Of a stretch of DNA of 64,000 bases, positions 1-64,000 are shown piece after piece. Each line of letters starts with the position of its first letter. Positions within the stretch are counted from its first letter, which is position 1. The stretch covers positions 3,100,001 to 3,164,000 of the forward strand of contig NZ_CP017755.1 in the NCBI RefSeq assembly GCF_001854325.1, given 5' to 3'. The notes under the pieces were generated by a model. It was given only the letters and a program-made list of their open reading frames with translations. It had not been told where the DNA came from and searched no databases. Source of the stretch: Cupriavidus malaysiensis (lineage in GTDB: Bacteria; Pseudomonadota; Gammaproteobacteria; Burkholderiales; Burkholderiaceae). The position numbers were made by a program, and so were the translations under genes.

Positions 1-568
1 CGCTGCCGCAGCGCTCGCGCAGCAGGTGCAGCATCAGGTCGGTCTGGGCGAAGGCCGCGCCGGCGGTGGTCACCGGGCCGTCGGCGCACACCATGCGGTC
101 GGCATCGACGCGGCACGCCGGCGCCATCGCCTGCAGCAGCGGCGCCAGCCACCACGAGGTGGTGGCGCGCCGCCCCTGCAGCAGGCCGGCATCGCGCAGC
201 AGGAACACCGCCGAGCAGGCGGCGGCCACGGTGCCGCCGGCCGCGGCGTGGCGCGCCAGCGCGGCCGCCACCGCACCCGCCTCGGCGCTGGCCAGGCGCG
301 CCCGCAGCGCCGCCGGCGTGGCCAGCCCGAGCCCGGGCAGCACCCACAGCGAGCGGTCCCGGCCCGCGCGCGCCGGCAGCCGCGCGGTCTGCACCGACAG
401 CCCGCCCTGCAGCCGCACCGGCCCGCCGGCGAGCGAGCACAGGCGCCAGCGCGGCGCGGCCACGCCCGCCCGGGGTGCCAGCGCCGCGGCCGCCGCCAGC
501 ATGTCCTGCGTCACCGCGACGCTGCTGGCATAGGCCCCTTCGAGGATCACGACGGTGAAATCGTGCAT
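1..568 (-). CDS. GlxA-type transcriptional regulator, N-terminal part (runs off left edge)
   Basis: Reading leftward from the ATG at 568, the frame stays open to the window edge (about 189 residues). The sequence looks like the DJ-1/PfpI-like sensor domain found in GlxA/FtrA-type AraC regulators: a hydrophobic start (HDFTVVILEGAY), the nucleophile-elbow-like segment GGTVAAACSAVFLLRDAGLL and the typical TTSWWLAPLL stretch. Family members carry an AraC HTH at the C-terminus, which would lie outside the window, so DNA binding is inferred. It is divergent from the dienelactone-hydrolase-like gene across a 116-bp gap, so it may regulate that gene. The left end is incomplete. Confidence 0.8.
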   Translation of the reverse strand, partial: MHDFTVVILEGAYASSVAVTQDMLAAAAALAPRAGVAAPRWRLCSLAGGPVRLQGGLSVQTARLPARAGRDRSLWVLPGLGLATPAALRARLASAEAGAVAAALARHAAAGGTVAAACSAVFLLRDAGLLQGRRATTSWWLAPLLQAMAPACRVDADRMVCADGPVTTAGAAFAQTDLMLHLLRERCGS

Positions 569-684
569 GTCGGATTTCGCTTGAAACGAGTCATTTCAGA
601 CGCTGCCATTCTGCCCCTGCGAACGCTCCAATACAAGCAGCGCGCCAGCCGGCGCGCCCATGCCATCCACCAGGAGACAGACCG

Positions 685-1506
685 ATGGAAACGCCCCAAG
701 ACCCGCAGGCCGACGATCCGCTCGACGACTTCGAACCGCGCCGCATCACGCTGGACGGCGTGAGCAAGGTCGTGCACGTGACCGGCAGTGGCCCCGCCGT
801 GATCGTGATGACCGAGATGCCGGGCATCAGCCCGCAGGTGGCGCGCTTCAGCCGCTGGGTGCGCGCGGCCGGCTTCACCGTCTACATGCCCTCGCTGTTC
901 GGGCGCGACGGCGCGCTGCCGCAGGTCGAGGAGGGCATCGCCACCTTCCGCCGGGCCTGCGTCAGCGCCGAGTTCCGCGCCCTGGCGGGCGGCGCGCCGA
1001 GCCCGGCCATGCAGTGGCTGCGCGCGCTGGCGCGGCTGGCGCACGCGCAATGCGGCGGCCCCGGGGTCGGCGCCATCGGCATGTGCTTCACCGGGAATTT
1101 CGCCTTGTCGATGATGCTGGAGCCGGCCATGCTGGCGCCGGTGATGTGCCAGCCCTCGCTGCCGCTCGACGACCCGGCCGGCACCGGCATGGCGCCGGAC
1201 GAACTGGCGGCGGTGCGGGAGCGCCTGGAGCGCGAGGACCTGACCGTGCTGGCCTACCGCTTCGACGGCGACCGCCACTGCCGGGCCCAGCGCTTCGCCG
1301 CCTTCCGCGAGGCGCTGGGCGAGCGCTTCGTCGCGCGCGTGCTGCCGGACAGCGCCGCCCATCCGGCCCCGCCGCCTTTCTTCGCCCAGGTGGTAGGCAG
1401 CCCGCACAGCGTGGTGACCGCCCACCTGATCGACGAAGCGGGACAGCCGACGCTGCGCGCGCGCGACGAGATCCTGTCGTTCTTCGCACGCCGCCTCGGC
1501 GGCTGA
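685..1506 (+). CDS. dienelactone hydrolase family protein (alpha/beta hydrolase)
   Basis: 273 aa. The GMCFTG segment (Cys134) matches the G-x-C-x-G nucleophile elbow of dienelactone hydrolases, which use a Cys-Asp-His triad. A later FDGDRHC stretch and the SPHSVVTAH segment are plausible Asp and His regions, but I cannot assign them firmly. Known members hydrolyse lactones or esters in chloroaromatic breakdown; many have unknown substrates. The ATG at 685 follows a GGAGACAGACCG stretch that can act as ribosome binding site. It is divergent from the GlxA-like regulator and convergent with the LysR gene. No other chloroaromatic genes are nearby, so the substrate is unknown. Confidence 0.8.
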   Translation: METPQDPQADDPLDDFEPRRITLDGVSKVVHVTGSGPAVIVMTEMPGISPQVARFSRWVRAAGFTVYMPSLFGRDGALPQVEEGIATFRRACVSAEFRALAGGAPSPAMQWLRALARLAHAQCGGPGVGAIGMCFTGNFALSMMLEPAMLAPVMCQPSLPLDDPAGTGMAPDELAAVRERLEREDLTVLAYRFDGDRHCRAQRFAAFREALGERFVARVLPDSAAHPAPPPFFAQVVGSPHSVVTAHLIDEAGQPTLRARDEILSFFARRLGG

Positions 1507-1537
1507 GCCGGCGGTGGCGCCCCGGACCCGCCAGCGC

Positions 1538-2467
1538 TCAGGGCACCGCCGCGGCCTGCCCGGTCGGCCCCGGCAGCTGCGCAAGGAAATCGAGGAAAGC
1601 CGCGATGCGGCGCGAGCCGCGCTGGCTGGGCAGGTAAAGCGCAGTGATGGCGGAGGTGGCCTGGTTCGGATTGACCGTCCAGTCCGCGAACAGCGTGCTG
1701 AGCCGCCCGGCCTCGATGTCGCCGTCCACCATCCAGTCCGGCAGCAGGGCGATGCCGCTGCCGGCCAGGGCGAGTTCGTGCAGCACCTCGGCATTGTTGC
1801 TGCGCGAGCGCCCGCCGACCGGCACCTGGATGGCCTCGTCGCCGCGCCCGAAGGTCCACACCTGCTGGCTGGCCCCATAGCTGAAGCGCAGGCACTCGCG
1901 ACCGGCGTCGGCCAGGTCGGCGGGCGCCGCCGGGATGCCATAGCGCGCCAGGTAGGCCGGACTCGCCACCACGCGCCGGCGGAACACGCCGATCTCGCGC
2001 GCGACCACGTCGTCGTAGGAGGCCGCGCTGCCCAGGCGGATCGACACGTCGATACGCTCGCGCAGCAGGTCGACGATCTCATCGGTCATGGTCACCTCCA
2101 GTTCGAGCTGGGGGTAGCGCGCCATGAACCCGGCCAGGAAGGGCGCGATGCAACGCCGGCCGAAGGCCACCGGCAGCGAAACGCGCAACTGCCCCACCGG
2201 GGCATCGCCGCGGTCGGCGACCAGCGCGTCGGCCTCGGCCACCGCCTCCAGGATGCCGCGCGCACGCTGGTAGTAGGCCGCGCCGGCCTCGGACAGCGTG
2301 ACCTGGCGCGTCGAACGGTTGAGCAGCACCGCGCCGAGTTCCGCCTCCAGTCCGTCGAGCGTGCGGGTGACGGAGGAGGTGGCCACCTCCAGGCGCCGTG
2401 CCGCCGCGGAAAAGCCGCGCGCGTCCACGGTTTCGACGAACATCTTCAGGGCCAGCAGTTTGTCCAT
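1538..2467 (-). CDS. LysR-family transcriptional regulator
   Basis: 309 aa, full length for the family. The N-terminus MDKLLALKMFVETVDARGFS followed by AARRLEVATSSVTRTLDGLE is a standard LysR winged helix-turn-helix (residues about 1-60), and the rest is a LysR substrate-binding domain. It is of the single-gene AaeR/DsdC-like type whose N-terminus begins with MDKL. It lies 41 bp downstream of the cupin gene on the same strand and convergent with the dienelactone-hydrolase-like gene. No divergent target is present, so the regulon is unclear. Confidence 0.9.
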   Translation of the reverse strand: MDKLLALKMFVETVDARGFSAAARRLEVATSSVTRTLDGLEAELGAVLLNRSTRQVTLSEAGAAYYQRARGILEAVAEADALVADRGDAPVGQLRVSLPVAFGRRCIAPFLAGFMARYPQLELEVTMTDEIVDLLRERIDVSIRLGSAASYDDVVAREIGVFRRRVVASPAYLARYGIPAAPADLADAGRECLRFSYGASQQVWTFGRGDEAIQVPVGGRSRSNNAEVLHELALAGSGIALLPDWMVDGDIEAGRLSTLFADWTVNPNQATSAITALYLPSQRGSRRIAAFLDFLAQLPGPTGQAAAVP

Positions 2468-2508
2468 GTGCGGTAAGGGGAGGAAAGAAATGCCACCAGG
2501 CAGGCGCC

Positions 2509-2772
2509 TCAGCGGCGGCCGACCAGGGACTGCACGCCCTGCGCGCCATAGCGCTCGGCATGCGGCTGGCCGGCCGCGAGGTGGAACACGTCGCCGGCAC
2601 GGTACAGCCGCTCCTCGCCGGCGGCAAGGAGTTCGATCTCGCCCGACAGGATCAGCGCCTTGGCCTCGAAGGAGTGGCTGTGCTCTGCCAGCGCGCCGGC
2701 CTCGCGCGTGACCAGCACGAATTCGCTGTAGCCCTCCTGCGTCAGGGCCTGGACAAAGGCTTCACGTTCCAT
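2509..2772 (-). CDS. small cupin-domain protein
   Basis: 87 aa from the ATG at 2772, which has GAGGAC upstream. A GTG start at 2850 would add 26 residues and nearly abut the GNAT gene, but looks weaker. The protein is a single conserved beta-barrel (cupin_2): HSHSFEAKALILSGEIEL supplies the first His-x-His metal motif and GDVFHLAAGQPHAERYG the second. Such proteins can bind metal and either sense or isomerise small molecules; the ligand is not predictable. It is the last gene of the XRE-cupin/GNAT/cupin series on this strand. Confidence 0.75.
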   Translation of the reverse strand: MEREAFVQALTQEGYSEFVLVTREAGALAEHSHSFEAKALILSGEIELLAAGEERLYRAGDVFHLAAGQPHAERYGAQGVQSLVGRR

Positions 2773-2853
2773 GGCGATGTCCTCGGACAATGGCGGCGCG
2801 CCATCATGGGCGACAGTCTGACAGGTTTCCCTGACCGGTGTCTCAGCCACGTC

Positions 2854-3381
2854 CTAGGCAAGCTGCTTGTGGAAAAAGGTGGTGCCGCACAAGCTGCCGT
2901 CCGGCATCAGCGCGTAGTTCGGCACCGTGCCGACACGCAGCCAGCCGGCGCGCTCGTAGAGCCGCTCGGCATCGCCGCCGGTGACGGTATCGAGCACCAG
3001 CACCGACTTGCCGGCCGCGCGGGCCGCCGCGTCGAGCGCCGCCATCAGGCGCCGGGCCACGCCGCGGCGCCGCGCCCGGCGGCACACCAGCATCTTCGCC
3101 ACGTCAGCGCGGTGGGGCTGGTTCTCCGGCTGCGCGGTGATCAGCTGCACGGTGCCGAGGATCTCGCCCTGCGCGTCCTCGGCCACCAGCAGGATGCGCT
3201 CGCCACGCGCCACGCCCTGCGCCACGCCTTGCCAGAAGGCCTGCGCGGTGGCGCGGGAGAGCGGCAGCATGAAGCTGACCGAGGCGCCACCTTCGACGCA
3301 ATCGATCAGCACGTCGGCCAGCGCGCCGGCGCGGCCGGCTGCCTCCTCGGCGCCGAGCCGGCGCAGGACGATGGATTCCAT
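2854..3381 (-). CDS. GNAT-family N-acetyltransferase
   Basis: 175 aa from the ATG at 3381, chosen because AGGGAA sits about 6 nt upstream; ATGs at 3405 and 3417 are alternatives. The acetyl-CoA binding signature R-R-x-G-x-A is present as RRRGVARRLMAALD, preceded by LVCRRARR and the beta-strand pair GEILGTVQLI. The C-terminal segment ERAGWLRVGTVPNYALMPDG is typical of small-molecule GNATs. XRE-cupin regulators are often paired with GNATs. Here the regulator lies 107 bp upstream, so co-expression is likely. Substrate unknown. Confidence 0.85.
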   Translation of the reverse strand: MESIVLRRLGAEEAAGRAGALADVLIDCVEGGASVSFMLPLSRATAQAFWQGVAQGVARGERILLVAEDAQGEILGTVQLITAQPENQPHRADVAKMLVCRRARRRGVARRLMAALDAAARAAGKSVLVLDTVTGGDAERLYERAGWLRVGTVPNYALMPDGSLCGTTFFHKQLA

Positions 3382-3488
3382 GGCGGGTTCCCTGGTGGTG
3401 TCCATAGTGGGGTCCATAGTGGGTCCGTGGTGGATGCGCAGGCATGGCCGGGGCGATGTGTTGGCGCCGGGTTCTCGCCGGCGCGCCC

Positions 3489-4079
3489 TCAGCGGCCGCG
3501 CGGATCGTGGAAGGGTTGCTTGCTCAGCGCCACCAGGTAGCGTGCCGCCCTGCGCCCGGGATTGTGGAAAACGATGGGACGGTCCAGCCGCATCGCCAGG
3601 CAGTCGCCCGCCTCGAGCCGCCACGGCGCGTCGCCGACCCGCAACTCCATCACCCCTTCCAGCATCCAGAGCTGCTGGTGCAGATCGCTGTCACGCATGC
3701 CGGTGTCGTAGGCCACGCGCTGCCCCGGCGGGAACTGCACCTCGACCAGCTGGATCGGCGAAGGCACGGCAGGCGACAGGTTGCGCCGCACATAGCCGGA
3801 TTCCGGGTCGGTCCAGAGCGCCTGTTCGCGCGAGCGGGACAGCGGCGACGGCTCGGCCGCCCCATCGTCCGGCGCCAGCTCGAACAACGACGCCAGCGCA
3901 ACGCCGAGCGCCGTGGCCAGCCGCTCCAGCACCACGGCGGTGGGGCTGCTGGCGCCGCGCTCGATCAGCGAGATGGTGGAGCGGCTTACCTTGCTGCGCT
4001 CGGCGAGCGCCTCCAGCGACCAGCCCTGCGCATCGCGCAGCGCGCGTACGCGGGACGCGATGGTGGCATTGATATCCAT
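3489..4079 (-). CDS. XRE-family regulator with C-terminal cupin domain
   Basis: 196 aa. Residues about 8-62 form an HTH_3 domain (RVRALRDAQGWSLEALAERS, then SRSTISLIERG). Residues about 120-185 form a cupin sensor (HQQLWMLEGVMELRVGD, LEAGDCLAMRLDRPIVFHN). The architecture matches PuuR/SutR-like repressors that sense small molecules through the cupin. A strong inverted repeat lies just upstream of its start (4087-4115), implying autoregulation and control of the following GNAT and cupin genes. The inducer is unknown. Confidence 0.9.
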   Translation of the reverse strand: MDINATIASRVRALRDAQGWSLEALAERSKVSRSTISLIERGASSPTAVVLERLATALGVALASLFELAPDDGAAEPSPLSRSREQALWTDPESGYVRRNLSPAVPSPIQLVEVQFPPGQRVAYDTGMRDSDLHQQLWMLEGVMELRVGDAPWRLEAGDCLAMRLDRPIVFHNPGRRAARYLVALSKQPFHDPRGR

Positions 4080-4086
4080 GATTTCC

Positions 4087-4115
4087 AGTTTATTGGAATA
4101 ATTATCCAGTAAACT
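4087..4115 (-). promoter_or_regulatory. operator dyad upstream of the XRE-cupin gene
   Basis: Arms AGTTTATTGG (4087-4096) and CCAGTAAACT (4106-4115) pair at 9 of 10 positions around a 9-bp AT-rich centre. The dyad starts 8 bp upstream of the ATG and is unusually AT-rich for this DNA. This is the expected place for the XRE protein to repress its own operon. Binding is inferred. Confidence 0.65.
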
Positions 4116-4338
4116 AGATGAACTGCCGCTCCGCTGTCAAGATGCCGGGCTCCGTCCGCCCCATGCCATGCCTGCCCGCGCGCGCAGGACGGGGCCGGCG
4201 GGATCGCGGGCGGGCGTGGCGCTACCATGGTACGCCAGCGCCACGCCCGCCTGGCCGCGTGCCATGGCCACGACAGGCAGCGGCAGGCAGCGGCAGGCAA
4301 GAGTTGCCTTCGACGCGTCCTCACCCACACGGACCCTC

Positions 4339-4770
4339 ATGCCCATCGACATCTCCACCGACCGGGATCGCCTCGACATCCCGATGATCCATGACTTCCT
4401 GTCGAACCGCTCGACCTGGGCGCGCGGCATCGACCTGGACACCGTGCAACGGTCCATCCGCCACGCGCTGTGCTTCGGCGCCTACGACACCGCCACGGGC
4501 CGGCAGGTCGGCTTCGCCCGCGTCATCACCGACCAGGCCACCTTCGCCTACCTGGTCGACGTATTCGTGCTCGAAACCCACCGCGGCCAGGGCGTGTCGC
4601 GCCGGCTGATGGAGGCCGTGATGGCCTGCCCGGCGCTGGCGCGGCTGCGCCGCTTCACCCTGGTCACGTCGACCGCGGCGGGGCTCTACGCCCGCTTCGG
4701 CTTCACGCCGCTGCACGCGCCCCAGGCGCATATGGAGATCCTGCGGCCGGACGTGTACCGCCAGGGCTGA
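4339..4770 (+). CDS. GNAT-family N-acetyltransferase
   Basis: 143 aa from the ATG at 4339; a frame upstream of it is open but lacks GNAT-like sequence. The protein has a complete compact GNAT fold: IHDFLSNRSTWARGI at the N-terminus, ARVITDQATFAYLVDVFVL, then the acetyl-CoA loop ETHRGQGVSRRLMEAVM and the C-terminal YARFGFTPL with a final hydrophobic strand. This resembles the YjgM/PA4534-like GNATs that act on amino acids or small amines. It stands alone between the XRE gene (divergent) and the lactonase gene (convergent). Substrate unknown. Confidence 0.88.
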   Translation: MPIDISTDRDRLDIPMIHDFLSNRSTWARGIDLDTVQRSIRHALCFGAYDTATGRQVGFARVITDQATFAYLVDVFVLETHRGQGVSRRLMEAVMACPALARLRRFTLVTSTAAGLYARFGFTPLHAPQAHMEILRPDVYRQG

Positions 4771-4779
4771 GCCAGGCGT

Positions 4780-5658
4780 TCAGGGCCAGGCGCGGCAGAT
4801 CCCCTGCGGCAGGCCGGCCACGGGTGCCCGGAACGCGAACAGGCCGCCGGCCAGCGGCTGCCGCTGCAGGGCCTCGGCGCCAAGTCCCTTGCGCGCGGTG
4901 GTGACGTAGACGGTCCGGAGGTCGTCTCCGCCGAAGGCCAGCTTGGTGACCTGGTCGCAAGGCAGGCGCACGGTGCCGGCCAGGCGGCCATCGGCGGACC
5001 AGCGCTCGATCCGCGCCCCGCCGAAGATGGCGATCCACAGGCAGCCATCGGCATCGACCGCCATGCCGTCCGGATACCCCTCGCCGCAAGGCCGGGCAAA
5101 TACCCGCCTGCGCGACAGGGCGCCATCCGGCCCGACATCGAAGGCATAGACCTGGCGCGCAACGGTGTCGCCGTGGTACAGCGTGCGCCCGTCGGGGCTC
5201 ATGGCGGGGCCGTTGGTGATGACATAGCCCTGGTCGCGGCACATCAGCCTGGCGTCGTCGCCGAGCTGGTAGAGGGACCCGCTCGCGGCCGACTCGCCAT
5301 CGTCCATGGTGCCGAACCAGAGCCGCCCGGCGGGATCGACGAAACCGTCGTTGATGCGGTTCCCCGGCAGCTCCGGCTCGACTTCCAGCAGCTTGCGGCA
5401 CGAGCCGTCGGCCGGATCGAAGCGGTAGAGCCCATGCTGCATGCCGCACAGGAACGAGCCGTCGGCGAACGGCAGCAGAAAGCCCGGCCGGCCGGCGAGC
5501 GGCCAGGTCGTGGTGGCGCCCGTCGCCACGGCCAGGCGATGGATGCTGCCGCCCAGGATGTCGACGAAGTAGAGCGCGCCGGACTCACGGTGCCAGACCG
5601 GGCCCTCGCCGAGGCCGGCAGCGAGCGGCCACAGGCAGGTGGGATGGATGCCGTTCAT
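4780..5658 (-). CDS. SMP-30/gluconolactonase family sugar lactonase
   Basis: 292 aa from the ATG at 5658, overlapping the SDR stop codon as ATGA, so translational coupling is likely. It is a six-bladed propeller of the SMP-30/regucalcin type. Visible family features are LGEGPVWH (metal-binding Glu), NRINDGFVDPAGRLWFGTMD, ITNGPAMSPDGRTLYHGDT and EGYPDGMAVDADGCLWIAIF, which carry the Asn and Asp ligands. Family members open aldonolactones. Next to an SDR sugar dehydrogenase this fits oxidation of a free aldose to the lactone and then the aldonate. It is the last gene of the sulfatase/glucosidase operon; no dehydratase or aldolase follows. Confidence 0.88.
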   Translation of the reverse strand: MNGIHPTCLWPLAAGLGEGPVWHRESGALYFVDILGGSIHRLAVATGATTTWPLAGRPGFLLPFADGSFLCGMQHGLYRFDPADGSCRKLLEVEPELPGNRINDGFVDPAGRLWFGTMDDGESAASGSLYQLGDDARLMCRDQGYVITNGPAMSPDGRTLYHGDTVARQVYAFDVGPDGALSRRRVFARPCGEGYPDGMAVDADGCLWIAIFGGARIERWSADGRLAGTVRLPCDQVTKLAFGGDDLRTVYVTTARKGLGAEALQRQPLAGGLFAFRAPVAGLPQGICRAWP

Positions 5659-6422
5659 AGGCCGAATGTCCCTGCGTCGACGAAGTACTCCCGTCCCGAG
5701 CAGCAGCCGGCATCGTCCGACGCCAGGAACAGCGCCATGGCCGCCACATGCCGCGGTTCGATGCGCACCGGCAGGCACTGGCCCTGCATCAGCCGCGCCT
5801 CGCTCTCCGGCGTCTGCCACAGCTGCATCTGGCGCGGCGTGCGCACCGCGCCGGGGACGATGCAGTTGACGCGGATGCCATCACGGCCGAGGTCGCGCGC
5901 CAGCCCGCGCGTCAGGCCCTCGATGCCGGCCTTCGCCGTCATGTAGGCGGCAAGGTCCGGCACGGCCACATGCCAGGAAGCCGATCCCATATTGAGGATG
6001 ACGCCGGCCTGCGCCGTGCGCATGCTGGCCGCCGCCAGCTGGGCGCAGAAGAACTGGTGGCGCAGGTTGACGGCCATGCAGTCCTCCCAGACGGCGGGCG
6101 TGATGGCCTCGACCCGATGCCGGTCGTCCCGGCCGGCGTTGTTGACCAGCACGCCGATCGGCGCGCCGTCGCGCGCGATGCGGGCGAAAACCGCCGCGGT
6201 GGCGTCCAGGTCGCGCAGGTCGCAGACGTGGCAGGTGATAGGCAGGCCCTCGGCGGCCAGTGCCTGCCGCAGGCGCGCGGTGTCCGCCTCGCTGATATCG
6301 ATGCAGTGGACGCGCGCGCCCTGCTGCGCGAAGGCGCTCACCATTTCCGCCCCGATGCCGCTGCCGCCGCCCGTGACGACGACGGTCTTGTCCCGCAGGC
6401 CGGGGTAAATCGCATAAGACAT
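5655..6422 (-). CDS. SDR-family oxidoreductase, probable sugar 1-dehydrogenase
   Basis: 255 aa. The Rossmann dinucleotide loop TGGGSGIG (about residues 18-25), NNAG motif and active-site pair NMGSASW (Ser) plus YMTAK (Tyr-x-x-x-Lys) are all intact, followed by the typical IRVNCIVPGAVRTP. This is a classical NAD(P)-dependent SDR. The downstream, coupled SMP-30 lactonase suggests it oxidises an aldose at C1, as L-rhamnose, D-xylose or D-galactose SDRs do, although the exact sugar cannot be read. It lies 125 bp downstream of the sulfatase gene. Confidence 0.85.
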   Translation of the reverse strand: MSYAIYPGLRDKTVVVTGGGSGIGAEMVSAFAQQGARVHCIDISEADTARLRQALAAEGLPITCHVCDLRDLDATAAVFARIARDGAPIGVLVNNAGRDDRHRVEAITPAVWEDCMAVNLRHQFFCAQLAAASMRTAQAGVILNMGSASWHVAVPDLAAYMTAKAGIEGLTRGLARDLGRDGIRVNCIVPGAVRTPRQMQLWQTPESEARLMQGQCLPVRIEPRHVAAMALFLASDDAGCCSGREYFVDAGTFGL

Positions 6423-6547
6423 CCGACTCTCCACTCTCTCCATGTTTTTCAGGCTCTCCATGCATCGATGCGGCGCAAGCGCAGGCCGGACGCCCGGGGG
6501 CATCCGGCGCACCGGCGCACCGCGCACCGGCGATCCGCCGGCACGCC

Positions 6548-8365
6548 TCAGTCCTGCCCGGGCGCCGACGTCTTGCCGTCGACGTAGTCGATGCGCGCCG
6601 GCGCATAGCCGATGCGCATCGCATTGACGTGCAGGATCTCGCCCGGCTTCAGCGCGATGACTTCGTTGTCGTAGACGGTCCATGCCTGCGGCACCGGCCG
6701 CATGTCGCCGACCTTGGCGAAGCCCTTGCCGAGCATCTCGCCGGCGAGGCGCTCGTAGTCCCAGCTCTGCACCACATGCCGGGGCGGAACCTGCGCGGCG
6801 CCCGGGCGTTCGATCCAGTAGCCGATGGATGCCCCCGGCGTGGCGCAGGCGATCCGCACGCCGCCGCCCGCCTCGGCCACCTCGCGGACCTCTGGCAGCG
6901 CGGTGGCGGGCGGCTTGTCGCCGCCCAGCCACATCTGCTTGAGCATGTCGCGCTCGGGAATGCCGCCCATGTCGCCATAGCGGGCCGTCCAGTCATGGAA
7001 GGCTTGCCGCAGTTCCTCCAGCTTGGCCCGGTAGCGCGGATCGTCCGCCAGGTTGTGCAGTTCCCACGGATCGCGCTCGGCGTCGTAGAGCTCTTCCACC
7101 GGCTTGGGCCCGAACCACGCCGCGGTGGCGGCCGGCAGCGTGCCGTCCGCCTTGCGCTGCAGGATGTCGCGCATCATGGGCAGCATCAGGCGGAACTTGA
7201 GGTCCTGGTAGTAGGGCCGCTCCGGCATGTAGTTGTAGAGATAGCGGTAACGTCCGTCGCGCACCATCCGCACCCGGTCGTACTCGGTATCCATGCGGTC
7301 GCGCGCGGCGAACACGTAGCGGCGCGCCACCTTGGCCCGCTGCGCGCCGAGGAAGGCCTGGCCCTGCATATAGGCCGGGACCGGCACGCCGGCGAGAGAG
7401 AGCACCGTGGGCGCGAGATCGACCCCGCTGACCAGCTCGCGGGCGCGCGTGCCGGCGTGCGCGCCGCCGGGAAAGCGCACGATGAGCGGCACATGCGTGC
7501 CGCGCTCCAGGATCTCGCGCTTCATCCACGGCAGGTTGCCGCCGTTGTCGGAGAAGAAAAAGATGATGGTGTTGTCGTACAGGCCATCTTCCTTGAGCAT
7601 CCGGATCAACTCGCCGACCTGGTCGTCCATCATCCGGATATTCGTGTACATGCGGGCGATGTCGCCCCGCACCGCAGGCGAGTCCGGAAAGATCGGCGGC
7701 ACGGCGACCTGGGCGGGATCCACGCGCAGCGGATCCTTGCGCAGTGCCACCATGGACTCGTGGGTCAGGAAGAAGTTGAAGATGGAGAAGAACGGCTTTC
7801 CAGCCGGGCGGTTGCGGAAGGAGGCGGCGGGGCCGTTCTCGTCCCACACCGTGACCGGCGCTTCGAACTGGTAGTCCTGCTTCTGATTGTTGGAGGTGTA
7901 GTAGCCCGCCTTGCGCAGGTACTCGGGGAAGGCCTTGACCTGCTCGGGCAGCACCACGGAATAGGTCGCCGGTATGCCGTCCGGCTTCGGCGCCATGGCG
8001 CGCCCGGGAATCTGGATTTCACCGGGGCCCGTGCGCATGTGCTGCGCGCCCACCGAGGTCGGGTACATGCCGGTGATCAGGGCGGCGCGCGCGGGCGCGC
8101 ACACCCCCGCGGCCTGGTAGGCGTGGGTGTACAGCACGCCCTCCCTGGCGAGCCGGTCGATGTTCGGCGTCATCGCTTCCCGGTCGCCGTAGGCGCCGAG
8201 GAAAGTGGTGATGTCTTCCACCGTGATCCACACAATGTTCGGCCGGGCCGGCTGCGGGCCTGGCTGCGCAGGCAGCGTGCCGGCATGCGCGGCGGGCAGC
8301 AGCATGCTGCCCAGGGCCAGGACCAGGCGCAGGACGCCCTGGTGCGTTCGTTTCGGTAAGGGCAT
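6548..8365 (-). CDS. exported type I sulfatase (formylglycine-dependent)
   Basis: 605 aa from the ATG at 8365, preceded by GAGGAGGCGCT. Residues 1-28 are a Sec signal peptide (basic start, VLRLVLALGSMLL, cleavage near AHAG). The S1 sulfatase signature C-x-P-x-R is CAPAR with Cys89 as the formylglycine precursor. The metal-binding NIVWITVEDI segment precedes it, and a later FFFSDNGGNLPWMKR block carries the second metal/Asn-Lys set. Family members hydrolyse sulfate esters in the periplasm or outside. The adjacent upstream gene encodes the enzyme that would convert Cys89 to formylglycine. The natural sulfate ester is not identifiable from sequence. Confidence 0.93.
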   Translation of the reverse strand: MPLPKRTHQGVLRLVLALGSMLLPAAHAGTLPAQPGPQPARPNIVWITVEDITTFLGAYGDREAMTPNIDRLAREGVLYTHAYQAAGVCAPARAALITGMYPTSVGAQHMRTGPGEIQIPGRAMAPKPDGIPATYSVVLPEQVKAFPEYLRKAGYYTSNNQKQDYQFEAPVTVWDENGPAASFRNRPAGKPFFSIFNFFLTHESMVALRKDPLRVDPAQVAVPPIFPDSPAVRGDIARMYTNIRMMDDQVGELIRMLKEDGLYDNTIIFFFSDNGGNLPWMKREILERGTHVPLIVRFPGGAHAGTRARELVSGVDLAPTVLSLAGVPVPAYMQGQAFLGAQRAKVARRYVFAARDRMDTEYDRVRMVRDGRYRYLYNYMPERPYYQDLKFRLMLPMMRDILQRKADGTLPAATAAWFGPKPVEELYDAERDPWELHNLADDPRYRAKLEELRQAFHDWTARYGDMGGIPERDMLKQMWLGGDKPPATALPEVREVAEAGGGVRIACATPGASIGYWIERPGAAQVPPRHVVQSWDYERLAGEMLGKGFAKVGDMRPVPQAWTVYDNEVIALKPGEILHVNAMRIGYAPARIDYVDGKTSAPGQD

Positions 8366-8448
8366 AGCGCCTCCTCGAGATTGAGACGGTGCGGCGGGCG
8401 GGGCCCTGCCGCGTTGATGCGGGGGTTGATGCGGGGACTGATGCGGGC

Positions 8449-9666
8449 TCAGGGCATCGCGGCGGCCAGCACGGCGGGCGCTGCGGGCGCGCTGGCCGAC
8501 CGCGCCGGATGCCAGGCCTGCTGGTCCATCACCAGCCGGAAGCCCAGGTGCGACATGCTGCTGTACGGGTCGGTCCCGCGCCGGGCACTCGGGCGATAGC
8601 TCAGGCAATAGTCCTGGTTGCACAGGAAGGAGCCGCCGCGGATCACCCGCCGGGGCGCGTGCTCGGGCACGCCGGGCTCGGAAGGATCCCAGCTGTCGCC
8701 GGGGCCGTGCGGATCGACCGCGGCCGCAGCGTCCGCCGCGGCCCGCGCGAACTGGTCGGCGCGGTACCAGTCGGCCACCCATTGCCAGGCGTTCCCCGTC
8801 ATGTCGTAGAGTCCATAGCCGTTGGCGGGGAACGTGCCGGCGGCGCTGGTGCCGGCGGCGCCGCCGGCCTTGGGACTGATCACGGGAAAGGGCTGCGCCT
8901 GCTGCCCTTGCCAGACGTTGGCCATCTGCCTGCCGTCCGGGGCGAAGCTGTCGCCCCAGGCGTAGGTCGCCTGCTCCAGGCCTCCGCGCGCCGCGAACTC
9001 CCATTCCGCCTCGGTCGGCAAGCGCTTGCCCGCCCACCTGGCATAGGCCTCGGCGTCCTCATAGGACACCTGCACGACGGGGTGGTCGCCCTTGCCCTCG
9101 ATCGAGCTGCCCGGTCCCTGCGGATGGCGCCAGTCCGCGCCTGGCACGTAGCGCCACCAGCGCGAGTAGTCCTGCAGCGGCACCGGGTGCTCCGTGCCGA
9201 CGAAGACGAGGCCGCCGGGCACCAGCGCGCCGGTGGGCGGAGGCGGCGTGCCCGGCGGCAGCTGTACCTTGATCGTGTCCCAGTCCGGTGTCCTCTGCGC
9301 GGTGGTGACATAGCCGGTGGCCGCCACGAAGGCACTGAACTCGTCGTTGGTCACGTGGTGCCGGTCCATCCAGAATCCGTGCACGCGCACCGTGTGCGCC
9401 GGACGCTCGTTGTCCTGCGCGAGCGGGCTGTCGCTGCCCATGCGGTAGGCGCCGCCGGGTACCCAGGCCATCCCGCGCGGGCCATGGACGCCATCGCCGA
9501 GGATGACCTGGGGCGCGGCCCCGGCCGCGGCGGGCGCCGCCGTGCCGGCTCGCGTGGCGAACATGGCGGCGGCCGCGCCGGCCGCTGCCAAGACGATGGC
9601 GGCGCCGATCCATCGCGCCGGGCGTAGCTGCCTGGAGAACATAACGTTGCGGTTTCCGTGTTGCAT
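8449..9666 (-). CDS. formylglycine-generating enzyme (SUMF1 family), membrane-anchored
   Basis: 405 aa. A single hydrophobic segment (about residues 18-37) precedes a full FGE-sulfatase domain: VPGGAYRMGSD, NERPAHTVRVHGFWMDRHHVTNDEF, HPVVQVSYEDAEAYARWAGK, RLPTEAEWEFAARGG, YGLYDMTGNAWQWVADW and RRVIRGGSFLC. The catalytic cysteine pair of aerobic FGE, spaced C-x4-C (human Cys336/Cys341), is present as Cys349 and Cys354, so it should be a genuine copper-dependent FGE rather than a catalytically altered relative. The anchor puts the domain on the periplasmic side by charge rule, matching the exported sulfatase encoded 83 bp downstream. Confidence 0.92.
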   Translation of the reverse strand: MQHGNRNVMFSRQLRPARWIGAAIVLAAAGAAAAMFATRAGTAAPAAAGAAPQVILGDGVHGPRGMAWVPGGAYRMGSDSPLAQDNERPAHTVRVHGFWMDRHHVTNDEFSAFVAATGYVTTAQRTPDWDTIKVQLPPGTPPPPTGALVPGGLVFVGTEHPVPLQDYSRWWRYVPGADWRHPQGPGSSIEGKGDHPVVQVSYEDAEAYARWAGKRLPTEAEWEFAARGGLEQATYAWGDSFAPDGRQMANVWQGQQAQPFPVISPKAGGAAGTSAAGTFPANGYGLYDMTGNAWQWVADWYRADQFARAAADAAAAVDPHGPGDSWDPSEPGVPEHAPRRVIRGGSFLCNQDYCLSYRPSARRGTDPYSSMSHLGFRLVMDQQAWHPARSASAPAAPAVLAAAMP

Positions 9667-9700
9667 GATGTCTATCCTCGCGGCGCCCGGCCTGCCGCGT

Positions 9701-9729
9701 CAATCGAGCCGATCGAACCGATCGAGCCC
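9701..9729. repeat. short 9-bp tandem repeat
   Basis: Three imperfect copies of a 9-bp unit (CGATCGAGC-like) lie in the 124-bp gap between the porin stop and the formylglycine-generating enzyme start. No function is evident. Confidence 0.5.
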
Positions 9730-9790
9730 GCCGCGCGAGCGATGGCCCGCATACCATGTCCTTCCCCGCCCATTTCAATGATTCAGTGGA

Positions 9791-11047
9791 CTAGAACTTG
9801 TGGCGGATACCCATGGCCGCGCCGATCTGGCTGTTGCTGCCCGGCGTCAGGTAAGCGCCGTTGGCAAAGCTGATTGCCGCCGAATCGAAGTTCAGGCCGG
9901 AGTTCTTCACATAAGCGACCGTCAGATAGACGTCGGTGCGCTTGGAGAAGGCGTAGTCCGCAATCAGGTTCACCTGCCACGGGTTGACCGGATTGAGCGC
10001 CGGCTGCACCGCGTTCGTGCGCAGGATCTTCTGATTGTCGTAGTAGTACGCAAGGCTCAGCGACAGCGCCGAAGTCAGGTCGTGGTTGACACCGACCCAC
10101 CAGAAATCGTCGCGCAGCAGCGTGTTGCCGCCCGCGTCCTTGTTCTGGCCCCAGCGGTAGCCTGCCACGAACTTCGTGCGCGGCAGGTAGTAGGCGAAGG
10201 CCAGCGCCGCCTTCTTCACCGTGCCGGGACTGCCGGCCGTTGCGGCGGGGTTCCACTGGTCATAGCTGGCCGTCACGCCGAAGCGGTTGTCCAGGTACAT
10301 CGCGCCCGCGCCGTAGGCGGTGTTGTCCCTGGCGTGGCCCGGCGTCTCGCCCGCGCCCTGCCCCGCGAGCGGCGTCAGCCCGAAGGCCGGTGTGCCGACG
10401 CCGAAGCTGTAGTGGGCCTTGACCGTCACCGGCCCCTTGACCGCCTGGTAGCTGATCACGTTGTCCTGCCCGTAGGTCGTGCCCAGCAGCGCAACGATCG
10501 GCTCGAACAGCAGGGCATACTTGCTCGGCGAGAAGTTGCCCAGCATGGTGAACATGGTCGTGTCCTGCCGGCCGAGCGCGATCTGGCCGAGACGGTCGCT
10601 CTGCAGGCCGACATAGGCCTTGCGCCCGAACAGGCGCCCGCCCTGCAGCGACTGGCCGGTGTCGGCACCGAAGCCGCTCTCGAGCACGAACAGCCCCTGC
10701 AGGCCGCCCCCGAGATCTTCGACGCCGCGCAGGCCCCAGCGCGACCCCGACAGCCCGCCGTTGGTCTCCATGCCGAACTTGTTCCCGCCCGGCTTCGATG
10801 TCACGGCGCCGGTGACCGGGTTGATCGTCGGTGCGCTGCCGGCCAGGTGATTGATGTATTCGATCGGCACGTCGATCACACCGTACAGGGTCACGCCGGA
10901 CTGCGCGTGCGCGACGCCGGCGGCCGATGCCAGCAAGGCCGCGCCGGCCAGGGACTTGGGCCACTTGCGCGATGCGGGCGATGCGGGCGATGCGGGCGAT
11001 GCGATCGACTTCGTGGACTGGGGAAACCTGATGATCGTCTTCTGCAT
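9791..11047 (-). CDS. Gram-negative trimeric porin (betaproteobacterial OmpC-like)
   Basis: 418 aa, normal length for the family, with GAGGAG just upstream of the ATG. The precursor has an unusually long n-region (about residues 1-27), then a Sec core SLAGAALLASAAGVAHA and mature start QSGVTLYGVIDV. The porin marks are GSRWGLRGVEDLGGGLQGLF, LFGRKAYVGLQSDRLGQIALGRQ (loop 3 region) and a C-terminal strand ending in Phe (MGIRHKF) for BAM recognition. In this operon it is the outer-membrane entry route for the sulfated or desulfated glycoside. Substrate selectivity is inferred from context only. Confidence 0.93.
   Translation of the reverse strand: MQKTIIRFPQSTKSIASPASPASPASRKWPKSLAGAALLASAAGVAHAQSGVTLYGVIDVPIEYINHLAGSAPTINPVTGAVTSKPGGNKFGMETNGGLSGSRWGLRGVEDLGGGLQGLFVLESGFGADTGQSLQGGRLFGRKAYVGLQSDRLGQIALGRQDTTMFTMLGNFSPSKYALLFEPIVALLGTTYGQDNVISYQAVKGPVTVKAHYSFGVGTPAFGLTPLAGQGAGETPGHARDNTAYGAGAMYLDNRFGVTASYDQWNPAATAGSPGTVKKAALAFAYYLPRTKFVAGYRWGQNKDAGGNTLLRDDFWWVGVNHDLTSALSLSLAYYYDNQKILRTNAVQPALNPVNPWQVNLIADYAFSKRTDVYLTVAYVKNSGLNFDSAAISFANGAYLTPGSNSQIGAAMGIRHKF
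10969..11004. repeat. 9-bp tandem repeat (4 copies) in the porin signal peptide
   Basis: Four units of GCGATGCGG (the last with one change) lie in frame within the porin gene and encode Ser-Pro-Ala repeats before the signal-peptide core. Copy-number change would keep the frame and alter only the n-region length. Confidence 0.85.
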
Positions 11048-11131
11048 GATTCTCCTCCTCTTGCTTTGTTCTGGTATGTGCGGGCCCGGCGTGGCGGCGG
11101 CGCGCAGGGCGCGGCACCGCCGCCATGGGAC

Positions 11132-13303
11132 TCAACGGCCGAAGGTCCGCTCCTCGAGCTCGGCATCGCCATGCAGGACGAGCTCCCCGGCGGAGCGCCC
11201 GAGCGCGAGGCGGTAGCGGCCGGCGTCGATGCGCCAGTGCGCCTCGGCGGCCTGGAAGCGCGCGAGCAGGCGCGCATCGGCGCGCACGCTGACGCGCGCG
11301 GACTCCCCCGGACGGAGGAAGACGCGCTGGAAGCCGAGCAAGCGCATGCGCACGTCGCCGGCCGCTTCCGTCAGGTACAGCTGAGGCACGTCCGCACCCT
11401 CGTGCGCCCCGGTGTTGGTCACCGTGAAGGTCGCCGTGACGGTCTCGCCGGCATCGATGCGCAGGTCGGCGTAGGCGAACCGGGTGTAGCTCAGTCCATG
11501 GCCGAAGGCGAACAGCGCCTGCCTGTCCGTGCGGGCGAACCAGCGGTACCCGACCTCGGCGCCCTCGTGGTAGTGCACGCGGATGGGCGTGCCCAGTTCG
11601 ACGTCGGCACCCGGCAGGCGCGGATGGGGGGTCTGCTCGACGCTGGCCGGGAACGTGACCGGCAGGCGCCCGGACGGGTTGACGTCGCCCGCCAGCACCT
11701 CGGTCATGGCCTGCGCTCCCGCCTGCCCCGGATACCAGGCCTGCACGATGGCCCTTACCTTGGCGTGCCACGGCATCGCCACCGGATTGCCGGTCTGCAG
11801 CACGACGATGACGTTGTCATGGACGCTCGCGAGCGCGTCGATCAGGGCGTCCTGCCCGAACGGCAGGGTCATGTCCGGGCTGTCGAAGCGCTCACCCTCG
11901 TGCCGGATCGCGTGCACGATGACGGTGTCGCAACGCCTGGCCAGCGCCACCGCCTCGGCGATATGCGCGCCGCTGTCGTAGGACACGGCCGCTTCCGGGA
12001 AGCGCTGGCGCAGCGCCGCCAGTGGCGACGGCCCGAACAGCCGCATGGTGGTGGGCCCCAGCAAGGGATGGCTGCGTGCGGGGATCTGCGCCGCATAACC
12101 GGCGGGCGGCATGACCTGGCTCGAGCCGTCGCCGGACAGCACGCCGGCCTGGGCATAGCCGCCGATCACGGCGATCCTGCCCTTGCCCGGCGCCAGCGGC
12201 AGCGCCTCCCGCTCGTTCTTCAGCAGCACGATGCCCTGGCGCGCCGCTTCCAGCGCCACGCCGTGATGCGCGGCGAAGTCGACCGGCCCGCAGGGGCGTT
12301 CCTGGTCGATGCCCACCGCATAGTAGGAGCGCAGCATGCGCCGGACCATCTCGCTGATGCGCGCCTTGGGCACCTTGCCATCCTCGTACGCTTGCCGCAG
12401 CGGCCCGTTGAACCATTCCTGCGCATCGAGCTGCGCGCCGGAATGCTGGTCGAGCCCGTTCAGGGCGAACTCCCAGCCGTACACGGCCAGCCAGTCCGAC
12501 ATCACCCAGCCCTTGAAGCCCATCGCGTCCTTGAGCGTCTCCTGCAGGAGGGCGCGGTTGCCGCAGGCATAGGCGCCGTTGACGAGGTTGTACGCCCCCA
12601 TCAAGGCACCCGGCTCGCTTTGCTCGATGGCGATCTGGAAGGCCAGCAGGTCGCTCTCGCGATGCGCGGCCGGATCGATGACGGCATCCAGGAAGAACTT
12701 GTTGGTTTCGCTGGCGTTGAGCGAGACGTGCTTGAGCACCGCGAGCACGCCTTCCTCCTGCGTGCCGCGGACCATGCCGGCCCCCACCAGGCCGGACAGC
12801 AGGGGATCTTCGGAGACGTATTCGAAGTTCCTGCCGTTGCGCACCTCGCGCACCAGGTTGATGCCGCCGCCCAGCGCCACGTTGAAGCCGCGCGCGCGCG
12901 CCTCCTTGCCGATCACGCAGCCGATGGTCCGCGCCAGCGCCGGATTGAAGCTCGCGCCCAGCGCGAGACCGGCGGGAAAGGCGGTGGCACCGTCGCCCTG
13001 GCCGCCGGTGTGGCGCAGCCCCAGGCTCGCATCCGCCATCTTCAGGGACGGGATGCCGAGGCGAGGCACGCCGCTGGTGTAGCCCGCGATGACGGGCAGT
13101 TCCGCCGGCACGCGCGGCTCCCTCTCGGTGCGGCCGAAGACCCGCACCATCAGGCTGTACAGCAGCGAGAAGCGTTCGTCGTCGGTCATGCGCGACTCGG
13201 TCTCGCTGGCACGCAGGTCGGGATCGGCGCGGGAGGAGCAGGAAGCCGCGGCAGGCGGGGACGACGGCATGGCTTCCCTGCCGGGAGGATGAAGTTCGGG
13301 CAT
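11132..13303 (-). CDS. glycoside hydrolase family 3 beta-glucosidase
   Basis: 723 aa; the start may instead be the ATG at 13270, which has a better ribosome site (AGGGAAGCC). It has the GH3 N-terminal barrel (PRLGIPSLKMADASLGLRH; KHVSLNASETN; catalytic Asp270 in VMSDW), the GH3_C domain (about residues 330-560) and a C-terminal fibronectin-III-like domain (YTRFAYADLRIDAGETVTAT onward). GH3 enzymes of this layout remove terminal beta-linked glucose and related sugars. No signal peptide is visible, so hydrolysis is probably cytoplasmic after import. It lies between the porin and transporter genes of the sulfatase operon. Confidence 0.93.
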   Translation of the reverse strand: MPELHPPGREAMPSSPPAAASCSSRADPDLRASETESRMTDDERFSLLYSLMVRVFGRTEREPRVPAELPVIAGYTSGVPRLGIPSLKMADASLGLRHTGGQGDGATAFPAGLALGASFNPALARTIGCVIGKEARARGFNVALGGGINLVREVRNGRNFEYVSEDPLLSGLVGAGMVRGTQEEGVLAVLKHVSLNASETNKFFLDAVIDPAAHRESDLLAFQIAIEQSEPGALMGAYNLVNGAYACGNRALLQETLKDAMGFKGWVMSDWLAVYGWEFALNGLDQHSGAQLDAQEWFNGPLRQAYEDGKVPKARISEMVRRMLRSYYAVGIDQERPCGPVDFAAHHGVALEAARQGIVLLKNEREALPLAPGKGRIAVIGGYAQAGVLSGDGSSQVMPPAGYAAQIPARSHPLLGPTTMRLFGPSPLAALRQRFPEAAVSYDSGAHIAEAVALARRCDTVIVHAIRHEGERFDSPDMTLPFGQDALIDALASVHDNVIVVLQTGNPVAMPWHAKVRAIVQAWYPGQAGAQAMTEVLAGDVNPSGRLPVTFPASVEQTPHPRLPGADVELGTPIRVHYHEGAEVGYRWFARTDRQALFAFGHGLSYTRFAYADLRIDAGETVTATFTVTNTGAHEGADVPQLYLTEAAGDVRMRLLGFQRVFLRPGESARVSVRADARLLARFQAAEAHWRIDAGRYRLALGRSAGELVLHGDAELEERTFGR

Positions 13304-13412
13304 CGGGTGGTTCCGGGTTGGAATGGCTGCGCCAAGGGCGCGAGAGTCCGAGCGCGCGGCGGGGACCGCGCGGTCAACGAAGAAACGGAGGTTCAGGGGA
13401 AGCTCGCGGCGA

Positions 13413-14831
13413 TCAGGGCGCGGCGCCGGCAGCGGCCCGGCGCCGCCCCAGTTCGTGCAGCAGATCCCGATGCATGCCCGGCGTCACCGGGTAGAAGTAG
13501 GCGAACACCATGCCCACCACGAGCAGCGCCATCGGCCCCTGCCACAGCATGGCCCAGATGCCGTCGAGGGTCGCCGGCGCCTGGGCCTGGTTGGCGGCGA
13601 AGCCGAGCGCGCCGAGCAGGTGGCCGACGCCGCCGACGGCGATGGCGAGCGCGCCCTTCTGCGCGAAGGCGATCACGCCGAAGATCGTGCCTTCGCCGCG
13701 GATGCCGGTGCGCCACTCCCCGTACTCCACGGTGTCGGGGATCATGGCCCACGACGCCAGCAGGGTGGCGGCGCTGGCGAAGCCGATCACGCCCAGCAGC
13801 AGCAGCAAGGCGGGCACACCCGGCGTGCCGAGCGCGCCGAGCACGGCATAGGCGCCGATGGCAAGCCCGCCGCCGGCCAGGGCCACCAATCGCTTCGACG
13901 TGCGCCGCATCAGCCATGCCCACAGCGGCACGGCGATGAAGACCTGGAGTGCGACCACGCCGAGCGCGGTGCCGATCAGGTCTTCCCGGTGCAGGGCGTA
14001 CTTCAGCACATAGGGCAGTGTCTTGGACAGGAAGGTACCGGCGGCCATGAGCGCGACCGACATGCCGCAGACCAGCAGGAAGGCGCGGTTGCGCAGCACC
14101 ACCGCCAGGGCGTCGCGCACGGAGAGGGTGTGCGCATCGGCTTGCACGCGCTCCTCGGTGGAAAGGAAGGTCAGCAGGAAGACCGGCAGCGACACCACCG
14201 CGTACAGGGTCATCACCGCCAGGAAGCCCTGCTTCTCGTCGCCCGCGCCGAACCCATGCACCAGCTTCAGTGTCAGCAGCGCCACCAGCAGGCCGGCGCT
14301 GCTGGCGCAGACCATGCGGGCGGCGGCCAGGCCGCCGCGCTCCTGGCTGCTGCGCGTCAGCGTCGCCATCAGCGAGTTATAGGGCATCGACAGGACGGTG
14401 TAGGCGGTGCGGAACAGCATGTGCGTGCCCAGCACCAAGGCGAGCAGGCGATCGCCGGTGGCCGCGCTCGGATAGAACATCGCGATGAAACTGAGCGCGA
14501 GCGGGATGCAGCCGAACAGCAGGTAAGGCCGATAGCGGCCCCAGCGGGTGCGCGTGCGGTTGGCGAGGAAGCCTGCCACCGGATCGCACAGCGCGTCCCA
14601 CAGCATGGCGGCGCCGAAGATCCACCCCGCCGTGGCCGCGGACAGCCCGACGACGTCCGTGTAGTAGTACAGGAGGTACAGGGTGGTCGCCTGCCAGTAC
14701 AGGTTGAAGGCGAAATCGCCGATGCCGAAGCCGAGCTTCGTGCGCAGCGTGAGCCTGTCGCCGCCGGCCGGCACGGCGGCCGGGGCCTCCGGCCGGGCCG
14801 GCGACGTTACCGAGTCGAGATTTGCAGCCAT
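13413..14831 (-). CDS. GPH-family (MFS_2) sugar:cation symporter
   Basis: 472 aa from the ATG at 14831. About twelve membrane segments are visible, with the GPH hallmark between helices 1 and 4: YYYTDVVGLSAATAG, DALCDPVAGFLANRTRTRWGRYRPYLL. The family (MelB, XylP, UidB and relatives) moves glycosides with sodium or protons across the inner membrane. As first gene of the operon, directly under the dyad at 14908-14929, it fits import of the glycoside that the GH3 enzyme then cleaves. It is 109 bp upstream of the GH3 gene. Confidence 0.92.
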   Translation of the reverse strand: MAANLDSVTSPARPEAPAAVPAGGDRLTLRTKLGFGIGDFAFNLYWQATTLYLLYYYTDVVGLSAATAGWIFGAAMLWDALCDPVAGFLANRTRTRWGRYRPYLLFGCIPLALSFIAMFYPSAATGDRLLALVLGTHMLFRTAYTVLSMPYNSLMATLTRSSQERGGLAAARMVCASSAGLLVALLTLKLVHGFGAGDEKQGFLAVMTLYAVVSLPVFLLTFLSTEERVQADAHTLSVRDALAVVLRNRAFLLVCGMSVALMAAGTFLSKTLPYVLKYALHREDLIGTALGVVALQVFIAVPLWAWLMRRTSKRLVALAGGGLAIGAYAVLGALGTPGVPALLLLLGVIGFASAATLLASWAMIPDTVEYGEWRTGIRGEGTIFGVIAFAQKGALAIAVGGVGHLLGALGFAANQAQAPATLDGIWAMLWQGPMALLVVGMVFAYFYPVTPGMHRDLLHELGRRRAAAGAAP

Positions 14832-14907
14832 CGTTCCACGCCCCTCGCCCGCAAGCGATCCCGGCGAGCAGCGTTTCCCCCTGGAAACCGCTGCGCCATC
14901 CGCCGTA

Positions 14908-14929
14908 AAATTATCCACTCGGATAATTT
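14908..14929. promoter_or_regulatory. perfect 9-bp dyad, probable TetR operator of the sulfatase/glucosidase operon
   Basis: AAATTATCC (14908-14916) and GGATAATTT (14921-14929) are exact reverse complements separated by 4 bp. The site is in the 247-bp divergent gap between the transporter gene and the TetR gene, and is the most AT-rich patch there. A TetR dimer bound here could repress both directions. Binding is inferred. Confidence 0.75.
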
Positions 14930-15078
14930 ATCAATGGCGCTCCGGAAGCGTCAAGCGAGCGCGGCTCAGTACAATCCCTGAAACGACGCCGTGCGGCGCC
15001 ACGCGATACGCTCCAGGCCGCGGCGCAGATCGCCTGGACGATCGCGCCATCCGGCGTGAACCCCTGAGGAATCTGTAG

Positions 15079-15699
15079 ATGCGCACTGCCAGGCAGGCAC
15101 AACAGGAACGAAGTGAACAGACGCGAGCCCAGATACTCGGCATCGCCCTGGAGCAGTTCTCGACACGTGGTTTCGATGCAGTCAGCCTGCGCGAGATCGC
15201 GGAGATGGCCGGCGTCAACCACGCCATGATCCGCTACTACTTCGGCGACAAGGAAAGCCTCTGGCGCGAGAGCGTCACCTACCTGTTCGAGCGCTTCGCG
15301 CAGGAACTGGAGCCGCCCCGGCCCGGTCCGCAGGGCTACGCCCTGGAGGCGGTGCAGGAGTACATCCGCAACTATGTGCGGTATTGCGCGCGCCATCCCG
15401 AGCACGCGCGCCTGATGATGCAGGAGGCCAATCGCGACTCCGAGCGCTTGCAGTGGATGGCGCAGGCCTTCATCCGCCCGCGCCACGACCTGACCGTGCC
15501 GCTGATCGAGGTCGTCAGCCGGCAGACCGGCGGACTCGCGCGGATCGATCCGGTGATGCTGCTGTACATGGTGACCGCCATCGCCCAGGTTCCCTACCTG
15601 CTCACCGCCGAAATGAAATATGCGCACGGCATCGACGCCTTGCGCGAGAAGACCATCGAGGCGCATTGCGAGGCCGTGCTGGCCTTCATCTTCCGCTGA
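15079..15699 (+). CDS. TetR-family regulator of the sulfatase/glucosidase operon
   Basis: 206 aa. Residues about 10-60 are a TetR_N HTH (TRAQILGIALEQFSTRGFDA, then SLREIAEMAGVNHAMIRYYF-G-D-K). The rest is helical ligand domain of the type often labelled TetR_C_6/CECR6-like (HPEHARLMMQEAN). It is divergent from the seven-gene operon and separated from it by the perfect dyad at 14908-14929. It is therefore the probable local repressor, released by the glycoside or its breakdown product; this is inference from layout. Confidence 0.9.
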   Translation: MRTARQAQQERSEQTRAQILGIALEQFSTRGFDAVSLREIAEMAGVNHAMIRYYFGDKESLWRESVTYLFERFAQELEPPRPGPQGYALEAVQEYIRNYVRYCARHPEHARLMMQEANRDSERLQWMAQAFIRPRHDLTVPLIEVVSRQTGGLARIDPVMLLYMVTAIAQVPYLLTAEMKYAHGIDALREKTIEAHCEAVLAFIFR

Positions 15700-15723
15700 A
15701 GGCCGGCGCGGGCCGGCGCGGGC

Positions 15724-17274
<1,551 letters not shown>

Positions 17275-17339
17275 TGTTTTGTCTCGAAGGGGGTCGCGTA
17301 TCGCTGGCGACCTCGAATTCTCTGGTTGGAGACAATGCG

Positions 17340-17355
17340 GTCTCGATAGCGAGAC
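17340..17355. promoter_or_regulatory. GTCTC-N6-GAGAC dyad, candidate activator site 1
   Basis: The 16-bp dyad GTCTCG-ATAG-CGAGAC lies 65 bp upstream of the hbcR-like start and about 250 bp upstream of the sigma54 promoter. It has the same outer halves and spacing as the site at 17463-17478. Additional GAGAC half-sites occur around 17326 and 17390. Assignment as an upstream activator sequence is inference. Confidence 0.6.
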
Positions 17356-17462
17356 AGCATTGCAGCCCTGTCATGCGGGAGACATGGCGGGCTCTTAGGC
17401 TTCATCGCGTGCTTCGCGGCGGGGCCCCGCCGCGCGGCGTGGCTGCGGGTGCGCCGGTGGAC

Positions 17463-17478
17463 GTCTCCATTTGGAGAC
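17463..17478. promoter_or_regulatory. GTCTC-N6-GAGAC dyad, candidate activator site 2
   Basis: GTCTCCA-TT-TGGAGAC is a perfect 16-bp palindrome about 110-125 bp upstream of the sigma54 -24 element, a normal distance for an enhancer bound by an HbcR-type activator. Confidence 0.7.
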
Positions 17479-17586
17479 AAATTGTACCTGCCGCCGGCCC
17501 GCGCCCCGCGCGCGCGGCCGCCGGCAGGCGCCGAGACACCGCCCCGATGCCTGCCAGGCCGCGCCAGGCAAGGCTTTGCGGGCAAG

Positions 17587-17601
17587 TGGCACGCTTCGTG
17601 C
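17587..17601 (+). promoter_or_regulatory. sigma54 (-24/-12) promoter for the GntP permease and bdhA
   Basis: TGGCACG-CTTC-GTGC matches the sigma54 consensus TGGCACG-N4-TTGC at every consensus base but one, with the GG and GC at the correct spacing. The start of transcription would lie near 17612, about 80 nt before the permease ATG. It fits the sigma54 activator gene next door. Confidence 0.8.
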
Positions 17602-17691
17602 GATGCCACGCCGCCGCACGGCGCGACGTACGCCGCGTGCCATCCCTTCCCCCGACAACGTGTCCGCACGGACCATCCGATTGGAGACAAG

Positions 17692-19092
17692 ATGTCCTTC
17701 ATCATCGTGATCGCCGCCCTGGCGTTCCTGATGCTGGTCGCCTACCGCGGCTATAGCGTGATCCTGTTCGCCCCCGTCGCCGCCCTCGGCGCCGTCCTGC
17801 TGATCGACCCTGGCGCCGTGGCGCCGGTGTTCTCCGGCATCTTCATGGAGAAGCTGGTCGGCTTCGTCAAGCTGTACTTCCCGGTGTTCCTGCTGGGCGC
17901 GGTGTTCGGCAAGGTGATCGAACTGTCCGGCTTCTCCGAGTCGATCGTCGCCGCGGCGATCAAGTACATCGGCCGTTCGCGCGCCAACGCGGTCATCGTG
18001 GCCGTGTGCGCGCTGCTGACCTATGGCGGCGTGTCGCTGTTCGTGGTGGTGTTCGCGGTCTATCCCTTCGCCGCGGAACTGTACCGGCAGAGCAATATCC
18101 CCAAGCGGCTGATGCCGGGCGCGATCGCCCTCGGCGCCTTCAGCTTCACCATGGATTCGCTGCCGGGCACGCCGCAGATCCAGAACATCATCCCCACCAC
18201 CTTCTTCAAGACCACCGCCTGGGCGGCGCCCCTGCTGGGCACCATCGGCGCGGCCTTCATCGTGGTGGTCGGCCTGTCCTACCTGGAATGGCGCCGCCGC
18301 GCGGCGGCCGCGCGCGGCGAAGGCTATGGCGATTCGCTGCTGAATGAACCGGAGCGGGTCGATTCGACCGACCTGCCCAATCCGGTGCTGGCGATCGCTC
18401 CGCTGATCCTGGTCGGCGTGGCCAACTTCGCGCTGACCAAGCTGATCCCGCAGTGGTACGGCGACCAGTACACGGTGGATCCGTCGATACTGCCGGGCGT
18501 GCACGCTCCGCTGAACGTGTCGATCAAGGGCGTGGTGGCGATCTGGGCCGTCGAGGGCGCGCTGCTGCTCGGCATCCTGCTGGTGATGCTGACCGCCTTC
18601 GGCCGCGTGCGCGACCGCTTCGCCAACGGCACCAAGACCGCCGTCTCCGGCGCCCTGCTGGCCACGCTGAACACCGCGTCCGAATACGGCTTCGGCGGTG
18701 TCATCGCGGCGCTGCCGGGCTTCCTGGTGGTCGGTGACGCATTGAAGAGCATCCCGAACCCGCTGGTCAACGCCGCCGTCTCCGTCTCGACCCTGGCCGG
18801 CATCACCGGCTCGGCGTCGGGCGGCATGAGCATCGCGCTGGCCGCGATGTCGGACACCTTCATCAAGACCGCGCAGGAAATGCAGATTCCGCTGGAGGTC
18901 CTGCACCGCGTGGTCGCCATGGCCAGCGGCGGCATGGATACGCTGCCGCACAACGGTGCGGTCATCACCCTGCTGGCGGTGACCGGCCTGTCGCACCGCG
19001 AGTCCTATCGCGACATCTTCGCGGTCACGCTGATCAAGACGCTCGCCGTGTTCTTCGTCATCGCCACCTTCTATGTGACCGGCCTGGTCTGA
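17692..19092 (+). CDS. GntP-family permease, probable 3-hydroxybutyrate transporter
   Basis: 466 aa from the ATG at 17692, with TTGGAGAC just upstream. About twelve to thirteen hydrophobic segments are visible, and the SLPGTPQIQNIIPTTFF and GMDTLPHNGAVITLLAV segments are typical of the GntP/CitMHS-like branch. The gene sits between the HbcR-like activator and bdhA, as does PA2004 in Pseudomonas aeruginosa, so it most likely imports (R)-3-hydroxybutyrate. Only 23 bp separates it from bdhA, indicating one transcript from the sigma54 promoter. Confidence 0.88.
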   Translation: MSFIIVIAALAFLMLVAYRGYSVILFAPVAALGAVLLIDPGAVAPVFSGIFMEKLVGFVKLYFPVFLLGAVFGKVIELSGFSESIVAAAIKYIGRSRANAVIVAVCALLTYGGVSLFVVVFAVYPFAAELYRQSNIPKRLMPGAIALGAFSFTMDSLPGTPQIQNIIPTTFFKTTAWAAPLLGTIGAAFIVVVGLSYLEWRRRAAAARGEGYGDSLLNEPERVDSTDLPNPVLAIAPLILVGVANFALTKLIPQWYGDQYTVDPSILPGVHAPLNVSIKGVVAIWAVEGALLLGILLVMLTAFGRVRDRFANGTKTAVSGALLATLNTASEYGFGGVIAALPGFLVVGDALKSIPNPLVNAAVSVSTLAGITGSASGGMSIALAAMSDTFIKTAQEMQIPLEVLHRVVAMASGGMDTLPHNGAVITLLAVTGLSHRESYRDIFAVTLIKTLAVFFVIATFYVTGLV

Positions 19093-19115
19093 TCACGCAC
19101 AGGATCCCCACCCTC

Positions 19116-19910
19116 ATGACTACCTCCCCCTCTTCCGCCCCGCTCGCGGGCAAGACCGCCCTCGTCACCGGCTCCACCAGCGGCATCGGCCTCGGCATCG
19201 CCAAGGCGCTGGCGCAGGCCGGCGCCAACCTCGTGCTGAACGGCTTCGGCGACGCCGCCGGCGCACTGGCGCAGATCGAGGCGCTTGGCGTGCGCGCCGC
19301 GCACCACGGCGCCGACATGAGCCGCCCCGCCGAGATCGAGGCCATGCTGGCCTTCGCGGCGCAACGCTTCGGCGCCGTCGACATCCTCGTCAACAACGCC
19401 GGCATCCAGTTCGTCGCCCCCATCGAGGACTTCCCCGCCGAGCGCTGGGACGCCGTCATCGCCATCAACCTGAGCGCCACCTTCCACGCCATGCGCGCCG
19501 CGCTGCCGGCGATGCGCCAGCGCGGCTGGGGCCGCGTGATCAACATCGCCTCGGTGCACGGCGTGATCGCTTCGGCCGGCAAGTCCGCCTACGTGGCGGC
19601 CAAGCACGGCGTGATCGGCCTGACCAAGGTGGCCGCGCTGGAAACCGCGCGCACCGGCATCACCGTCAACGCGATCTGCCCCGGCTGGGTGCTGACGCCG
19701 CTGGTGCAGCAGCAGATCGACGCCCTCGCCGCGCGCGAGGGCCTGACAGTGGAAGCAGCCTCGGTGAAGCTGCTGGGCGAGAAGCAGCCTTCGGCGCAGT
19801 TCGTCACGCCCGCGCAGATCGGCGCGCTGGCGGTGTTCCTGTGCTCCGACGCCGCCAGCGAGATGCGCGGCGCGGAACTGAAGATCGACGGCGGCTGGAC
19901 CGCGCAGTAA
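19116..19910 (+). CDS. bdhA: D-(R)-3-hydroxybutyrate dehydrogenase
   Basis: 264 aa, classical SDR. It shows TGSTSGIG (nucleotide loop), NNAGIQFVAPIEDFP, catalytic SVHG-to-YVAAK (Ser, Tyr, Lys) and the family-specific ICPGWVLTPLVQQQI and LLGEKQPSAQFVTP segments that separate 3-hydroxybutyrate dehydrogenases from other SDRs. It oxidises (R)-3-hydroxybutyrate to acetoacetate with NAD in the cytoplasm, relevant to PHB turnover or use of external hydroxybutyrate. It is co-transcribed with the permease. No CoA-transferase gene follows here. Confidence 0.93.
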   Translation: MTTSPSSAPLAGKTALVTGSTSGIGLGIAKALAQAGANLVLNGFGDAAGALAQIEALGVRAAHHGADMSRPAEIEAMLAFAAQRFGAVDILVNNAGIQFVAPIEDFPAERWDAVIAINLSATFHAMRAALPAMRQRGWGRVINIASVHGVIASAGKSAYVAAKHGVIGLTKVAALETARTGITVNAICPGWVLTPLVQQQIDALAAREGLTVEAASVKLLGEKQPSAQFVTPAQIGALAVFLCSDAASEMRGAELKIDGGWTAQ

Positions 19911-20493
19911 GGCAGGCGGCTGCAGCAGGCGGGCGCGCGCCGCGCGCTCCCTGCCTGCCGCGCACGCCACCCGGCAGGCGCATGCGCTCGGTGCAGTTGA
20001 TGTAGCCCTCGATGCACACCGGCGCTTCCCCCCGCGCTTGCGCGACCTGATCCTCTCTCCCCGCCCGCCGGGCGCACACTGCGCCCGCGCAGGCATCCTC
20101 GGCGCACCTCGCCTCCCTCCCCGAGTGCATGAAAAAAACGGCGCCCCCGACCCGGGGGCGCCGTAAAGCGGTGCGGGGAAGCACTTACGCTATGCCGGCC
20201 AGGCCGGCACCCGTGCAATAACGGCCGGCACCGGGCCGCATTGAGCGCCGAGGCGGCGCCACAGGCCCGCCTGCGGCACGATGTCGCAGTCTGCCGCCAC
20301 ACGAATGCGGCGAGAACGCCGCAATCGCGGCACCGCTTGCCGGAAATTGCCACGGCACCCCGCATCCGCCGTAAATCCCGCCACCCCCCGACCGTTAACC
20401 GATGACGACCCTCGCCGCGCAACGCGGCCCGGATCGTCCGCGGGCAGGCCCGTCCGCCCCGCCATCGACAGGACATCGACAGGAGCATCCCCC
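19911..20493. other. 583-bp gap between bdhA and the chemoreceptor gene
   Basis: There is no convincing coding region. It holds GC-rich unstructured sequence, a strong hairpin at 20138-20164 with its T-run on the minus strand, imperfect GCCGGC-rich repeats around 20193-20235, and leader sequence of the chemoreceptor gene. A minus-strand small RNA ending at the hairpin is possible. Confidence 0.6.
20138..20164 (-). terminator. intrinsic terminator on the minus strand
   Basis: Perfect 11-bp arms ACGGCGCCCCC and GGGGGCGCCGT close a 5-nt loop. Seven A residues on the plus strand at 20132-20138 give a T-run after the hairpin only for leftward transcription. Both flanking genes read rightward, so no known transcript uses it in that direction. 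It may still stop bdhA readthrough in part. Confidence 0.8.
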
Positions 20494-22287
20494 ATGAAGA
20501 TCCGCGACATGAAGATCGGAACACGCCTTGCCTTCGGCTTCGCGGTCATCCTGGCACTGCTGGTCCTGAACACCGCGTTCAGCGTCTACCGCATGCGCGA
20601 ACTCTCGCAGCAGACGCGCGCCATGATGAGCGAGCCGCTCGCCAAGGAACGGCTGGTGGCCGACTGGACCTCGCTGGTCGCGGTCGGCATCGTGCGCACC
20701 TCGGCCATCGCGCGCAGCAGCGATCCCGCGCTGGCGGGCTTCTTCGCGGAGCAGACCAAGGCCTCCTCGGCACGCGGCGCCGCGCTGATGAAACAGATCG
20801 AAGCGCAGGCCGACGAGACCGACAAGCCGGTGCTGCGCCAGGCCGCCGAGGTGCGCCAGGCCTACATCGCCGCGCGCGACGAGATCATGAAGATCAAGGG
20901 CAGCGCCAGCGAGGCCGAGATCGAGCGCCTGATGCAGGAGCGCTACCTGCCCAGCGCGAAGGGCTACGAAGAGGCGCTGCGCTCGCTGCTGGACCTGCAG
21001 CGGCAATCGATCAACGCCACCGCGCAGCGCATCGACGCGCTGGCCGAACGCACCCGCACGGTGCTGATCGTCACGGCGGCGCTGGTGGCGGCCTTCGCCA
21101 TCGGCTTCGCCTGGTGGCTGACGGTGGGTATCACGCAACCGATGCGGCACGCGGTGCAGGCGGCCCAGCGCGTCGCGCAGGGCGACCTCTCCGGCCAGGC
21201 CGGCGCGCAGGGCGGGCCCTATGCGCGCGACGAGTCGGGCCAGCTGCTGCAGGCGCTGGCCGAGATGCGCGGCAGCCTGAACGGCATCGTGCACGAAGTG
21301 CATCGCGGCACGCAGACCATCGGCGGGGCCTCCCGGCAGATCGCCGCCGGCAACCTGGACCTGTCCTCGCGCACCGAGCAGCAGGCCAGTTCGCTGCAGG
21401 AGACCGCGGCGTCGATGGAGGAACTGACCTCCACGGTGCGGCAGAACGCCGACAACGCGCGCCAGGCCAACCAGCTCGCCGTGTCCGCCTCGGCCGTCGC
21501 CAACCACGGCGGCGAGGTGGTGGCGCGCGTGGTGCAGACCATGGAGTCGATCCACACCTCGTCGCACAAGATCGTCGAGATCATCGGCGTGATCGAAGGC
21601 ATCGCCTTCCAGACCAATATCCTGGCGCTCAATGCCGCGGTGGAAGCCGCCCGCGCCGGCGAACAGGGCCGCGGCTTCGCCGTGGTGGCCGGCGAAGTGC
21701 GCGCGCTGGCGCAGCGCTCGGCCAGCGCGGCCAAGGAGATCAAGAGCCTGATCGACGCCTCGGTGGCGCAGGTCGGCGAAGGCAGCGCGCTGGTCGGCCA
21801 GGCCGGCAGCACCATGGCCGAGATCGTCGAGAGCGTGAAGCGCGTCACCGACATCATGGGCGAGATCACCGCCGCCACCCAGGAACAGACCACCGGCATC
21901 GAGCAGGTCAACCAGGCCATCACGCAGATCGACGAGACCACGCAGCAGAACGCCGCCCTGGTGGAACAGGCCTCGGCCGCCACCCAGGCGCTGGAAGACC
22001 AGGCACGCCTGCTGCTGCAGGCGGTCGGCACCTTCCGGCTGGACGCGGGCGCTGGCATCGAGGCCGCGCCGCCGGCGTCCGCGCAGCCAGTACAAGCCGC
22101 CCGCGCCGGCAAACCCGAGGCCGGCGCGGGCGCCACGCAGGGCACGGCGCCGCGCTCCCGCCGGCAGCCGGCGCGTCCGGCCCGGCTGCCGGCGCAGCGC
22201 CTGGAGCCGGCGATGGCACAGCCGCAACGGCAGGCCGCGGCGGCGCGCACGACCGCGGCATCGTCGGACGATTGGGAGCAGTTCTGA
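20494..22287 (+). CDS. methyl-accepting chemotaxis protein
   Basis: 597 aa from the ATG at 20494. Transmembrane 1 (about residues 12-31), a periplasmic four-helix bundle (4HB_MCP, about 35-188), transmembrane 2 (about 190-212), HAMP, and a full cytoplasmic signalling domain with the hairpin tip [20 protein letters not shown]. The C-terminus DDWEQF resembles the xWxxF pentapeptide that tethers CheR/CheB, after an Ala/Arg-rich linker of about 80 residues. It senses an unknown ligand. It stands alone, downstream of a long leader with no obvious sigma28 promoter that I can assert. Confidence 0.94.
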
Positions 22288-22428
22288 GCCGCGCTTCGCC
22301 GCGCGACGGACCCGCTCAGCGCATCGCTTCCACCTCCACCTGGGAGCGCGGTATCCCGGTCGACGGCGACGGATCGTCGGCGAAAGGCTCGCAGCCGGCC
22401 TGGCGGCCGTCCTCGACGAGCCAGCCAG

Positions 22429-23691
22429 TCATCGATGATGCCCGTCTTCGTTCTCCATGCAGGCCGCCGGCACGGCGCCGGCCGACGATCGTTGCGGTAC
22501 GCACGGTGCATGCGGCACACCATCGCCGAGCGCGGCGAAACCGCGCGCCAGGTCGGTGATCAGGTCCTCCACGCCTTCCAGTCCGATATGCAGGCGGACC
22601 AGCGGCGTGCTGCCGGACCAGTCGCCGACCGAGCGCGCGCGGGCCATGTCGGCCACCGTGGCCAGGCTCTCGAAGCCGCCCCAGCTGGCGCCGATGCCGA
22701 ACAGCGACAGGCTGTCGACGAAGCGCTCGGCCGCGGCCAGGCCGCCGCTGCGCAGCGCGAACGACAGCAGGCCGTTGGTGCCGCGGCAGTCGCGCCGCCA
22801 CAGCGCGTGGCCGGGGTCGCCGGGCAGCGCCGGGCAGTACACGCGCGCCACCTCGGGCCGCGCCTGCAGCCACTGCGCCACCGCCAGCGCGCCGGCCTGG
22901 TGCTGGGCCAGACGCGCGCCCAGCGAGCGCATGCCGCGCTGCACCAGGTAGGCATCGTCGGCGCTGACCGCCATGCCGAAGGCGTCGGCCAGCGCGGCCA
23001 GCCGCGGCCAGGCGGCCTCAGTGGTGCAGACGGTGCCCATCATCACGTCGGAATGGCCGCCCAGGTACTTGGTGGCGGCCATCAGCGAGATGTCGGCCCC
23101 CAGCGCGAGCGGCTGGTACAGCAGGCCTGAACCCCAGGTGTTGTCGGCCGCCACCAGCGCGCCGTGCGCGTGCGCCAATGCGGCGATGGCGGGCAGGTCG
23201 CACATCTCGTAGGCCAGCGAGCCCGGCGCTTCCACGTAGACCAGCCGCGTCTCGGGCCGCAGGCGGCGCGCGAGGTCGCTGCCGTCGGCGGCATAGAAGC
23301 CGGCCGTCACGCCATGCTCGCGCAGGAAGCCGCCGGCCAGGTTGCGCACCGGCTCGTAGACGCAGTCGGGCAGCAGCACGTGCTCGCCGGGACGCAGGCA
23401 GGCAAGCAAGGTCATGGCGGCGGCGGCCAGGCCGCTGGGAAAGAGGCGGGTGCGGTAGCCGCCTTCGAGCTCGGTGACCATGTCCTCGAGCGCGAAGGCG
23501 GTGGGATTGCCGCGCGCGCCGTAGGTGAAAAGGCGTTCGCTGGCGCGGCGCGCGCGCATCTCGCGCATCTCGGCGGTGGAGGCGAACAGCACCGTGCTGG
23601 CGCGGACCACCGGCGGGTTGACCGGCTGCCCGCCCGGCACGTCGGCATGGCGGCCGGCGCGGGCAAGGCGGGTCGGAAGGGTGTGCTTCAT
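22429..23691 (-). CDS. PLP-dependent Cys/Met metabolism enzyme (cystathionine beta-lyase-like)
   Basis: 420 aa from the ATG at 23691. The fold-type I Cys_Met_Meta_PP signature is present: YGARGNPTAFALEDMVTELEGG, PSGLAAAAMTLLA, cofactor Asp in AADNTWGSGLL, and the Schiff-base Lys in SLMAATKYLGGHSDVM. The C-terminus SLSLFGIGASWGGFESLA matches MetC-type beta-lyases. It would cleave a C-S bond of cystathionine, cysteine or a related thioether to pyruvate, ammonia and a thiol. The poorly conserved final 25 residues are Ala/Pro-rich. As part of an organosulfur cluster it may act on an imported sulfur amino acid rather than in methionine synthesis. Confidence 0.87.
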   Translation of the reverse strand: MKHTLPTRLARAGRHADVPGGQPVNPPVVRASTVLFASTAEMREMRARRASERLFTYGARGNPTAFALEDMVTELEGGYRTRLFPSGLAAAAMTLLACLRPGEHVLLPDCVYEPVRNLAGGFLREHGVTAGFYAADGSDLARRLRPETRLVYVEAPGSLAYEMCDLPAIAALAHAHGALVAADNTWGSGLLYQPLALGADISLMAATKYLGGHSDVMMGTVCTTEAAWPRLAALADAFGMAVSADDAYLVQRGMRSLGARLAQHQAGALAVAQWLQARPEVARVYCPALPGDPGHALWRRDCRGTNGLLSFALRSGGLAAAERFVDSLSLFGIGASWGGFESLATVADMARARSVGDWSGSTPLVRLHIGLEGVEDLITDLARGFAALGDGVPHAPCVPQRSSAGAVPAACMENEDGHHR

Positions 23692-23788
23692 GGTTGGCCT
23701 TCGGAGTGGACGGGCGGAAGTGGCGGACAGCCGGGGCGCGGCGCGGTCCCGGCGATCGCCTCGCAAGGGCCGTGCCGCCGCGGGGTCT

Positions 23789-25006
23789 TCAATCCAGGTG
23801 CGCGCCCGACAGCTTGACGATCTGCGACCAGCGCGAGATATCGCTCTTGAGCTGCGCGCCGAAGGCCTCGGGCGAACTGGCCACCACGTCGCTGCCGCCT
23901 TCGTTGATCTGGCGCACCACGTCGGGCTGGTGCAACACCTGCACCAGCGCGCGGTTCAGGTGCGCCACGCGCTCCGGCGGCGTGCCGGCGGGCACGAAGA
24001 TGCCGTACCAGTCCTCGAAACGCAGGTTGCGGTAGCCCAGTTCCTCCAGCGTCGGCACCCTGGCGAACACGCCCAGCCGGCGCGGGCTGGTCACTGCCAG
24101 CGCGCGCATGCGCCCGGCCTGCACGAAGCCGGCCACCGACGAGGTCGAGGTGATCAGCACGTTCACCTGGCCGCCCAGCAGGTCGTTGATGGCCGGGCCC
24201 GCCCCCTTGTAGGGCACGTGCTGCAGCGAGACGCCGGCATCCTTGTCCAGCACCACGCCGACCAGGTGCGACAGCGTGCCGTTGCCCGGCGTGGCAAAGG
24301 TGATGCGCTGCGGCTGCGCCTTGGCCTGTGCGGCCAGCTCGGCGAAGGTCTGCCAGGGCGCGTTGGCCGCCACCACGATGGCCAGCGGCGCGGCGTTGAT
24401 CTGCGTGACGGGCTTGAACTGCTTGACAGGATCGAAGCCCGGCGCGGCGTACAGCGTCGGGTTGACCGCCATCACCGAGACCTGCGAGGTCAGCAGGGTG
24501 TAGCCGTCGGCCTTGGACTCGGCCACCGAGCGCGTGCCGATATTGCCGCCGGCACCGCCGCGGTTGTCGACCACCGCCGACTGCCCCAGCACCTCGGCCA
24601 GGCGGCTGGAGACGATGCGCGAGACGGCATCGTTGCCGCCGCCCGCCGGGAATGGCGAGACGATGCGCAACGGCTGCGCCGGGTAACCGCTCACCGGTGG
24701 CAGCGGCGCCAGCGGCTGCGCGACCGCGGCCAGCGCCACGCTGCCGGCGGCGCCGCACGCCCCGGCCAGCGCCGCCAGGCGCGCCAGCGCGGTGCGTGCA
24801 CGGCGCCGGACCGGCTGGCAGTGCGCGGGCGGGCCGCCGGACCCGGGGGTATGCAGCGGCGCGCGCAGGGACAGCGGCCGCGCGGCGAGCACGTGCGGCG
24901 CCGGCTTCCGGGCGGGCTTCCGGGCGGGCGTCAGGGCGGGCTTCAGGGCCGACGACAGCGCGCGCAGCAAGCGGGCGGAACGGCCTGGCGAGGGAAAGCG
25001 GAACAT
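23789..25006 (-). CDS. Bug/TctC-family periplasmic solute-binding protein
   Basis: 405 aa from the ATG at 25006, with CAGGAGGTCTC upstream. The N-terminus is unusually long, with an Ala/Pro/Lys repeat (KPALTPARKPARKPAP) before a Sec-like segment around residues 72-100; mature TctC sequence begins near YPAQPLRIVSPFPAGGGNDA. Family motifs are VVDNRGGAGGNIGT, HVPYKGAGPAINDLLGGQVN and LAVTSPRR. Such proteins bind small carboxylates or amides for TctAB-type transporters, but no TctAB genes are nearby, as is common in Burkholderiales. Context suggests an organosulfur ligand. Confidence 0.9.
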   Translation of the reverse strand: MFRFPSPGRSARLLRALSSALKPALTPARKPARKPAPHVLAARPLSLRAPLHTPGSGGPPAHCQPVRRRARTALARLAALAGACGAAGSVALAAVAQPLAPLPPVSGYPAQPLRIVSPFPAGGGNDAVSRIVSSRLAEVLGQSAVVDNRGGAGGNIGTRSVAESKADGYTLLTSQVSVMAVNPTLYAAPGFDPVKQFKPVTQINAAPLAIVVAANAPWQTFAELAAQAKAQPQRITFATPGNGTLSHLVGVVLDKDAGVSLQHVPYKGAGPAINDLLGGQVNVLITSTSSVAGFVQAGRMRALAVTSPRRLGVFARVPTLEELGYRNLRFEDWYGIFVPAGTPPERVAHLNRALVQVLHQPDVVRQINEGGSDVVASSPEAFGAQLKSDISRWSQIVKLSGAHLD

Positions 25007-25277
25007 GAGACCTCCTGGGGGCGGATGGGTGAGTCCTGGCAAGGCGCGGGCCGGGGCCCGGCCGCGTGTCTGCACCTTCGAGCAAGGCGGGGAATCGTGG
25101 CCGCGCGACTCTGTCCGGCCCGGCGCGTCCGGCGTTGCCACGAGGGCGACGGCGCGGACAGCGGGCTCGGCCTGGCGGGGTCGCTTGCGGCGGTTCATGT
25201 CAGGCGGGTGGCGGGTGGCGGATGGATGCCGGGTCGACGGCCGGTGGATCGCAGGTCGAAGGCCGGACGGCGGTGGT

Positions 25278-26930
25278 TCAGGCCGCCGGCAGGAAGCGGA
25301 ACAGCGCCAGTTCCTGCGCATCGAGCTGGGCCACCAGCCCGGTTTCCCAGGCCAGGTAGCGGCGCGCCGCCTCCTTGTTGCCGTCATGCCGGTCGTGCAC
25401 GAAGAACAGGAAGTCGATGCAGCGCGCGTCGGGCAGTGCCTCCGGTGCGCCGTTGCCGCGCCGCAGCGGCAGGCCGGCGGCCTCCCAGGCCTCGATGCCG
25501 CCGGCCAGGCGGCGCACGTCGCCATAGCCGAGCGCGGCGAGGTCGGCCGCCGCCAGCGCGGCGAGGTCGGCCTCGCCCACGATCACCAGCGTGGTGTCGC
25601 GCGGCACGCCGGCCAGGTCGGCCGCCAGGCGCGGCCGGATCGACCACAGGCTGCCCGGCACGCGCGCGGCGCGGAAGGCCATGCCGGGGCGCAGGTCGAG
25701 CGCGGCCATCTGCTGCGCGGCGAGGCCGTCGCGCAGCTCGCCCGGCGCCACCTCGGCCAGTGCGTTGCCGGCACCGGCGGCCAGCGGTGCCGGCGCCGCC
25801 AGTCCGGCGGCGCGTCCGGCCTCGAGGCCGCCCGCCAGCACCACCGCGTCGTGGCCCATCTGGCGCAGCCAGCTCGCCACCACCAGCGCGCGCACGCCTT
25901 CCACGTCGAACAGCACCAGGCGCGCGCGGCGCACGCCGAGATACTGGTCGGTGGCCTGGATCAGCTGGCCGCCGGGCGTATGCTGCGCGCCGGGCAGCGA
26001 ACCGGCGGCGAATTCCTCGGGCGTGCGCACGTCGCACAGGAAGGTGCTGCGGTCCGCATCGGCCAGCCATTGCGCGGCGGTGGCGGCATCGATGCGCGGC
26101 ACGCCGGCGCGACCGGCCAGCGCCTCGGCGGCTTGCCGCGCGGCCTCCTGCCCGGCCGGCCGGGTGTGCTCGGGATAGTGGGCGGTGCCGCCATGCTCCA
26201 GCGTGAAATCGTTCAGGTACCAGCCCTGCGTGCCGTTCTCCAGCGCGTAGACCGGGTTGGGCACGCCGAGGTTGATCAGGGTCTGCGCGCCGATGATGCT
26301 GCGCGTGCGGCCGGCGCAGTTGATCACGATCGGCGTGGACGGATCGGGCACCAGGTCGCGCAGGCGCCAGGCCAGCTCGCCGTTGGGGCAGCAGCGCGCG
26401 CCGGGAATGTTCATCTTGCGGAATTCGCCGAGCGGACGGCCGTCGAGCACCACCGGCGCTGCCGCGCCCGCCTGCAGCGCGGCCAGCTCGGCGGCGCTGA
26501 CGCGCGGCGTGCCGTAGTGGTGCTCGGCCAGCTCGCCGAAGGTCTTGGACGGCACGTTGACGCCGGCGAACAGCACGTAGCCGGCGGCCTGCCAGGCGGG
26601 CACGCCCCCGGCCAGCGTGAAGACGCGGCGGTAGCCCAGGGCCGCCGCAGCGCGCGCGGCCAGCGCGGCCACGCCGTCGCCGTCGTCGGCCAGCACGATG
26701 CGCGTGGCCAGGCTGGGCGCGAGGCGGCCGAGGTCGAGCTCGAAGCGGCTGTAGGGCAGCGGCACGGCGAGGAAGGGATGCCCCTCGCCGTACTGGCCGT
26801 GCTCGCGCACGTCGAACAAGGCGATCTCCTCGTCGTCGTGCAGCCAGGCCTTCAGGGTGCGGGCATCGATGGATTCCGCCGCGGGGCGGTTGGCGGGGCG
26901 GTTGGCGGGGCGGTCAGCAGGCGTGGACAT
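25278..26930 (-). CDS. multi-domain rhodanese-like sulfurtransferase
   Basis: 550 aa from the ATG at 26930. Four rhodanese-like repeats can be traced: about residues 20-118, 143-245, 275-375 and 390-495, each with an LxDVR/LDGR/LDLR strand and a LAGG-x-x-W/A helix. Only repeat 2 keeps the catalytic loop Cys205 (INCAGRTRS); the matching loops of repeats 1, 3 and 4 lack Cys. It would carry sulfane sulfur from a thiosulfate- or persulfide-like donor. The N-terminus holds a short Pro-Ala-Asn-Arg repeat. It lies between the thiol dioxygenase gene and the Bug gene on the same strand. Confidence 0.88.
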   Translation of the reverse strand: MSTPADRPANRPANRPAAESIDARTLKAWLHDDEEIALFDVREHGQYGEGHPFLAVPLPYSRFELDLGRLAPSLATRIVLADDGDGVAALAARAAAALGYRRVFTLAGGVPAWQAAGYVLFAGVNVPSKTFGELAEHHYGTPRVSAAELAALQAGAAAPVVLDGRPLGEFRKMNIPGARCCPNGELAWRLRDLVPDPSTPIVINCAGRTRSIIGAQTLINLGVPNPVYALENGTQGWYLNDFTLEHGGTAHYPEHTRPAGQEAARQAAEALAGRAGVPRIDAATAAQWLADADRSTFLCDVRTPEEFAAGSLPGAQHTPGGQLIQATDQYLGVRRARLVLFDVEGVRALVVASWLRQMGHDAVVLAGGLEAGRAAGLAAPAPLAAGAGNALAEVAPGELRDGLAAQQMAALDLRPGMAFRAARVPGSLWSIRPRLAADLAGVPRDTTLVIVGEADLAALAAADLAALGYGDVRRLAGGIEAWEAAGLPLRRGNGAPEALPDARCIDFLFFVHDRHDGNKEAARRYLAWETGLVAQLDAQELALFRFLPAA

Positions 26931-27169
26931 AGGGTGTGTCGGGCAAGATTCGGGCAGGTATTCGGGCAGGTCTCCGGCCAGCACCAGGGGGACGACGCTG
27001 GAGGCAACCGGCGGAAAACAGGCAGGAAACAAAAAAACGGGCAAAAGCGGGCCCCGCCTCTCCGCGCGGGGAGGCTCGATCCGCCAAGGTCCGATCAGGC
27101 GTGTGGCGATGGCGGCGGCGGGCCGGCACGGCAGTCCGTGCCGGCCCGCCGCTCAGGCGCGCGGCAGGT

Positions 27170-27757
27170 TCAGCGCCGCGTCTGCACGCCGACCTGCATC
27201 ACCTGGCAGGTGCCTTGCTCCAGGTCGAAGCTGAGGCGCTCGGTCAGCGTCTCCAGCGCGCGGCCGTACATATGCAGGTGGCGGATGACGTCGTCGCCGC
27301 GGATCTCCACCGAGTGGATGTCGTCCGGCAGCAGGGCGATGCCGGTGCCGGGACCGACCTCGACGGTATGCGAGTGCGCCAGCGTGCCGAAGCCGGGACG
27401 GCTGCCGTCGTCGGTGCGCCGGTAGACGTCGTTGTATTCGATGCCGCTGACCCCGGCCACGCAGGCCCAGGTGGTGTGGTTGTGCGGCGGGATGCGCTTG
27501 CCGGGGCGCATCACGTTCAGGTAGAGCGCGTAGGTCTGGTCGGGATCCTCGGCGATCAGGTAGCGCGCCTGGCGCTCGCCTGCCTCGGGCGGCGGATAGT
27601 CGCCCTCCGACCACAGTTCGGGCCGCGCGGCGAGGTCCTGCACGCGCGCCAGCACCTGGGCCAGCGCGGGACGCGTGACGCCCTCCGTCTCTACAATATT
27701 CCTGATGGATTGAAGGGTCTCATCCACCGTCGACTTGCGTTGCTGTGCCACCGACAT
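27170..27757 (-). CDS. cysteine dioxygenase-type thiol dioxygenase
   Basis: 195 aa from the ATG at 27757. The cupin iron triad is His92, His94 ([11 protein letters not shown]) and His148 (DDIHSVE). Cys99 is at the spacing of the mammalian cysteine dioxygenase crosslink Cys93, and Tyr164 in HLHMYG is at that of Tyr157. Arg65 is at the position of the carboxylate-binding Arg60. The enzyme should convert a small thiol, most simply cysteine to cysteine sulfinate, with O2; 3-mercaptopropionate or another thiol cannot be excluded. It is the first gene of the organosulfur operon and divergent from a LysR gene. Confidence 0.88.
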
Positions 27758-27884
27758 GTCTCTAGAATCCTTATATTGATATGATTTTTTCGTGCGATTT
27801 TTCGCATCGGTCATCTCACTGTAAAGAAATCCCTGTGGCGATACCACTTAGCCACCCAAGAAAATCCATTAGCAAACCTGATGA
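27758..27884. promoter_or_regulatory. divergent promoter region, thiol dioxygenase operon / LysR gene
   Basis: This 127-bp gap is strongly AT-rich against its surroundings, with TTATATTGATATGATTTTTT-like sequence near 27771-27790. It must hold both promoters and the LysR binding site. I could not fix -35/-10 boxes or a single convincing T-N11-A site. Confidence 0.55.
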
Positions 27885-28751
27885 ATGGAAACCTTCGATC
27901 TTGATCTGCTGCGCACCCTGGTGACCATCGCCGACTGCGAGACATTCGGCGCCGCCGCGGTCAAGCTCGACCGCACCCAGTCGGCGGTCACGCAGCAGAT
28001 GCAGCGGCTGGAGGAGCAACTCGGCCTGAACCTGTTCGAGCGCCAGGGCCGCAACAAGCAGCTCAGCCGGCACGGCGACAAGCTATTGGAGTACGCGCGC
28101 CAGTTGCTGGCGCTCAACGACGAGGCGCTGCGGGTGATGCGCGAGGGTGACCTGACCGGCTCGCTGCGCATCGGCGCGCCGCACGACGTGGCCGATACGC
28201 TGCTGCCGGGCCTGCTGTCGCATATCGCGCGCGCCTCGCCCGCGCTGCGGCTGGAGATCCACGTGGGACGGAGCCCCTTCCTGATGGAATCGCTGCGCCG
28301 CGGCGAGATCGACCTGACCCTGTCGACGCGCGAGGACAGCGCGCTGGACGGCTTCCCGCTGCGCACCTCGCCCACCATCTGGGTCTGCGCGGCGGACTTC
28401 GCCTACGAGCGCGGCGCACCGGTGCCGCTGATCCTGGCCGACGAACCCAGCCTGTTCCGCCGGCTGGCGCTGGACGCGCTCAAGGAAAGCGGTGTGCCGT
28501 GGCGCGCGGCCTACCTCGCGCCCAGCCTGATCGGCATCAAGGCCGCCATCCGCGCAGGGCTGGGCGTGACCGCGCGCAGCATCGACCTGCTGGGCGCCGA
28601 CATGCGGGTGCTGGGGGACAAGGACGGGCTGCCGCGCTTGCCCGACGTGACCTACTACCTGTGGGCGCGGCCGAACGCGGTCAATCCGGTGGCGCGCCAG
28701 GTGTTCCTGATGCTCAAGGCGACGCTGCAGCGGGGGTTGGGGGCAGGCTGA
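27885..28751 (+). CDS. LysR-family regulator of the organosulfur cluster
   Basis: 288 aa. N-terminal HTH (LRTLVTIADCETFGAAAVKL then RTQSAVTQQMQRLEEQLG) and LysR effector domain with the SPFLMESLRRGEIDLTLSTR signature. It starts 128 bp from, and points away from, the thiol dioxygenase gene, the usual arrangement for a LysR activator controlling the neighbouring operon. The inducer is probably the sulfur compound degraded, by inference. Confidence 0.92.
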   Translation: METFDLDLLRTLVTIADCETFGAAAVKLDRTQSAVTQQMQRLEEQLGLNLFERQGRNKQLSRHGDKLLEYARQLLALNDEALRVMREGDLTGSLRIGAPHDVADTLLPGLLSHIARASPALRLEIHVGRSPFLMESLRRGEIDLTLSTREDSALDGFPLRTSPTIWVCAADFAYERGAPVPLILADEPSLFRRLALDALKESGVPWRAAYLAPSLIGIKAAIRAGLGVTARSIDLLGADMRVLGDKDGLPRLPDVTYYLWARPNAVNPVARQVFLMLKATLQRGLGAG

Positions 28752-28858
28752 AGCAGCGACGCTGCGGTGCGATGGCACTGCGGCGGCGGGCCATGCACCG
28801 GGCCGCCGCCCATGCCGCCCGCGCTGCTTGTGTCACGCTGGCTTCGGTCGCCCTCGAC

Positions 28859-29878
28859 TCAATCGCCCTTGAAGCCGGATGCCTTGATGACCGGGCCCCA
28901 GCGTTCCGACACGCCGCTGACATAGCGCGCCACCTCCTCGGGCGAGGAACCGGCCAGCAGGTCGTAGCCGGTACGCTCCAGCTTGTCGCGCACATCGCCC
29001 ATCGCCAGCGCCTTGCGCACCGACTGCTGCCACTGCCCCAGCACAGCGGGCGGCGTGGCGGCCGGCGCATAGAGCAGGTAGCGCGAGGCGGCCACCAGCT
29101 CCGGATAGCCGGCCTCGGCAAAGGTGGGCACGGCTGGCAGCGCGTCGGCGCGCCGCTCGCCGGCCACGGCCAGCACGCGCAGCTTGCCGGCGCGATGGTA
29201 TTCGACGAAGGTGGTGGTGGCATCCATGCCGGCGGCGATCTGCTTGCCCAGCACCTCGGTGACCAGCGGGCTGCCGCCACGGTAGGGCACGATGGTGCTG
29301 CCGGTGCGCGCACGCGCGACGAACTCGGTGGCGAGGAAATGCAGCAGCGTGCCGACCGTGCTGATGCCGATCGAGTGAGCCTTCGGCTCGGCCCGCGCGG
29401 CCTGCACGAACTGCGCCAGCGTCTTGTAGGGCGCGTCGGCCGGCACCGCCAGGCCGAACTGCACACCCGCCACGTCGGTGATCGCGGTGAAGTCGGTGGC
29501 CGGCTGGTAGCGCAGGTTGCTGTAGATCAGCGGCGCGATCACCATGGTGTCGACCGGCGTCAGCAGAACCGTGCCGCCGTCGGCCGGCGCGTGCTTGAGC
29601 GCCTCGGCGGCGACGCGGGTGCCGGCGCCGGGCCGGTTGTCGACCAGCACGGTGCGCCCCAGCGTGTCCTTCAGCTTCTCGGCCAGCAGGCGCCCCATGA
29701 AGTCCGCCGGGCCGCCCGGCGGGAAAGGTACGATGATGCGCGCCACCGACTGGGCACTCGTGGCACTGGCGGCGCTGGCGGCGCGCGGCAACGCTGCGCC
29801 GGCACAGAGCGCGGCGGCGCCGGCCAGCCAGGCGCGCCGCGAATAGCGGGACGCGCCCGCGTGGTTGTCGTCTTGCAT
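28859..29878 (-). CDS. Bug/TctC-family solute-binding protein (twin-arginine signal)
   Basis: 339 aa from the ATG at 29878, preceded by CAGGAGGAGAC. The leader YSRRAWLAGAAALCAGAALP has the twin-arginine S-R-R-x-W-L pattern and ends at an AxA site. The mature part begins ARIIVPFPPGGPADFMGRLL and shows VLVDNRPGAGTRVAAEALKH, VPYRGGSPLVTEVLGKQIAAGM and RVLAVAGERR. It captures a small ligand in the periplasm. As last gene of the GntR/amidase operon, its ligand is probably the amide or its carboxylate product. Confidence 0.92.
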   Translation of the reverse strand: MQDDNHAGASRYSRRAWLAGAAALCAGAALPRAASAASATSAQSVARIIVPFPPGGPADFMGRLLAEKLKDTLGRTVLVDNRPGAGTRVAAEALKHAPADGGTVLLTPVDTMVIAPLIYSNLRYQPATDFTAITDVAGVQFGLAVPADAPYKTLAQFVQAARAEPKAHSIGISTVGTLLHFLATEFVARARTGSTIVPYRGGSPLVTEVLGKQIAAGMDATTTFVEYHRAGKLRVLAVAGERRADALPAVPTFAEAGYPELVAASRYLLYAPAATPPAVLGQWQQSVRKALAMGDVRDKLERTGYDLLAGSSPEEVARYVSGVSERWGPVIKASGFKGD

Positions 29879-30036
29879 GTCTCCTCCTGGTTGCTGCCTG
29901 TGTTCTCGCCAGGCTAGTGGTCGTACGGCTTGTTGTCCTGCTGCGCGGCGGCGCACCGCGCGGCGTCGCACCGCATGCCGTGGCCCGGCGCGCTGCGACC
30001 GTCCGGGACGCCGCGCGGCGCGGCGCCCGCCGCCGT

Positions 30037-31446
30037 TCAGCGCGCGCTGAACGGCAGGAAGCCTGCCGCCCGCTCGATGACTTCGCCGGCGCGCAGCAGC
30101 AGGTCTTCGCGGAAGCGCCACGCCACCAGTTGCACCCCCATCGGCACACCACCGGCCAGGCCGGTGGGCACCGACAGGCCCGGCACGCCCAGGCCGGCGG
30201 TGGCCAGCAGCGGGCTCTGCGCCGCCACCAGCGCGCGCATGTCTTCCACGCTGCCGGTATCCATGTCCTGCCGCACCGGGCGCTGCCACGACACCGGCAT
30301 CAGCACCAGCGGATAGCGCTCGAAGAACACCGCCCACTGGCGCGCCAGCGTCTGGCGGCGCGCCAGGCCGTCGAGGAAACCGTCGCGGTCGGTTTCGGCC
30401 ATGCCTTCCATCATGTTGTGCAGGCTGCGGCGGATGGCCTCGTCGCCGTGCTCGCGCACGCCCGCGACGACGCTGCGGCGCGCGTCGTCGGTGGTCAGGG
30501 TGCGCCACAGTTCGGCGGCCTCGAGGAAGCCGGGCAAGGCGGCCTCCTCGACCACGTAGCCGGCCGCCTGCAGCCAGCCCGCGGCCTGATCGAGTGCCGC
30601 GCTCACGGCGGGATCGACGGCAATGCCCGGGCAGTGCCGGAACAGCGCCACGCGCAGCGGGCCCGCCGGCAGCGGCAGTTCCAGCGGCACCGGTACCCAT
30701 GACGGATCGCGCGCATCATGGCCGGCCATGGCGTGGAAGCCCAGGCGCAGGTCACCCACGCTGCGCGCCAGCGGCCCTTGCACCGACATCAGTTGCGGCG
30801 TGATGCTGCGCTCGGCGGTGGCACTCGGGTTGTAGGCGGGGACGCGGCCCACGGTCGGACGCAGGCCGGCCACGCCGCAGGCATAGGCCGGATAGCGGAT
30901 CGAGCCGCCGATGTCGTTGCCATGCGCGAGCGCGCCCATGCCGGTGGCCACCGCGGCAGCCGCGCCGCCGCTGGAGCCGCCGGGGGTGACGGCTGGGTCC
31001 CAGGGATTGAGCGTGCGTCCGTGCAGGCCGTTGTCGGTGAACCAGCGCCACGAATAGGTCGGCGTATTGCTGCGCCCGACGATGATGGCGCCGGCGGCAC
31101 GCCATTGCGCCACCAGCGGCGCATCCTCGCGCGCGATGTGGTCGCGCAGCGGGATCACGCCGTTGCTGGTGGCATGGCCGGCCTGGTCGACGTTGATCTT
31201 GATGGTGACCGGCACGCCGTGCAGCGGGCCCAGCGCGGCGCCCGCGGCGCGCGCGCGGTCGGCGGCATCGGCGCTGGCCAGTGCCGCGTCGGCCAGCACC
31301 TCGGTGAGCGCGTTGACGCGCGGATTGCATTGCGCGATGCGCTCCAGCACGCTGGCGGTGACTTCGCGGCAGGACACATCGCCATGGCGGACGGCCGCCG
31401 CGACTTCGGCGGCGCTCAGGGACCACAGTGCAGCTTGGGCAGGCAT
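30037..31446 (-). CDS. amidase-signature-family hydrolase
   Basis: 469 aa; an ATG at 31461 would add 5 residues. The Ser-cisSer-Lys triad is intact: Lys83 in TIKINVD, cis-Ser in GGSSGG (156-161) and nucleophile Ser182 in GNDIGGSIRYP. The C-terminal LGVPGLSVPTG-L and GVQLVAWRFREDLLL match the family. No signal peptide. It hydrolyses an amide to acid and ammonia in the cytoplasm. The operon GntR-amidase-Bug suggests uptake and cleavage of an environmental amide; the exact substrate is not readable. Confidence 0.92.
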   Translation of the reverse strand: MPAQAALWSLSAAEVAAAVRHGDVSCREVTASVLERIAQCNPRVNALTEVLADAALASADAADRARAAGAALGPLHGVPVTIKINVDQAGHATSNGVIPLRDHIAREDAPLVAQWRAAGAIIVGRSNTPTYSWRWFTDNGLHGRTLNPWDPAVTPGGSSGGAAAAVATGMGALAHGNDIGGSIRYPAYACGVAGLRPTVGRVPAYNPSATAERSITPQLMSVQGPLARSVGDLRLGFHAMAGHDARDPSWVPVPLELPLPAGPLRVALFRHCPGIAVDPAVSAALDQAAGWLQAAGYVVEEAALPGFLEAAELWRTLTTDDARRSVVAGVREHGDEAIRRSLHNMMEGMAETDRDGFLDGLARRQTLARQWAVFFERYPLVLMPVSWQRPVRQDMDTGSVEDMRALVAAQSPLLATAGLGVPGLSVPTGLAGGVPMGVQLVAWRFREDLLLRAGEVIERAAGFLPFSAR

Positions 31447-31529
31447 GGTGCAGGACTCCACAAGTTGAGGGTGAGGGCAAAAGCGATCCCCGCCGCCCGC
31501 TTGCGGAAGAAGCGGGCGGTCCAGGCAGC

Positions 31530-31584
31530 GTCAGGCAACCGTCAGGCAACCGTCAGGCAACGATCAGGCAGCTGTCAGGCAGCG
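31530..31584. repeat. 11-bp tandem repeat, five copies
   Basis: Five units of GTCAGGCAACC, the last two diverged, lie head to tail in the 193-bp gap between the GntR and amidase genes, with a partial copy before them. They could be slippage-prone or bind a regulator; no gene covers them. Confidence 0.85.
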
Positions 31585-31639
31585 GGGCGGAACCCGGCGC
31601 GCGGCTGCCCGCGCGCCGGCGGAAACAGTGGCAGCGCGC

Positions 31640-32422
31640 TCAGTCGCCTGGCTCGGCGCCGGTCAGCAGGCCGGCGCGGTCCATGCGCGCCTCGGCCTCC
31701 AGCGCCAGCGCCTCCGCGCATGCCATGTGCTCGCGCATCAGCTCGCGCGCGCGCGCCGCGTCGCGCGCACGGAAGGCGTCCATCAGCCCGGTGTGGCTGT
31801 GCAGGACGTCCTCGTCGAAGCGGTCGAAGCCATCCTGCGCGTGGCGCACGATGATGACGCGGCGGATGATGTCGTTGAGCAGGCGGCAGAACAGTGCCAG
31901 CATCGGGCTGTCGCAGGCGTCGGCGAGGCGGTCGTGGAACAGCAGGTCGGCCTCGCGCCGCGCGTTCCAGTCGGCGCTGCCGCCGTGCGCCGGATGGCTG
32001 AGGCCGATCAGCGCCTCCAGTTCCGCCAGGTCGGCCTCGCTCAACCGGGTCGCCACGTTCGCGGCCAGTTCGGGCTCAACGGCGCGCCGCAGCGCGTACA
32101 GCGTCCTGATGTCGACCGGCTGGAAGTAGAGATAGCTGGACACCGCATCCAGGCAGCGCTCATAGGAGGGCGGCGTCAAGGTGGCGCCGCCGTTGGGCCC
32201 GGTGCTGACCGACACCAGGCCCTGCACCTGCAGCGCGGCCAGCGCCTCGCGCACGGTGCCGCGCGAAACGCCGAGCTGCTCGATCAGCGCCGCTTCCTGC
32301 GGCAGCCGGTCGCCGGCCTGCTGCTCGGTATCGACGATCCAGCGCTTGATGCCGGCCACCACCTGGTCCGAGCGCTTGATGCGCTTGCCGGCGGGGAGCG
32401 GGGGCTTGGGAGGAAGGCTCAT
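31640..32422 (-). CDS. GntR-family (FadR subgroup, FCD domain) regulator
   Basis: 260 aa from the ATG at 32422. Winged HTH about residues 18-82 (QAGDRLPQEAALIEQLGVSR, TVREALAALQVQGLVSV), then an FCD effector domain (about 105-235) with the metal/ligand residues FHDRLADA and HSHTGLMDAFRARD. It is the first gene of the amidase/Bug operon and has an AT-rich dyad 11-39 bp upstream of its start, so it most likely represses its own operon. The inducer is probably the amide or acid. Confidence 0.92.
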   Translation of the reverse strand: MSLPPKPPLPAGKRIKRSDQVVAGIKRWIVDTEQQAGDRLPQEAALIEQLGVSRGTVREALAALQVQGLVSVSTGPNGGATLTPPSYERCLDAVSSYLYFQPVDIRTLYALRRAVEPELAANVATRLSEADLAELEALIGLSHPAHGGSADWNARREADLLFHDRLADACDSPMLALFCRLLNDIIRRVIIVRHAQDGFDRFDEDVLHSHTGLMDAFRARDAARARELMREHMACAEALALEAEARMDRAGLLTGAEPGD

Positions 32423-32432
32423 CGGCTTCGGT

Positions 32433-32461
32433 CTATTTATGATGATAAATAGGATAAATAG
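32433..32461 (-). promoter_or_regulatory. GntR operator dyad
   Basis: CTATTTAT-GATG-ATAAATAG (32433-32452) is a perfect 8-bp dyad. A further ATAAATAG half-site follows at 32454-32461. It sits just upstream of the GntR start codon at 32422 in otherwise GC-rich DNA. Confidence 0.75.
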
Positions 32462-32585
32462 CACCGGACATCGATTCGATCCAGTGAGGGTGTTCCCTTA
32501 GCCGGCGGCGCGGCTGCTCTTCGCCGCCCCGTTGCTCCGCAGCCCCACCGCTAGCGCGAAGCATTGACCTTGCATTGCGTATCGA

Positions 32586-32609
32586 TCGATATAGTATTTT
32601 CTATATCGA
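32586..32609 (+). promoter_or_regulatory. TetR operator dyad
   Basis: TCGATATAG (32586-32594) and CTATATCGA (32601-32609) are perfect 9-bp arms around TATTTT, 33 bp before the TetR start codon at 32643. This is a textbook autoregulatory position; binding is inferred. Confidence 0.78.
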
Positions 32610-32642
32610 ACGCCACAAAACAGTGCACGCGCTGCCGCCCTC

Positions 32643-33317
32643 ATGCCAAGACCCCGCGAATTCAACGAAGCCGATGTGCTCGACGCCGCCACCGACGCGT
32701 TCTGGGCACACGGCTACGAAGCCACCTCGACGCGCGACCTGGTGCGCGAGACCGGCCTGACCCAGCCGAGCCTGTACAACGCCTTCGGCGACAAGCGCGC
32801 GCTGTTCCGGCGCGTGCTGGAGCATTACCTGGAGCGCTCGCTGCGCGAGCGCATGGCGCACCTCGAAGCGGCGCACGCACCGGCCGAGGCGATCGCGGCC
32901 TTCTTCGGCGAGACCGTCGAGCGCTCGCTGAACGATCCGCTGCGGCGCGGCTGCCTGCTGGTCAACTCGGCGCTCGAGGCACGGCCCGAGGACGCCGACC
33001 TGAGCGCCGCCATCGCGCAGGAGATCGGGCAGATCGAGGCCTTCTTCGTACGTTGCCTGCGCGCCGCCCAGGCCCGCGGCACGCTGCCGGCGGCCACCCC
33101 GCCCGAAACCGGCGCCGCCCACCTGCTGGCCGTGCTGCTGGGCGTGCGGGTGCTGGCGCGGACACGGCCGGAGCGCACCTTGATCGCGACCGCCGCGGCA
33201 AGCGCGCTGCGCCTGCTCGGCCTGCCGCCGATGCCTCCCATGCGACCGATTGCGCCGGCCGACGTCGATGACGGCGTCGCGCCATCCTCGCCGCGCGACT
33301 CGCCGCGCCACCGCTAG
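32643..33317 (+). CDS. TetR-family regulator (AcrR/LmrA-like)
   Basis: 224 aa. HTH about residues 8-55 (ADVLDAATDAFWAHGYEATS, RDLVRETGLTQPSLYNAFGDK), with a C-terminal TetR_C domain containing the RRGCLLVNSALE segment typical of NemR/LmrA-like repressors that guard reductases or efflux pumps. The last 25 residues are Pro-rich and unconserved. Its normal partner gene is missing: only a short hydrophobic reading frame lies downstream before the low-GC island begins, so the original target may have been displaced. Confidence 0.9.
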   Translation: MPRPREFNEADVLDAATDAFWAHGYEATSTRDLVRETGLTQPSLYNAFGDKRALFRRVLEHYLERSLRERMAHLEAAHAPAEAIAAFFGETVERSLNDPLRRGCLLVNSALEARPEDADLSAAIAQEIGQIEAFFVRCLRAAQARGTLPAATPPETGAAHLLAVLLGVRVLARTRPERTLIATAAASALRLLGLPPMPPMRPIAPADVDDGVAPSSPRDSPRHR

Positions 33318-33426
33318 GTGCCTGCGTGCCCGGCGCCCCACGTTGTCATCTCCGCCGCCGGCGCCAGCGCCGGCCGGCCCCTCTGCGACCCGCGCCATCG
33401 TTGCCGCGCGCCGCCAAGGAACCGTC

Positions 33427-33609
33427 ATGCCTGAGTCCAGCCTTGCCGCGACGGCGAATGCGACCGCGAACTCCACCGCGAGCCCTGCGGCCGGCACCAT
33501 CGCCCTCGCCATCCTGGCCGACTTCAGCGCCAGCCTGCCGGCCCTCGGCCTGGCTCTGCAGGCCATCGGCGCGGCCCTGCTGATGCTATTCTTCCTTCCT
33601 TGTCTGTAG
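33427..33609 (+). CDS. short hydrophobic reading frame at the island edge, possibly truncated
   Basis: 60 aa from the ATG at 33427, with AAGGAACC upstream. An Ala/Thr-rich N-terminus is followed by one hydrophobic stretch (about residues 22-60). The last 24 bp overlap the 3' end of the convergent quinone reductase-like gene, where base composition changes. It resembles no family I recognise. It may be the start of a membrane protein gene cut by island insertion, or a chance frame. Confidence 0.35.
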   Translation: MPESSLAATANATANSTASPAAGTIALAILADFSASLPALGLALQAIGAALLMLFFLPCL

Positions 33610-34572
33610 AACGACCTTGCCCATTGCGTGTCGTTGTGTAATGGCGTTCAGTGCATCGTTCGCCTCGGCAAGCGGGAAAACCCGATCCACGTGAGCGCGG
33701 ATTTTTCCCTCGCAGTGCCATGCGAATATCTCGGAGAAGCCATCAGCGACTCTGGAGGGAAACCTGCTTCTGTAGTAACCCCGATAGAACCCGATGAGAT
33801 CGAGGTTTTTCACTAAAAAAATATTGGGGCGGATCTCCGGCAACTCGCCACAGGCAAATCCGATGACGATGTATCGTGCTTCTGCCTGGCAACATCGAAT
33901 CGCAAGCTGAGTGAACTCGCCGCCAACAGGATCGAAGACAACATCCACCCCCTCAACGCCCAACGACTCGCGGATAGCTCGCCTCCAATCTGGATGACTG
34001 TAGGTTAAGCCCAGATCTGCACCGCCATGCGATACCGCAAAATCGGCACGCGCCTGCGTGCTGGCGGCAGCCACAACCTTTGCTCCTGAGGCCTTTGCCA
34101 CCTGTACCGCGGCAAGACCGGCACCCCCGCTTGCGCCAAGCACCAGAACGGTCTCCCGGGCGTCAAGCCGAGCCCGCCATTTCAAAGCCCCGATCGCCGT
34201 GCCATAGGCAATTCCCAGCGCAGCAGCTTCGATAAACCCCATGGTGTCGGGAATGGGGTGAACCGAACTGGCATCCACTACGGCTTGATCGGCATAGCCG
34301 CCAAACTGCATACCCACCATCACCCTGTCGCCCGGGCGAACACCGGAAACTGTGGGACACACCTCAACGACAACGCCGGCAGCCTCCAGGCCCGGAACAA
34401 ACGGGAAAGATTGTGGCTTTTCCTGATAAGTTCCGCGCAGGAGCAACAGATCCGCAAAATTCAGGCCGGAGGCATGCGTATCCACACGTACTTGACCTGT
34501 CAGCAGCGGTGTGTCCGGCAGGTCACCAACCAAAAGCGTTTCGCCAATTCGTTCGCAGTACGCAGCTCGCAT
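33586..34572 (-). CDS. quinone oxidoreductase-like MDR enzyme
   Basis: 328 aa. A zinc-free medium-chain dehydrogenase of the QOR/acryloyl-CoA-reductase-like branch: N-terminal catalytic fold with SGLNFADLLLLRGTYQEKP and FPFVPGLEAAGVVVEV, then a Rossmann fold with VLGASGGAGLAAVQVAKASGA-like motif binding NADPH. The C-terminus AMGKVVLQTRKEE is family-like. It reduces an enone or quinone-type substrate. It is the last gene of the island cassette, 27 bp after the MATE gene, so it may tailor or detoxify the product. Confidence 0.88.
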   Translation of the reverse strand: MRAAYCERIGETLLVGDLPDTPLLTGQVRVDTHASGLNFADLLLLRGTYQEKPQSFPFVPGLEAAGVVVEVCPTVSGVRPGDRVMVGMQFGGYADQAVVDASSVHPIPDTMGFIEAAALGIAYGTAIGALKWRARLDARETVLVLGASGGAGLAAVQVAKASGAKVVAAASTQARADFAVSHGGADLGLTYSHPDWRRAIRESLGVEGVDVVFDPVGGEFTQLAIRCCQAEARYIVIGFACGELPEIRPNIFLVKNLDLIGFYRGYYRSRFPSRVADGFSEIFAWHCEGKIRAHVDRVFPLAEANDALNAITQRHAMGKVVLQTRKEE

Positions 34573-34599
34573 GTTGGATACCCCTTGATTGCCATTACG

Positions 34600-35979
34600 T
34601 TAGCGTGCCACTTCCATCGCAAGTCGTCGCTTGGATGCGACCTTGCGATGGAAGATTGCGCCGAGCGCAAGTGCCGCCGCACACAGCGCAATGAATCCAC
34701 CTATCCATACGCCGACGGCACCGAAGCCATCAAGACCGAATGCGATCCAGGTGCCCAGACCCAACCCGAGACCACAGCGCAAGACCACAGCCACGGCAAC
34801 CGCCGGCCATCCAATGCGGTAGGAGCGAAGCACCAAGCAGAAGTAGATTTGTATGGCATCGGCTATCTGGCTGACTGCTACCCAGAAGAGCATCCTAGAC
34901 GCCAAGGCAGCCACATTGACGTCGGTCGTGAACAGCGCGGCGAGTGCATTCCGTCCTGCCAGCAAACCCACTGTCGTCGCTACTGACAGAGAGCAGACCA
35001 TCAGCAGTCCTGCCCTGAAAGTCACAGACTCCTCAGCCAATGCGCTGGCCCCGGCGGATCTGGCAATCAGGACCCCTGACGCGATGCCGACAGACAGCGG
35101 CAGCATGAAGAGGAGGGTAGCGATGTTGGCTGCGATCTGATGTGCAGCAGACGCGTTTGAGCCCGCTCTGGCAATCAGGATTGCCATGCCTGAGAACGAC
35201 ACGATTTCAACGAACTGAACCGCGGAGACTGGAACCGAGGATTGCAGAACAAGCCTTAGTGCGCTCCATGAGACCCGGAGGCCTCCGCTGCGACGAATTC
35301 CTCCTAGAACGTTGCCGCGTAGCAGAACTCGGCAGCAGATGGCGAGACTAGCCCACGCAATAATCACGGACGAGGCTGCGCATCCCAGCACTCCCAGCCG
35401 CTCGCCCGTGTCGTTGCTGGTTGCCTGCATCAGGATGAAATTGAGCGGAACTTTCAGTACCAGGCCGGCAACATTGATCCACATAAGCACTGCGGGACGT
35501 CCCGTTGCCGATTCCATCGCAAACAGCAGCCGGTAAGCCAGGAGTGCAGGCAAGGCAATGGCGAGGACACCGAGGAATGACTGGGTCTTCCTCATGGTTG
35601 CAGGATCGGTGTCCACCAGCATGGTGAGGCACATCATGAGCAGAGGATAGGCAAGCATGGCGCACCCGATAGAGAGCACCATGCCAGTCGATAAGACGGC
35701 GTGCAATTCGGTCGTCGCACCGCTTCCCCAGAGCCGCGCTGCAAGGGGTGTGATGCCATTGGCGATCCCGGTCAGGATGACCAGCACGGTCACGTAGATG
35801 GCGCTGCCGATACCGATCGCTGCAAGGTCCGAAGTTCCGAAGTGCCCCGCCATCACGGTGTCGATGCTCATCATGCCAACGGCGGTAAGCTGCATCCCGA
35901 ACGTAGGGGCAGCCAGCGCGGCGATCCGGCGGGCTTCAGCGCACATGCGCGCCGACTTGAAGTGCGACGATTGTGGCAT
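34600..35979 (-). CDS. MATE-family efflux transporter
   Basis: 459 aa, twelve hydrophobic segments in two repeats. The NorM-like start LAAPTFGMQLTAVGMMSIDTVMAGHFGTSDLAAIGIG and the mid-protein SVPVSAVQFVEIVSFSGMAI repeat are diagnostic. MATE proteins export cationic or drug-like molecules using sodium or proton gradients. Its start overlaps the PP2C-like gene by 44 bp. In this cassette it is a good candidate for exporting the product or for self-protection. Confidence 0.92.
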   Translation of the reverse strand: MPQSSHFKSARMCAEARRIAALAAPTFGMQLTAVGMMSIDTVMAGHFGTSDLAAIGIGSAIYVTVLVILTGIANGITPLAARLWGSGATTELHAVLSTGMVLSIGCAMLAYPLLMMCLTMLVDTDPATMRKTQSFLGVLAIALPALLAYRLLFAMESATGRPAVLMWINVAGLVLKVPLNFILMQATSNDTGERLGVLGCAASSVIIAWASLAICCRVLLRGNVLGGIRRSGGLRVSWSALRLVLQSSVPVSAVQFVEIVSFSGMAILIARAGSNASAAHQIAANIATLLFMLPLSVGIASGVLIARSAGASALAEESVTFRAGLLMVCSLSVATTVGLLAGRNALAALFTTDVNVAALASRMLFWVAVSQIADAIQIYFCLVLRSYRIGWPAVAVAVVLRCGLGLGLGTWIAFGLDGFGAVGVWIGGFIALCAAALALGAIFHRKVASKRRLAMEVAR

Positions 35980-36832
35980 CGTCGGAGGTCTTCAATCTCG
36001 GCCATGACTGGCAAGTGCGATCGTGGCGCTCAATCTCGCGGATCTTGCGTATGAGTCCCACGCCTCCGATCCTGAAGACTTCGTCCAGCGCCTCTTCATA
36101 GGTGCAGGCGCGATACTTCTCGACGAGCCTGGCAGCGCCATCGCTCAACAGCATCAGCGATGGCGGCTCAATAGAATGGAACGATTCGAACCCAAGGGTG
36201 GAGGAATCCCAGTTTGGCGCCGCGATGGCATAGCCTCCCGGCTGGTTCATCGTCTTGCGCCTGACAAGCAAGCGCCGCGAGATTTCGGCCAGGATAGCGC
36301 TTCGCCGTTCGCTGTCTCCATCTGTCTGCGCGAGGCGGGCTGCGAGTGCATCGAATTCCAGATCGAACGACGGTCCGAGCGTGGATTCCACGATATGGGC
36401 CTGTCCTGGGCCCGTCCGTAACACGCCGCAGCAATCCCCGAGTTTGGCGAAGCCAACGAGGTAGCCTCCTGATTGTCGTTGCACCTTTGCCAGGATGACG
36501 GAAGCAGAGGGCAGCAGGTGAGCATCGGCCTCGCGATCGTTGATCAATGCACGAAAGTCCGCATTCGCAGCGTCAATGGCAGATGCCAGAAGCATGTCCG
36601 AGTCGTGCGATCCACCATGGCAAACGATGGCGCGATGCAAGTGCCAGTTGATCCGGAGTGCGTACCATTCAGCGTCGGAGTGATCGGGCGCCAGCATCAA
36701 GGACGGCGAAATTCCGGTAGCGCCATCAATGACCCACGCGTGCACGGACTTGTTATCGGCCACGTAGCCGCAGACGTCCTCGGACGGTTGATTTCCGGAA
36801 GAATACGATCCACTCTGGATTTGCTTCAGCAT
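35936..36832 (-). CDS. PP2C-family protein phosphatase-like protein
   Basis: 298 aa. PP2C (PPM) motifs can be seen: EDVCGYV at the N-terminus, AWVIDGATG (metal-binding Asp-Gly), AKLGDCCGVL (the GDS/GDC-like strand), LMLLSDGAARL (second Asp-Gly) and the C-terminal TSDDATIVALQV with the final Asp pair. So the metal-binding residues appear intact. No kinase gene is present in the island. It may dephosphorylate a small metabolite or a protein; stand-alone PP2C-like genes occur in some biosynthetic clusters, but the role here is unknown. Confidence 0.8.
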   Translation of the reverse strand: MLKQIQSGSYSSGNQPSEDVCGYVADNKSVHAWVIDGATGISPSLMLAPDHSDAEWYALRINWHLHRAIVCHGGSHDSDMLLASAIDAANADFRALINDREADAHLLPSASVILAKVQRQSGGYLVGFAKLGDCCGVLRTGPGQAHIVESTLGPSFDLEFDALAARLAQTDGDSERRSAILAEISRRLLVRRKTMNQPGGYAIAAPNWDSSTLGFESFHSIEPPSLMLLSDGAARLVEKYRACTYEEALDEVFRIGGVGLIRKIREIERHDRTCQSWPRLKTSDDATIVALQVGAHVR

Positions 36833-36865
36833 GGGAGTCTGTGTCCTTTCAATATGTCTGAACGA

Positions 36866-37885
36866 CTATCGCCGGTCGGCTTGGCTAGCCGTGACAATGG
36901 GTGCGTCACGCAGCAGGAGCGCTTGCTCCCAGTCAATGACCGGCCGGTTCAATGCCTTGTTGCCCAGACCGAAGAAGACAAAATCTGCCGTCCTGGCAGA
37001 TCCGAACATGATCAGCGGCCCGCGATACGCGACGAGGACATCGACGACTCGCCGCATCGAGAGCGGCGCCTGGATCGCGTCAAAGAGCACGCCGCCGCCA
37101 TCTTCGAGGAATCGCCCTTGGCCAAGGACGCCATGCTGGTGCGTGACGATATCCAGACCCGGCACACCATACGCTGCCTGTCGGAATGCTGCTTTCACTG
37201 CCTGGTATCTGTCGGGGTAGAGATGTGCTGCATCGCTTCTGATCATCCTAGTGGAGTGCGAGGCAGATGCTGGGAAAGACCGGAATACCCAGGCGCGAAG
37301 TGCATCCAGCACCGTCTCCGCGGCCACAACCTGCATGCAATAGGGTGGCCGGTCGTCCTTGACGACCACTTCAGGAAAATGGCGCCGAATGGCATTGGCA
37401 ACGGTGACGCCAAAAGCGGGCTCCGTAGGGTCATACAGGATGCAGGAGCGCAGCCTGTCTTCCTGAAGCGCCGTATGATTGTCGTTTGCGTACGGATAGT
37501 TCGCGCTGAAAACATCGTGCACAAAGGCTGGAAACGGCAGCACGCCTGATAAGGCAAATGCTGCGCCATAGCCGAGTGAGTATCCCGCGGTGTGGGTTGG
37601 CGCGCTGCGCTGCCGCAGTACCATGGCGGCACAGAGGAACAGTACCAGCTGTGTGACCCTCGCGGTGCGTACGCTTGGCAGGTCGAGCGGGTCAAGCAGC
37701 CTGGGCTTTGCCACTTCCTCGAAGACAGAGCGGCCAAATGTTTCCTTGTACCAGCGATTAAGCGGTTGAAGCAGATCCGCATGCGCGTGGAGCTCGCGCA
37801 GTGTCGTGTGGGGTGACTGACAGTACCGGCCTTCTTCCACACAGCTGGCGTAGTTGAAAAAATATCCAAGGCACGTCATCGGCAT
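36866..37885 (-). CDS. divergent FabD/acyltransferase-like protein
   Basis: 339 aa. It keeps the layout of malonyl-CoA:ACP transacylases: TARVTQLVLFLCAAMVL before the nucleophile elbow GYSLGYGAA (Ser103), the catalytic His in SASHSTRM (His210; FabD has SVPSHCALM), and a C-terminal FFGLGNKAL like FabD VGPGKVL. Differences are large: the N-terminal GQGSQ motif is absent, and the residue 25 after the Ser, Arg117 in E. coli FabD, is Ala128. This suggests transfer of a non-dicarboxylic acyl group, or another reaction. Its start overlaps the aminotransferase stop by 10 bp. Confidence 0.65.
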   Translation of the reverse strand: MPMTCLGYFFNYASCVEEGRYCQSPHTTLRELHAHADLLQPLNRWYKETFGRSVFEEVAKPRLLDPLDLPSVRTARVTQLVLFLCAAMVLRQRSAPTHTAGYSLGYGAAFALSGVLPFPAFVHDVFSANYPYANDNHTALQEDRLRSCILYDPTEPAFGVTVANAIRRHFPEVVVKDDRPPYCMQVVAAETVLDALRAWVFRSFPASASHSTRMIRSDAAHLYPDRYQAVKAAFRQAAYGVPGLDIVTHQHGVLGQGRFLEDGGGVLFDAIQAPLSMRRVVDVLVAYRGPLIMFGSARTADFVFFGLGNKALNRPVIDWEQALLLRDAPIVTASQADRR

Positions 37886-39054
37886 GCCTCCGCCAACGCG
37901 GATACGACTCGATCCGCCTGTGCTTCGGTCACGCCCGGCCCCGAAGGAAGCATGATGGCATGTTCATGCAGACGTGCGGAAAACGCGTCGCGTTGATAGT
38001 ACTCAAAGCGCGAATAGACTGGAAGTTGCGGAAGGGGAATCCAGACTGGGCGCACCATGATCCGTTGCGCCACCAGTTTTTCGATGACGGATCTGGACGG
38101 CTGCGGCAACTCAATACAGTTCATCCAGCAGATGCCGGCTGACTCAGGAGCCTGGTGGGCAAACCGCACACCATCCATTCGCTTGCGGATGGCTCTAACG
38201 TAGTATTGGTGAAGCCTTTGCTTTCGATGAATGCGGTCGGACAGCATCTCCATCTGGGCAACACCTATGGCGGCATTGATGTTGCTCATGCGGAAGTTCA
38301 ATCCATAGTCGTCATGAAAGAACGACATCGTGTCAGCCTTGGCGGTGGACGAAAGATGGCGTGCCCTGCGACAAAGCGATTGCGATTTGGCGATAAGCGC
38401 ACCACCGGCTCCTGTCGTGATGATCTTGTTGGCATTGAAGCTGGTAGTGATGATGATCTGATCGACTTGATCGTCGGGCACGGTCGCTCCCAAGGGCAGT
38501 CCCTTGTAGCGAGCACCCAGGCACTGCGCGGCATCATGAATTACCACCAGGTTCCATTGCCTTGCCAGCGCGTGAATGCGATCGAGCCTCGCGAGGTCTC
38601 CCCACAGGTGCACGAGGCAGATCGTGGAGACCCGCCTTCCGGAAGCTGTATTGACGACGTGGCCCTCCCGGCGCACGCATCGTTCTTCCAGAAATGCCGC
38701 CAGCAATTCATCGTCGACCTGCCAAGTCTTCGGATCCAGGTCTACAAAGACGGGATGCATGCCCGCGCGTACTGCGGCACTGGCGGGCGCGGCAAACGTC
38801 AATGCGGGAATCAGGATCTCGGTGTCCCGCTTGCCGGAAAGCTCAAATGCCAACTGCAGGGCGCAGGTACCGCTCGCAACCGTCACCGCGTCAGCACAAC
38901 CAAACGTCTGTGCGAGCGAAGTCTCGAACTCCCTTACGTACCAGCCGCCGTATGACACCCAGCCTGATTCGATGGCTTGTGCAACATACTCCCGCTCACG
39001 TCCATTCAGGAGCGGGGCATAGTTGGCGATGCTTGTTTCCTCAGACGTTTGCAT
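37876..39054 (-). CDS. DegT/DnrJ/EryC1/StrS-family aminotransferase
   Basis: 392 aa from the ATG at 39054, overlapping the epimerase stop by 14 bp. Family marks: REREYVAQAIESGWVSYGGW, VASGTCALQLAF, PALTFAAPASA, the cofactor Asp in IHDAAQCLGA, Lys in SFNANKIITTGAGGAL, and FRMSNINAAIGVAQME. These PLP enzymes convert a keto group on a nucleotide sugar, or sometimes a cyclitol or other ketone, to an amine using glutamate or glutamine. Here the epimerase/dehydratase next door would supply the keto sugar. Confidence 0.93.
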   Translation of the reverse strand: MQTSEETSIANYAPLLNGREREYVAQAIESGWVSYGGWYVREFETSLAQTFGCADAVTVASGTCALQLAFELSGKRDTEILIPALTFAAPASAAVRAGMHPVFVDLDPKTWQVDDELLAAFLEERCVRREGHVVNTASGRRVSTICLVHLWGDLARLDRIHALARQWNLVVIHDAAQCLGARYKGLPLGATVPDDQVDQIIITTSFNANKIITTGAGGALIAKSQSLCRRARHLSSTAKADTMSFFHDDYGLNFRMSNINAAIGVAQMEMLSDRIHRKQRLHQYYVRAIRKRMDGVRFAHQAPESAGICWMNCIELPQPSRSVIEKLVAQRIMVRPVWIPLPQLPVYSRFEYYQRDAFSARLHEHAIMLPSGPGVTEAQADRVVSALAEACR

Positions 39055-40021
39055 AGCGGCCCCCGTGGAAAGGAAAGAGGTCCAGGCCCAACGCTTCACT
39101 GATCTGACGAGCCGAGTAAGCAACACCATATCGTGGCTTGAATCTCAGTTCGGCGGCGACCTTGGCGAAACTTACCCGGTAGTTCCTGCGGTCGGCGCCG
39201 CGACCGATATCCGTAAAGCGCGCGGTTCTGCTTGTTGCTTGGGCGATCGTATTAATCAAATCGATCTTCCGATAATTTTCCTCATCCGACCCGACATTGA
39301 AGACGTTGACGCCTGCGCGAATTTTTTTGTCGGCGCAGATGTGGCAAATCAAATCCGAAAAATCATTGACATGACAATAAGGTCGCCACGTCTCGGAATC
39401 GTAGACATCGAATGGCGAACCCATGGCGATGGCCTGCGCGAACTCATTGACCGTCAGGTCAAAGCGCATCCGGGCCGATAACCCATGCGCCGTTCCAAAA
39501 CGCAGAATATAGGTTTCGAGTGTGGCTGAATTATCGATAAGCCAGCGCTCAGCCTCCACTTTCGTTTCCGCGTAGAGCGACAATGGATTTAGCGCATTGT
39601 CTTCGCTGAGCAAGGCCATCGAATCACTCAGGCCATAGTTGCTGCAGGTCGATGCAAAAATGAAGCGGCTGGTTTTATTTTCAAGGGCTACGCCGAACAG
39701 CGCCTTGGTGGCGTCCAGATTTGTTTGCCGGGCCGCCTCTGGCATCTTCTTGCAGGCAGGATCTCCGACAATGGCCGCCAGATGAACCACAGCAAATGGA
39801 CGGATCCGGTCTAGCTGCTGTTGGAACTGCGAGTGATCTCTTATATCAAGCCGAACAAACTCAAATCGCGGCATTACCAGAAGCGGCAGCAGGCCCGTCG
39901 CCCCATACATCAGGCTGTCCATGCCGATGACGCTAAACCCTTCACTCAACAGCTTACGGCAGACCCCGCTTCCAATGTAACCGGCCGCACCAGTGACGAG
40001 AACTCGTTTCTCTTCGCTCAC
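39041..40021 (-). CDS. NAD-dependent epimerase/dehydratase
   Basis: 326 aa, extended SDR. Nucleotide loop GAAGYIG (11-17), HLAAIVGDPACK, active-site FASTCSNYG and YAETK (Tyr-x-x-x-Lys). The YCHVNDFSDLICH segment resembles nucleotide-sugar 4-epimerases/dehydratases. It probably oxidises a nucleotide-activated sugar. It overlaps the nucleotidyltransferase stop codon by 4 bp (ATGA) and the aminotransferase start by 14 bp, so the three enzymes should be made together. Confidence 0.9.
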   Translation of the reverse strand: MSEEKRVLVTGAAGYIGSGVCRKLLSEGFSVIGMDSLMYGATGLLPLLVMPRFEFVRLDIRDHSQFQQQLDRIRPFAVVHLAAIVGDPACKKMPEAARQTNLDATKALFGVALENKTSRFIFASTCSNYGLSDSMALLSEDNALNPLSLYAETKVEAERWLIDNSATLETYILRFGTAHGLSARMRFDLTVNEFAQAIAMGSPFDVYDSETWRPYCHVNDFSDLICHICADKKIRAGVNVFNVGSDEENYRKIDLINTIAQATSRTARFTDIGRGADRRNYRVSFAKVAAELRFKPRYGVAYSARQISEALGLDLFPFHGGRYANV

Positions 40022-40740
40022 GCCACTCCCCTCGCCGAGAAAAGCTCATTGGCTCGATGAAGGTCTTCAATCGTGCCTGCGTCGATCCACTTCCCATGAT
40101 GCTGATAGGTCGAAATATGCGATCCGCGTTCCAATAGCAAGGACAGAACCTTGTCGATGCCAAGCTCACCATTTCCCACGGACTCCAGAAGTGTGCCGAT
40201 CGACGGCTGCATCAGGTAGTATCCTGCGAGAACCGGAAACGGAATGGCGGGTTTTTCACTGACCCTCAGCATCCGGGAGTCGTGCGATTCCACCACGCCA
40301 TATGGCACTCGGTATATGTAATCATTCACCGCAACCGAGAAATCTGTGCCGCTGGCCATGTGGAATCGATGAAAGTCGACGAGATCCAGATCCGATGCGA
40401 TGTCTCCGTTCAGCACCATCAGCTGCTTGCTTTCGCCGCGATCAATCAGCTGCTGGCACAGTGCGAGGGCCGACCCGAATGTGCCTCTTGGCTCCAGTTC
40501 CAGCAGGAGCTGGATATGTACGCCATATCGCGATGCCAGCGCTTCCACGATGCTCCCGAACAGGTCAGCACAGTAATGAACGGCGATAAAAATATCCTGC
40601 GATCCAGCTTTTTCCAGCGCACTGACATGCCGCTCCAAAAGGCTGTGATCGCCGATCGGCATGAGCGGTTTTGGTATTACTTTCGTGAACGGGTTCAACC
40701 TGGTACCAAATCCACCCGCGACAATTAGTGTTGTCCACAT
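40018..40740 (-). CDS. sugar-1-phosphate nucleotidyltransferase-like protein
   Basis: 240 aa from the ATG at 40740, which has GGAGGG upstream. The activation signature VAGGFGTRLNPFTKVIPKPLMPIG is complete. Metal-binding Asp is in VLNGDIASDLD, and VSEKPAIPFPVLAGYYLM supplies the sugar-binding Glu-Lys. It would join NTP and a sugar 1-phosphate. The short length fits stand-alone RmlA/MPG1-type catalytic domains without left-handed helix. It is the second gene of the cassette, 29 bp after the Nudix gene. Confidence 0.92.
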   Translation of the reverse strand: MWTTLIVAGGFGTRLNPFTKVIPKPLMPIGDHSLLERHVSALEKAGSQDIFIAVHYCADLFGSIVEALASRYGVHIQLLLELEPRGTFGSALALCQQLIDRGESKQLMVLNGDIASDLDLVDFHRFHMASGTDFSVAVNDYIYRVPYGVVESHDSRMLRVSEKPAIPFPVLAGYYLMQPSIGTLLESVGNGELGIDKVLSLLLERGSHISTYQHHGKWIDAGTIEDLHRANELFSARGVA

Positions 40741-40769
40741 GATGTATACCCTCCATGCTGGGATTCGCC

Positions 40770-41399
40770 TCAACCCATGTTTTCTCTTTCACTCAGCTTC
40801 GCCAAAAAGTCAAATTCGAAACCAGGAAGTCTGCGCAGAGAGAAAAATCCTCTCAGGATCGAAGCTGCGTCATAGCCGGAAAGCATTTCGGAGCCGCTTA
40901 AAACAATATCAAGTAGCTCCGTCAGATCGTACCTGACCACCTCGATATCCGGTTCCTGGCTTGCCACGAGAGATTCCTGAGGCTCGGATACGAGCGCTAG
41001 GAAGCTATAGCCCATGTTCGAATGCGTCGACGGGTTAACGACCATTCTTCCGGTCAAAAGAAGCGGGGCACATGCTGTTAAGCCGGTCTCTTCCCGCAAT
41101 TCTCTGACGGCGGCGGCTGCGCAGTCCTCCCCCTCATCGATCAGCCCTCCAGGCAGCCCCGTCAGTATCTCGCCGAAACCGTGCCGATATTCGCGTATCA
41201 GATAGACGAGACCATTCCGAGTTACCGGCATTATATTGATCCAGTCCCGCCCGTTAATAATGTAGTACGGATCCACGATGGATCCATCAGACCTCAGGCA
41301 GCGATGCCGACAAAGATGAAGCCACTCATCCTTTACCAGATCATCGCTAGCCAAGACATTCCATTTCTTTAAACCGCCATTCAATGAACATCGTTGCAT
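40770..41399 (-). CDS. Nudix hydrolase (ADP-sugar/ADP-ribose pyrophosphatase-like)
   Basis: 209 aa from the ATG at 41399, preceded by GGGAGGTGCT. The Nudix box is complete: G-x5-E-x7-RE-L-x-EE-x-G-L in GLIDEGEDCAAAAVRELREE followed by TGL. The N-terminal strands (IINGRDWINIMPVTRNGLVYLIREYRHG) match ADP-ribose/ADP-sugar pyrophosphatases. It is the first gene of the leftward cassette, so the promoter should lie in 41400-41600. It may recycle nucleotide sugars or remove a damaged intermediate. Confidence 0.92.
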   Translation of the reverse strand: MQRCSLNGGLKKWNVLASDDLVKDEWLHLCRHRCLRSDGSIVDPYYIINGRDWINIMPVTRNGLVYLIREYRHGFGEILTGLPGGLIDEGEDCAAAAVRELREETGLTACAPLLLTGRMVVNPSTHSNMGYSFLALVSEPQESLVASQEPDIEVVRYDLTELLDIVLSGSEMLSGYDAASILRGFFSLRRLPGFEFDFLAKLSERENMG

Positions 41400-42284
41400 A
41401 GCACCTCCCAAGATCCTTAACCACTTGCCCTACCCGCAATTAGCCTCTCGAATACTTGCTCCCGCGCCTCCCCGCCGATCGCTTTTATGGCAGTTCTTGC
41501 GCATTTCTTTTTCCATTATCAGCGACATAAAAATGGCCTAATTCTTTGCCTGCAGCAATGCAGCCCCTTCATATGGAGATGCAGCATACGGATTCATCAG
41601 GCACAAGGAAATCAGAGGACTACGAAATTGATCATCAATATCTGCAGAGCAGAATTCGGCAAGTTTTAAAGCTCTCGAATTCTGACAAAGGCTGGGCAGG
41701 TGGTTCTTTGGTCATGCAACTGGCCGATACAAACTCAACGAGAATGGTCACGACAGAGCCTTCAGCGCACATGCCGAGCGCTTCGCGAAGACTCGTGGTC
41801 AGTGCTGCCTCCACGGCTGCACCATCGATGCGGCTGTGCTATCCCTGCGGCTCCCCTTGAGATTCAGCCAGAGCCTGGCGGCTACCGGTACCGGCTTGCC
41901 GCCGACCGCATCGAAACGGCATGGGGAGTCGCATTGACCCAGGACGACAGCGGCAGGATGGCCGCTGGAAGCGTCATCGAGCCAGATGGATGCTGGGCTT
42001 GCCATAGGGACTCCCTGTGACTGAGCACCCACGGCGATCACTCACTAGACAGTGGCTAGCGGCAGGCTCGCGGGCTGATGGACGTAGATAGGCCTCGGTA
42101 ACCACGAGCGTGCCCGTCGCTCTGGATCGTGGATATCAGACTATTCATCCCGTACGTATGGGAATGTCTTCACACACAAGGCAGGTAGTCTCTTCTGATG
42201 GCTCAGCCTGATGTGTCGCCGCGCATGGACAGGGGAAATGCCATCTCTGACTGGCGCGCCTGCGACGACTCTTGCGCGCAGAAC

Positions 42285-42309
42285 ATCGTCGCTCGTCGCA
42301 AGCGACGAT
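42285..42309. repeat. inverted repeat near the island boundary
   Basis: ATCGTCGCT and AGCGACGAT are perfect 9-bp arms around a 7-nt loop, close to the composition change. It may be part of a terminator pair or mark the boundary. Confidence 0.55.
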
Positions 42310-42325
42310 CGAGCAACACAATTGT

Positions 42326-42359
42326 GGCACCGGCGGCAATGCGCCGCCGGGCCGGTGCC
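42326..42359 (-). terminator. probable terminator of the lipoprotein gene
   Basis: GGCACCGGC (42326-42334) and GCCGGTGCC (42351-42359) form a perfect stem with a smaller GGCGGC/GCCGCC stem inside. Leftward from the lipoprotein stop (42393) it is followed by ACAATTGTGTTG, a weak T-rich tail; CACAATTGTG there is itself a 10-bp palindrome. Confidence 0.6.
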
Positions 42360-42392
42360 GCCGCCACCCTAACAGGCGGCGGCCACCTCCCC

Positions 42393-42779
42393 TCAGTGCG
42401 CCGTCCCCGGCTTGCAGTCCTCGACCCACCCCGCCACGCGGTTCTCGCTCATCAGCGGCCGCCATTCGCCCGCGCTGCGGATTTCCACATTGGTGCCCGC
42501 CTGGGCCCGGCGCAGGCTGATCAGGTAGAAGTAGCGGTAGTCGGCGCTCTCGGCATAGCCGACCCGCACGTCGACCTTGCCCGGTTCCGGGTAGGCGACG
42601 ATGCTGGCGTCCTGGTCGAGCCGTGCCTTCAGGCACAGCACGAGGTCGCTGGTGCTGGCCGGCGAGTGGATGCGGCGGGGTTCCTTGGCCTGGATGTAGT
42701 CGGCGCTGACGCCGTTGGCGCAGGCGGCGAGCAGGGGTGCGGCGATGGCGCCGGCCAGCATGAGCCGAGCTTTGGACAT
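42393..42779 (-). CDS. small lipoprotein of unknown function
   Basis: 128 aa. Residues 1-20 form a lipoprotein signal peptide with lipobox LLAAC (Cys20 would be lipidated). The mature part shows LVLCLKARLDQDASIVAYPEPGKVDV and YRYFYLISLRRAQAGTNVEIRS and ends in VEDCKPGTAH. I do not recognise a named domain. The length and pattern fit small outer-membrane lipoproteins conserved in Ralstonia/Cupriavidus-type genomes. It is a single leftward gene, 111 bp from the CRP-like gene. Confidence 0.8.
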   Translation of the reverse strand: MSKARLMLAGAIAAPLLAACANGVSADYIQAKEPRRIHSPASTSDLVLCLKARLDQDASIVAYPEPGKVDVRVGYAESADYRYFYLISLRRAQAGTNVEIRSAGEWRPLMSENRVAGWVEDCKPGTAH

Positions 42780-42890
42780 GCAATCTCCGATGGTGGATGG
42801 ATCCGCACATGGTACACGCCGGCGGCGGGCCGGCGCGGGGCCGGCGGGCGCTGCCGGGCGGCTGTCGGGCGCAACCGCCGGACACGGCAG

Positions 42891-43595
42891 TCAGACGCTG
42901 CCGGCAAAGCGGCGCAGGCCGGCGAAATCGGTGATCTCGATGGAGCCGCGCGCGCAGTGCAGCAGGCCGCGGCCTTCGAGGTCCTTGAGGATCTGGTTGA
43001 CGGTCTGGCGCGAGATCGACAGCATGGCGCCGAGCTGGTCCTGCTGCACGCGGATCACGCGCTTGCTGCCGTCGCTGCGCGCGCCGTAGCCGCCGGCGAT
43101 GGCCAGCAGGCGTTGCGCCAGCCGCAGCGGCGCGGGCAGCAGCACGGTGCCTTCGATGGCCTGGAAGGCCAGCCGCAGCTTCTGCGCGATCAGTTGCCCG
43201 AAGGCCTGCCAGTGGGCCGGGTGCCCGGCCAGGAAGGCGTGCAGTTCCGGATGACGGATCTGCAGCAGCAGGGTGTCGGTGTCGATCCAGGCGTCGTGCA
43301 TATGGGGCTGGGGATCGAACAGGGCCACCTCGCCGAACCATTGCGGCGATTCGGCGATGGCCAGCAGCGCCTGGCGGCCGTCGGCCGAGGTATTGGTCAT
43401 GCGGATGGCGCCGTCGACGACGAAGTACAGGCCGTCGGGCAGGTCGCCGCGCCCGAACAGGCGCTGCCCCGCCACGAGCGCGCGCGGCCGCGCGGTCTGC
43501 GCGATCCACTGCTGCAGTTCAGCGCCGAGGCCGGCGAACCAGGCGCTCGAGCGCAGCGCGGCCTGCCGGGCTTCCGGGGTGGACAAGCGGGACAT
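42891..43595 (-). CDS. Crp/Fnr-family transcriptional regulator
   Basis: 234 aa from the ATG at 43595. A cyclic-nucleotide-binding fold (about residues 18-135: GQRLFGRGDLPDGLYFVVDG, AIRMTN, WFGEVALFD) precedes the long dimer helix and a Crp-type HTH (about 170-225: DQLGAMLSISRQTVNQILKDLE). Only one Cys is present, in the DNA-binding domain, so there is no FNR-like iron-sulfur cluster. It is divergent from the Coq4 homologue (119-bp gap), which it may control. Ligand unknown. Confidence 0.9.
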   Translation of the reverse strand: MSRLSTPEARQAALRSSAWFAGLGAELQQWIAQTARPRALVAGQRLFGRGDLPDGLYFVVDGAIRMTNTSADGRQALLAIAESPQWFGEVALFDPQPHMHDAWIDTDTLLLQIRHPELHAFLAGHPAHWQAFGQLIAQKLRLAFQAIEGTVLLPAPLRLAQRLLAIAGGYGARSDGSKRVIRVQQDQLGAMLSISRQTVNQILKDLEGRGLLHCARGSIEITDFAGLRRFAGSV

Positions 43596-43714
43596 GGCGT
43601 CGAGCGGCGTCAATCGCTGCCTTATGTCGGGAAGACGACATTGTAATCGGGCCTTCCCTGCAAAGATCGTCGCCACTCCGTCCTGTCGCAATCCCTGCCA
43701 GAAGGAACCTGCCC

Positions 43715-44440
43715 ATGGCCACCGCGCTCGCCCCCGATCCCTACAAACGTGACTTTCGCACCGCTTTCACCGCGATCCGCAAGTTGCTGCAGAACGGCCA
43801 CGACACCGCCCAGGTGTTCCTGATCATGCGCGCGCTCAACGGGCCGTCCATGCCGAAGAACTACGCCCGCCTGCTGAGCACGCCCGAGGGACGCCGGCTG
43901 GCCTACCGCCGTACCGAGCTGGCCGAGCGCCTCTCCGATCCGGCCTTCATCGCCAGCTTCGCGCCCGGCACGGTCGGCGCTGCCTACCGCGACTTCCTGG
44001 AGGCGACCGGCTACAGCGCCAACGGCCTGGCCGAGGTGTCCAACCTCAACAACGAGCCCCTGATCGAAGACGCCTACACCTGGTTCGGCCGGCGTACGCG
44101 CGACGTGCACGACATCTGGCACGTGATGACCGGCTACCGCGCCGACGAGAGCCTCGGCGAAGCGGCGCTGGTCGCCTTCAGCTACGCGCAGACGGGCGGC
44201 CTGGGCTGGGCCTTCATCGCGGTGGCGGCAGCGCTCAAGAGCCTGCGCCTGACCGGCAGCGCCGCCTTCGCGCGCGCCGTGTGGGAAGGCTACCGCCTGG
44301 GCCGGCGCGCCCGCTGGCTGCTGGCCGAAGACTACGAGACGCTGCTGCACGAGCCCATCGAGGCGGCGCGCGAGCGCCTGGGCATCAGCCAGCCGGCGCG
44401 CTACCTGGCCTGCAATCCGATGCAGGAGTGGCACGCCTGA
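43715..44440 (+). CDS. Coq4-family protein (ubiquinone biosynthesis-related)
   Basis: 241 aa. The Coq4 hallmark HDxxH is present as VHDIWHVMTGY (His132, Asp133, His136) with a downstream Glu-bearing helix, the proposed metal site. RARWLLAEDYETLLHEPIEAARERLGI near the C-terminus is also family-like. Eukaryotic COQ4 was shown to act in the C1 oxidative decarboxylation of ubiquinone precursors; the role of bacterial homologues outside alphaproteobacteria is less clear. It is divergent from a CRP-like regulator. The usual betaproteobacterial ubi genes are not nearby. Confidence 0.88.
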   Translation: MATALAPDPYKRDFRTAFTAIRKLLQNGHDTAQVFLIMRALNGPSMPKNYARLLSTPEGRRLAYRRTELAERLSDPAFIASFAPGTVGAAYRDFLEATGYSANGLAEVSNLNNEPLIEDAYTWFGRRTRDVHDIWHVMTGYRADESLGEAALVAFSYAQTGGLGWAFIAVAAALKSLRLTGSAAFARAVWEGYRLGRRARWLLAEDYETLLHEPIEAARERLGISQPARYLACNPMQEWHA

Positions 44441-44531
44441 GATGCCGCATGCGCCTGGCCTGGCGGCACGGGCCGCGCTCCGCGGCGCGGCGCGGCCTCC
44501 CCCACCGGGCCGGCCAGCCCAAGACGATAGC

Positions 44532-44645
44532 GGCGCGCTGGCGCTGGCAGGAAGTTCGGCCGAGATCGTGCGCCGGCAGCCGGACGGCAGCTGGCGCTAC
44601 GTGGTGGACCACGCCACCGGCGCCAGCCTGCCGCGCGTGGCCTGA
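44532..44645 (+). pseudogene. relic of an NTF2/SnoaL-like protein gene
   Basis: The frame ending at 44645 encodes ALALAGSSAEIVRRQPDGSW followed by RYVVDHATGASLPRVA, which reads like the C-terminal strands of SnoaL-type (DUF4440) proteins, where an RRQ-DGSWR-V-DHP/DHA motif is common. The expected upstream 90 or so residues are missing; the DNA between 44441 and 44531 encodes low-complexity Ala/Arg/Pro. Best read as a gene truncated at its 5' end. Confidence 0.55.
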
Positions 44646-44771
44646 CGGCCCAATTCCCTGCCGGCGGCGTGGGATCGCGCTACCGCCGGCAGGATCCGGC
44701 CGCCCGGAGTAGACTCGCCTGCCATGCCCGCCGTGGCCGCCGGCCCGGCGCGAACCCGCAGGAGCATCTAG

Positions 44772-45887
44772 ATGAGTCGCCTCTTCTCGCCGCTGTCGAT
44801 CGGCACGCTGCAGCTCGCCAACCGCATCGTCATCGCGCCGATGTGCCAGTACTCCGCCGAAGACGGCAACGCCACCGACTGGCACATGATCCACCTCGGC
44901 CAGCTCGCCCTGTCCGGCGCGGGCATGCTGATCCTGGAGGCCTCGGCGGTCTCCCCCGAGGGGCGCATCACGCCCTACGACCTGGGCCTGTACAACGAAG
45001 ACAACGCCGCGGCGCTGGCGCGCGTGCTGCGCGCGGTGCGCGCCTATGCGCCGATCGCGGTGTCGATCCAGCTGGCGCACGCCGGACGCAAGGCATCCAG
45101 CCGCGCGCCCTGGCAGGGCGGCAGCCAGATCCGCCCGGACGAGCCGCTCGGCTGGAAGACGGTGGCGCCGTCGGCGGTGCCGCATGCCGAGGGAGAAGAC
45201 CCGCCGCATGCGCTGACCCTCGATGAGATGGCGCAGATCCGCGAGGACTTCGCCGCCGCCGCACGCCGCGCCGCCGCGCTCGGCCTGGACGGCATCGAGC
45301 TGCATGCCGCGCATGGCTACCTGCTGCACCAGTTCCTGTCGCCGCTGGCCAACCACCGCGACGACGCCTACGGCGGCAGCCTGGAAAACCGCATGCGCTT
45401 CCCCATCGAGGTGTTCGACGCGGTGCGCGCCGCCTTCCCCGCCGACAAGCCGGTGTGGGCGCGCATCTCGGCCACCGACTGGGTGCCGGGCGGCTGGGAT
45501 ATCGATGGCACGGTGGCCCTGTCGCAGGCGCTCAAGGCGCGCGGCTGCGCCGCCATCCACGTCACCACCGGCGGCGTCTCGCCGCAGCAGGCGATCAAGC
45601 TGGGGCCGGGCTACCAGGTGCCGTACGCGCAGCGCGTCAAGGCCGAGGTGGGCCTGCCCACGCTGGCGGTGGGGCTGATCACCGAGCCGCAGCAAGCCGA
45701 GTCCATCCTCGCCAACGACGAGGCCGACGCCGTCTCGCTGGCGCGCGCCATGCTGTACGACCCGCGCTGGCCGTGGCATGCCGCCGCCGAGCTGGGCGCA
45801 CAGGTCAGCGCGCCCAAGCAGTACTGGCGCTCGCAGCCGCGCGAGTTCAAGGACCTGTTCCTCGGCGCCAGCTTCGGCCAGCGCTGA
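44772..45887 (+). CDS. NADH:flavin oxidoreductase, old yellow enzyme family (YqjM/XenA-like)
   Basis: 371 aa, FMN-binding TIM barrel. It belongs to the YqjM/XenA class: PMCQYSAEDGNATDWHMIHLGQ holds the active-site Cys, and QLAHAGRKAS, LHAAHGYLLHQFLSPLANHR (substrate-binding His-x-x-His/Asn region) and the AVGLITEP and VSLARAMLYDPRWP phosphate-binding segments are present. It reduces activated C=C bonds of enones or nitro compounds using NAD(P)H. It precedes a YciI-like gene on the same strand. Confidence 0.95.
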   Translation: MSRLFSPLSIGTLQLANRIVIAPMCQYSAEDGNATDWHMIHLGQLALSGAGMLILEASAVSPEGRITPYDLGLYNEDNAAALARVLRAVRAYAPIAVSIQLAHAGRKASSRAPWQGGSQIRPDEPLGWKTVAPSAVPHAEGEDPPHALTLDEMAQIREDFAAAARRAAALGLDGIELHAAHGYLLHQFLSPLANHRDDAYGGSLENRMRFPIEVFDAVRAAFPADKPVWARISATDWVPGGWDIDGTVALSQALKARGCAAIHVTTGGVSPQQAIKLGPGYQVPYAQRVKAEVGLPTLAVGLITEPQQAESILANDEADAVSLARAMLYDPRWPWHAAAELGAQVSAPKQYWRSQPREFKDLFLGASFGQR

Positions 45888-45947
45888 GCGTCCGCCCTGC
45901 CCTTGCGCGACCTTCCCGATCTACCCCGACCTTCCACGGAGCCTGCC

Positions 45948-46250
45948 TTGCTGTTCGTCTTCCACCTGCTCGACAAACCCGGCGCCGCCGAGCTGCGCCT
46001 CAGCGTGCGCCCTGAGCACAGGGCCTACCTGGCCGCCGCCGCCGAGCGCATCGCCTTCGCCGGTCCGCTGCTGTCCGACGACGGCGCCGCCATGGTCGGC
46101 AGCCTGCTGGTGATGGACTTCCCCGACCGCGAGGCCGCGCGGGCCTGGCTGGCGGCGGAGCCCTTCACGCGCGCGGGGCTCTACGCCTCGACCTCGCTGC
46201 TGGCCTTCAATAACCTCTGGCCGCAGAAGACGGGCTTCCCCGCGGCCTGA
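45948..46250 (+). CDS. YciI-family protein
   Basis: 100 aa from a TTG start at 45948, chosen because it gives the normal family length and has ACGGAG 7 nt upstream. The pattern FVFHLLDKPGAAELRLSVRPEHRAYLAA, followed by FAGPLL, MVGSLLVMDFPDREAARAWLAAEPF and the conserved final Phe/Asn-Pro-type tail, is the ferredoxin-like YciI fold. Its conserved His/Asp pair suggests enzyme activity in some members, but function here is unknown. Its last 44 bp overlap the convergent permease gene. Confidence 0.85.
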   Translation: MLFVFHLLDKPGAAELRLSVRPEHRAYLAAAAERIAFAGPLLSDDGAAMVGSLLVMDFPDREAARAWLAAEPFTRAGLYASTSLLAFNNLWPQKTGFPAA

Positions 46251-46992
46251 GCCCGGCGTCCGACCGGGCCGGCCATGCGCGGCCGCCGCCGCGCGCCGGC
46301 CAGCCGCGCAGCCAGGCGGCGGCGGCGGCCTCGATCAGCAGGCACACCGCCAGGTAGAGCAGCGCCACCGCCGCGAACACTTCGGCGGCGTGGCCCATGC
46401 TGCGGCCGTTGACCTGGGCCGCCACCGTGGCCAGTTCGCTCACGCCCACGATATAGGCCAGCGAGGTGTCCTTGGCCAGCGCCACCCAGGTGTTGGCCAG
46501 CGACGGCAGCATGGTGCGCAGGGCCTGCGGCAGCAGCACCGAGCCGAGCGCCCGCGCCGGCGTCATGCCCAGCGCCAGCGCCGCCTGGCGCTGGCCGGGA
46601 CCGAGCGCGGCGATGCCCGCCTGCAGGGTCTGCGCCACGTAGGCCGCGCCGATGGCGGCCAGCGCCACCACCACGGTCGAGACCTCGCCCACATGCACGC
46701 CCGCCACCATCGGCAGCAGGAAGTAGGTCCAGAACACCAGCATCAGCACCGGTACCGCGCGCAGCAGCGCCAGCATGGCGCGCAGCGGCGCGGCCACGCC
46801 GCGTGGCGCCAGCTCGAGCAGCACCGCCAGCGCGATGCCCGCCAGCGTGGCGCCGGCGCAGGCCAGCAGGGCCATCCACAGCGTCAGTGCCGCGCCGGCC
46901 AGCGGCCCTTGCGGAAACGCGCCCTTGAGCAGGTAGGGAAGCTGGTGCCAGACCAGCGCCAGGCCGGACAGGTCGGTGGACAGGTCAACCAT
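46207..46992 (-). CDS. polar amino acid ABC transporter permease (second subunit)
   Basis: 261 aa from the ATG at 46992, overlapping the preceding permease by 8 bp. HisM/GlnP-type inner-membrane protein with about five hydrophobic segments and the EAA loop GPGQRQAALALGMTPARAL. The LALLRAVPVLMLVFWTYFLLP segment is typical of the His/Glu/Gln/Arg permease family. It pairs with the other permease to form the channel of an amino acid importer. The C-terminal tail beyond about residue 235 is Arg/Gly/Pro-rich. Confidence 0.9.
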   Translation of the reverse strand: MVDLSTDLSGLALVWHQLPYLLKGAFPQGPLAGAALTLWMALLACAGATLAGIALAVLLELAPRGVAAPLRAMLALLRAVPVLMLVFWTYFLLPMVAGVHVGEVSTVVVALAAIGAAYVAQTLQAGIAALGPGQRQAALALGMTPARALGSVLLPQALRTMLPSLANTWVALAKDTSLAYIVGVSELATVAAQVNGRSMGHAAEVFAAVALLYLAVCLLIEAAAAAWLRGWPARGGGRAWPARSDAGLRPRGSPSSAARGY

Positions 46993-47731
46993 GGCGCGAC
47001 AGGCTCCAGCCAACCCGCCGCAGCAGCGGCGGCACGCCCGCCTGCAGCAGCAGGATCAGCGCCACGTAGAGCAGCGTGGCCAGGCCGAAGGCCTGGAAGG
47101 TCAGCAGGCTGTCGGTCTCGACCTGGCGCGCGGCATAGGAGAGTTCGGCGAAGCCGATGGCCATCGCCAGCGAGGTGTTCTTGATGGTCTGGCAGAACTG
47201 GCCGAGCATCGGACGCGCGGCGATACGCAAGGCCTGCGGCAGCACCACGCGCCAGAACGCCGACGATGGCGTGAAGCCCAGCGCCAGCGCCGCCTGCGCC
47301 TGTCCGCGCGGCACCGCCGCCAGCCCCGCCTCCAGCTCCTGGGCATAGAAGGCGCTGGCATACAGGCCGATGCCGGCCAGGCTGGCCAGGCACTCCAGCG
47401 AGGGCGCCGGCAGGTGCAGGCCCGCCACTGTCACGCCGGGCCACGCCGTCAGCGCGGCGATGGCGGCTTCGCCCAGCAGCTGGGCCGCGCCGAAATACCA
47501 GAAGAAGAGCTGCACCAGCAGCGGCGTGCGGCGCAGCAGGCCGACCGCCGCCCCGGCACCCGCGCGCAGCGGCCGCCAGCCGGCGCGGCGCAGCGCCAGC
47601 CAGCCCGCCGCCAGCGCACAGCCCAGCAGGAAGACCGCCGCCGACAACGCCACGGTCATGCCGAAGCCGGCCAGGATCCAGCCGGCATAGCGTGCCGGCA
47701 GGGCCTGCAGCAGGATCGCGGCCTGGCTCAT
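46985..47731 (-). CDS. polar amino acid ABC transporter permease (first subunit)
   Basis: 248 aa. HisQ/GlnP-like permease: five hydrophobic helices, LLRRTPLLVQLFFWYFG near the N-terminus, and the EAA motif VPRGQAQAALALGFTPSSAF with TIKNTSLAMAIGFAEL after it. It lies between the binding-protein gene and the second permease gene in the order expected for one importer. No ATP-binding subunit is encoded in this operon. Confidence 0.92.
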   Translation of the reverse strand: MSQAAILLQALPARYAGWILAGFGMTVALSAAVFLLGCALAAGWLALRRAGWRPLRAGAGAAVGLLRRTPLLVQLFFWYFGAAQLLGEAAIAALTAWPGVTVAGLHLPAPSLECLASLAGIGLYASAFYAQELEAGLAAVPRGQAQAALALGFTPSSAFWRVVLPQALRIAARPMLGQFCQTIKNTSLAMAIGFAELSYAARQVETDSLLTFQAFGLATLLYVALILLLQAGVPPLLRRVGWSLSRHG

Positions 47732-47789
47732 GGCGCACCACCCGGCACACCCAGCGCACCGGACGCGCCGCCGTGGCGACCGGCCCGCC

Positions 47790-48668
47790 TCACTTCAGCG
47801 CACTGCCGATGGTGAAGTCGCGCGGCAGCGGCGCCGCGCTCTTGGGGCCGAACCATTTGTCGTAGATGCGCGCGGCGGTACCGTTCTTCTCCAGGTCCAG
47901 CAGGATGCCGTCGATGGCGGCCACCAGCCGGGTCTCGCCCTTGGGAATGCCGACGCCCATGTACTCGCGGGTCAGCGTGAACGGCGAGATCTCGAACTGC
48001 TCCTTGCCGGGCAGCGTGGCCAGCAGCGCGCCGAGCTTGGCGCCGTCCTGGGCGAAGGCCTGGATGGCGCCGCTGCGCAGGGCCGCCAGGGCCAGCGGGG
48101 AGTCGTCGTAGGCGATCACGCGGGCGTCCGGGTAGCGCTGGCGCAGCGTGGTCTCCTGCGTGGTGCCCTTGTCCACCCCCAGGCGCCAGGACTTGAGGTC
48201 GTCGGGCTGCTTGAGCGTGCCTTTGCGGGCGATGAACTGCAGGCCGCTGGCGAAATAGGGCGTGGAGAAGTCGATCTGCTGGCGGCGCTCGTCGGTGATG
48301 GTGAAGTTGGCGGCGACGATGTCCACCTTGTGCGAGGCCAACAGCGGCAGGCGGTTGGCGGGGTTGGTGGCGCGGTACTCGATCTTGACGCCGAGCCGGC
48401 GCGCGATCTCCTCGGCATAGTCGACGTCGAGGCCGACCGGGGCCGCCTTGGCATCGACGAAGCCGAAGGGCGGGTTGGCGTCGAACACGCCGACGCGCAG
48501 CACGCCGGCCTTGCGGATGTCGTCGAGGCGATCGGCCAGGGCCTGTCCCGGCACCAGCGCGGTGCCGGCGGCCAGGGCCGCCAGGGCGGAGAAAACGGCG
48601 AGGCGGCGCGGCAGCCGTGGCGTGACGCGGGAGAAACCGAGGGCAGCAAAGGGCGTCCGGGTCGACAT
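47790..48668 (-). CDS. amino acid ABC transporter substrate-binding protein
   Basis: 292 aa from the ATG at 48668. A Sec signal peptide (about residues 1-43, ending GQALA) precedes an SBP_bac_3 domain: LDDIRKAGVLRVGVFDANPP, GFVDAKAAPVGLDVDYAEEIARRLGV, VDIVAANFTITDERRQQIDFSTPYF and LGVDKGTTQE. It resembles lysine/arginine/glutamate-type binding proteins. It is first in the operon, with two permeases 58 bp downstream; an ATPase gene is lacking. Confidence 0.93.
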   Translation of the reverse strand: MSTRTPFAALGFSRVTPRLPRRLAVFSALAALAAGTALVPGQALADRLDDIRKAGVLRVGVFDANPPFGFVDAKAAPVGLDVDYAEEIARRLGVKIEYRATNPANRLPLLASHKVDIVAANFTITDERRQQIDFSTPYFASGLQFIARKGTLKQPDDLKSWRLGVDKGTTQETTLRQRYPDARVIAYDDSPLALAALRSGAIQAFAQDGAKLGALLATLPGKEQFEISPFTLTREYMGVGIPKGETRLVAAIDGILLDLEKNGTAARIYDKWFGPKSAAPLPRDFTIGSALK

Positions 48669-49111
48669 GTAACACTCTCGTAAGATGCGATGGAGCGACG
48701 ATAGCGCCACCCGTGCGCGCCCGGAACGAAGCGTTTCGCAGATGCATATGCCCCACCGGCCGCCTGCCAGGGCGCGCCGGCCGTGGCTCGGCGGCCGGCA
48801 GGCAGGCGGCGCCGGCGGCCCGCCGCACGTCCGGGTGGCGCCGGCGCGGCACACATTTGCAGACAATTCTTTACGCTCTCAAATATTTGCTTACAAGACA
48901 CACAAACCCCGGCGGCAATGGCCTGCTAAGTTGCAGGCTTCGGCGGCCACCGGCTGCCAATATGTAGGAGCCGCCGCATGCGACAAGTCCGCCCAGCCCT
49001 CCCTCCGCTACGGCCAGCCGGCCGCACCCGCGCAACCCTTCCGGCCGCCGCCCGCGCGCAGCAGCCGGCCCCCCACGGTACCGATGGCAACCATGGCCGG
49101 CGCGCGCGCTG
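48669..49111. other. 443-bp gap with divergent promoters; no clear gene
   Basis: The part next to the binding-protein gene is GC-rich. An AT-rich block at about 48850-48915 (CACATTTGCAGACAATTCTTTACGCTCTC, CAAATATTTGCTTACAAG) contains TTGCAGACA and TTTGCTTACA, possible -35-like boxes, and probably holds promoters. CAAATATTTG at 48879-48888 is a 10-bp palindrome. The stretch 48960-49111 is GC-rich without recognisable coding content. Confidence 0.5.
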
Positions 49112-49213
49112 ATGAAGTGGTCGACCATCGCCCTCGTGCTGGCGGCCTGGCTCGGCAGTTGCATGGCGATCGGCTGGCTGGTCATGGGCTGCTCGGCGCT
49201 GCTGTCGCACTGA
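49112..49213 (+). CDS. 33-residue single-pass membrane peptide
   Basis: The frame from the ATG at 49112 encodes MKWSTIALVLAAWLGSCMAI followed by GWLVMGCSALLSH, one hydrophobic helix with two Cys. The stop TGA overlaps the next ATG (TGATG), so translation of the next gene is likely coupled. No family recognised. Small size makes it easy to miss; it could instead be a chance frame, but the hydrophobic pattern and the overlap support it. Confidence 0.5.
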   Translation: MKWSTIALVLAAWLGSCMAIGWLVMGCSALLSH

Positions 49214-49551
49214 TGGCCGCCGCGTCCCGCCCGCGCGCCAGCCGCGAGGCGCCACGCTCCGCCGCGCGCCCCGCCCCGCGCCTCCTGCCGGAGATCCCGC
49301 CCGACGCGCAGTCCGAGGCCCGTGCCGAAGCGCGGCCGGAGGTCCTGCCGGATGCGCGCATGCTGTCGGAGATCGGCTGGCTGCAGCGCTGCAACCATTG
49401 CGGCGAGTACTGGCCGGCCGATGGCGAGTTCTTCCCGCGCGACGCGCGCCGCGCCCACGGCATCGAGCTGACCTGCAAGGCCTGCCGCAAGGAACGCCGG
49501 CGCGGGCCCGGCCATGCCGACGAGGAAGCGGCCGAGGCCAGGGCGGCCTGA
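49213..49551 (+). CDS. small Cys4 zinc-ribbon-like protein
   Basis: 112 aa from the ATG at 49213. After an Arg/Ala/Pro-rich disordered part (about residues 1-48), the C-terminal half has C60-x2-C63 (RCNHCGEYWPADGEFFPRD) and C88-x2-C91 (LTCKACRKERR), a likely zinc ribbon. The C-terminus is acidic/Ala-rich. It may bind nucleic acid or a protein partner; I do not recognise a named family. It is coupled to the upstream 33-residue membrane peptide by a TGATG overlap. Confidence 0.7.
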   Translation: MAAASRPRASREAPRSAARPAPRLLPEIPPDAQSEARAEARPEVLPDARMLSEIGWLQRCNHCGEYWPADGEFFPRDARRAHGIELTCKACRKERRRGPGHADEEAAEARAA

Positions 49552-49584
49552 GCGGCCTGAGCGGCCTGGCGGCACCCGCCCGCG

Positions 49585-52080
49585 CTACGGCGCGGGCGGC
49601 ACCAGTTCGAGCCGCTCGCGGCTTTCCTTCTCCACCGCCCTGCGCGAGTAGACCAGCGGGAAGGTCTCGCCACGCACCCACAGCGACGCCAGGTCGCGAT
49701 AGTGCGGGCTGGCCGGATTGCCCGACTGGCCGGGCGCATTGACCGCCCGCGCGGCATCCCAGTTGCCCACGTCCAGCACCATGCGGAAGGACGCGCCGGC
49801 GCTGAGCTGGTAGTCGCCGGCGCGGTAGCTGGCGTTCATCGGCGTGAACGACGAGCCGCCGATGGGGCCGGCGTTGACATCGAACTTCTGCCGCGCCGCG
49901 GCGTCCAGCACCGTGTCGAGCGGATGGCGGAAGACGGCGGCATGCAGCTTGCCCCACTGCCAGCCGGCCGGGTCGGCGCCGAGCTTGCGCTCCATCTCGC
50001 CCATGGCCTGCTTCAGCGCGCCCAGCATGGCGTCGTTGCGACGTTCCAGCGGCATCCACGGCTCCGGCCGTTCCAGCACCGCCAGCACGCGCGCGGCGTC
50101 GCCGCTGCCGACCAGCCGCGCCACCTCGGCCGGCAGCGCCGCGCGCACCACGGCCGGACGCAGGTACTTGCCGAACCAGACCTCGAACAGCGCCGCCGGC
50201 GCGCTGTCGGCGCGCTCATTGCCATCCCAGCCGCGCAGCAGGTCCAGGCCCCGGCGCAGCTGCGGATCGGTGCTCTGCAGGTCCTTGAGCAGTGCCACCA
50301 GGCGCTGTGCCGGCAGTGACACGGTATCGTTCTGCCAGGCGATCGAGTCCTCCAGCGTGGCGTGCGGGCTGGCCGCCACCAGGCTCTTCAGGCGGCGCGC
50401 GCGCGCCGTGTCGCTCCACTCGTAGCCCACGCCCAGGCGGGCCGCCGGATGGTTGGGCGGGATGGTGTTCTCGTTGGCGGTGACGACGTAGCCCGCGGCC
50501 GGATTGAAGGCCCATGGCAACTGGTCCATGTCGCGGTAGCCGGCCCACTCATAGCGGCCGTCGCCGGGCACCGGCATCAGCCCGTCCCAGTTCGGCCGCA
50601 CCGGGGTCAGGCCGGCGGGCAGCCAGCCGATATTGCCGGCGCGGTCGGCATAGACCTGGTTCTCGCCGGGCGCCCCCCAGCGGTTCATGGCGGCGCGGAA
50701 CTGGTCCCAGTTCTGCGCCCGCATATAGTCCATCGAGCCGAAGTAAGGCGCCATGCCGAGGTCGAGCCAGGCCGCGCGCAGCGCCCAGGCGCGCCCGCCC
50801 TTGGCATCGGCGAAGAGCACGGGGCCGTGGCGCGTGAAGTCGATGGCGACCTTGCGCGGCACCGCCTCGCCGCGCACCGCGATCTCCTCGGTGACGCTCT
50901 CCATCGGCTCCCAGCGGCCCTTGTAGCGGTACTCGTGCGGGTTGGCCGGATTGGTCTCGTAGCCGTAGACGTCTTCCTGGTCGATGTAGAAACGCGTCAG
51001 GCCGAAGGCGATGTGCTCGTTGTGGCCGATCGAGATGCCGGGCAGGAAGGGCTCGCCGGCGCCGATCACCGACAGGCCCGGCGCATTCAGGTGGCTGATG
51101 TAGCGCAGGCTGGGCGCGCCATGGGCGCGGTGCGGGTCATTGGCCAGGATCGGGCGTCCGGTGGCGGTGCGGCTGCCGGCGATGACCCAGTTGTTCGAGC
51201 CCAGGCTGCGGCCCATGTCGCTCGCCATGTCGACGGTGGCGTAGAGCGCCGCGGGCGGCAGCGCGGCGGCGGCGTTGCTCCACCATTCCTTGGGGAAGCG
51301 CGGCGGCGCGGTGGCCAGGTCGTAGGCGCGGCGCAGCTCCGCCACCGGCACCGCGCAGGGATCGAGCCCCTCCGGCACCCTGGGCTCGACCTGCGGGTCG
51401 AGCTCGCGGCGCAGCCAGTCGGCGCGCGCGGCCCCGGCGCGCGCATGGCAGTAGAGCTGGGCGCGGTCCAGCTCGCCGGTGAAGTTGGTGGTGAGGCCGT
51501 GGTGGCGGATGCGCACGATGTCCTCGGCGCGCCAGCGCGCGGGCTTGTAGCCGAGCACGCGGAACTCCGGCGGCAGCAGCTCGGGGCGGGCCTCGGCCAG
51601 CGCCACGTAGGCATTGATGCCGGCGACGAAGGCCTCGGCCACGCGCTTGGCGTCGGAGCCGTAGGCCAGCCATTCGCGGTAGAGGTCGCCGCGGAACAGC
51701 ACCGCGCGCGCCATGCGGTCGCCTTCCACGTAGGCGGGGCCGAAATCCTTGGCCATCTGGCCCAGGCCGCGCTTGCGCCACAGATCGATCTGCCACAGGC
51801 GGTCGCGCGCGGCGACGAAGCCCTGCACGGTGAAGGCGTCGTACAGGGTGTTGGCGTAGATGTGCGGCACGCCCCAGCGGTCGACCAGCACGCTGGCCGG
51901 CTTCTCCAGCCCCGGCACCGCGAAGCGCTCGCCGCCGGTGGCTGCCGTGCCGGCATGCGTGGCGGCGGACGGCACCGCCCGCGCCGGCGCGGCGCCCAGC
52001 GCGAAGCCGGTGGCGAGCGCCAGCATGGCGGCGCGCAGCAGGCGGAGGGCGCGCGGGCGGCGCCGGGGATGACGGTTCAT
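49585..52080 (-). CDS. penicillin acylase family N-terminal nucleophile hydrolase
   Basis: 831 aa from the ATG at 52080. Signal peptide about residues 1-35. The alpha chain has DRWGVPHIYANTLYDAFTVQGFVAARDRLWQ-type motif; the autocleavage site is at Gly294-Ser295, where GSNNWVIAGS gives the N-terminal Ser of the beta chain. NEHIAFGLT and the late VTANENTIPPNHPA are conserved. These periplasmic enzymes hydrolyse amide side chains, including beta-lactams or acyl-homoserine lactones. It is divergent from the IclR gene; substrate not readable. Confidence 0.92.
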   Translation of the reverse strand: MNRHPRRRPRALRLLRAAMLALATGFALGAAPARAVPSAATHAGTAATGGERFAVPGLEKPASVLVDRWGVPHIYANTLYDAFTVQGFVAARDRLWQIDLWRKRGLGQMAKDFGPAYVEGDRMARAVLFRGDLYREWLAYGSDAKRVAEAFVAGINAYVALAEARPELLPPEFRVLGYKPARWRAEDIVRIRHHGLTTNFTGELDRAQLYCHARAGAARADWLRRELDPQVEPRVPEGLDPCAVPVAELRRAYDLATAPPRFPKEWWSNAAAALPPAALYATVDMASDMGRSLGSNNWVIAGSRTATGRPILANDPHRAHGAPSLRYISHLNAPGLSVIGAGEPFLPGISIGHNEHIAFGLTRFYIDQEDVYGYETNPANPHEYRYKGRWEPMESVTEEIAVRGEAVPRKVAIDFTRHGPVLFADAKGGRAWALRAAWLDLGMAPYFGSMDYMRAQNWDQFRAAMNRWGAPGENQVYADRAGNIGWLPAGLTPVRPNWDGLMPVPGDGRYEWAGYRDMDQLPWAFNPAAGYVVTANENTIPPNHPAARLGVGYEWSDTARARRLKSLVAASPHATLEDSIAWQNDTVSLPAQRLVALLKDLQSTDPQLRRGLDLLRGWDGNERADSAPAALFEVWFGKYLRPAVVRAALPAEVARLVGSGDAARVLAVLERPEPWMPLERRNDAMLGALKQAMGEMERKLGADPAGWQWGKLHAAVFRHPLDTVLDAAARQKFDVNAGPIGGSSFTPMNASYRAGDYQLSAGASFRMVLDVGNWDAARAVNAPGQSGNPASPHYRDLASLWVRGETFPLVYSRRAVEKESRERLELVPPAP

Positions 52081-52267
52081 GGCGGAGCGGACGGAAAAAG
52101 GGAGGATCGGCAGGGGCGCGGCAGCCTGCAAGCATAGCGGAAGCCGGCCGGTTCCGGCGCCGCCTGCCGGCGCGCCGCGGCCGGCCTGCCGGTTTCATCC
52201 GGCGAAACTTTGATGCATCGCAGAATGACGGCACCAGCGAAGGCGCCTATAACAACGTCGTTGCACA

Positions 52268-52280
52268 GTGGATTTTCCAC
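52268..52280. promoter_or_regulatory. dyad upstream of the IclR gene
   Basis: GTGGA-TTT-TCCAC is a perfect 13-bp dyad, with CAACG-T-CGTTG just before it at 52253-52263. Both lie in the divergent gap between the penicillin-acylase-family gene and the IclR gene and are candidate IclR sites. Confidence 0.5.
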
Positions 52281-52366
52281 ACCATCGCGGTGAGAAGCCG
52301 GCGCCGAGCCGAATCCAGCCGTTTCATCCAGCAAAACCCAACCGAAACCGAGCGCCGGAGCCCCGC

Positions 52367-53230
52367 TTGCCCTCTCCCCCCAGTTCCTCCCTGCAGAAGG
52401 CCTGCCGGCTGTTGCGCGCCCTGTCCGACGCCCGCAACACGCGCCTGACCGACCTGGCCGGCGCCGCCGGCGTCGACAAGGCCTCCGCGCTGCGCCTGCT
52501 GGAGACGCTGGCGGCCGAGGGCCTGGTCCAGCGCGACCCCGACACCAAGGCCTTCAGCCCCGGCACGGAGTGGCTGGCGCTGCGCGCCGCCGCCCTGCAC
52601 CGCATCGACCCGCGCGCCCTGGCCCGCCCGGCGCTGATCCGGCTGGCCCAGCAGTTCGAGGACACCGCGCTGCTGTCGGTGCCGAGCGGCTGGGAATCGA
52701 TCTGCATCGAGCTGCGCCTGGGCAGCTTCCCCATCCGCGCCAACTACCTGGACATCGGCAGCCGCCGCCCGCTCGGCGTCGGCGCCGGCAGCCTGGCCCT
52801 GCTCGCCGCCCTGCCCGACGCCGAGGTCGAGGCGGCGCTGCAGTGCCTGGCGCCCTCGCTCAAGCGCTACCCGCGCATCAGCACGGCGCTGCTGCGGCGC
52901 GAGGTGGAGGCCACGCGCGAGCGCGGCTACGCCGTGCTGCTCGACGTGGTGGTGGAGCGCATGGGCGGCATCGCCGTGGCGCTGCCCGATCCCGACGGCT
53001 ATCCGCTCGCCGCCCTCAGCATCGCCGCGCTCAACGAGCGCATCAGCGAACGCGAGACGGCGCTGGCACGCGCGCTGCGGCGCGAGGCCGACGCCGTGTG
53101 CACCGCCTGGGCCGGCGGCGTGCCGCGGCCGCGCCGGCGTGCCGTGCCGGCGGCGCGCGCCGCGGCCCCCGGCGAGGCCCTGCCCGCCACCCCTGCCGTG
53201 CCCGGCATGCCCCGCATGTCCCGCACCTGA
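52367..53230 (+). CDS. IclR-family transcriptional regulator
   Basis: 287 aa from a TTG start at 52367 (GGAG 7 nt upstream); a GTG at 52268 would add 33 poorly structured residues. IclR-type winged HTH about residues 5-65 (LQKACRLLRALSDARNTRLTDL, GVDKASALRLLETLAAEGLV), then the GAF-like effector domain with SRRPLGVGAGSLALLAALPD. The C-terminal 35 residues are Ala/Pro-rich. It is followed in the same direction by the cyclase/thiolase/CoA-synthetase genes, which it probably controls. Confidence 0.88.
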   Translation: MPSPPSSSLQKACRLLRALSDARNTRLTDLAGAAGVDKASALRLLETLAAEGLVQRDPDTKAFSPGTEWLALRAAALHRIDPRALARPALIRLAQQFEDTALLSVPSGWESICIELRLGSFPIRANYLDIGSRRPLGVGAGSLALLAALPDAEVEAALQCLAPSLKRYPRISTALLRREVEATRERGYAVLLDVVVERMGGIAVALPDPDGYPLAALSIAALNERISERETALARALRREADAVCTAWAGGVPRPRRRAVPAARAAAPGEALPATPAVPGMPRMSRT

Positions 53231-53284
53231 GGCACGGCGCGATACGCAGCTCTTCCACCCATATCGACCATGGAGACTACACGC

Positions 53285-54340
53285 ATGCGCTGGAAACAAC
53301 GTCCGCCCGGATCCAACTGGGGCGACTTCGGAGCCGACGACCAGCTCGGCCGCGTCAACCTGATCGGCCCGGAGCAGGTACGCAAGGGGGCGCAGGAAGT
53401 GCAGGCCGGGCTGAGCTTCTGCCTGTCGCTGCCGCTGGACTATCCGGGCGGCAACAAGCTCAATCCGCGCCGCCACCCGCCCGTGCTGCGCCCCACCTTC
53501 CGCGATGGCGCGCCCTATGTCAACTTCCCGCTGGCCAAGGTCGACCCCGCCGCCACCGACGTGATCAGCGACGACCAGGTGCTGCTGTCGCTGCAGTACT
53601 CCACGCAGTGGGACTCGCTGGCCCACGTGGGCGCGCTGTTCGACGCCGACGGCGACGGCCGCGCGGAGCGCGTCTACTACAACGGCTACCGCGCCAACGA
53701 ACATATCGTCGGCCCGGTCGACTACGCCGAGGATGACCACTTCGCCGCGCACGGCTGCGGCCACGAACACAGCGAAGCGCGCGCGCTCGGCATCGAGAAC
53801 TTCGCCGTCAAGGGCATGCAGGGCCGCGGCGTGCTGGTGGACCTGGCGCACCACTACGGGCGCGAGTTCCGCACCGTCGGCTACGACGACCTGATGCGCG
53901 TGATGGAAGCCGACCGCGTCGAGGTCGAGCGCGGCGACATGCTGCTGCTGCGCACCGGCTTCGCCGAGGTGGTGCTGTCGATGCAGCGCGAACCCGACGA
54001 GACGGTGCTGCACCATAGCTGCAGCGCCCTCGACGGCCGCGATGACAAGCTGCTGCAATGGCTCACCGATTCCGGCGTCGCCGCGCTGATCGCCGACAAC
54101 TACGCGGTGGAACGCTACCCCGCGCGCCCCGCGCCGGACGACGGCGGCCACCATCCGCTGCTGCCGCTGCACCACCACTGCCTGTTCAAGCTGGGCCTGC
54201 CGCTGGGCGAGCTGTGGTACCTGCACGACCTGGCGCAATGGCTGCGCGCGCACGGCCGCTCGCGCTTCCTGCTGACGGCGCCGCCGCTGCGGCTGCCCGG
54301 CGCGGTGGGATCGCCGACGACGCCCGTGGCGACGGTATGA
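53285..54340 (+). CDS. cyclase family protein (kynurenine formamidase/isatin hydrolase-like)
   Basis: 351 aa from the ATG at 53285 (GGAG upstream; ATG at 53270 is the alternative). The cyclase-family metal site appears as STQWDSLAHVGALFD (Gln-Trp-Asp-x3-His variant), followed by GRGVLVDLAHHYGRE and GDMLLLRTGF. The C-terminal HHPLLPLHHHCLFKLGLPLGE is conserved among large cyclase-like hydrolases. These Mn-dependent enzymes hydrolyse cyclic or formyl amides. With the CoA ligase and thiolase genes it suggests opening of a ring before CoA activation. Confidence 0.88.
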   Translation: MRWKQRPPGSNWGDFGADDQLGRVNLIGPEQVRKGAQEVQAGLSFCLSLPLDYPGGNKLNPRRHPPVLRPTFRDGAPYVNFPLAKVDPAATDVISDDQVLLSLQYSTQWDSLAHVGALFDADGDGRAERVYYNGYRANEHIVGPVDYAEDDHFAAHGCGHEHSEARALGIENFAVKGMQGRGVLVDLAHHYGREFRTVGYDDLMRVMEADRVEVERGDMLLLRTGFAEVVLSMQREPDETVLHHSCSALDGRDDKLLQWLTDSGVAALIADNYAVERYPARPAPDDGGHHPLLPLHHHCLFKLGLPLGELWYLHDLAQWLRAHGRSRFLLTAPPLRLPGAVGSPTTPVATV

Positions 54341-54415
54341 GCCCGGCAATATCGGCAGGCCGCTGCTAGTGGAAGCCAGCGGCATGTTGAGGGATATCGC
54401 CACCGCGAGTGCCTA

Positions 54416-54543
54416 CCCTCACCCCCAGCCCCTCTCCCACGCAGTGGGAGAGGGGAGCAGACCGCTTGCACTGGCGCAAGCCTTCGCATCACCGACTGCT
54501 GTCTCCCCTCTCCCGCTTGCGGGAGAGGGGCCGGGGGTGAGGG
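54416..54543. repeat. paired REP-like palindromes
   Basis: Two hairpins, CCCCTCTCCCAC-GCA-GTGGGAGAGGGG (54429-54455) and CCCCTCTCCCGC-TT-GCGGGAGAGGGG (54505-54530), are framed by outer inverted ends CCCTCACCCCC and GGGGGTGAGGG. The whole is a 128-bp symmetric element between the cyclase and the ABC binding-protein genes. A third copy of the core is at 60243-60268. Confidence 0.88.
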
Positions 54544-54628
54544 CCAGCGCCCGCAGCCGCGACGACACACGACACACGAACCCAAGAAGCGAAAACGCCA
54601 CACCCAGCCTGAGCAAGGAGGAGATCTC

Positions 54629-55894
54629 ATGCCAACCCGTCCCGCCCAACCCAGCCGCCTGCGCGCCACGCTGACCGCGCTGGCCCTGGCCCTCAGCGCC
54701 GCGCTGCCGCTGCACGCAGCCGCGCAGGCCCCCGCCGCCCCCCGCATCTCCGACGACATCGTCAAGATCGGCCTGATCCTCGACATGAGCGGCCTGTACG
54801 CCGACGTCACCGGCCGCGGCAGCGCCACCGCCGCGCAGATGGCCATCGACGACTTCGGCGGCAAGGTGCTGGGCAAGAAGATCGAGCTGGTGGTGGCCGA
54901 CCACCAGAACAAGGCCGACATCGCCGCCAGCAAGGCGCGCGAATGGTTCGATACCGGCCGCGTCGACGCCATCCTCGACGTGGCCGCTTCGGCGCCCGCG
55001 CTGGCGGTGCTGGAAGTGGCCAAGCAGAAGAACCGCATCGTGGTGTTCTCCGGCCCCGGCACCGAGCGCATCACCAACGACCTGTGCACGCCGGTCTCGG
55101 TGCACTATGCCTACGACACCTACGCGCTGGCCAACTCCACCGCGCGCGCGGTGGTGCAGCGCGGCGGCAAGACCTGGTTCTTCCTGACCGCCGACTATGC
55201 CTTCGGCCACACGCTGCAGGAGTCCGCCACCGCGGTGATCAACGAGGCCGGCGGCAAGGTGCTGGGCGCGGCGCGCCACCCCATCGGCGCCAGCGACTTC
55301 GCCTCCTACCTGCTGCAGGCCCAGGCCAGCAAGGCGCAGGTGGTGGGCCTGGCCAATGCCGGCGGCGACGCCGTCAACGCCATCAAGGCCGCCAACGAGT
55401 TCGGCCTGACCCGCGACGGCAAGCAGCGCATGGCCGGCCTGCTGCTCTACATCAACGACATCCACGCCATCGGCCTGAAGACCGCGCAGGGCCTGCTGCT
55501 GACCGAGGGCTTCTACTGGGACATGAACGATGCCACGCGCAAATGGTCGCGCCGCTACTTCGAGAAAGTGAAGCAGATGCCGAACATGAGCCAGGCCGGC
55601 GTCTACTCTTCGGTGATGCATTACCTGCAGGCGGTGCAGGCCGCCGGCAGCGATGACACCGCGCCGGTGATGAAGCAGATGAAGGCCGCGCCCATCCACG
55701 ACTTCTTCGCGCAGAACGGCCGCATCCGCGAAGACGGCCGCATGATCCACGACATGTACCTGTTCGAGGTCAAGGCACCGTCCGAGTCCAGGTATCCGTG
55801 GGACTACTACAAGGTGCTGGCCACCATCCCCGGCGACCAGGCCTTCATGCCGCCGGCCAAGTCGAAGTGCCCGCTGCTGAAGCAGGGCGGCTGA
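54629..55894 (+). CDS. branched-chain amino acid-type ABC transporter substrate-binding protein
   Basis: 421 aa, with AAGGAGGAGATCTC before the ATG. Signal peptide about residues 1-32 (LTALALALSAALPLHAAAQA). The Peripla_BP_6 (LivK-like) domain begins IVKIGLILDMSGLYADVTGRGS and includes DHQNKADIAASKAREWFD and KTWFFLTADYAFGHTL. Such proteins bind branched-chain amino acids, but members in aromatic catabolic operons often bind aromatic acids. No Liv permease or ATPase genes are nearby. Confidence 0.93.
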   Translation: MPTRPAQPSRLRATLTALALALSAALPLHAAAQAPAAPRISDDIVKIGLILDMSGLYADVTGRGSATAAQMAIDDFGGKVLGKKIELVVADHQNKADIAASKAREWFDTGRVDAILDVAASAPALAVLEVAKQKNRIVVFSGPGTERITNDLCTPVSVHYAYDTYALANSTARAVVQRGGKTWFFLTADYAFGHTLQESATAVINEAGGKVLGAARHPIGASDFASYLLQAQASKAQVVGLANAGGDAVNAIKAANEFGLTRDGKQRMAGLLLYINDIHAIGLKTAQGLLLTEGFYWDMNDATRKWSRRYFEKVKQMPNMSQAGVYSSVMHYLQAVQAAGSDDTAPVMKQMKAAPIHDFFAQNGRIREDGRMIHDMYLFEVKAPSESRYPWDYYKVLATIPGDQAFMPPAKSKCPLLKQGG

Positions 55895-55908
55895 GGGACG
55901 CGCGCACC

Positions 55909-57084
55909 ATGACTGCCATCAGCGCCATGACTGGAATGCGCACCGTCAACGCCGCCTACCTGCGCGGCTGCGGCAACACCCGCTTCGGCCGCCTCGAAGG
56001 CAGCAGCCCGCTGACGCTGATGGCCGCGGCCGCCGACGCGGCCCTGGCCGATGCCGGCCTGGCCCGGCGCGACATCGACGGCGTGCTGTGCGGCTACGCC
56101 ACCACGCTGCCGCACCTGATGCTGGCCGACCGCTTCTGCGAGTACGCCGCGCTGACGCCGGCCTACGCCCACGGCATGGCCGCCGGCGGTGCCACCGGCG
56201 GCGCCATGGCCATGCTGGCGCGCGAGCTGGTGCGCGCCGGCCGCTGCCGCAACGTGCTGGTGGTGGCCGGCGAGAACCGCCTCACCGGCCAGAGCCGCGA
56301 CCAGTCGATCCAGACCCTGGCCCAGGTCGGCGAGCCGGAGATGGAGGTGCCCAACGGCGCCTCGGTGCCGGCCTACTACGCGCTGCTGGCCTCGCGCTAC
56401 CTGGCCGAGACCGGCATGGCGGCCGACGACCTGTCAGGCTTCGCGGTGCTGATGCGCGAGCACGCCGCCGGCCATCCCGACGCCCACCTGCGCGAGCCGC
56501 TGACGCTGGCCGAGGCACGCGCGGCACGCGCCATCGCCACGCCGCTGCGCCTGTCGGACTGCTGCCCGATCTCCGACGGCGCGGTGGCCGTGGTGGTATC
56601 CGCCGAGCCCGGCGCGGGCCGCCCGGTACGCCTGGCCGGCGCCGGCCAGGCACATCGCCACCAGCACCTGTGCGCCATCGGCAGTGTGCTCGACACCGGC
56701 GCGGCCGAGGCCGCCGGGCGCGCGCTGGCCGAGGCCGGCTGCAGCGTGGCGCAGCTCGACTGCCTGGCCATCTACGACTCCTTCACCATTACGCTGGCGC
56801 TGCTGCTGGAGGAGATCGGCCTGGCCCCGCGCGGCGGCGCCGCGGCGCGGCTGCAGGCAGGCGACTTCGGCCGCGACGGCGCGCTGCCGCTCAACACCCA
56901 CGGCGGGCTGCTCGCCTTCGGCCATTCCGGCGTGGCCGGCGGCCTGATGCACCTGGCCGAGGCCGGGCGCCAGCTCGCCGGCCGCGCCGGCGCGCGCCAG
57001 CTGGCGCGGCGCGAGCGCGCCCTCTTCCATGCCGACGGCGGCGTGCTGTCGGCCCACGTCAGCCTGGTGCTGGAGGCCGCATGA
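55909..57084 (+). CDS. thiolase-like lipid-transfer protein (Ltp2/SCP2-type)
   Basis: 391 aa from the ATG at 55909. Thiolase fold: MAAAADAALADAGLARRDIDG, GGATGGAMAMLARELVRAG at the place where true thiolases carry the nucleophile Cys (absent here), YDSFTITLALLLEEIGL, and NTHGGLLAFGHSGVAGGLMHL with the conserved Gly-His-x2-Gly. Loss of the Cys is typical of Ltp2-like aldolase partners of DUF35 proteins, and a DUF35 gene follows. It may cleave a beta-hydroxyacyl-CoA side chain by retro-aldol reaction rather than thiolysis. Confidence 0.88.
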   Translation: MTAISAMTGMRTVNAAYLRGCGNTRFGRLEGSSPLTLMAAAADAALADAGLARRDIDGVLCGYATTLPHLMLADRFCEYAALTPAYAHGMAAGGATGGAMAMLARELVRAGRCRNVLVVAGENRLTGQSRDQSIQTLAQVGEPEMEVPNGASVPAYYALLASRYLAETGMAADDLSGFAVLMREHAAGHPDAHLREPLTLAEARAARAIATPLRLSDCCPISDGAVAVVVSAEPGAGRPVRLAGAGQAHRHQHLCAIGSVLDTGAAEAAGRALAEAGCSVAQLDCLAIYDSFTITLALLLEEIGLAPRGGAAARLQAGDFGRDGALPLNTHGGLLAFGHSGVAGGLMHLAEAGRQLAGRAGARQLARRERALFHADGGVLSAHVSLVLEAA

Positions 57085-57220
57085 GACCGTCCCGCACCGT
57101 ACCGCCCGCGCAGTCCTCACGGATGGCGCAGATCACGCAGACCGGACAGACCCGACGGCCCCGGCAGGCCGGGCGAGGCTTCCCTTGCCGGGCGGCAGCG
57201 CCCGTCACCGAGGTATCGGC

Positions 57221-57598
57221 ATGACCCAAGCCATCGAACCGGCCGCCGGCCACCCCTACACGGCCGGCCTCGCCGCCGGCGAACTGCGCTACCAGGCCTG
57301 CGACGACTGCGGCGCCTGGCAGCCGCTGCAACGCCACGCCTGCCGCGCCTGCGGCAGCACGCGGCTGGGCTGGCGCCGCGCCGGCGGCGGCGCCACCGTC
57401 TACGCCGTGACCGAGGTCGCGCGCGCCCCCACCGAAGCCTTCCGCGCACTCGCCCCCTACACGCTGGTGCTGGCCACGCTGGACGAAGGTCCACGCGTGA
57501 TGGGCCACGCCGAGCCGGGCGTAGAGATCGGCGCGCGCGTGCGCGCCGGCTTCCTGCGCCACGGCGAACAGACCCTGCTGCGCTTCCAGCGCGAATAG
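57221..57598 (+). CDS. DUF35 OB-fold/zinc-ribbon protein (thiolase partner)
   Basis: 125 aa from the ATG at 57221 (GAGG upstream). The rubredoxin-like zinc ribbon is C27-x2-C30 and C41-x2-C44 (YQACDDCGAWQP, HACRACGS), followed by an OB fold (GGATVYAVTEVARAP, LATLDEGPRVMGHAEPG, RVRAGFLRHGEQTLLRF). In known systems DUF35 proteins bind thiolase-like Ltp proteins and complete the CoA-substrate site. It lies 136 bp after the thiolase-like gene; the pair is likely one complex. Confidence 0.9.
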   Translation: MTQAIEPAAGHPYTAGLAAGELRYQACDDCGAWQPLQRHACRACGSTRLGWRRAGGGATVYAVTEVARAPTEAFRALAPYTLVLATLDEGPRVMGHAEPGVEIGARVRAGFLRHGEQTLLRFQRE

Positions 57599-57691
57599 GG
57601 CGCACCGCGCCCGGGCATGCCCGGGATGCGCGGCGGCCAGGCCGCATCCGCGCCGGCAGCGCCGGCACGCACCACCCCATGGAGAGATCCG

Positions 57692-58108
57692 ATGACACCG
57701 AAGCTCCGGCGTCGGCGGGCCGCGCTCGCCCCGCTGGCTGGCACGCTCGCCCCATCGCTGGCCTGGCTGGCCTGGCTGGCCGCCCCCGCGGCACAGGCCC
57801 AGCCCCAGACCGCATCCCCGCCCCAGTCCTGGCCCAACCGCCCCGAGCGCCAGGTGGTGCCCTATCCGCCCGGCGGCCCGACCGACATCGTGGCGCGGGT
57901 GGTCGGCATGAAGCTGCCGGAGCAGCTGGGGCAGCCGCTGGTGGTGGAGAACCGCCCGGGCGCCGGCGGCAACCTCGGCGCGATCGAGGTGGCGCGCGCC
58001 GCCCCGCCTTTTCCGCCCCCTTCCCCGAACCCGCTGCGGGCCCGCCCGTCCGGCCAACCCGCGAACTCCAAGGCCACACCATGCAAGCCAAGCTGCAAGC
58101 CCTGCTGA
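57692..58108 (+). pseudogene. truncated Bug/TctC receptor gene
   Basis: The frame from the ATG at 57692 has a signal peptide and the first 80 or so residues of a mature TctC protein (QVVPYPPGGPTDIVARVVGM, VVENRPGAGGNLGAIEVARA). Homology stops at about 58000; the next bases encode Pro-rich sequence and run into the start of the CoA-synthetase gene at 58081. About two thirds of the normal gene (320 aa) is missing, so the product cannot bind a ligand. It is a deletion remnant. Confidence 0.85.
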
Positions 58109-60177
58109 CCCCGCGCTCGATCGCCGTGGTCGGCGCCTCCGACCACATCCACAAGATCGGCGGCCGTCCCATCCACTACATGCGCGAGCACGGCTATGCC
58201 GGCACGCTGTACCCCGTCAATCCGCAGCGCGACACCATCCAGGGCCTGCCGGCCTACCCTTCGCTCGACGCGCTGCCCGAGGCGCCCGAACTGGCCATCA
58301 TCGTGGTCGGCGGCGGGGCCGCGGTGCAGGCGGTGCGCGACTGCGCGCGCCTGGGTGTGCAGGCCGCCATCGTGATCGCCTCCGGCTTCGGCGAGGCCGG
58401 CGCGGAAGGGCGCCGCCAGCAGCGCGAGATGGTCGAGGCCGCGCGCGCCAGCGGCCTGCGCCTGGTGGGCCCGAACAGCCAGGGCCTGGCCAACTTCGGC
58501 AGCGGCGCCATCGCCAGCTTCTCCACCATGTTCATCGAGGTGCCGCCGCAGGACGGGCCGGTGGCGGTGATCAGCCAGAGCGGCGGCATGGCCGCCATGG
58601 TCTACGGCCTGCTGCGCGCGCAGGGCATCGGCGTGCGCCACATGCACGCCACCGGCAACGAGGCCGACGTCACCGTCAGCGAGATGGCACTGGCGGTGGC
58701 GCACGACCCGGACGTACGGCTGATCCTGCTCTACCTCGAAAGCCTGGTCGATCCCGCCGTGCTGGCCGAGGCGGCGGCCGTGGCGCGCCAGCGCGGCGTG
58801 CCGCTGGTGGCGGTCAAGTCGGGCCGCTCCGACGCCGGCCAGCGCGCCGCGGCCTCGCACACCGGCGCCATCGCCAACGAAGACCGCGCGGTCTCGGCCT
58901 TCCTGGAACGCCACGGCATCTGGCGCGTCGACGATGCGCATGCGCTGGCGCGCTGCGCCCCGCTCTACCTGCGCGGCTGGCAGGCGCGGGGCACGGGCCT
59001 GGTGGTGGTGAGCAACTCCGGCGCGAGTTGCGTGATGGCCGCCGACGCGGCGCAGCCGCTGGGCCTGGCGATGGCGCCGCTGGGCGCGGCCACCCAGGCC
59101 GCGCTGGCCGAGCGCCTGCCGGGCTTCGCCGCCACCGCCAACCCGGTCGACGTAACCGCCGCCCTGCTGACCAACAGCGGCCTGTTCGGCGAGGTGCTGC
59201 CGCTGGCGGCGGCCGATCCGGCCACCGACCTGCTGCTGCTCGACATCCCGGTCGCCGGCATGGGCTACGACGTGCCGCGCTTCGCCCGCGACGCCGCCGC
59301 CTTTGCCACCGAGGCGGGCAAGCCGATCGCCGTCGCCGCCTGGCAGGCGCCGGTGGCCGAGGCCTTCCGCGCGCAGCAGGTGCCCGTCTACGCCAGCGGG
59401 CGCGAAGCGCTGGCGGCGCTGGCGCAGCTCGTCCACCACCAGCGGCGGCTGCGCGAGCTGGAGGCCGCGCCGCCGCTGCCGGCGGCGATCGCCACGGCCG
59501 CCACACCCGCCACCGGCAGCGCAGGCGGCCACACCCTGAGCGAGGCGGCCAGCCTGGCCCGCCTGGCCGCCGGCGGACTGCCGGTGGTGGCGCACCGCCT
59601 CTGCCGCAGCGAGGACGAGGCCGTGGCCGCATGGCGCGAGCTGGGCGGCCCGGTGGCGGTCAAGGCCTGCTCCCCCGACGTGCCGCACAAGAGCGAACAC
59701 GGCCTGGTCGCGCTGCGCCTCGACGACGCGCAAGCGGTCGCGCAAGCCTGGCGCGCGCAAAGCGCCGCGCTGGCGCGCCTGGGCGCGCGCGCCGAAGGCG
59801 TGCTGGTGGCACGCATGGCGGCCGGGGCCCACGAGTGCATGGTGGGCGCGCACTGGGATCCGGTCTTCGGCCCCGTGCTGGTGGTCGGCGCCGGCGGCAA
59901 GTATGTCGAAGCGCTGCACGATACCGCCGTCCTGCTCGCCCCTTGCCGCGAAGCCGACGTGGCACGCGCCCTCGCCGGCCTGCGCATCGCGCCGCTGCTG
60001 GCCGGCGTGCGTGGCGAGGCCGCCGCCGATGTGGCAGCGCTGTGCCGCGTCGCGGCGGGTGTCGGCGAAATGATGGCGCGCGGCGGCGGCGCCATCCGCG
60101 CGATCGACGTCAATCCGGTGATGGTGGGGGCGGAGGGCGTGGTGATCGTCGATGCGTTGATTGAAATGGCGGCGTAG
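58081..60177 (+). CDS. acyl-CoA synthetase, ADP-forming type (ACS/pimeloyl-like, fused alpha-beta)
   Basis: 698 aa from the ATG at 58081. Domains in order: CoA-binding Rossmann (about 1-130: LLTPRSIAVVGASDHIHKIG), succinyl-CoA-ligase-like domain (about 150-300, phosphohistidine His260 in AASHTGA), and ATP-grasp (about 490-695: GGPVAVKACSPDVPHKSEHG, IRAIDVNPVMV). It forms acyl-CoA from a carboxylate, ATP and CoA. The carboxylate released by the cyclase is a candidate substrate. It is the last gene of the IclR-led series. Confidence 0.9.
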   Translation: MQAKLQALLTPRSIAVVGASDHIHKIGGRPIHYMREHGYAGTLYPVNPQRDTIQGLPAYPSLDALPEAPELAIIVVGGGAAVQAVRDCARLGVQAAIVIASGFGEAGAEGRRQQREMVEAARASGLRLVGPNSQGLANFGSGAIASFSTMFIEVPPQDGPVAVISQSGGMAAMVYGLLRAQGIGVRHMHATGNEADVTVSEMALAVAHDPDVRLILLYLESLVDPAVLAEAAAVARQRGVPLVAVKSGRSDAGQRAAASHTGAIANEDRAVSAFLERHGIWRVDDAHALARCAPLYLRGWQARGTGLVVVSNSGASCVMAADAAQPLGLAMAPLGAATQAALAERLPGFAATANPVDVTAALLTNSGLFGEVLPLAAADPATDLLLLDIPVAGMGYDVPRFARDAAAFATEAGKPIAVAAWQAPVAEAFRAQQVPVYASGREALAALAQLVHHQRRLRELEAAPPLPAAIATAATPATGSAGGHTLSEAASLARLAAGGLPVVAHRLCRSEDEAVAAWRELGGPVAVKACSPDVPHKSEHGLVALRLDDAQAVAQAWRAQSAALARLGARAEGVLVARMAAGAHECMVGAHWDPVFGPVLVVGAGGKYVEALHDTAVLLAPCREADVARALAGLRIAPLLAGVRGEAAADVAALCRVAAGVGEMMARGGGAIRAIDVNPVMVGAEGVVIVDALIEMAA

Positions 60178-60242
60178 CGGCGTGCGGGGTCGGGGGGTTG
60201 GCGAAGGCGATCGTGCTGGCGGGCGCCTGCCCTCTCCCCCGG

Positions 60243-60268
60243 CCCCTCTCCCGCAGGCGGGAGAGGGG
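60243..60268. repeat. REP-like palindrome, third copy
   Basis: CCCCTCTCCCGC-AG-GCGGGAGAGGGG, the same core as at 54505-54530, in the gap between the convergent CoA-synthetase and flavoreductase genes. It may serve as a bidirectional terminator. Confidence 0.85.
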
Positions 60269-60337
60269 CGCGAACCGGCGCGATGCGCGCCGCATCGCTC
60301 CAGACCACACCGGACCGTCACGAACCAAGCCCGGCCG

Positions 60338-61966
60338 TCAGTACACGTCGCGCCGGTACCGCCCCGTTTCGCCCAGGCGCGTCAGCGTGTAGTCGCCCAG
60401 CGCTTCGGCCAGCGCCGCGTGGACGCCGGCGGCCATGCCCTGCAGGCTGCCGCAGACGTAGATGGCGGCCCCGGCCTCGATCCAGGCGCGCACGTCGGCG
60501 GCGTTGGCGCGCAGCGCGTCCTGCACGTAGCGCAGCGGTCCGCCATCGCGCGAGAACACGCGGTCCAGCCGTTCGAGCGTGCCGTCGGCCTGCCAGGCGG
60601 CGAGTTCGTCGGCGTAGAGGCTGTCATGGGCGGCGGTGCGTTCGCCGAACAGCAGCCAGTTGCGCCGGCTGCCGGCGGCGGCGCGGGCTTTCAAGTGGGC
60701 GCGCAGGCCGGCCAGTCCGGTGCCGTTGCCGACCAGCAGCAGCGGCACTTCGTGCGCGACCGGATGGAAGGCGCGGTTGCTGCGCACGCGCAGCGCGATG
60801 CGCGCGTCGGCCGGCGCGTGCTCGGTGAGCCAGCCGGAGGCGAGGCCGAGGCGGCCGTCCGCATGGCGGGTCTGGCGCACCAGCAGTTCGAGGCGGCCGT
60901 CGGCCGGCAGCGAGGCGATGGAGTACTCGCGATGGGGCAGCGCCGGCAGCGTGTCGACCAGTTGCTGCGGCGGCAGGCCGCGCATGGTGTCGAAGGCGGC
61001 TTCGGGCAGCGGCAGGCGCGTCGCCAGCGCCGCCGCCAGCACCGTGTCCTCGCCGTCGCAGCGCACCGGCGTCGCCGCCTCCAGGCCAAGGCGCGCCAGC
61101 AGCGCGTCCACTTCGCCGGGTGCGCGGCAGGGGCCGATCTCGGCAATGTCGCCGGCCTGCCAGGCCAGGGCCCCGGGCGTGCCGGGCACTTCCGGCGCTT
61201 CCGGCACCAGCGCGAGATGGAAGACCGGCTCGCCGGGACTGCCGGGATTGAGCAGGCGCCGCTCGGCCAGGCGCCAGCGCGCGTAGCGCGGGCGTTCCCA
61301 GTCGGCGATCTCGGCGCCGCCGCCCAGCGCGGACAGGTGGTTCTGCCAGTGGCGCAACGCGCCGGCGTCGCCGTTGTCGACCTCGACCATGTCGAACAGC
61401 GGCTGCGCCTGCTGCTTGTGCAGCCAGGCCTCGAGCGTGCGGCCGAAGCCGCAGAAACGCGCATAGCTGCTGTCGCCCAGCGCGAGGATGCCGTAGCGCA
61501 GCGGGGCCAGTCCCGCCGCGCCGGCACCGGAGAGGAAGCGGCGCATGAAGCCGGAGGCGCTGTCGGGGGCGTCGCCCTCGCCGGTGGTGCTGACCACGAA
61601 CAGTGCCTGCCGGCAGGCCGCCAGGCCCGCGCCATCGAGATCGGCGAAGGACAGCAGGCGCACCGGCTGGCCGGCACCGCGCAGCGCCTGCGCGGTCTGC
61701 TCGGCGATCTGTTCGGCAAAGCCGGTCTGGCTGGCATAGGCCACCAGGGTCGGCACGGTACCTTCGCCGTCCGCACCGCCGCGCGCGGCGGCCCTGGCCT
61801 GCCGGCGCGCCAGGTGGCGCGCGGCGATCACGCCGCAGAAGCCGGCATAGGCCAGCACCACGCCGGCGGCGGCCACGCCGCGCGACTGCGCCAGGCCGGC
61901 CAGCGCGACGCCGGCGGACATGGCCGCGGCGGACCATGCCGCCGGCGCAAGCACAGGGAATCTCAT
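60338..61966 (-). CDS. membrane-anchored flavodoxin/FNR reductase (CysJ-like)
   Basis: 542 aa from the ATG at 61966, overlapping the ApbE stop (ATGA). Two N-terminal hydrophobic segments (about residues 8-50), a flavodoxin domain (about 72-215: YASQTGFAEQIAEQTAQAL, VVSTTGEGDAPDS, LGDSSYARFCGFGR), then an FNR module with REYSIASLP (FAD), LVGNGTGLAGLRAHLK and YVCGSLQGMAAGV (NADPH). It should pass electrons from cytoplasmic NADPH toward the membrane. Unlike CysJ it has no cysI partner; it sits with apbE and a DUF4198 gene. Confidence 0.9.
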   Translation of the reverse strand: MRFPVLAPAAWSAAAMSAGVALAGLAQSRGVAAAGVVLAYAGFCGVIAARHLARRQARAAARGGADGEGTVPTLVAYASQTGFAEQIAEQTAQALRGAGQPVRLLSFADLDGAGLAACRQALFVVSTTGEGDAPDSASGFMRRFLSGAGAAGLAPLRYGILALGDSSYARFCGFGRTLEAWLHKQQAQPLFDMVEVDNGDAGALRHWQNHLSALGGGAEIADWERPRYARWRLAERRLLNPGSPGEPVFHLALVPEAPEVPGTPGALAWQAGDIAEIGPCRAPGEVDALLARLGLEAATPVRCDGEDTVLAAALATRLPLPEAAFDTMRGLPPQQLVDTLPALPHREYSIASLPADGRLELLVRQTRHADGRLGLASGWLTEHAPADARIALRVRSNRAFHPVAHEVPLLLVGNGTGLAGLRAHLKARAAAGSRRNWLLFGERTAAHDSLYADELAAWQADGTLERLDRVFSRDGGPLRYVQDALRANAADVRAWIEAGAAIYVCGSLQGMAAGVHAALAEALGDYTLTRLGETGRYRRDVY

Positions 61967-63033
61967 GACAGCATGGCCTCGAAGGCCGGGCTGAGGCGCT
62001 CCTCGAAGCCGTGCGGCGTGCGCAGCAGGAAGCGCGCCGCGAGCTGCCGGCCGCGCGCGAACGCCAGGCCGGCTTCCGGGCCCAGCACGGTCAGCGCGGT
62101 CGACAGGGCGTCGGCCAGCATGCATTCGGCATGCAGCACCGTGACCGAGGCCAGCGCGTGGCTGGCCGGATAGCCGGTGCGGGGGTCGAGCGTGTGGGCA
62201 TAGCGGCGGCCGCCGCAATCGAAGTAGCGGCGGTAGTCGCCCGAGGTGGCCACCGCCAGGCCGTAGAGCGCGACCAGCGTGCGGGCGCCGCCCGTATCCG
62301 CGGCGGGCGTTTCCAGCTCCACCCACCACGGCGTGCCATCGGGCTTGGTGCCCGCGCCGCGCAGTTCGCCGCCGATCTCCACCAGGTGGTGCGGCAGGCC
62401 GAGCGCCGCCAGCCGGCGCGAGACCGCGTCCACGGCGAAGCCTTTGGCGATGGCGCACAGGTCGAGCGAAAGGCCGCCGGGCTGCTGCAGGCGGCGCTCG
62501 GCCGCGTCGAAGCCGACGCGTTGCCAGCCGCAGCGCGCGCGTGCCAGCTCGACCTCGGCCGGCGCGGGCGGCGTGCTGCGCCGTGGCGCCGGCCCGAAGC
62601 CCCACAGGTCGACCAGCGGGCCCGCGCTCGGGTCATAGGCGCCGCCGCTGTCGCGCGCCACCTGCAGCGCGCAGGCGACCACCGCGGCCGCGTCGGCGGG
62701 CAGGGTCAGCCAGGTGCCGGGCGCGGCGCGGTTGTAGCGGCCGATGTCGGAATCCCCGCGCCAGTTGCTCATCTGCGCGACCACGCCGGCGAGCACGCCG
62801 TCGATGGCGGCCTGCACGGCGTCGGTGCTTTCGCCCCCTGCCAAGCCTTCCACCGCGTCCATGCCTTGCGCACCGTCCGCGACGCCGGTGCCCGCCCGCG
62901 CGGGCAGCGCCGCCAGGACCGACCAGGTGGTCCCCATCGCTTCGCCCTGCCAGCGGCACAGGCGCGCGCCGGGCGCGTGCGGTGGCGGTGCCTGGCCGGC
63001 CGCGGGCGAGAGGGGAATGAGGACGCGGTTCAT
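61963..63033 (-). CDS. apbE: FAD:protein FMN transferase (ApbE family)
   Basis: 356 aa from the ATG at 63033. ApbE marks: AMGTTWSV near the start, MSNWRGDSDIGRYNRA (family MSxYxxxSEIxRxN), DLWGFGP, DLCAIAKGFAVDAV (DxxGxxKGYxxD) and HTLDPRTGYPA, the Mg/FAD site. No clear Sec signal or lipobox is visible. ApbE links FMN by a phosphodiester to Thr/Ser of target redox proteins. Its partner here may be a membrane protein outside the window. Short GGGACGGTGC repeats lie just upstream. Confidence 0.9.
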   Translation of the reverse strand: MNRVLIPLSPAAGQAPPPHAPGARLCRWQGEAMGTTWSVLAALPARAGTGVADGAQGMDAVEGLAGGESTDAVQAAIDGVLAGVVAQMSNWRGDSDIGRYNRAAPGTWLTLPADAAAVVACALQVARDSGGAYDPSAGPLVDLWGFGPAPRRSTPPAPAEVELARARCGWQRVGFDAAERRLQQPGGLSLDLCAIAKGFAVDAVSRRLAALGLPHHLVEIGGELRGAGTKPDGTPWWVELETPAADTGGARTLVALYGLAVATSGDYRRYFDCGGRRYAHTLDPRTGYPASHALASVTVLHAECMLADALSTALTVLGPEAGLAFARGRQLAARFLLRTPHGFEERLSPAFEAMLS

Positions 63034-63098
63034 CGGAGCGGGTGCGGGACGGGACGGTGCGGGACGGTGCGGGACGGCCGCCGCCGTCCCGGCGCGGC

Positions 63099-63959
63099 TT
63101 ACTGCGGCAGGACTTCCACGGTGGCGGCGTAGCTCGCGCGGCGCTGCCTGGCCGGCGCGATGGTGGCCTTGTCGTCGCGCACGTCGGCTTCCAGCCAGTA
63201 CATGCCGGCGGACGGCCACTTGACGCTGAACTTGCCTTCGCCGTCGGTGGTGGCGTGGAGTTCGTTGAGCTGGTCGCGGTAGCGGATGCCGCCCGGCACC
63301 ACGTCGACCTTGACGTTGGCCGCGGGCTTGCCGTCGAGCAGCAGGCGGAAGCTGGCGGCATCGCCGGCGACGAGATCGTTCGGGTGCGTGATCGGCACCA
63401 GTTCGAGGCCGTGCCCGGTGGGCTTGAGCGCGTCGCCACCCGGCTTGCCGGCGGTGACGAAGGTCTCGACGCGGCCTTCGGCCTGGGTCACCTGCAGGTC
63501 CTGCGCGTTGGCCGGCACTTCCTTGGCGAAGGCCTCGGCGGTACCGCGCCAGCGCTTGGCCTGGCCATCCACCTTGTAGCTGGCGAACAGGCCGCTGTTG
63601 ACCACCGCCACGCGGTAGGTGCCGGGCTTGTCCAGGCGCACGTCGAAGGTGCTGCGGTAGCGGCCGGTGGAAGCGTTCTCGGCCTTGGCGGCGGCGCCGT
63701 CGGGGGCGGTCACGGCCAGGCCGTCCAGGCGCAGCGGGAAATGCTCGAAGTAGAACAGGTCGTTCGAGACGGCGGCATCCACGGTCACCCAGGCGTCGCT
63801 GCCCGACAGCACGGTGGCCGAGGGCAGCAGCCACTGGCGGTGCGCGTGGGCGGCCAGCGGCGCCAGCGCGGCCAGGGCCAGCACGGCCACGCGGGTGGCC
63901 AGGCGCCGCGCGGGCCGGGCGGACGGATGGGACGGGTGGAGGCGTGCGGAAGTCTTCAT
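63099..63959 (-). CDS. DUF4198 periplasmic protein (metal-transport associated)
   Basis: 286 aa. Signal peptide about residues 1-40 (RVAVLALAALAPLAAHAHRQW). The mature start HRQWLLPSATVLSG is typical of DUF4198 (NikK/CbiK-like family), followed by a region with DKPGTYRVAVVNSGLFASYK and a C-terminal Ig-like (bacterial transthyretin-like) domain DGKPAANVKVDVVPGG. Members occur with nickel/cobalt or iron transport genes, but binding of metal is not proven here. It is the first gene in view of the reductase/ApbE operon, which probably extends to the right. Confidence 0.87.
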   Translation of the reverse strand: MKTSARLHPSHPSARPARRLATRVAVLALAALAPLAAHAHRQWLLPSATVLSGSDAWVTVDAAVSNDLFYFEHFPLRLDGLAVTAPDGAAAKAENASTGRYRSTFDVRLDKPGTYRVAVVNSGLFASYKVDGQAKRWRGTAEAFAKEVPANAQDLQVTQAEGRVETFVTAGKPGGDALKPTGHGLELVPITHPNDLVAGDAASFRLLLDGKPAANVKVDVVPGGIRYRDQLNELHATTDGEGKFSVKWPSAGMYWLEADVRDDKATIAPARQRRASYAATVEVLPQ

Positions 63960-64000
63960 GGTCGTGCTCCTCGTGATGGCGCGATGGCGTGATGGCGGCG

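Follow-up and report, generated by a model that had tools for sequence, protein, structure and literature searches.

The combination of an SDR, a sugar-1-phosphate nucleotidyltransferase (NTPT) and a DegT aminotransferase is known from true glycan loci, and relatives of the DegT and NTPT proteins discussed here occur in legionaminic-acid or EPS loci of Sulfitobacter, Chelatococcus and Rhizobium. The legionaminic acid gene set (LegB, LegC and a nucleotidyltransferase) is matched by our SDR, NTPT and DegT, the top NCBIfam model of the DegT being LegC (TIGR04181). Both enzymes stay below the respective cut-offs, however (DegT, 336.9 vs 420 for LegC; SDR, 63 vs 475 for LegB), and NeuB, NeuC and a CMP-sugar synthetase are absent from the eight genes of the locus and nine flanking ORFs, whereas an acyltransferase, a Nudix hydrolase, a PP2C-like phosphatase, a MATE exporter and a quinone-reductase-like MDR are added. 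With regard to the perosamine pathway, the DegT lies nearest to perosamine synthetases among solved structures, and the NTPT to mannose-1-phosphate guanylyltransferases, but a separate GDP-mannose 4,6-dehydratase seems to be lacking, and the SDR is without the acidic residue that 4,6-dehydratases carry at the corresponding site.

The locus is situated in a window of 64,000 nucleotides, the whole stretch of Cupriavidus malaysiensis DNA that was analysed. In our reading, to which we assign a probability of about one half, it is a self-contained acquired operon that would make and export a small, probably N-acylated 4-amino-4-deoxy sugar. Its eight ORFs, all co-directional on the minus strand, encode the Nudix hydrolase, NTPT, SDR, DegT, a divergent acyltransferase, the PP2C-like phosphatase, the MATE exporter and the MDR. 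The eight 1-kb bins from 34001 to 42000 are the lowest in GC among the 64 bins of the window (0.53-0.60 vs 0.65-0.78 elsewhere), in line with the low-GC island of the preliminary description, and the genes themselves have a GC of 0.52-0.60 vs 0.70-0.75 for the TetR gene, the TetR-MDR gap and the right-flank gene. The island had been drawn from 33586 to 42330; the genes are present, but the right edge takes in about 0.93 kb upstream of the Nudix gene. This upstream stretch (41400..42392, unstranded, GC 0.50-0.64) has no convincing gene or promoter, is not conserved in a congener (G008) whose homology to the window ends at 41372, and is possibly a residue of the insertion; ORF 41799-42041, one of the nine flanking ORFs scanned, is probably not a gene. 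Five overlapping junctions had been counted, and only four are obtained with the best start codons (NTPT/SDR 4 nt, SDR/DegT 14, DegT/acyltransferase 10, PP2C/MATE 44). The Nudix/NTPT junction is a 29-nt gap with the NTPT ATG at 40740, overlapping only with a TTG at 40773, and gaps of 33 and 27 nt separate acyltransferase from PP2C and MATE from MDR. Promoter and terminator patterns were at chance level (3 vs 3.6 and 6 vs 7.2 expected), repeats were chance-like, mobile-element ends were not seen, RNA families gave one sub-threshold match, and phage-family and defence profile libraries produced generic matches only.

Pfam and NCBIfam profile searches upheld the family assignments of MDR, MATE, DegT, SDR, nucleotidyltransferase and Nudix. 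The first gene (40770..41399, minus strand) encodes a NudE/ADP-sugar pyrophosphatase-like Nudix hydrolase with 49.9 bits for PF00293 (cut-off 21.1), its best NCBIfam model, NudE, remaining below cut-off (51.4 vs 169); PDB matches include NudF, NudE and ADP-ribose/ADP-sugar pyrophosphatases, and the Nudix box, read in the predicted translation by its consensus, is intact. The NTPT (40018..40740, minus strand, ATG at 40740 chosen) scores 105.9 bits for PF00483 when the longer ORF from the upstream TTG is used. The SDR (39041..40021, minus strand), of the nucleotide-sugar epimerase/4-oxidoreductase type, matches PF01370 (122.6 bits) better than the GDP-mannose 4,6-dehydratase model PF16363, whose cut-off it nevertheless exceeds (93.9 vs 27). 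Its active-site stretch reads STCSNYG, and a similar non-acidic stretch is found in its best solved relative, 6vo6 (E 1.4e-38), which we take to be Campylobacter Cj1427 of a capsule heptose pathway, whereas no capsule genes stand beside the cassette. The DegT/DnrJ/EryC1/StrS aminotransferase (37876..39054, minus strand), LegC/perosamine-synthase-like, reaches 249.1 bits for PF01041; alignment to its best solved relative, the perosamine synthetase 3bn1, agrees with the start at 39054 and sets the lysine in NANKIITTGAGG against the NKIITTG lysine, which presumably binds PLP. A phylum-wide search with the SDR at E<=1e-55 gave matches in 11 of 398 genomes, namely our own and ten at 40-43%. One of these ten neighbourhoods (G823, L082) also holds a DegT (28.5%) and an NTPT (32%); the other nine, some of which end at contig ends, are without another cassette gene at E<=1e-4. 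A distant DegT-SDR-NTPT trio was also observed on a Sinorhizobium mexicanum plasmid.

The divergent acyltransferase (36866..37885, minus strand) had been called FabD-like. The likeness stands in about 50 columns round the nucleophile elbow (GYSLG, S103), but no Pfam model was matched at E<=1, searches of NCBIfam, PADLOC and PHROG at E<=0.01 came out empty, and the four PF00698 matches that its own genome gives at E<=10 do not include this protein. Against a FabD profile built from 31 PF00698 loci, of which a length and motif filter kept 25 and left out six, hhalign gave a score of 34.1 vs 24.6 for the best of 100 column shuffles, and the TQ...GxSxG stretch is 36% identical to the profile over 50 columns; the seven other cassette proteins scored 8.4-19.7 against an earlier version in which one member was read in the wrong frame. 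Forced global alignment did not extend the likeness (score 3.3), and both predicted structure models are too poor for judging it (mean pLDDT 38 and 36). S103 and Q79 align with the active-site Ser and Gln of FabD, and the candidate H210 is placed by spacing alone, at an offset of +107 vs +109 in FabD. The carboxylate-binding arginine conserved in FabD, found in 25 of 25 sequences, is A128 here, a position obtained by prolonging the alignment without gaps, and the transferred acyl group is therefore probably not malonyl.

Matches to this acyltransferase were found in 2 of 100 genomes of relatives (its own and G008), 1 of 369 at class level (its own), 4 of 399 at order level (its own and three weak partial matches, two with an internal stop) and 4 of 398 at phylum level (its own, G788, G685 and G742), the samples overlapping and each counting the own genome. 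The G788 match falls in the frame of an MFS transporter and was discarded, that in G685 is weak and has an internal stop, and that in G742, aligned over about 54 residues, is a real acyltransferase, presumably MdcH-like. Plasmids yielded the single record of C. necator C39, phages none, and the PDB none at E<=10; two pattern scans of genome contigs, which rely on exact short-word matches and can miss near genomes, returned 47 and 11 stretches, none of them confirmed.

The PP2C-like phosphatase (35936..36832, minus strand) earns this name by its motifs ED, DG, SDG and DD, which bind metal and are kept in 11 of 11 aligned proteins, and not by its PF13672 score of 15.3, below the cut-off of 24 bits. 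Three congener copies score 14.6-16.5; among six distant relatives, five pass (24.8-37.8) and that of Streptomyces fails (23.3). In 4 of 4 sphingomonad plasmids examined, the gene of the relative stands next to AnmK and close to NagA or NagA-like genes, which makes an amino-sugar phosphate a plausible substrate. On four actinobacterial plasmids the neighbour is a sigma-70-family gene in two cases and an unnamed gene in the other two, and the enzyme could act on a protein instead. The MATE exporter (34600..35979, minus strand) exceeds the TIGR00797 cut-off (164.4 vs 147.4) and gives 123.9 bits for PF01554. The quinone-oxidoreductase-like MDR (33586..34572, minus strand) matches PF00107, PF13602 and PF08240, and TIGR02824 at 202 vs a cut-off of 296.8; despite earlier doubt it seems to belong to the cassette, since in G008 the spacer between MATE and MDR survives together with the start codon of the latter, the rest of the gene being gone.

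That the genes form one unit is borne out by G008, where a 6.66-kb copy is inserted between two convergent genes that adjoin each other in all six genomes examined without the cassette. Further copies reside in C. necator C39 and in G059, and the search for the same gene order elsewhere, as had been proposed, led to G008, which has seven of the genes in identical order, and to C39, where that order persists in decayed form. The cassette moves as a unit and is read as horizontally acquired. The G008 junctions show no obvious target-site duplication; an empty site for the window itself was not found among six genomes compared, the right flank being conserved in them and the left flank absent from the compared stretch save one 106-bp match. 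For six genes, dN/dS between the window and G008 is 0.13-0.21, which supports the view that they were held under selection. The copies in G008, C39 and G059 are all decayed and only that of the window (G000) is complete; as three of four are broken, the product is dispensable. MATE is whole in two of the four loci and fragmentary in the other two. The phosphatase keeps its full 298-aa frame in all four, and in G059 it is the sole whole cassette gene, preceded by a remaining segment of upstream DNA; its branch changes are 20 synonymous and 10 non-synonymous in G059, and 23 and 13 in G008. A foreign ArgRS adjoins the decayed C39 cassette, and its Roseibium relative is found some 4 kb away from an NRPS/PKS gene. 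As a fixed cassette part it was dismissed, G000, G008 and G059 showing only 30-42% matches in one place each; PF00750 at E<=1e-30 was found in 0 of 60 genomes of the genus, by a control that misses 4 of 14 known genomes.

The chemistry can be rationalized from enzyme families and active-site motifs. The NTPT would activate a sugar-1-phosphate, whose C4 the SDR would oxidise to a ketone without 4,6-dehydration; the DegT would place an amine on the ketone, and the FabD-like protein would transfer an acyl group, probably other than malonyl, to that amine. The Nudix enzyme would then cleave off the nucleotide to give a sugar-1-phosphate, the PP2C-like enzyme would take off the phosphate, late or at export, and MATE would export the product; the MDR would adjust oxidation state. 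This route is supported, besides the families and motifs, by the absence of glycan genes, the insertion as a unit, the dN/dS values, the AnmK neighbours of the PP2C relatives and the whole MATE in two loci. Against it speak the weak and local FabD likeness, the reliance of the SDR argument on the dehydratase motif, the occurrence of the SDR-NTPT-DegT trio in true glycan loci, the breakage of three of the four copies and the possible action of PP2C on protein.

It could be argued that the cassette supplies or modifies surface glycans, with glycosyltransferases encoded at other sites of the genome drawing on the amino sugar, and the relatives in legionaminic-acid or EPS loci would fit. Such a role is quite unlikely: the eight cassette genes and nine flanking ORFs of the window hold no glycosyltransferase or polysaccharide exporter, as had been claimed, and no glycosyltransferase, flippase/polymerase or export gene surrounds C39 (10 ORFs) or G008 (7 ORFs). 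G059, whose flanks match those of G008 by DNA, was judged non-glycan on that basis, so that an O-antigen or capsule setting, which had been named beforehand as refuting the earlier interpretation, is encountered in none of the four loci. Furthermore, the exporter is of the MATE type, and the activated sugar on which a glycosyltransferase depends would be broken down by Nudix and phosphatase. The same pair of hydrolases, in one operon, is more simply read as removing the nucleotide, which disfavours a product that stays a modified nucleotide with Nudix in house-cleaning or self-protection; NTPT and Nudix do occur together and a Staphylococcus epidermidis plasmid carries a related row with MFS and without glycosyltransferase, yet we regard this as very unlikely. 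It is hardly credible that functionally separate units came together by chance in a region of low GC. The fall in GC between MATE (0.60) and Nudix (0.52) could mean that parts differ in age, but the seven-gene order in G008, the decayed order in C39 and the clean insertion largely refute the idea.

Unlikely, though the least so of these, is an antibiotic-like or signalling product that PP2C activates or disarms, giving immunity and hence outliving the rest of the cassette. The intact phosphatase in every locus, its G059 branch changes and the ArgRS with its Roseibium relative could be seen in this light. However, the chance that the sole G059 survivor is also intact in both remaining decayed loci is (6/7)*(3/7)=0.37 with the C39 Nudix taken as broken, or 0.49 with it counted whole, and retention was accordingly rejected as proof of immunity; the G059 deletion cannot be dated, and the complete cassette of G000 is without the extra ArgRS. 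Distinctly unlikely is the combined proposal that a FabD-type enzyme acylates a nucleotide-activated 4-amino sugar, that Nudix and PP2C free a bioactive exported product, and that PP2C is an immunity factor left as an orphan in a non-producing relative.

If the route to a free, exported amino sugar holds, it would add to the ways of making such compounds outside surface-glycan loci; the FabD-type acyltransferase would then serve a purpose other than fatty acid or polyketide synthesis, and the PP2C fold might act on small molecules in amino-sugar metabolism. One intact copy alongside three broken ones provides a ready natural comparison. Compared with FabD/malonyl-ACP transferase (PF00698), the cassette protein shares the local elbow and differs in having Ala for the invariant Arg. 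The S. epidermidis plasmid pMDRSE1 likewise carries SDR, NTPT and DegT genes in a row, along with an MFS transporter (NTPT 33%, DegT 27% identical), but its SDR does not match ours at E<=1e-3 and its accessory genes are a methyltransferase, IleRS, a fructosamine-kinase family member and MFS. The lead on the phosphatase is shared with sphingomonad recycling clusters: aligned to the window PP2C, three of the four sphingomonad proteins share 27-28% identity over 92-97% and that from Croceicoccus 30.5% over 75%, and all carry the same metal motifs, but they reside in amino-sugar recycling or catabolic clusters, whereas the window PP2C is part of a biosynthetic cassette.

The cassette is a real, mobile and self-contained unit that most likely makes a small exported amino sugar, and this product is probably acylated. 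It lies on the minus strand at ~33586–41399 of the window, in a genome of 7.95 Mb in three contigs, with the gene order Nudix, sugar-1-phosphate nucleotidyltransferase (NTPT), SDR, DegT aminotransferase, divergent acyltransferase, PP2C-like phosphatase, MATE exporter and quinone-reductase-like MDR. The low-GC island of the preliminary description is borne out by the base composition, with GC of 0.53–0.60 in the eight 1-kb bins of 34001–42000 and higher values in all remaining bins of the window (0.65–0.78), whereas the overlaps it had claimed at five junctions come to four when best starts are used. One flank carries a TctC receptor, an amidase, GntR and TetR, the other a hypothetical protein, a Crp-like regulator, and Coq4-like and old-yellow-enzyme-like proteins. 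Within the ~1 kb upstream of the Nudix gene (41400–42392) no convincing gene was found, and the sole match to this stretch in the genus search was 39 bp in genome G032.

A DNA search of 60 genus genomes, the own genome included, returned matches in seven, of which the own genome and two congeners, G008 and G059, hold real cassette matches; G005, G032, G034 and G053 were dropped, with matches of just 35–176 bp at E 2e-5 or weaker. Among plasmid records, C. necator C39 alone gave a near match to the cassette. The G008 block (6.66 kb, locus L004 7799–14456) is flanked by a LysR-family gene on one side and by an HD-domain gene convergent with it on the other; these two are adjacent in all six cassette-free genomes fetched, taken from 26 (besides G008 and G059) with the LysR gene at E ≤ 1e-100. 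The G059 remnant occupies the identical site, the C39 copy another locus on a 1.19-Mb replicon, and the window copy a third; thus, the block has moved between loci. The earlier suggestion that the product is not a surface glycan withstands the check set for it, as none of the four loci found is an O-antigen or capsule locus. Upstream, G008 and G059 have in common a stretch of 84% identity (L004 8012–8075; G059 locus L015 9907–9970) containing an inverted repeat that reads TTGCGG...CCGCAA in G008, is imperfect in G059 and is possibly an operator; no repeat of this type was seen upstream of the window copy.

Only one of the four copies, that of the window, is complete. At the amino-acid level, the G008 copy is ~82–88% identical from Nudix to MATE (70% for one short piece of DegT), but ~0.59 kb has been lost out of frame from DegT, and MDR is absent, with the MATE–MDR spacer and the MDR start codon kept. 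The C39 copy has kept NTPT, SDR and PP2C as open frames, but its DegT carries a frameshift, ~0.6 kb is missing from its acyltransferase and its Nudix has an altered end; all that is left of its MATE is part of the start and a fragment in inverted orientation. Divergent from this decayed cassette, and ~1.1 kb away from its start, lies a foreign arginyl-tRNA synthetase gene (p1, NZ_CP068436.1, 18011–19807, plus strand), which could be a self-resistance-type synthetase; PF00750 at E ≤ 1e-30 was found in 0/60 genus genomes, an extra copy of this sort was not found in the genome of the window, and a Roseibium relative (49%) lies ~4 kb from an NRPS/PKS gene. Pairwise dN/dS between the window and G008 is 0.13–0.21 for the six genes compared, and therefore the block has been under purifying selection through most of its history.

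PP2C is whole in all four genus loci and is the only whole gene of G059, where part of the upstream region and 48 nt of NTPT precede it and scraps of MATE are also present. The changes on the G059 branch (20 synonymous, 10 non-synonymous) indicate constraint on PP2C over much of its length. This retention hints at immunity at most; of the seven genes, six are whole in one of the other two decayed loci and three in the other, and the one survivor of G059 would be whole in both with a probability of 0.37 by chance. Against Pfam the window protein scores under the cut-off, yet 95% of its length aligns with a PP2C protein of Sphingopyxis (E 9e-13), and all 11 aligned proteins retain the metal motifs. 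Among the 29 plasmid records of relatives, the gene adjoins AnmK (anhydro-MurNAc kinase) in 4/4 distinct sphingomonad plasmids examined (L028, L031, L093, L094), a count that leaves out two more Sphingopyxis records equal in coverage, identity and E. Annotated NagA lies up to 5 kb off in Sphingopyxis granuli and Novosphingobium EMRT-2, and a NagA-like amidohydrolase (Pfam) is nearby in Novosphingobium RL4 and Croceicoccus. In the four actinobacterial plasmids opened, PP2C stands beside a sigma-70-family gene in two and an unnamed gene in two. As a lead, the AnmK/NagA neighbourhood may point PP2C toward amino-sugar phosphates.

The nearest solved structures are mannose-1-phosphate guanylyltransferases for NTPT, 6vo6 for SDR and perosamine synthetases for DegT. 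4,6-Dehydratases carry an acidic residue in an active-site stretch that reads STCSNYG in the SDR, and 6vo6 is likewise non-acidic there (NTNSGYG); the SDR is accordingly predicted to oxidize C4 without dehydration. Amination would follow; Nudix would take off the nucleotide and PP2C the phosphate, and the product would leave the cell through MATE. A row of SDR, sugar-phosphate nucleotidyltransferase, DegT, methyltransferase, mupA IleRS, fructosamine-kinase-family and MFS transporter genes on S. epidermidis pMDRSE1 (NZ_CP133664.1, 8103–16795) contains no glycosyltransferase and looks like a small-metabolite cluster around the known resistance gene mupA.

The acyltransferase matches no Pfam family at E ≤ 1, and its own genome has four PF00698 matches at E ≤ 10 that do not include it. 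Compared by hhalign with a profile built from 25 FabD proteins, it scores 34.1 across residues 75–124 (best of 100 column shuffles, 24.6), and in hmmsearch the G008 and window proteins rank first, with E 0.0023 and 0.037 (best of 200 shuffles, 0.42); forcing a global alignment brought no extension (score 3.3). Neither for this protein nor for PP2C was the AlphaFold model good enough to use. The protein retains the FabD nucleophile Ser and a Gln and has a His at nearly the correct spacing. The Arg found in 25/25 FabDs, presumably tied to malonyl-donor use, is Ala in the window protein, which from these residues we read as an enzyme of FabD type that would not use malonyl donors.
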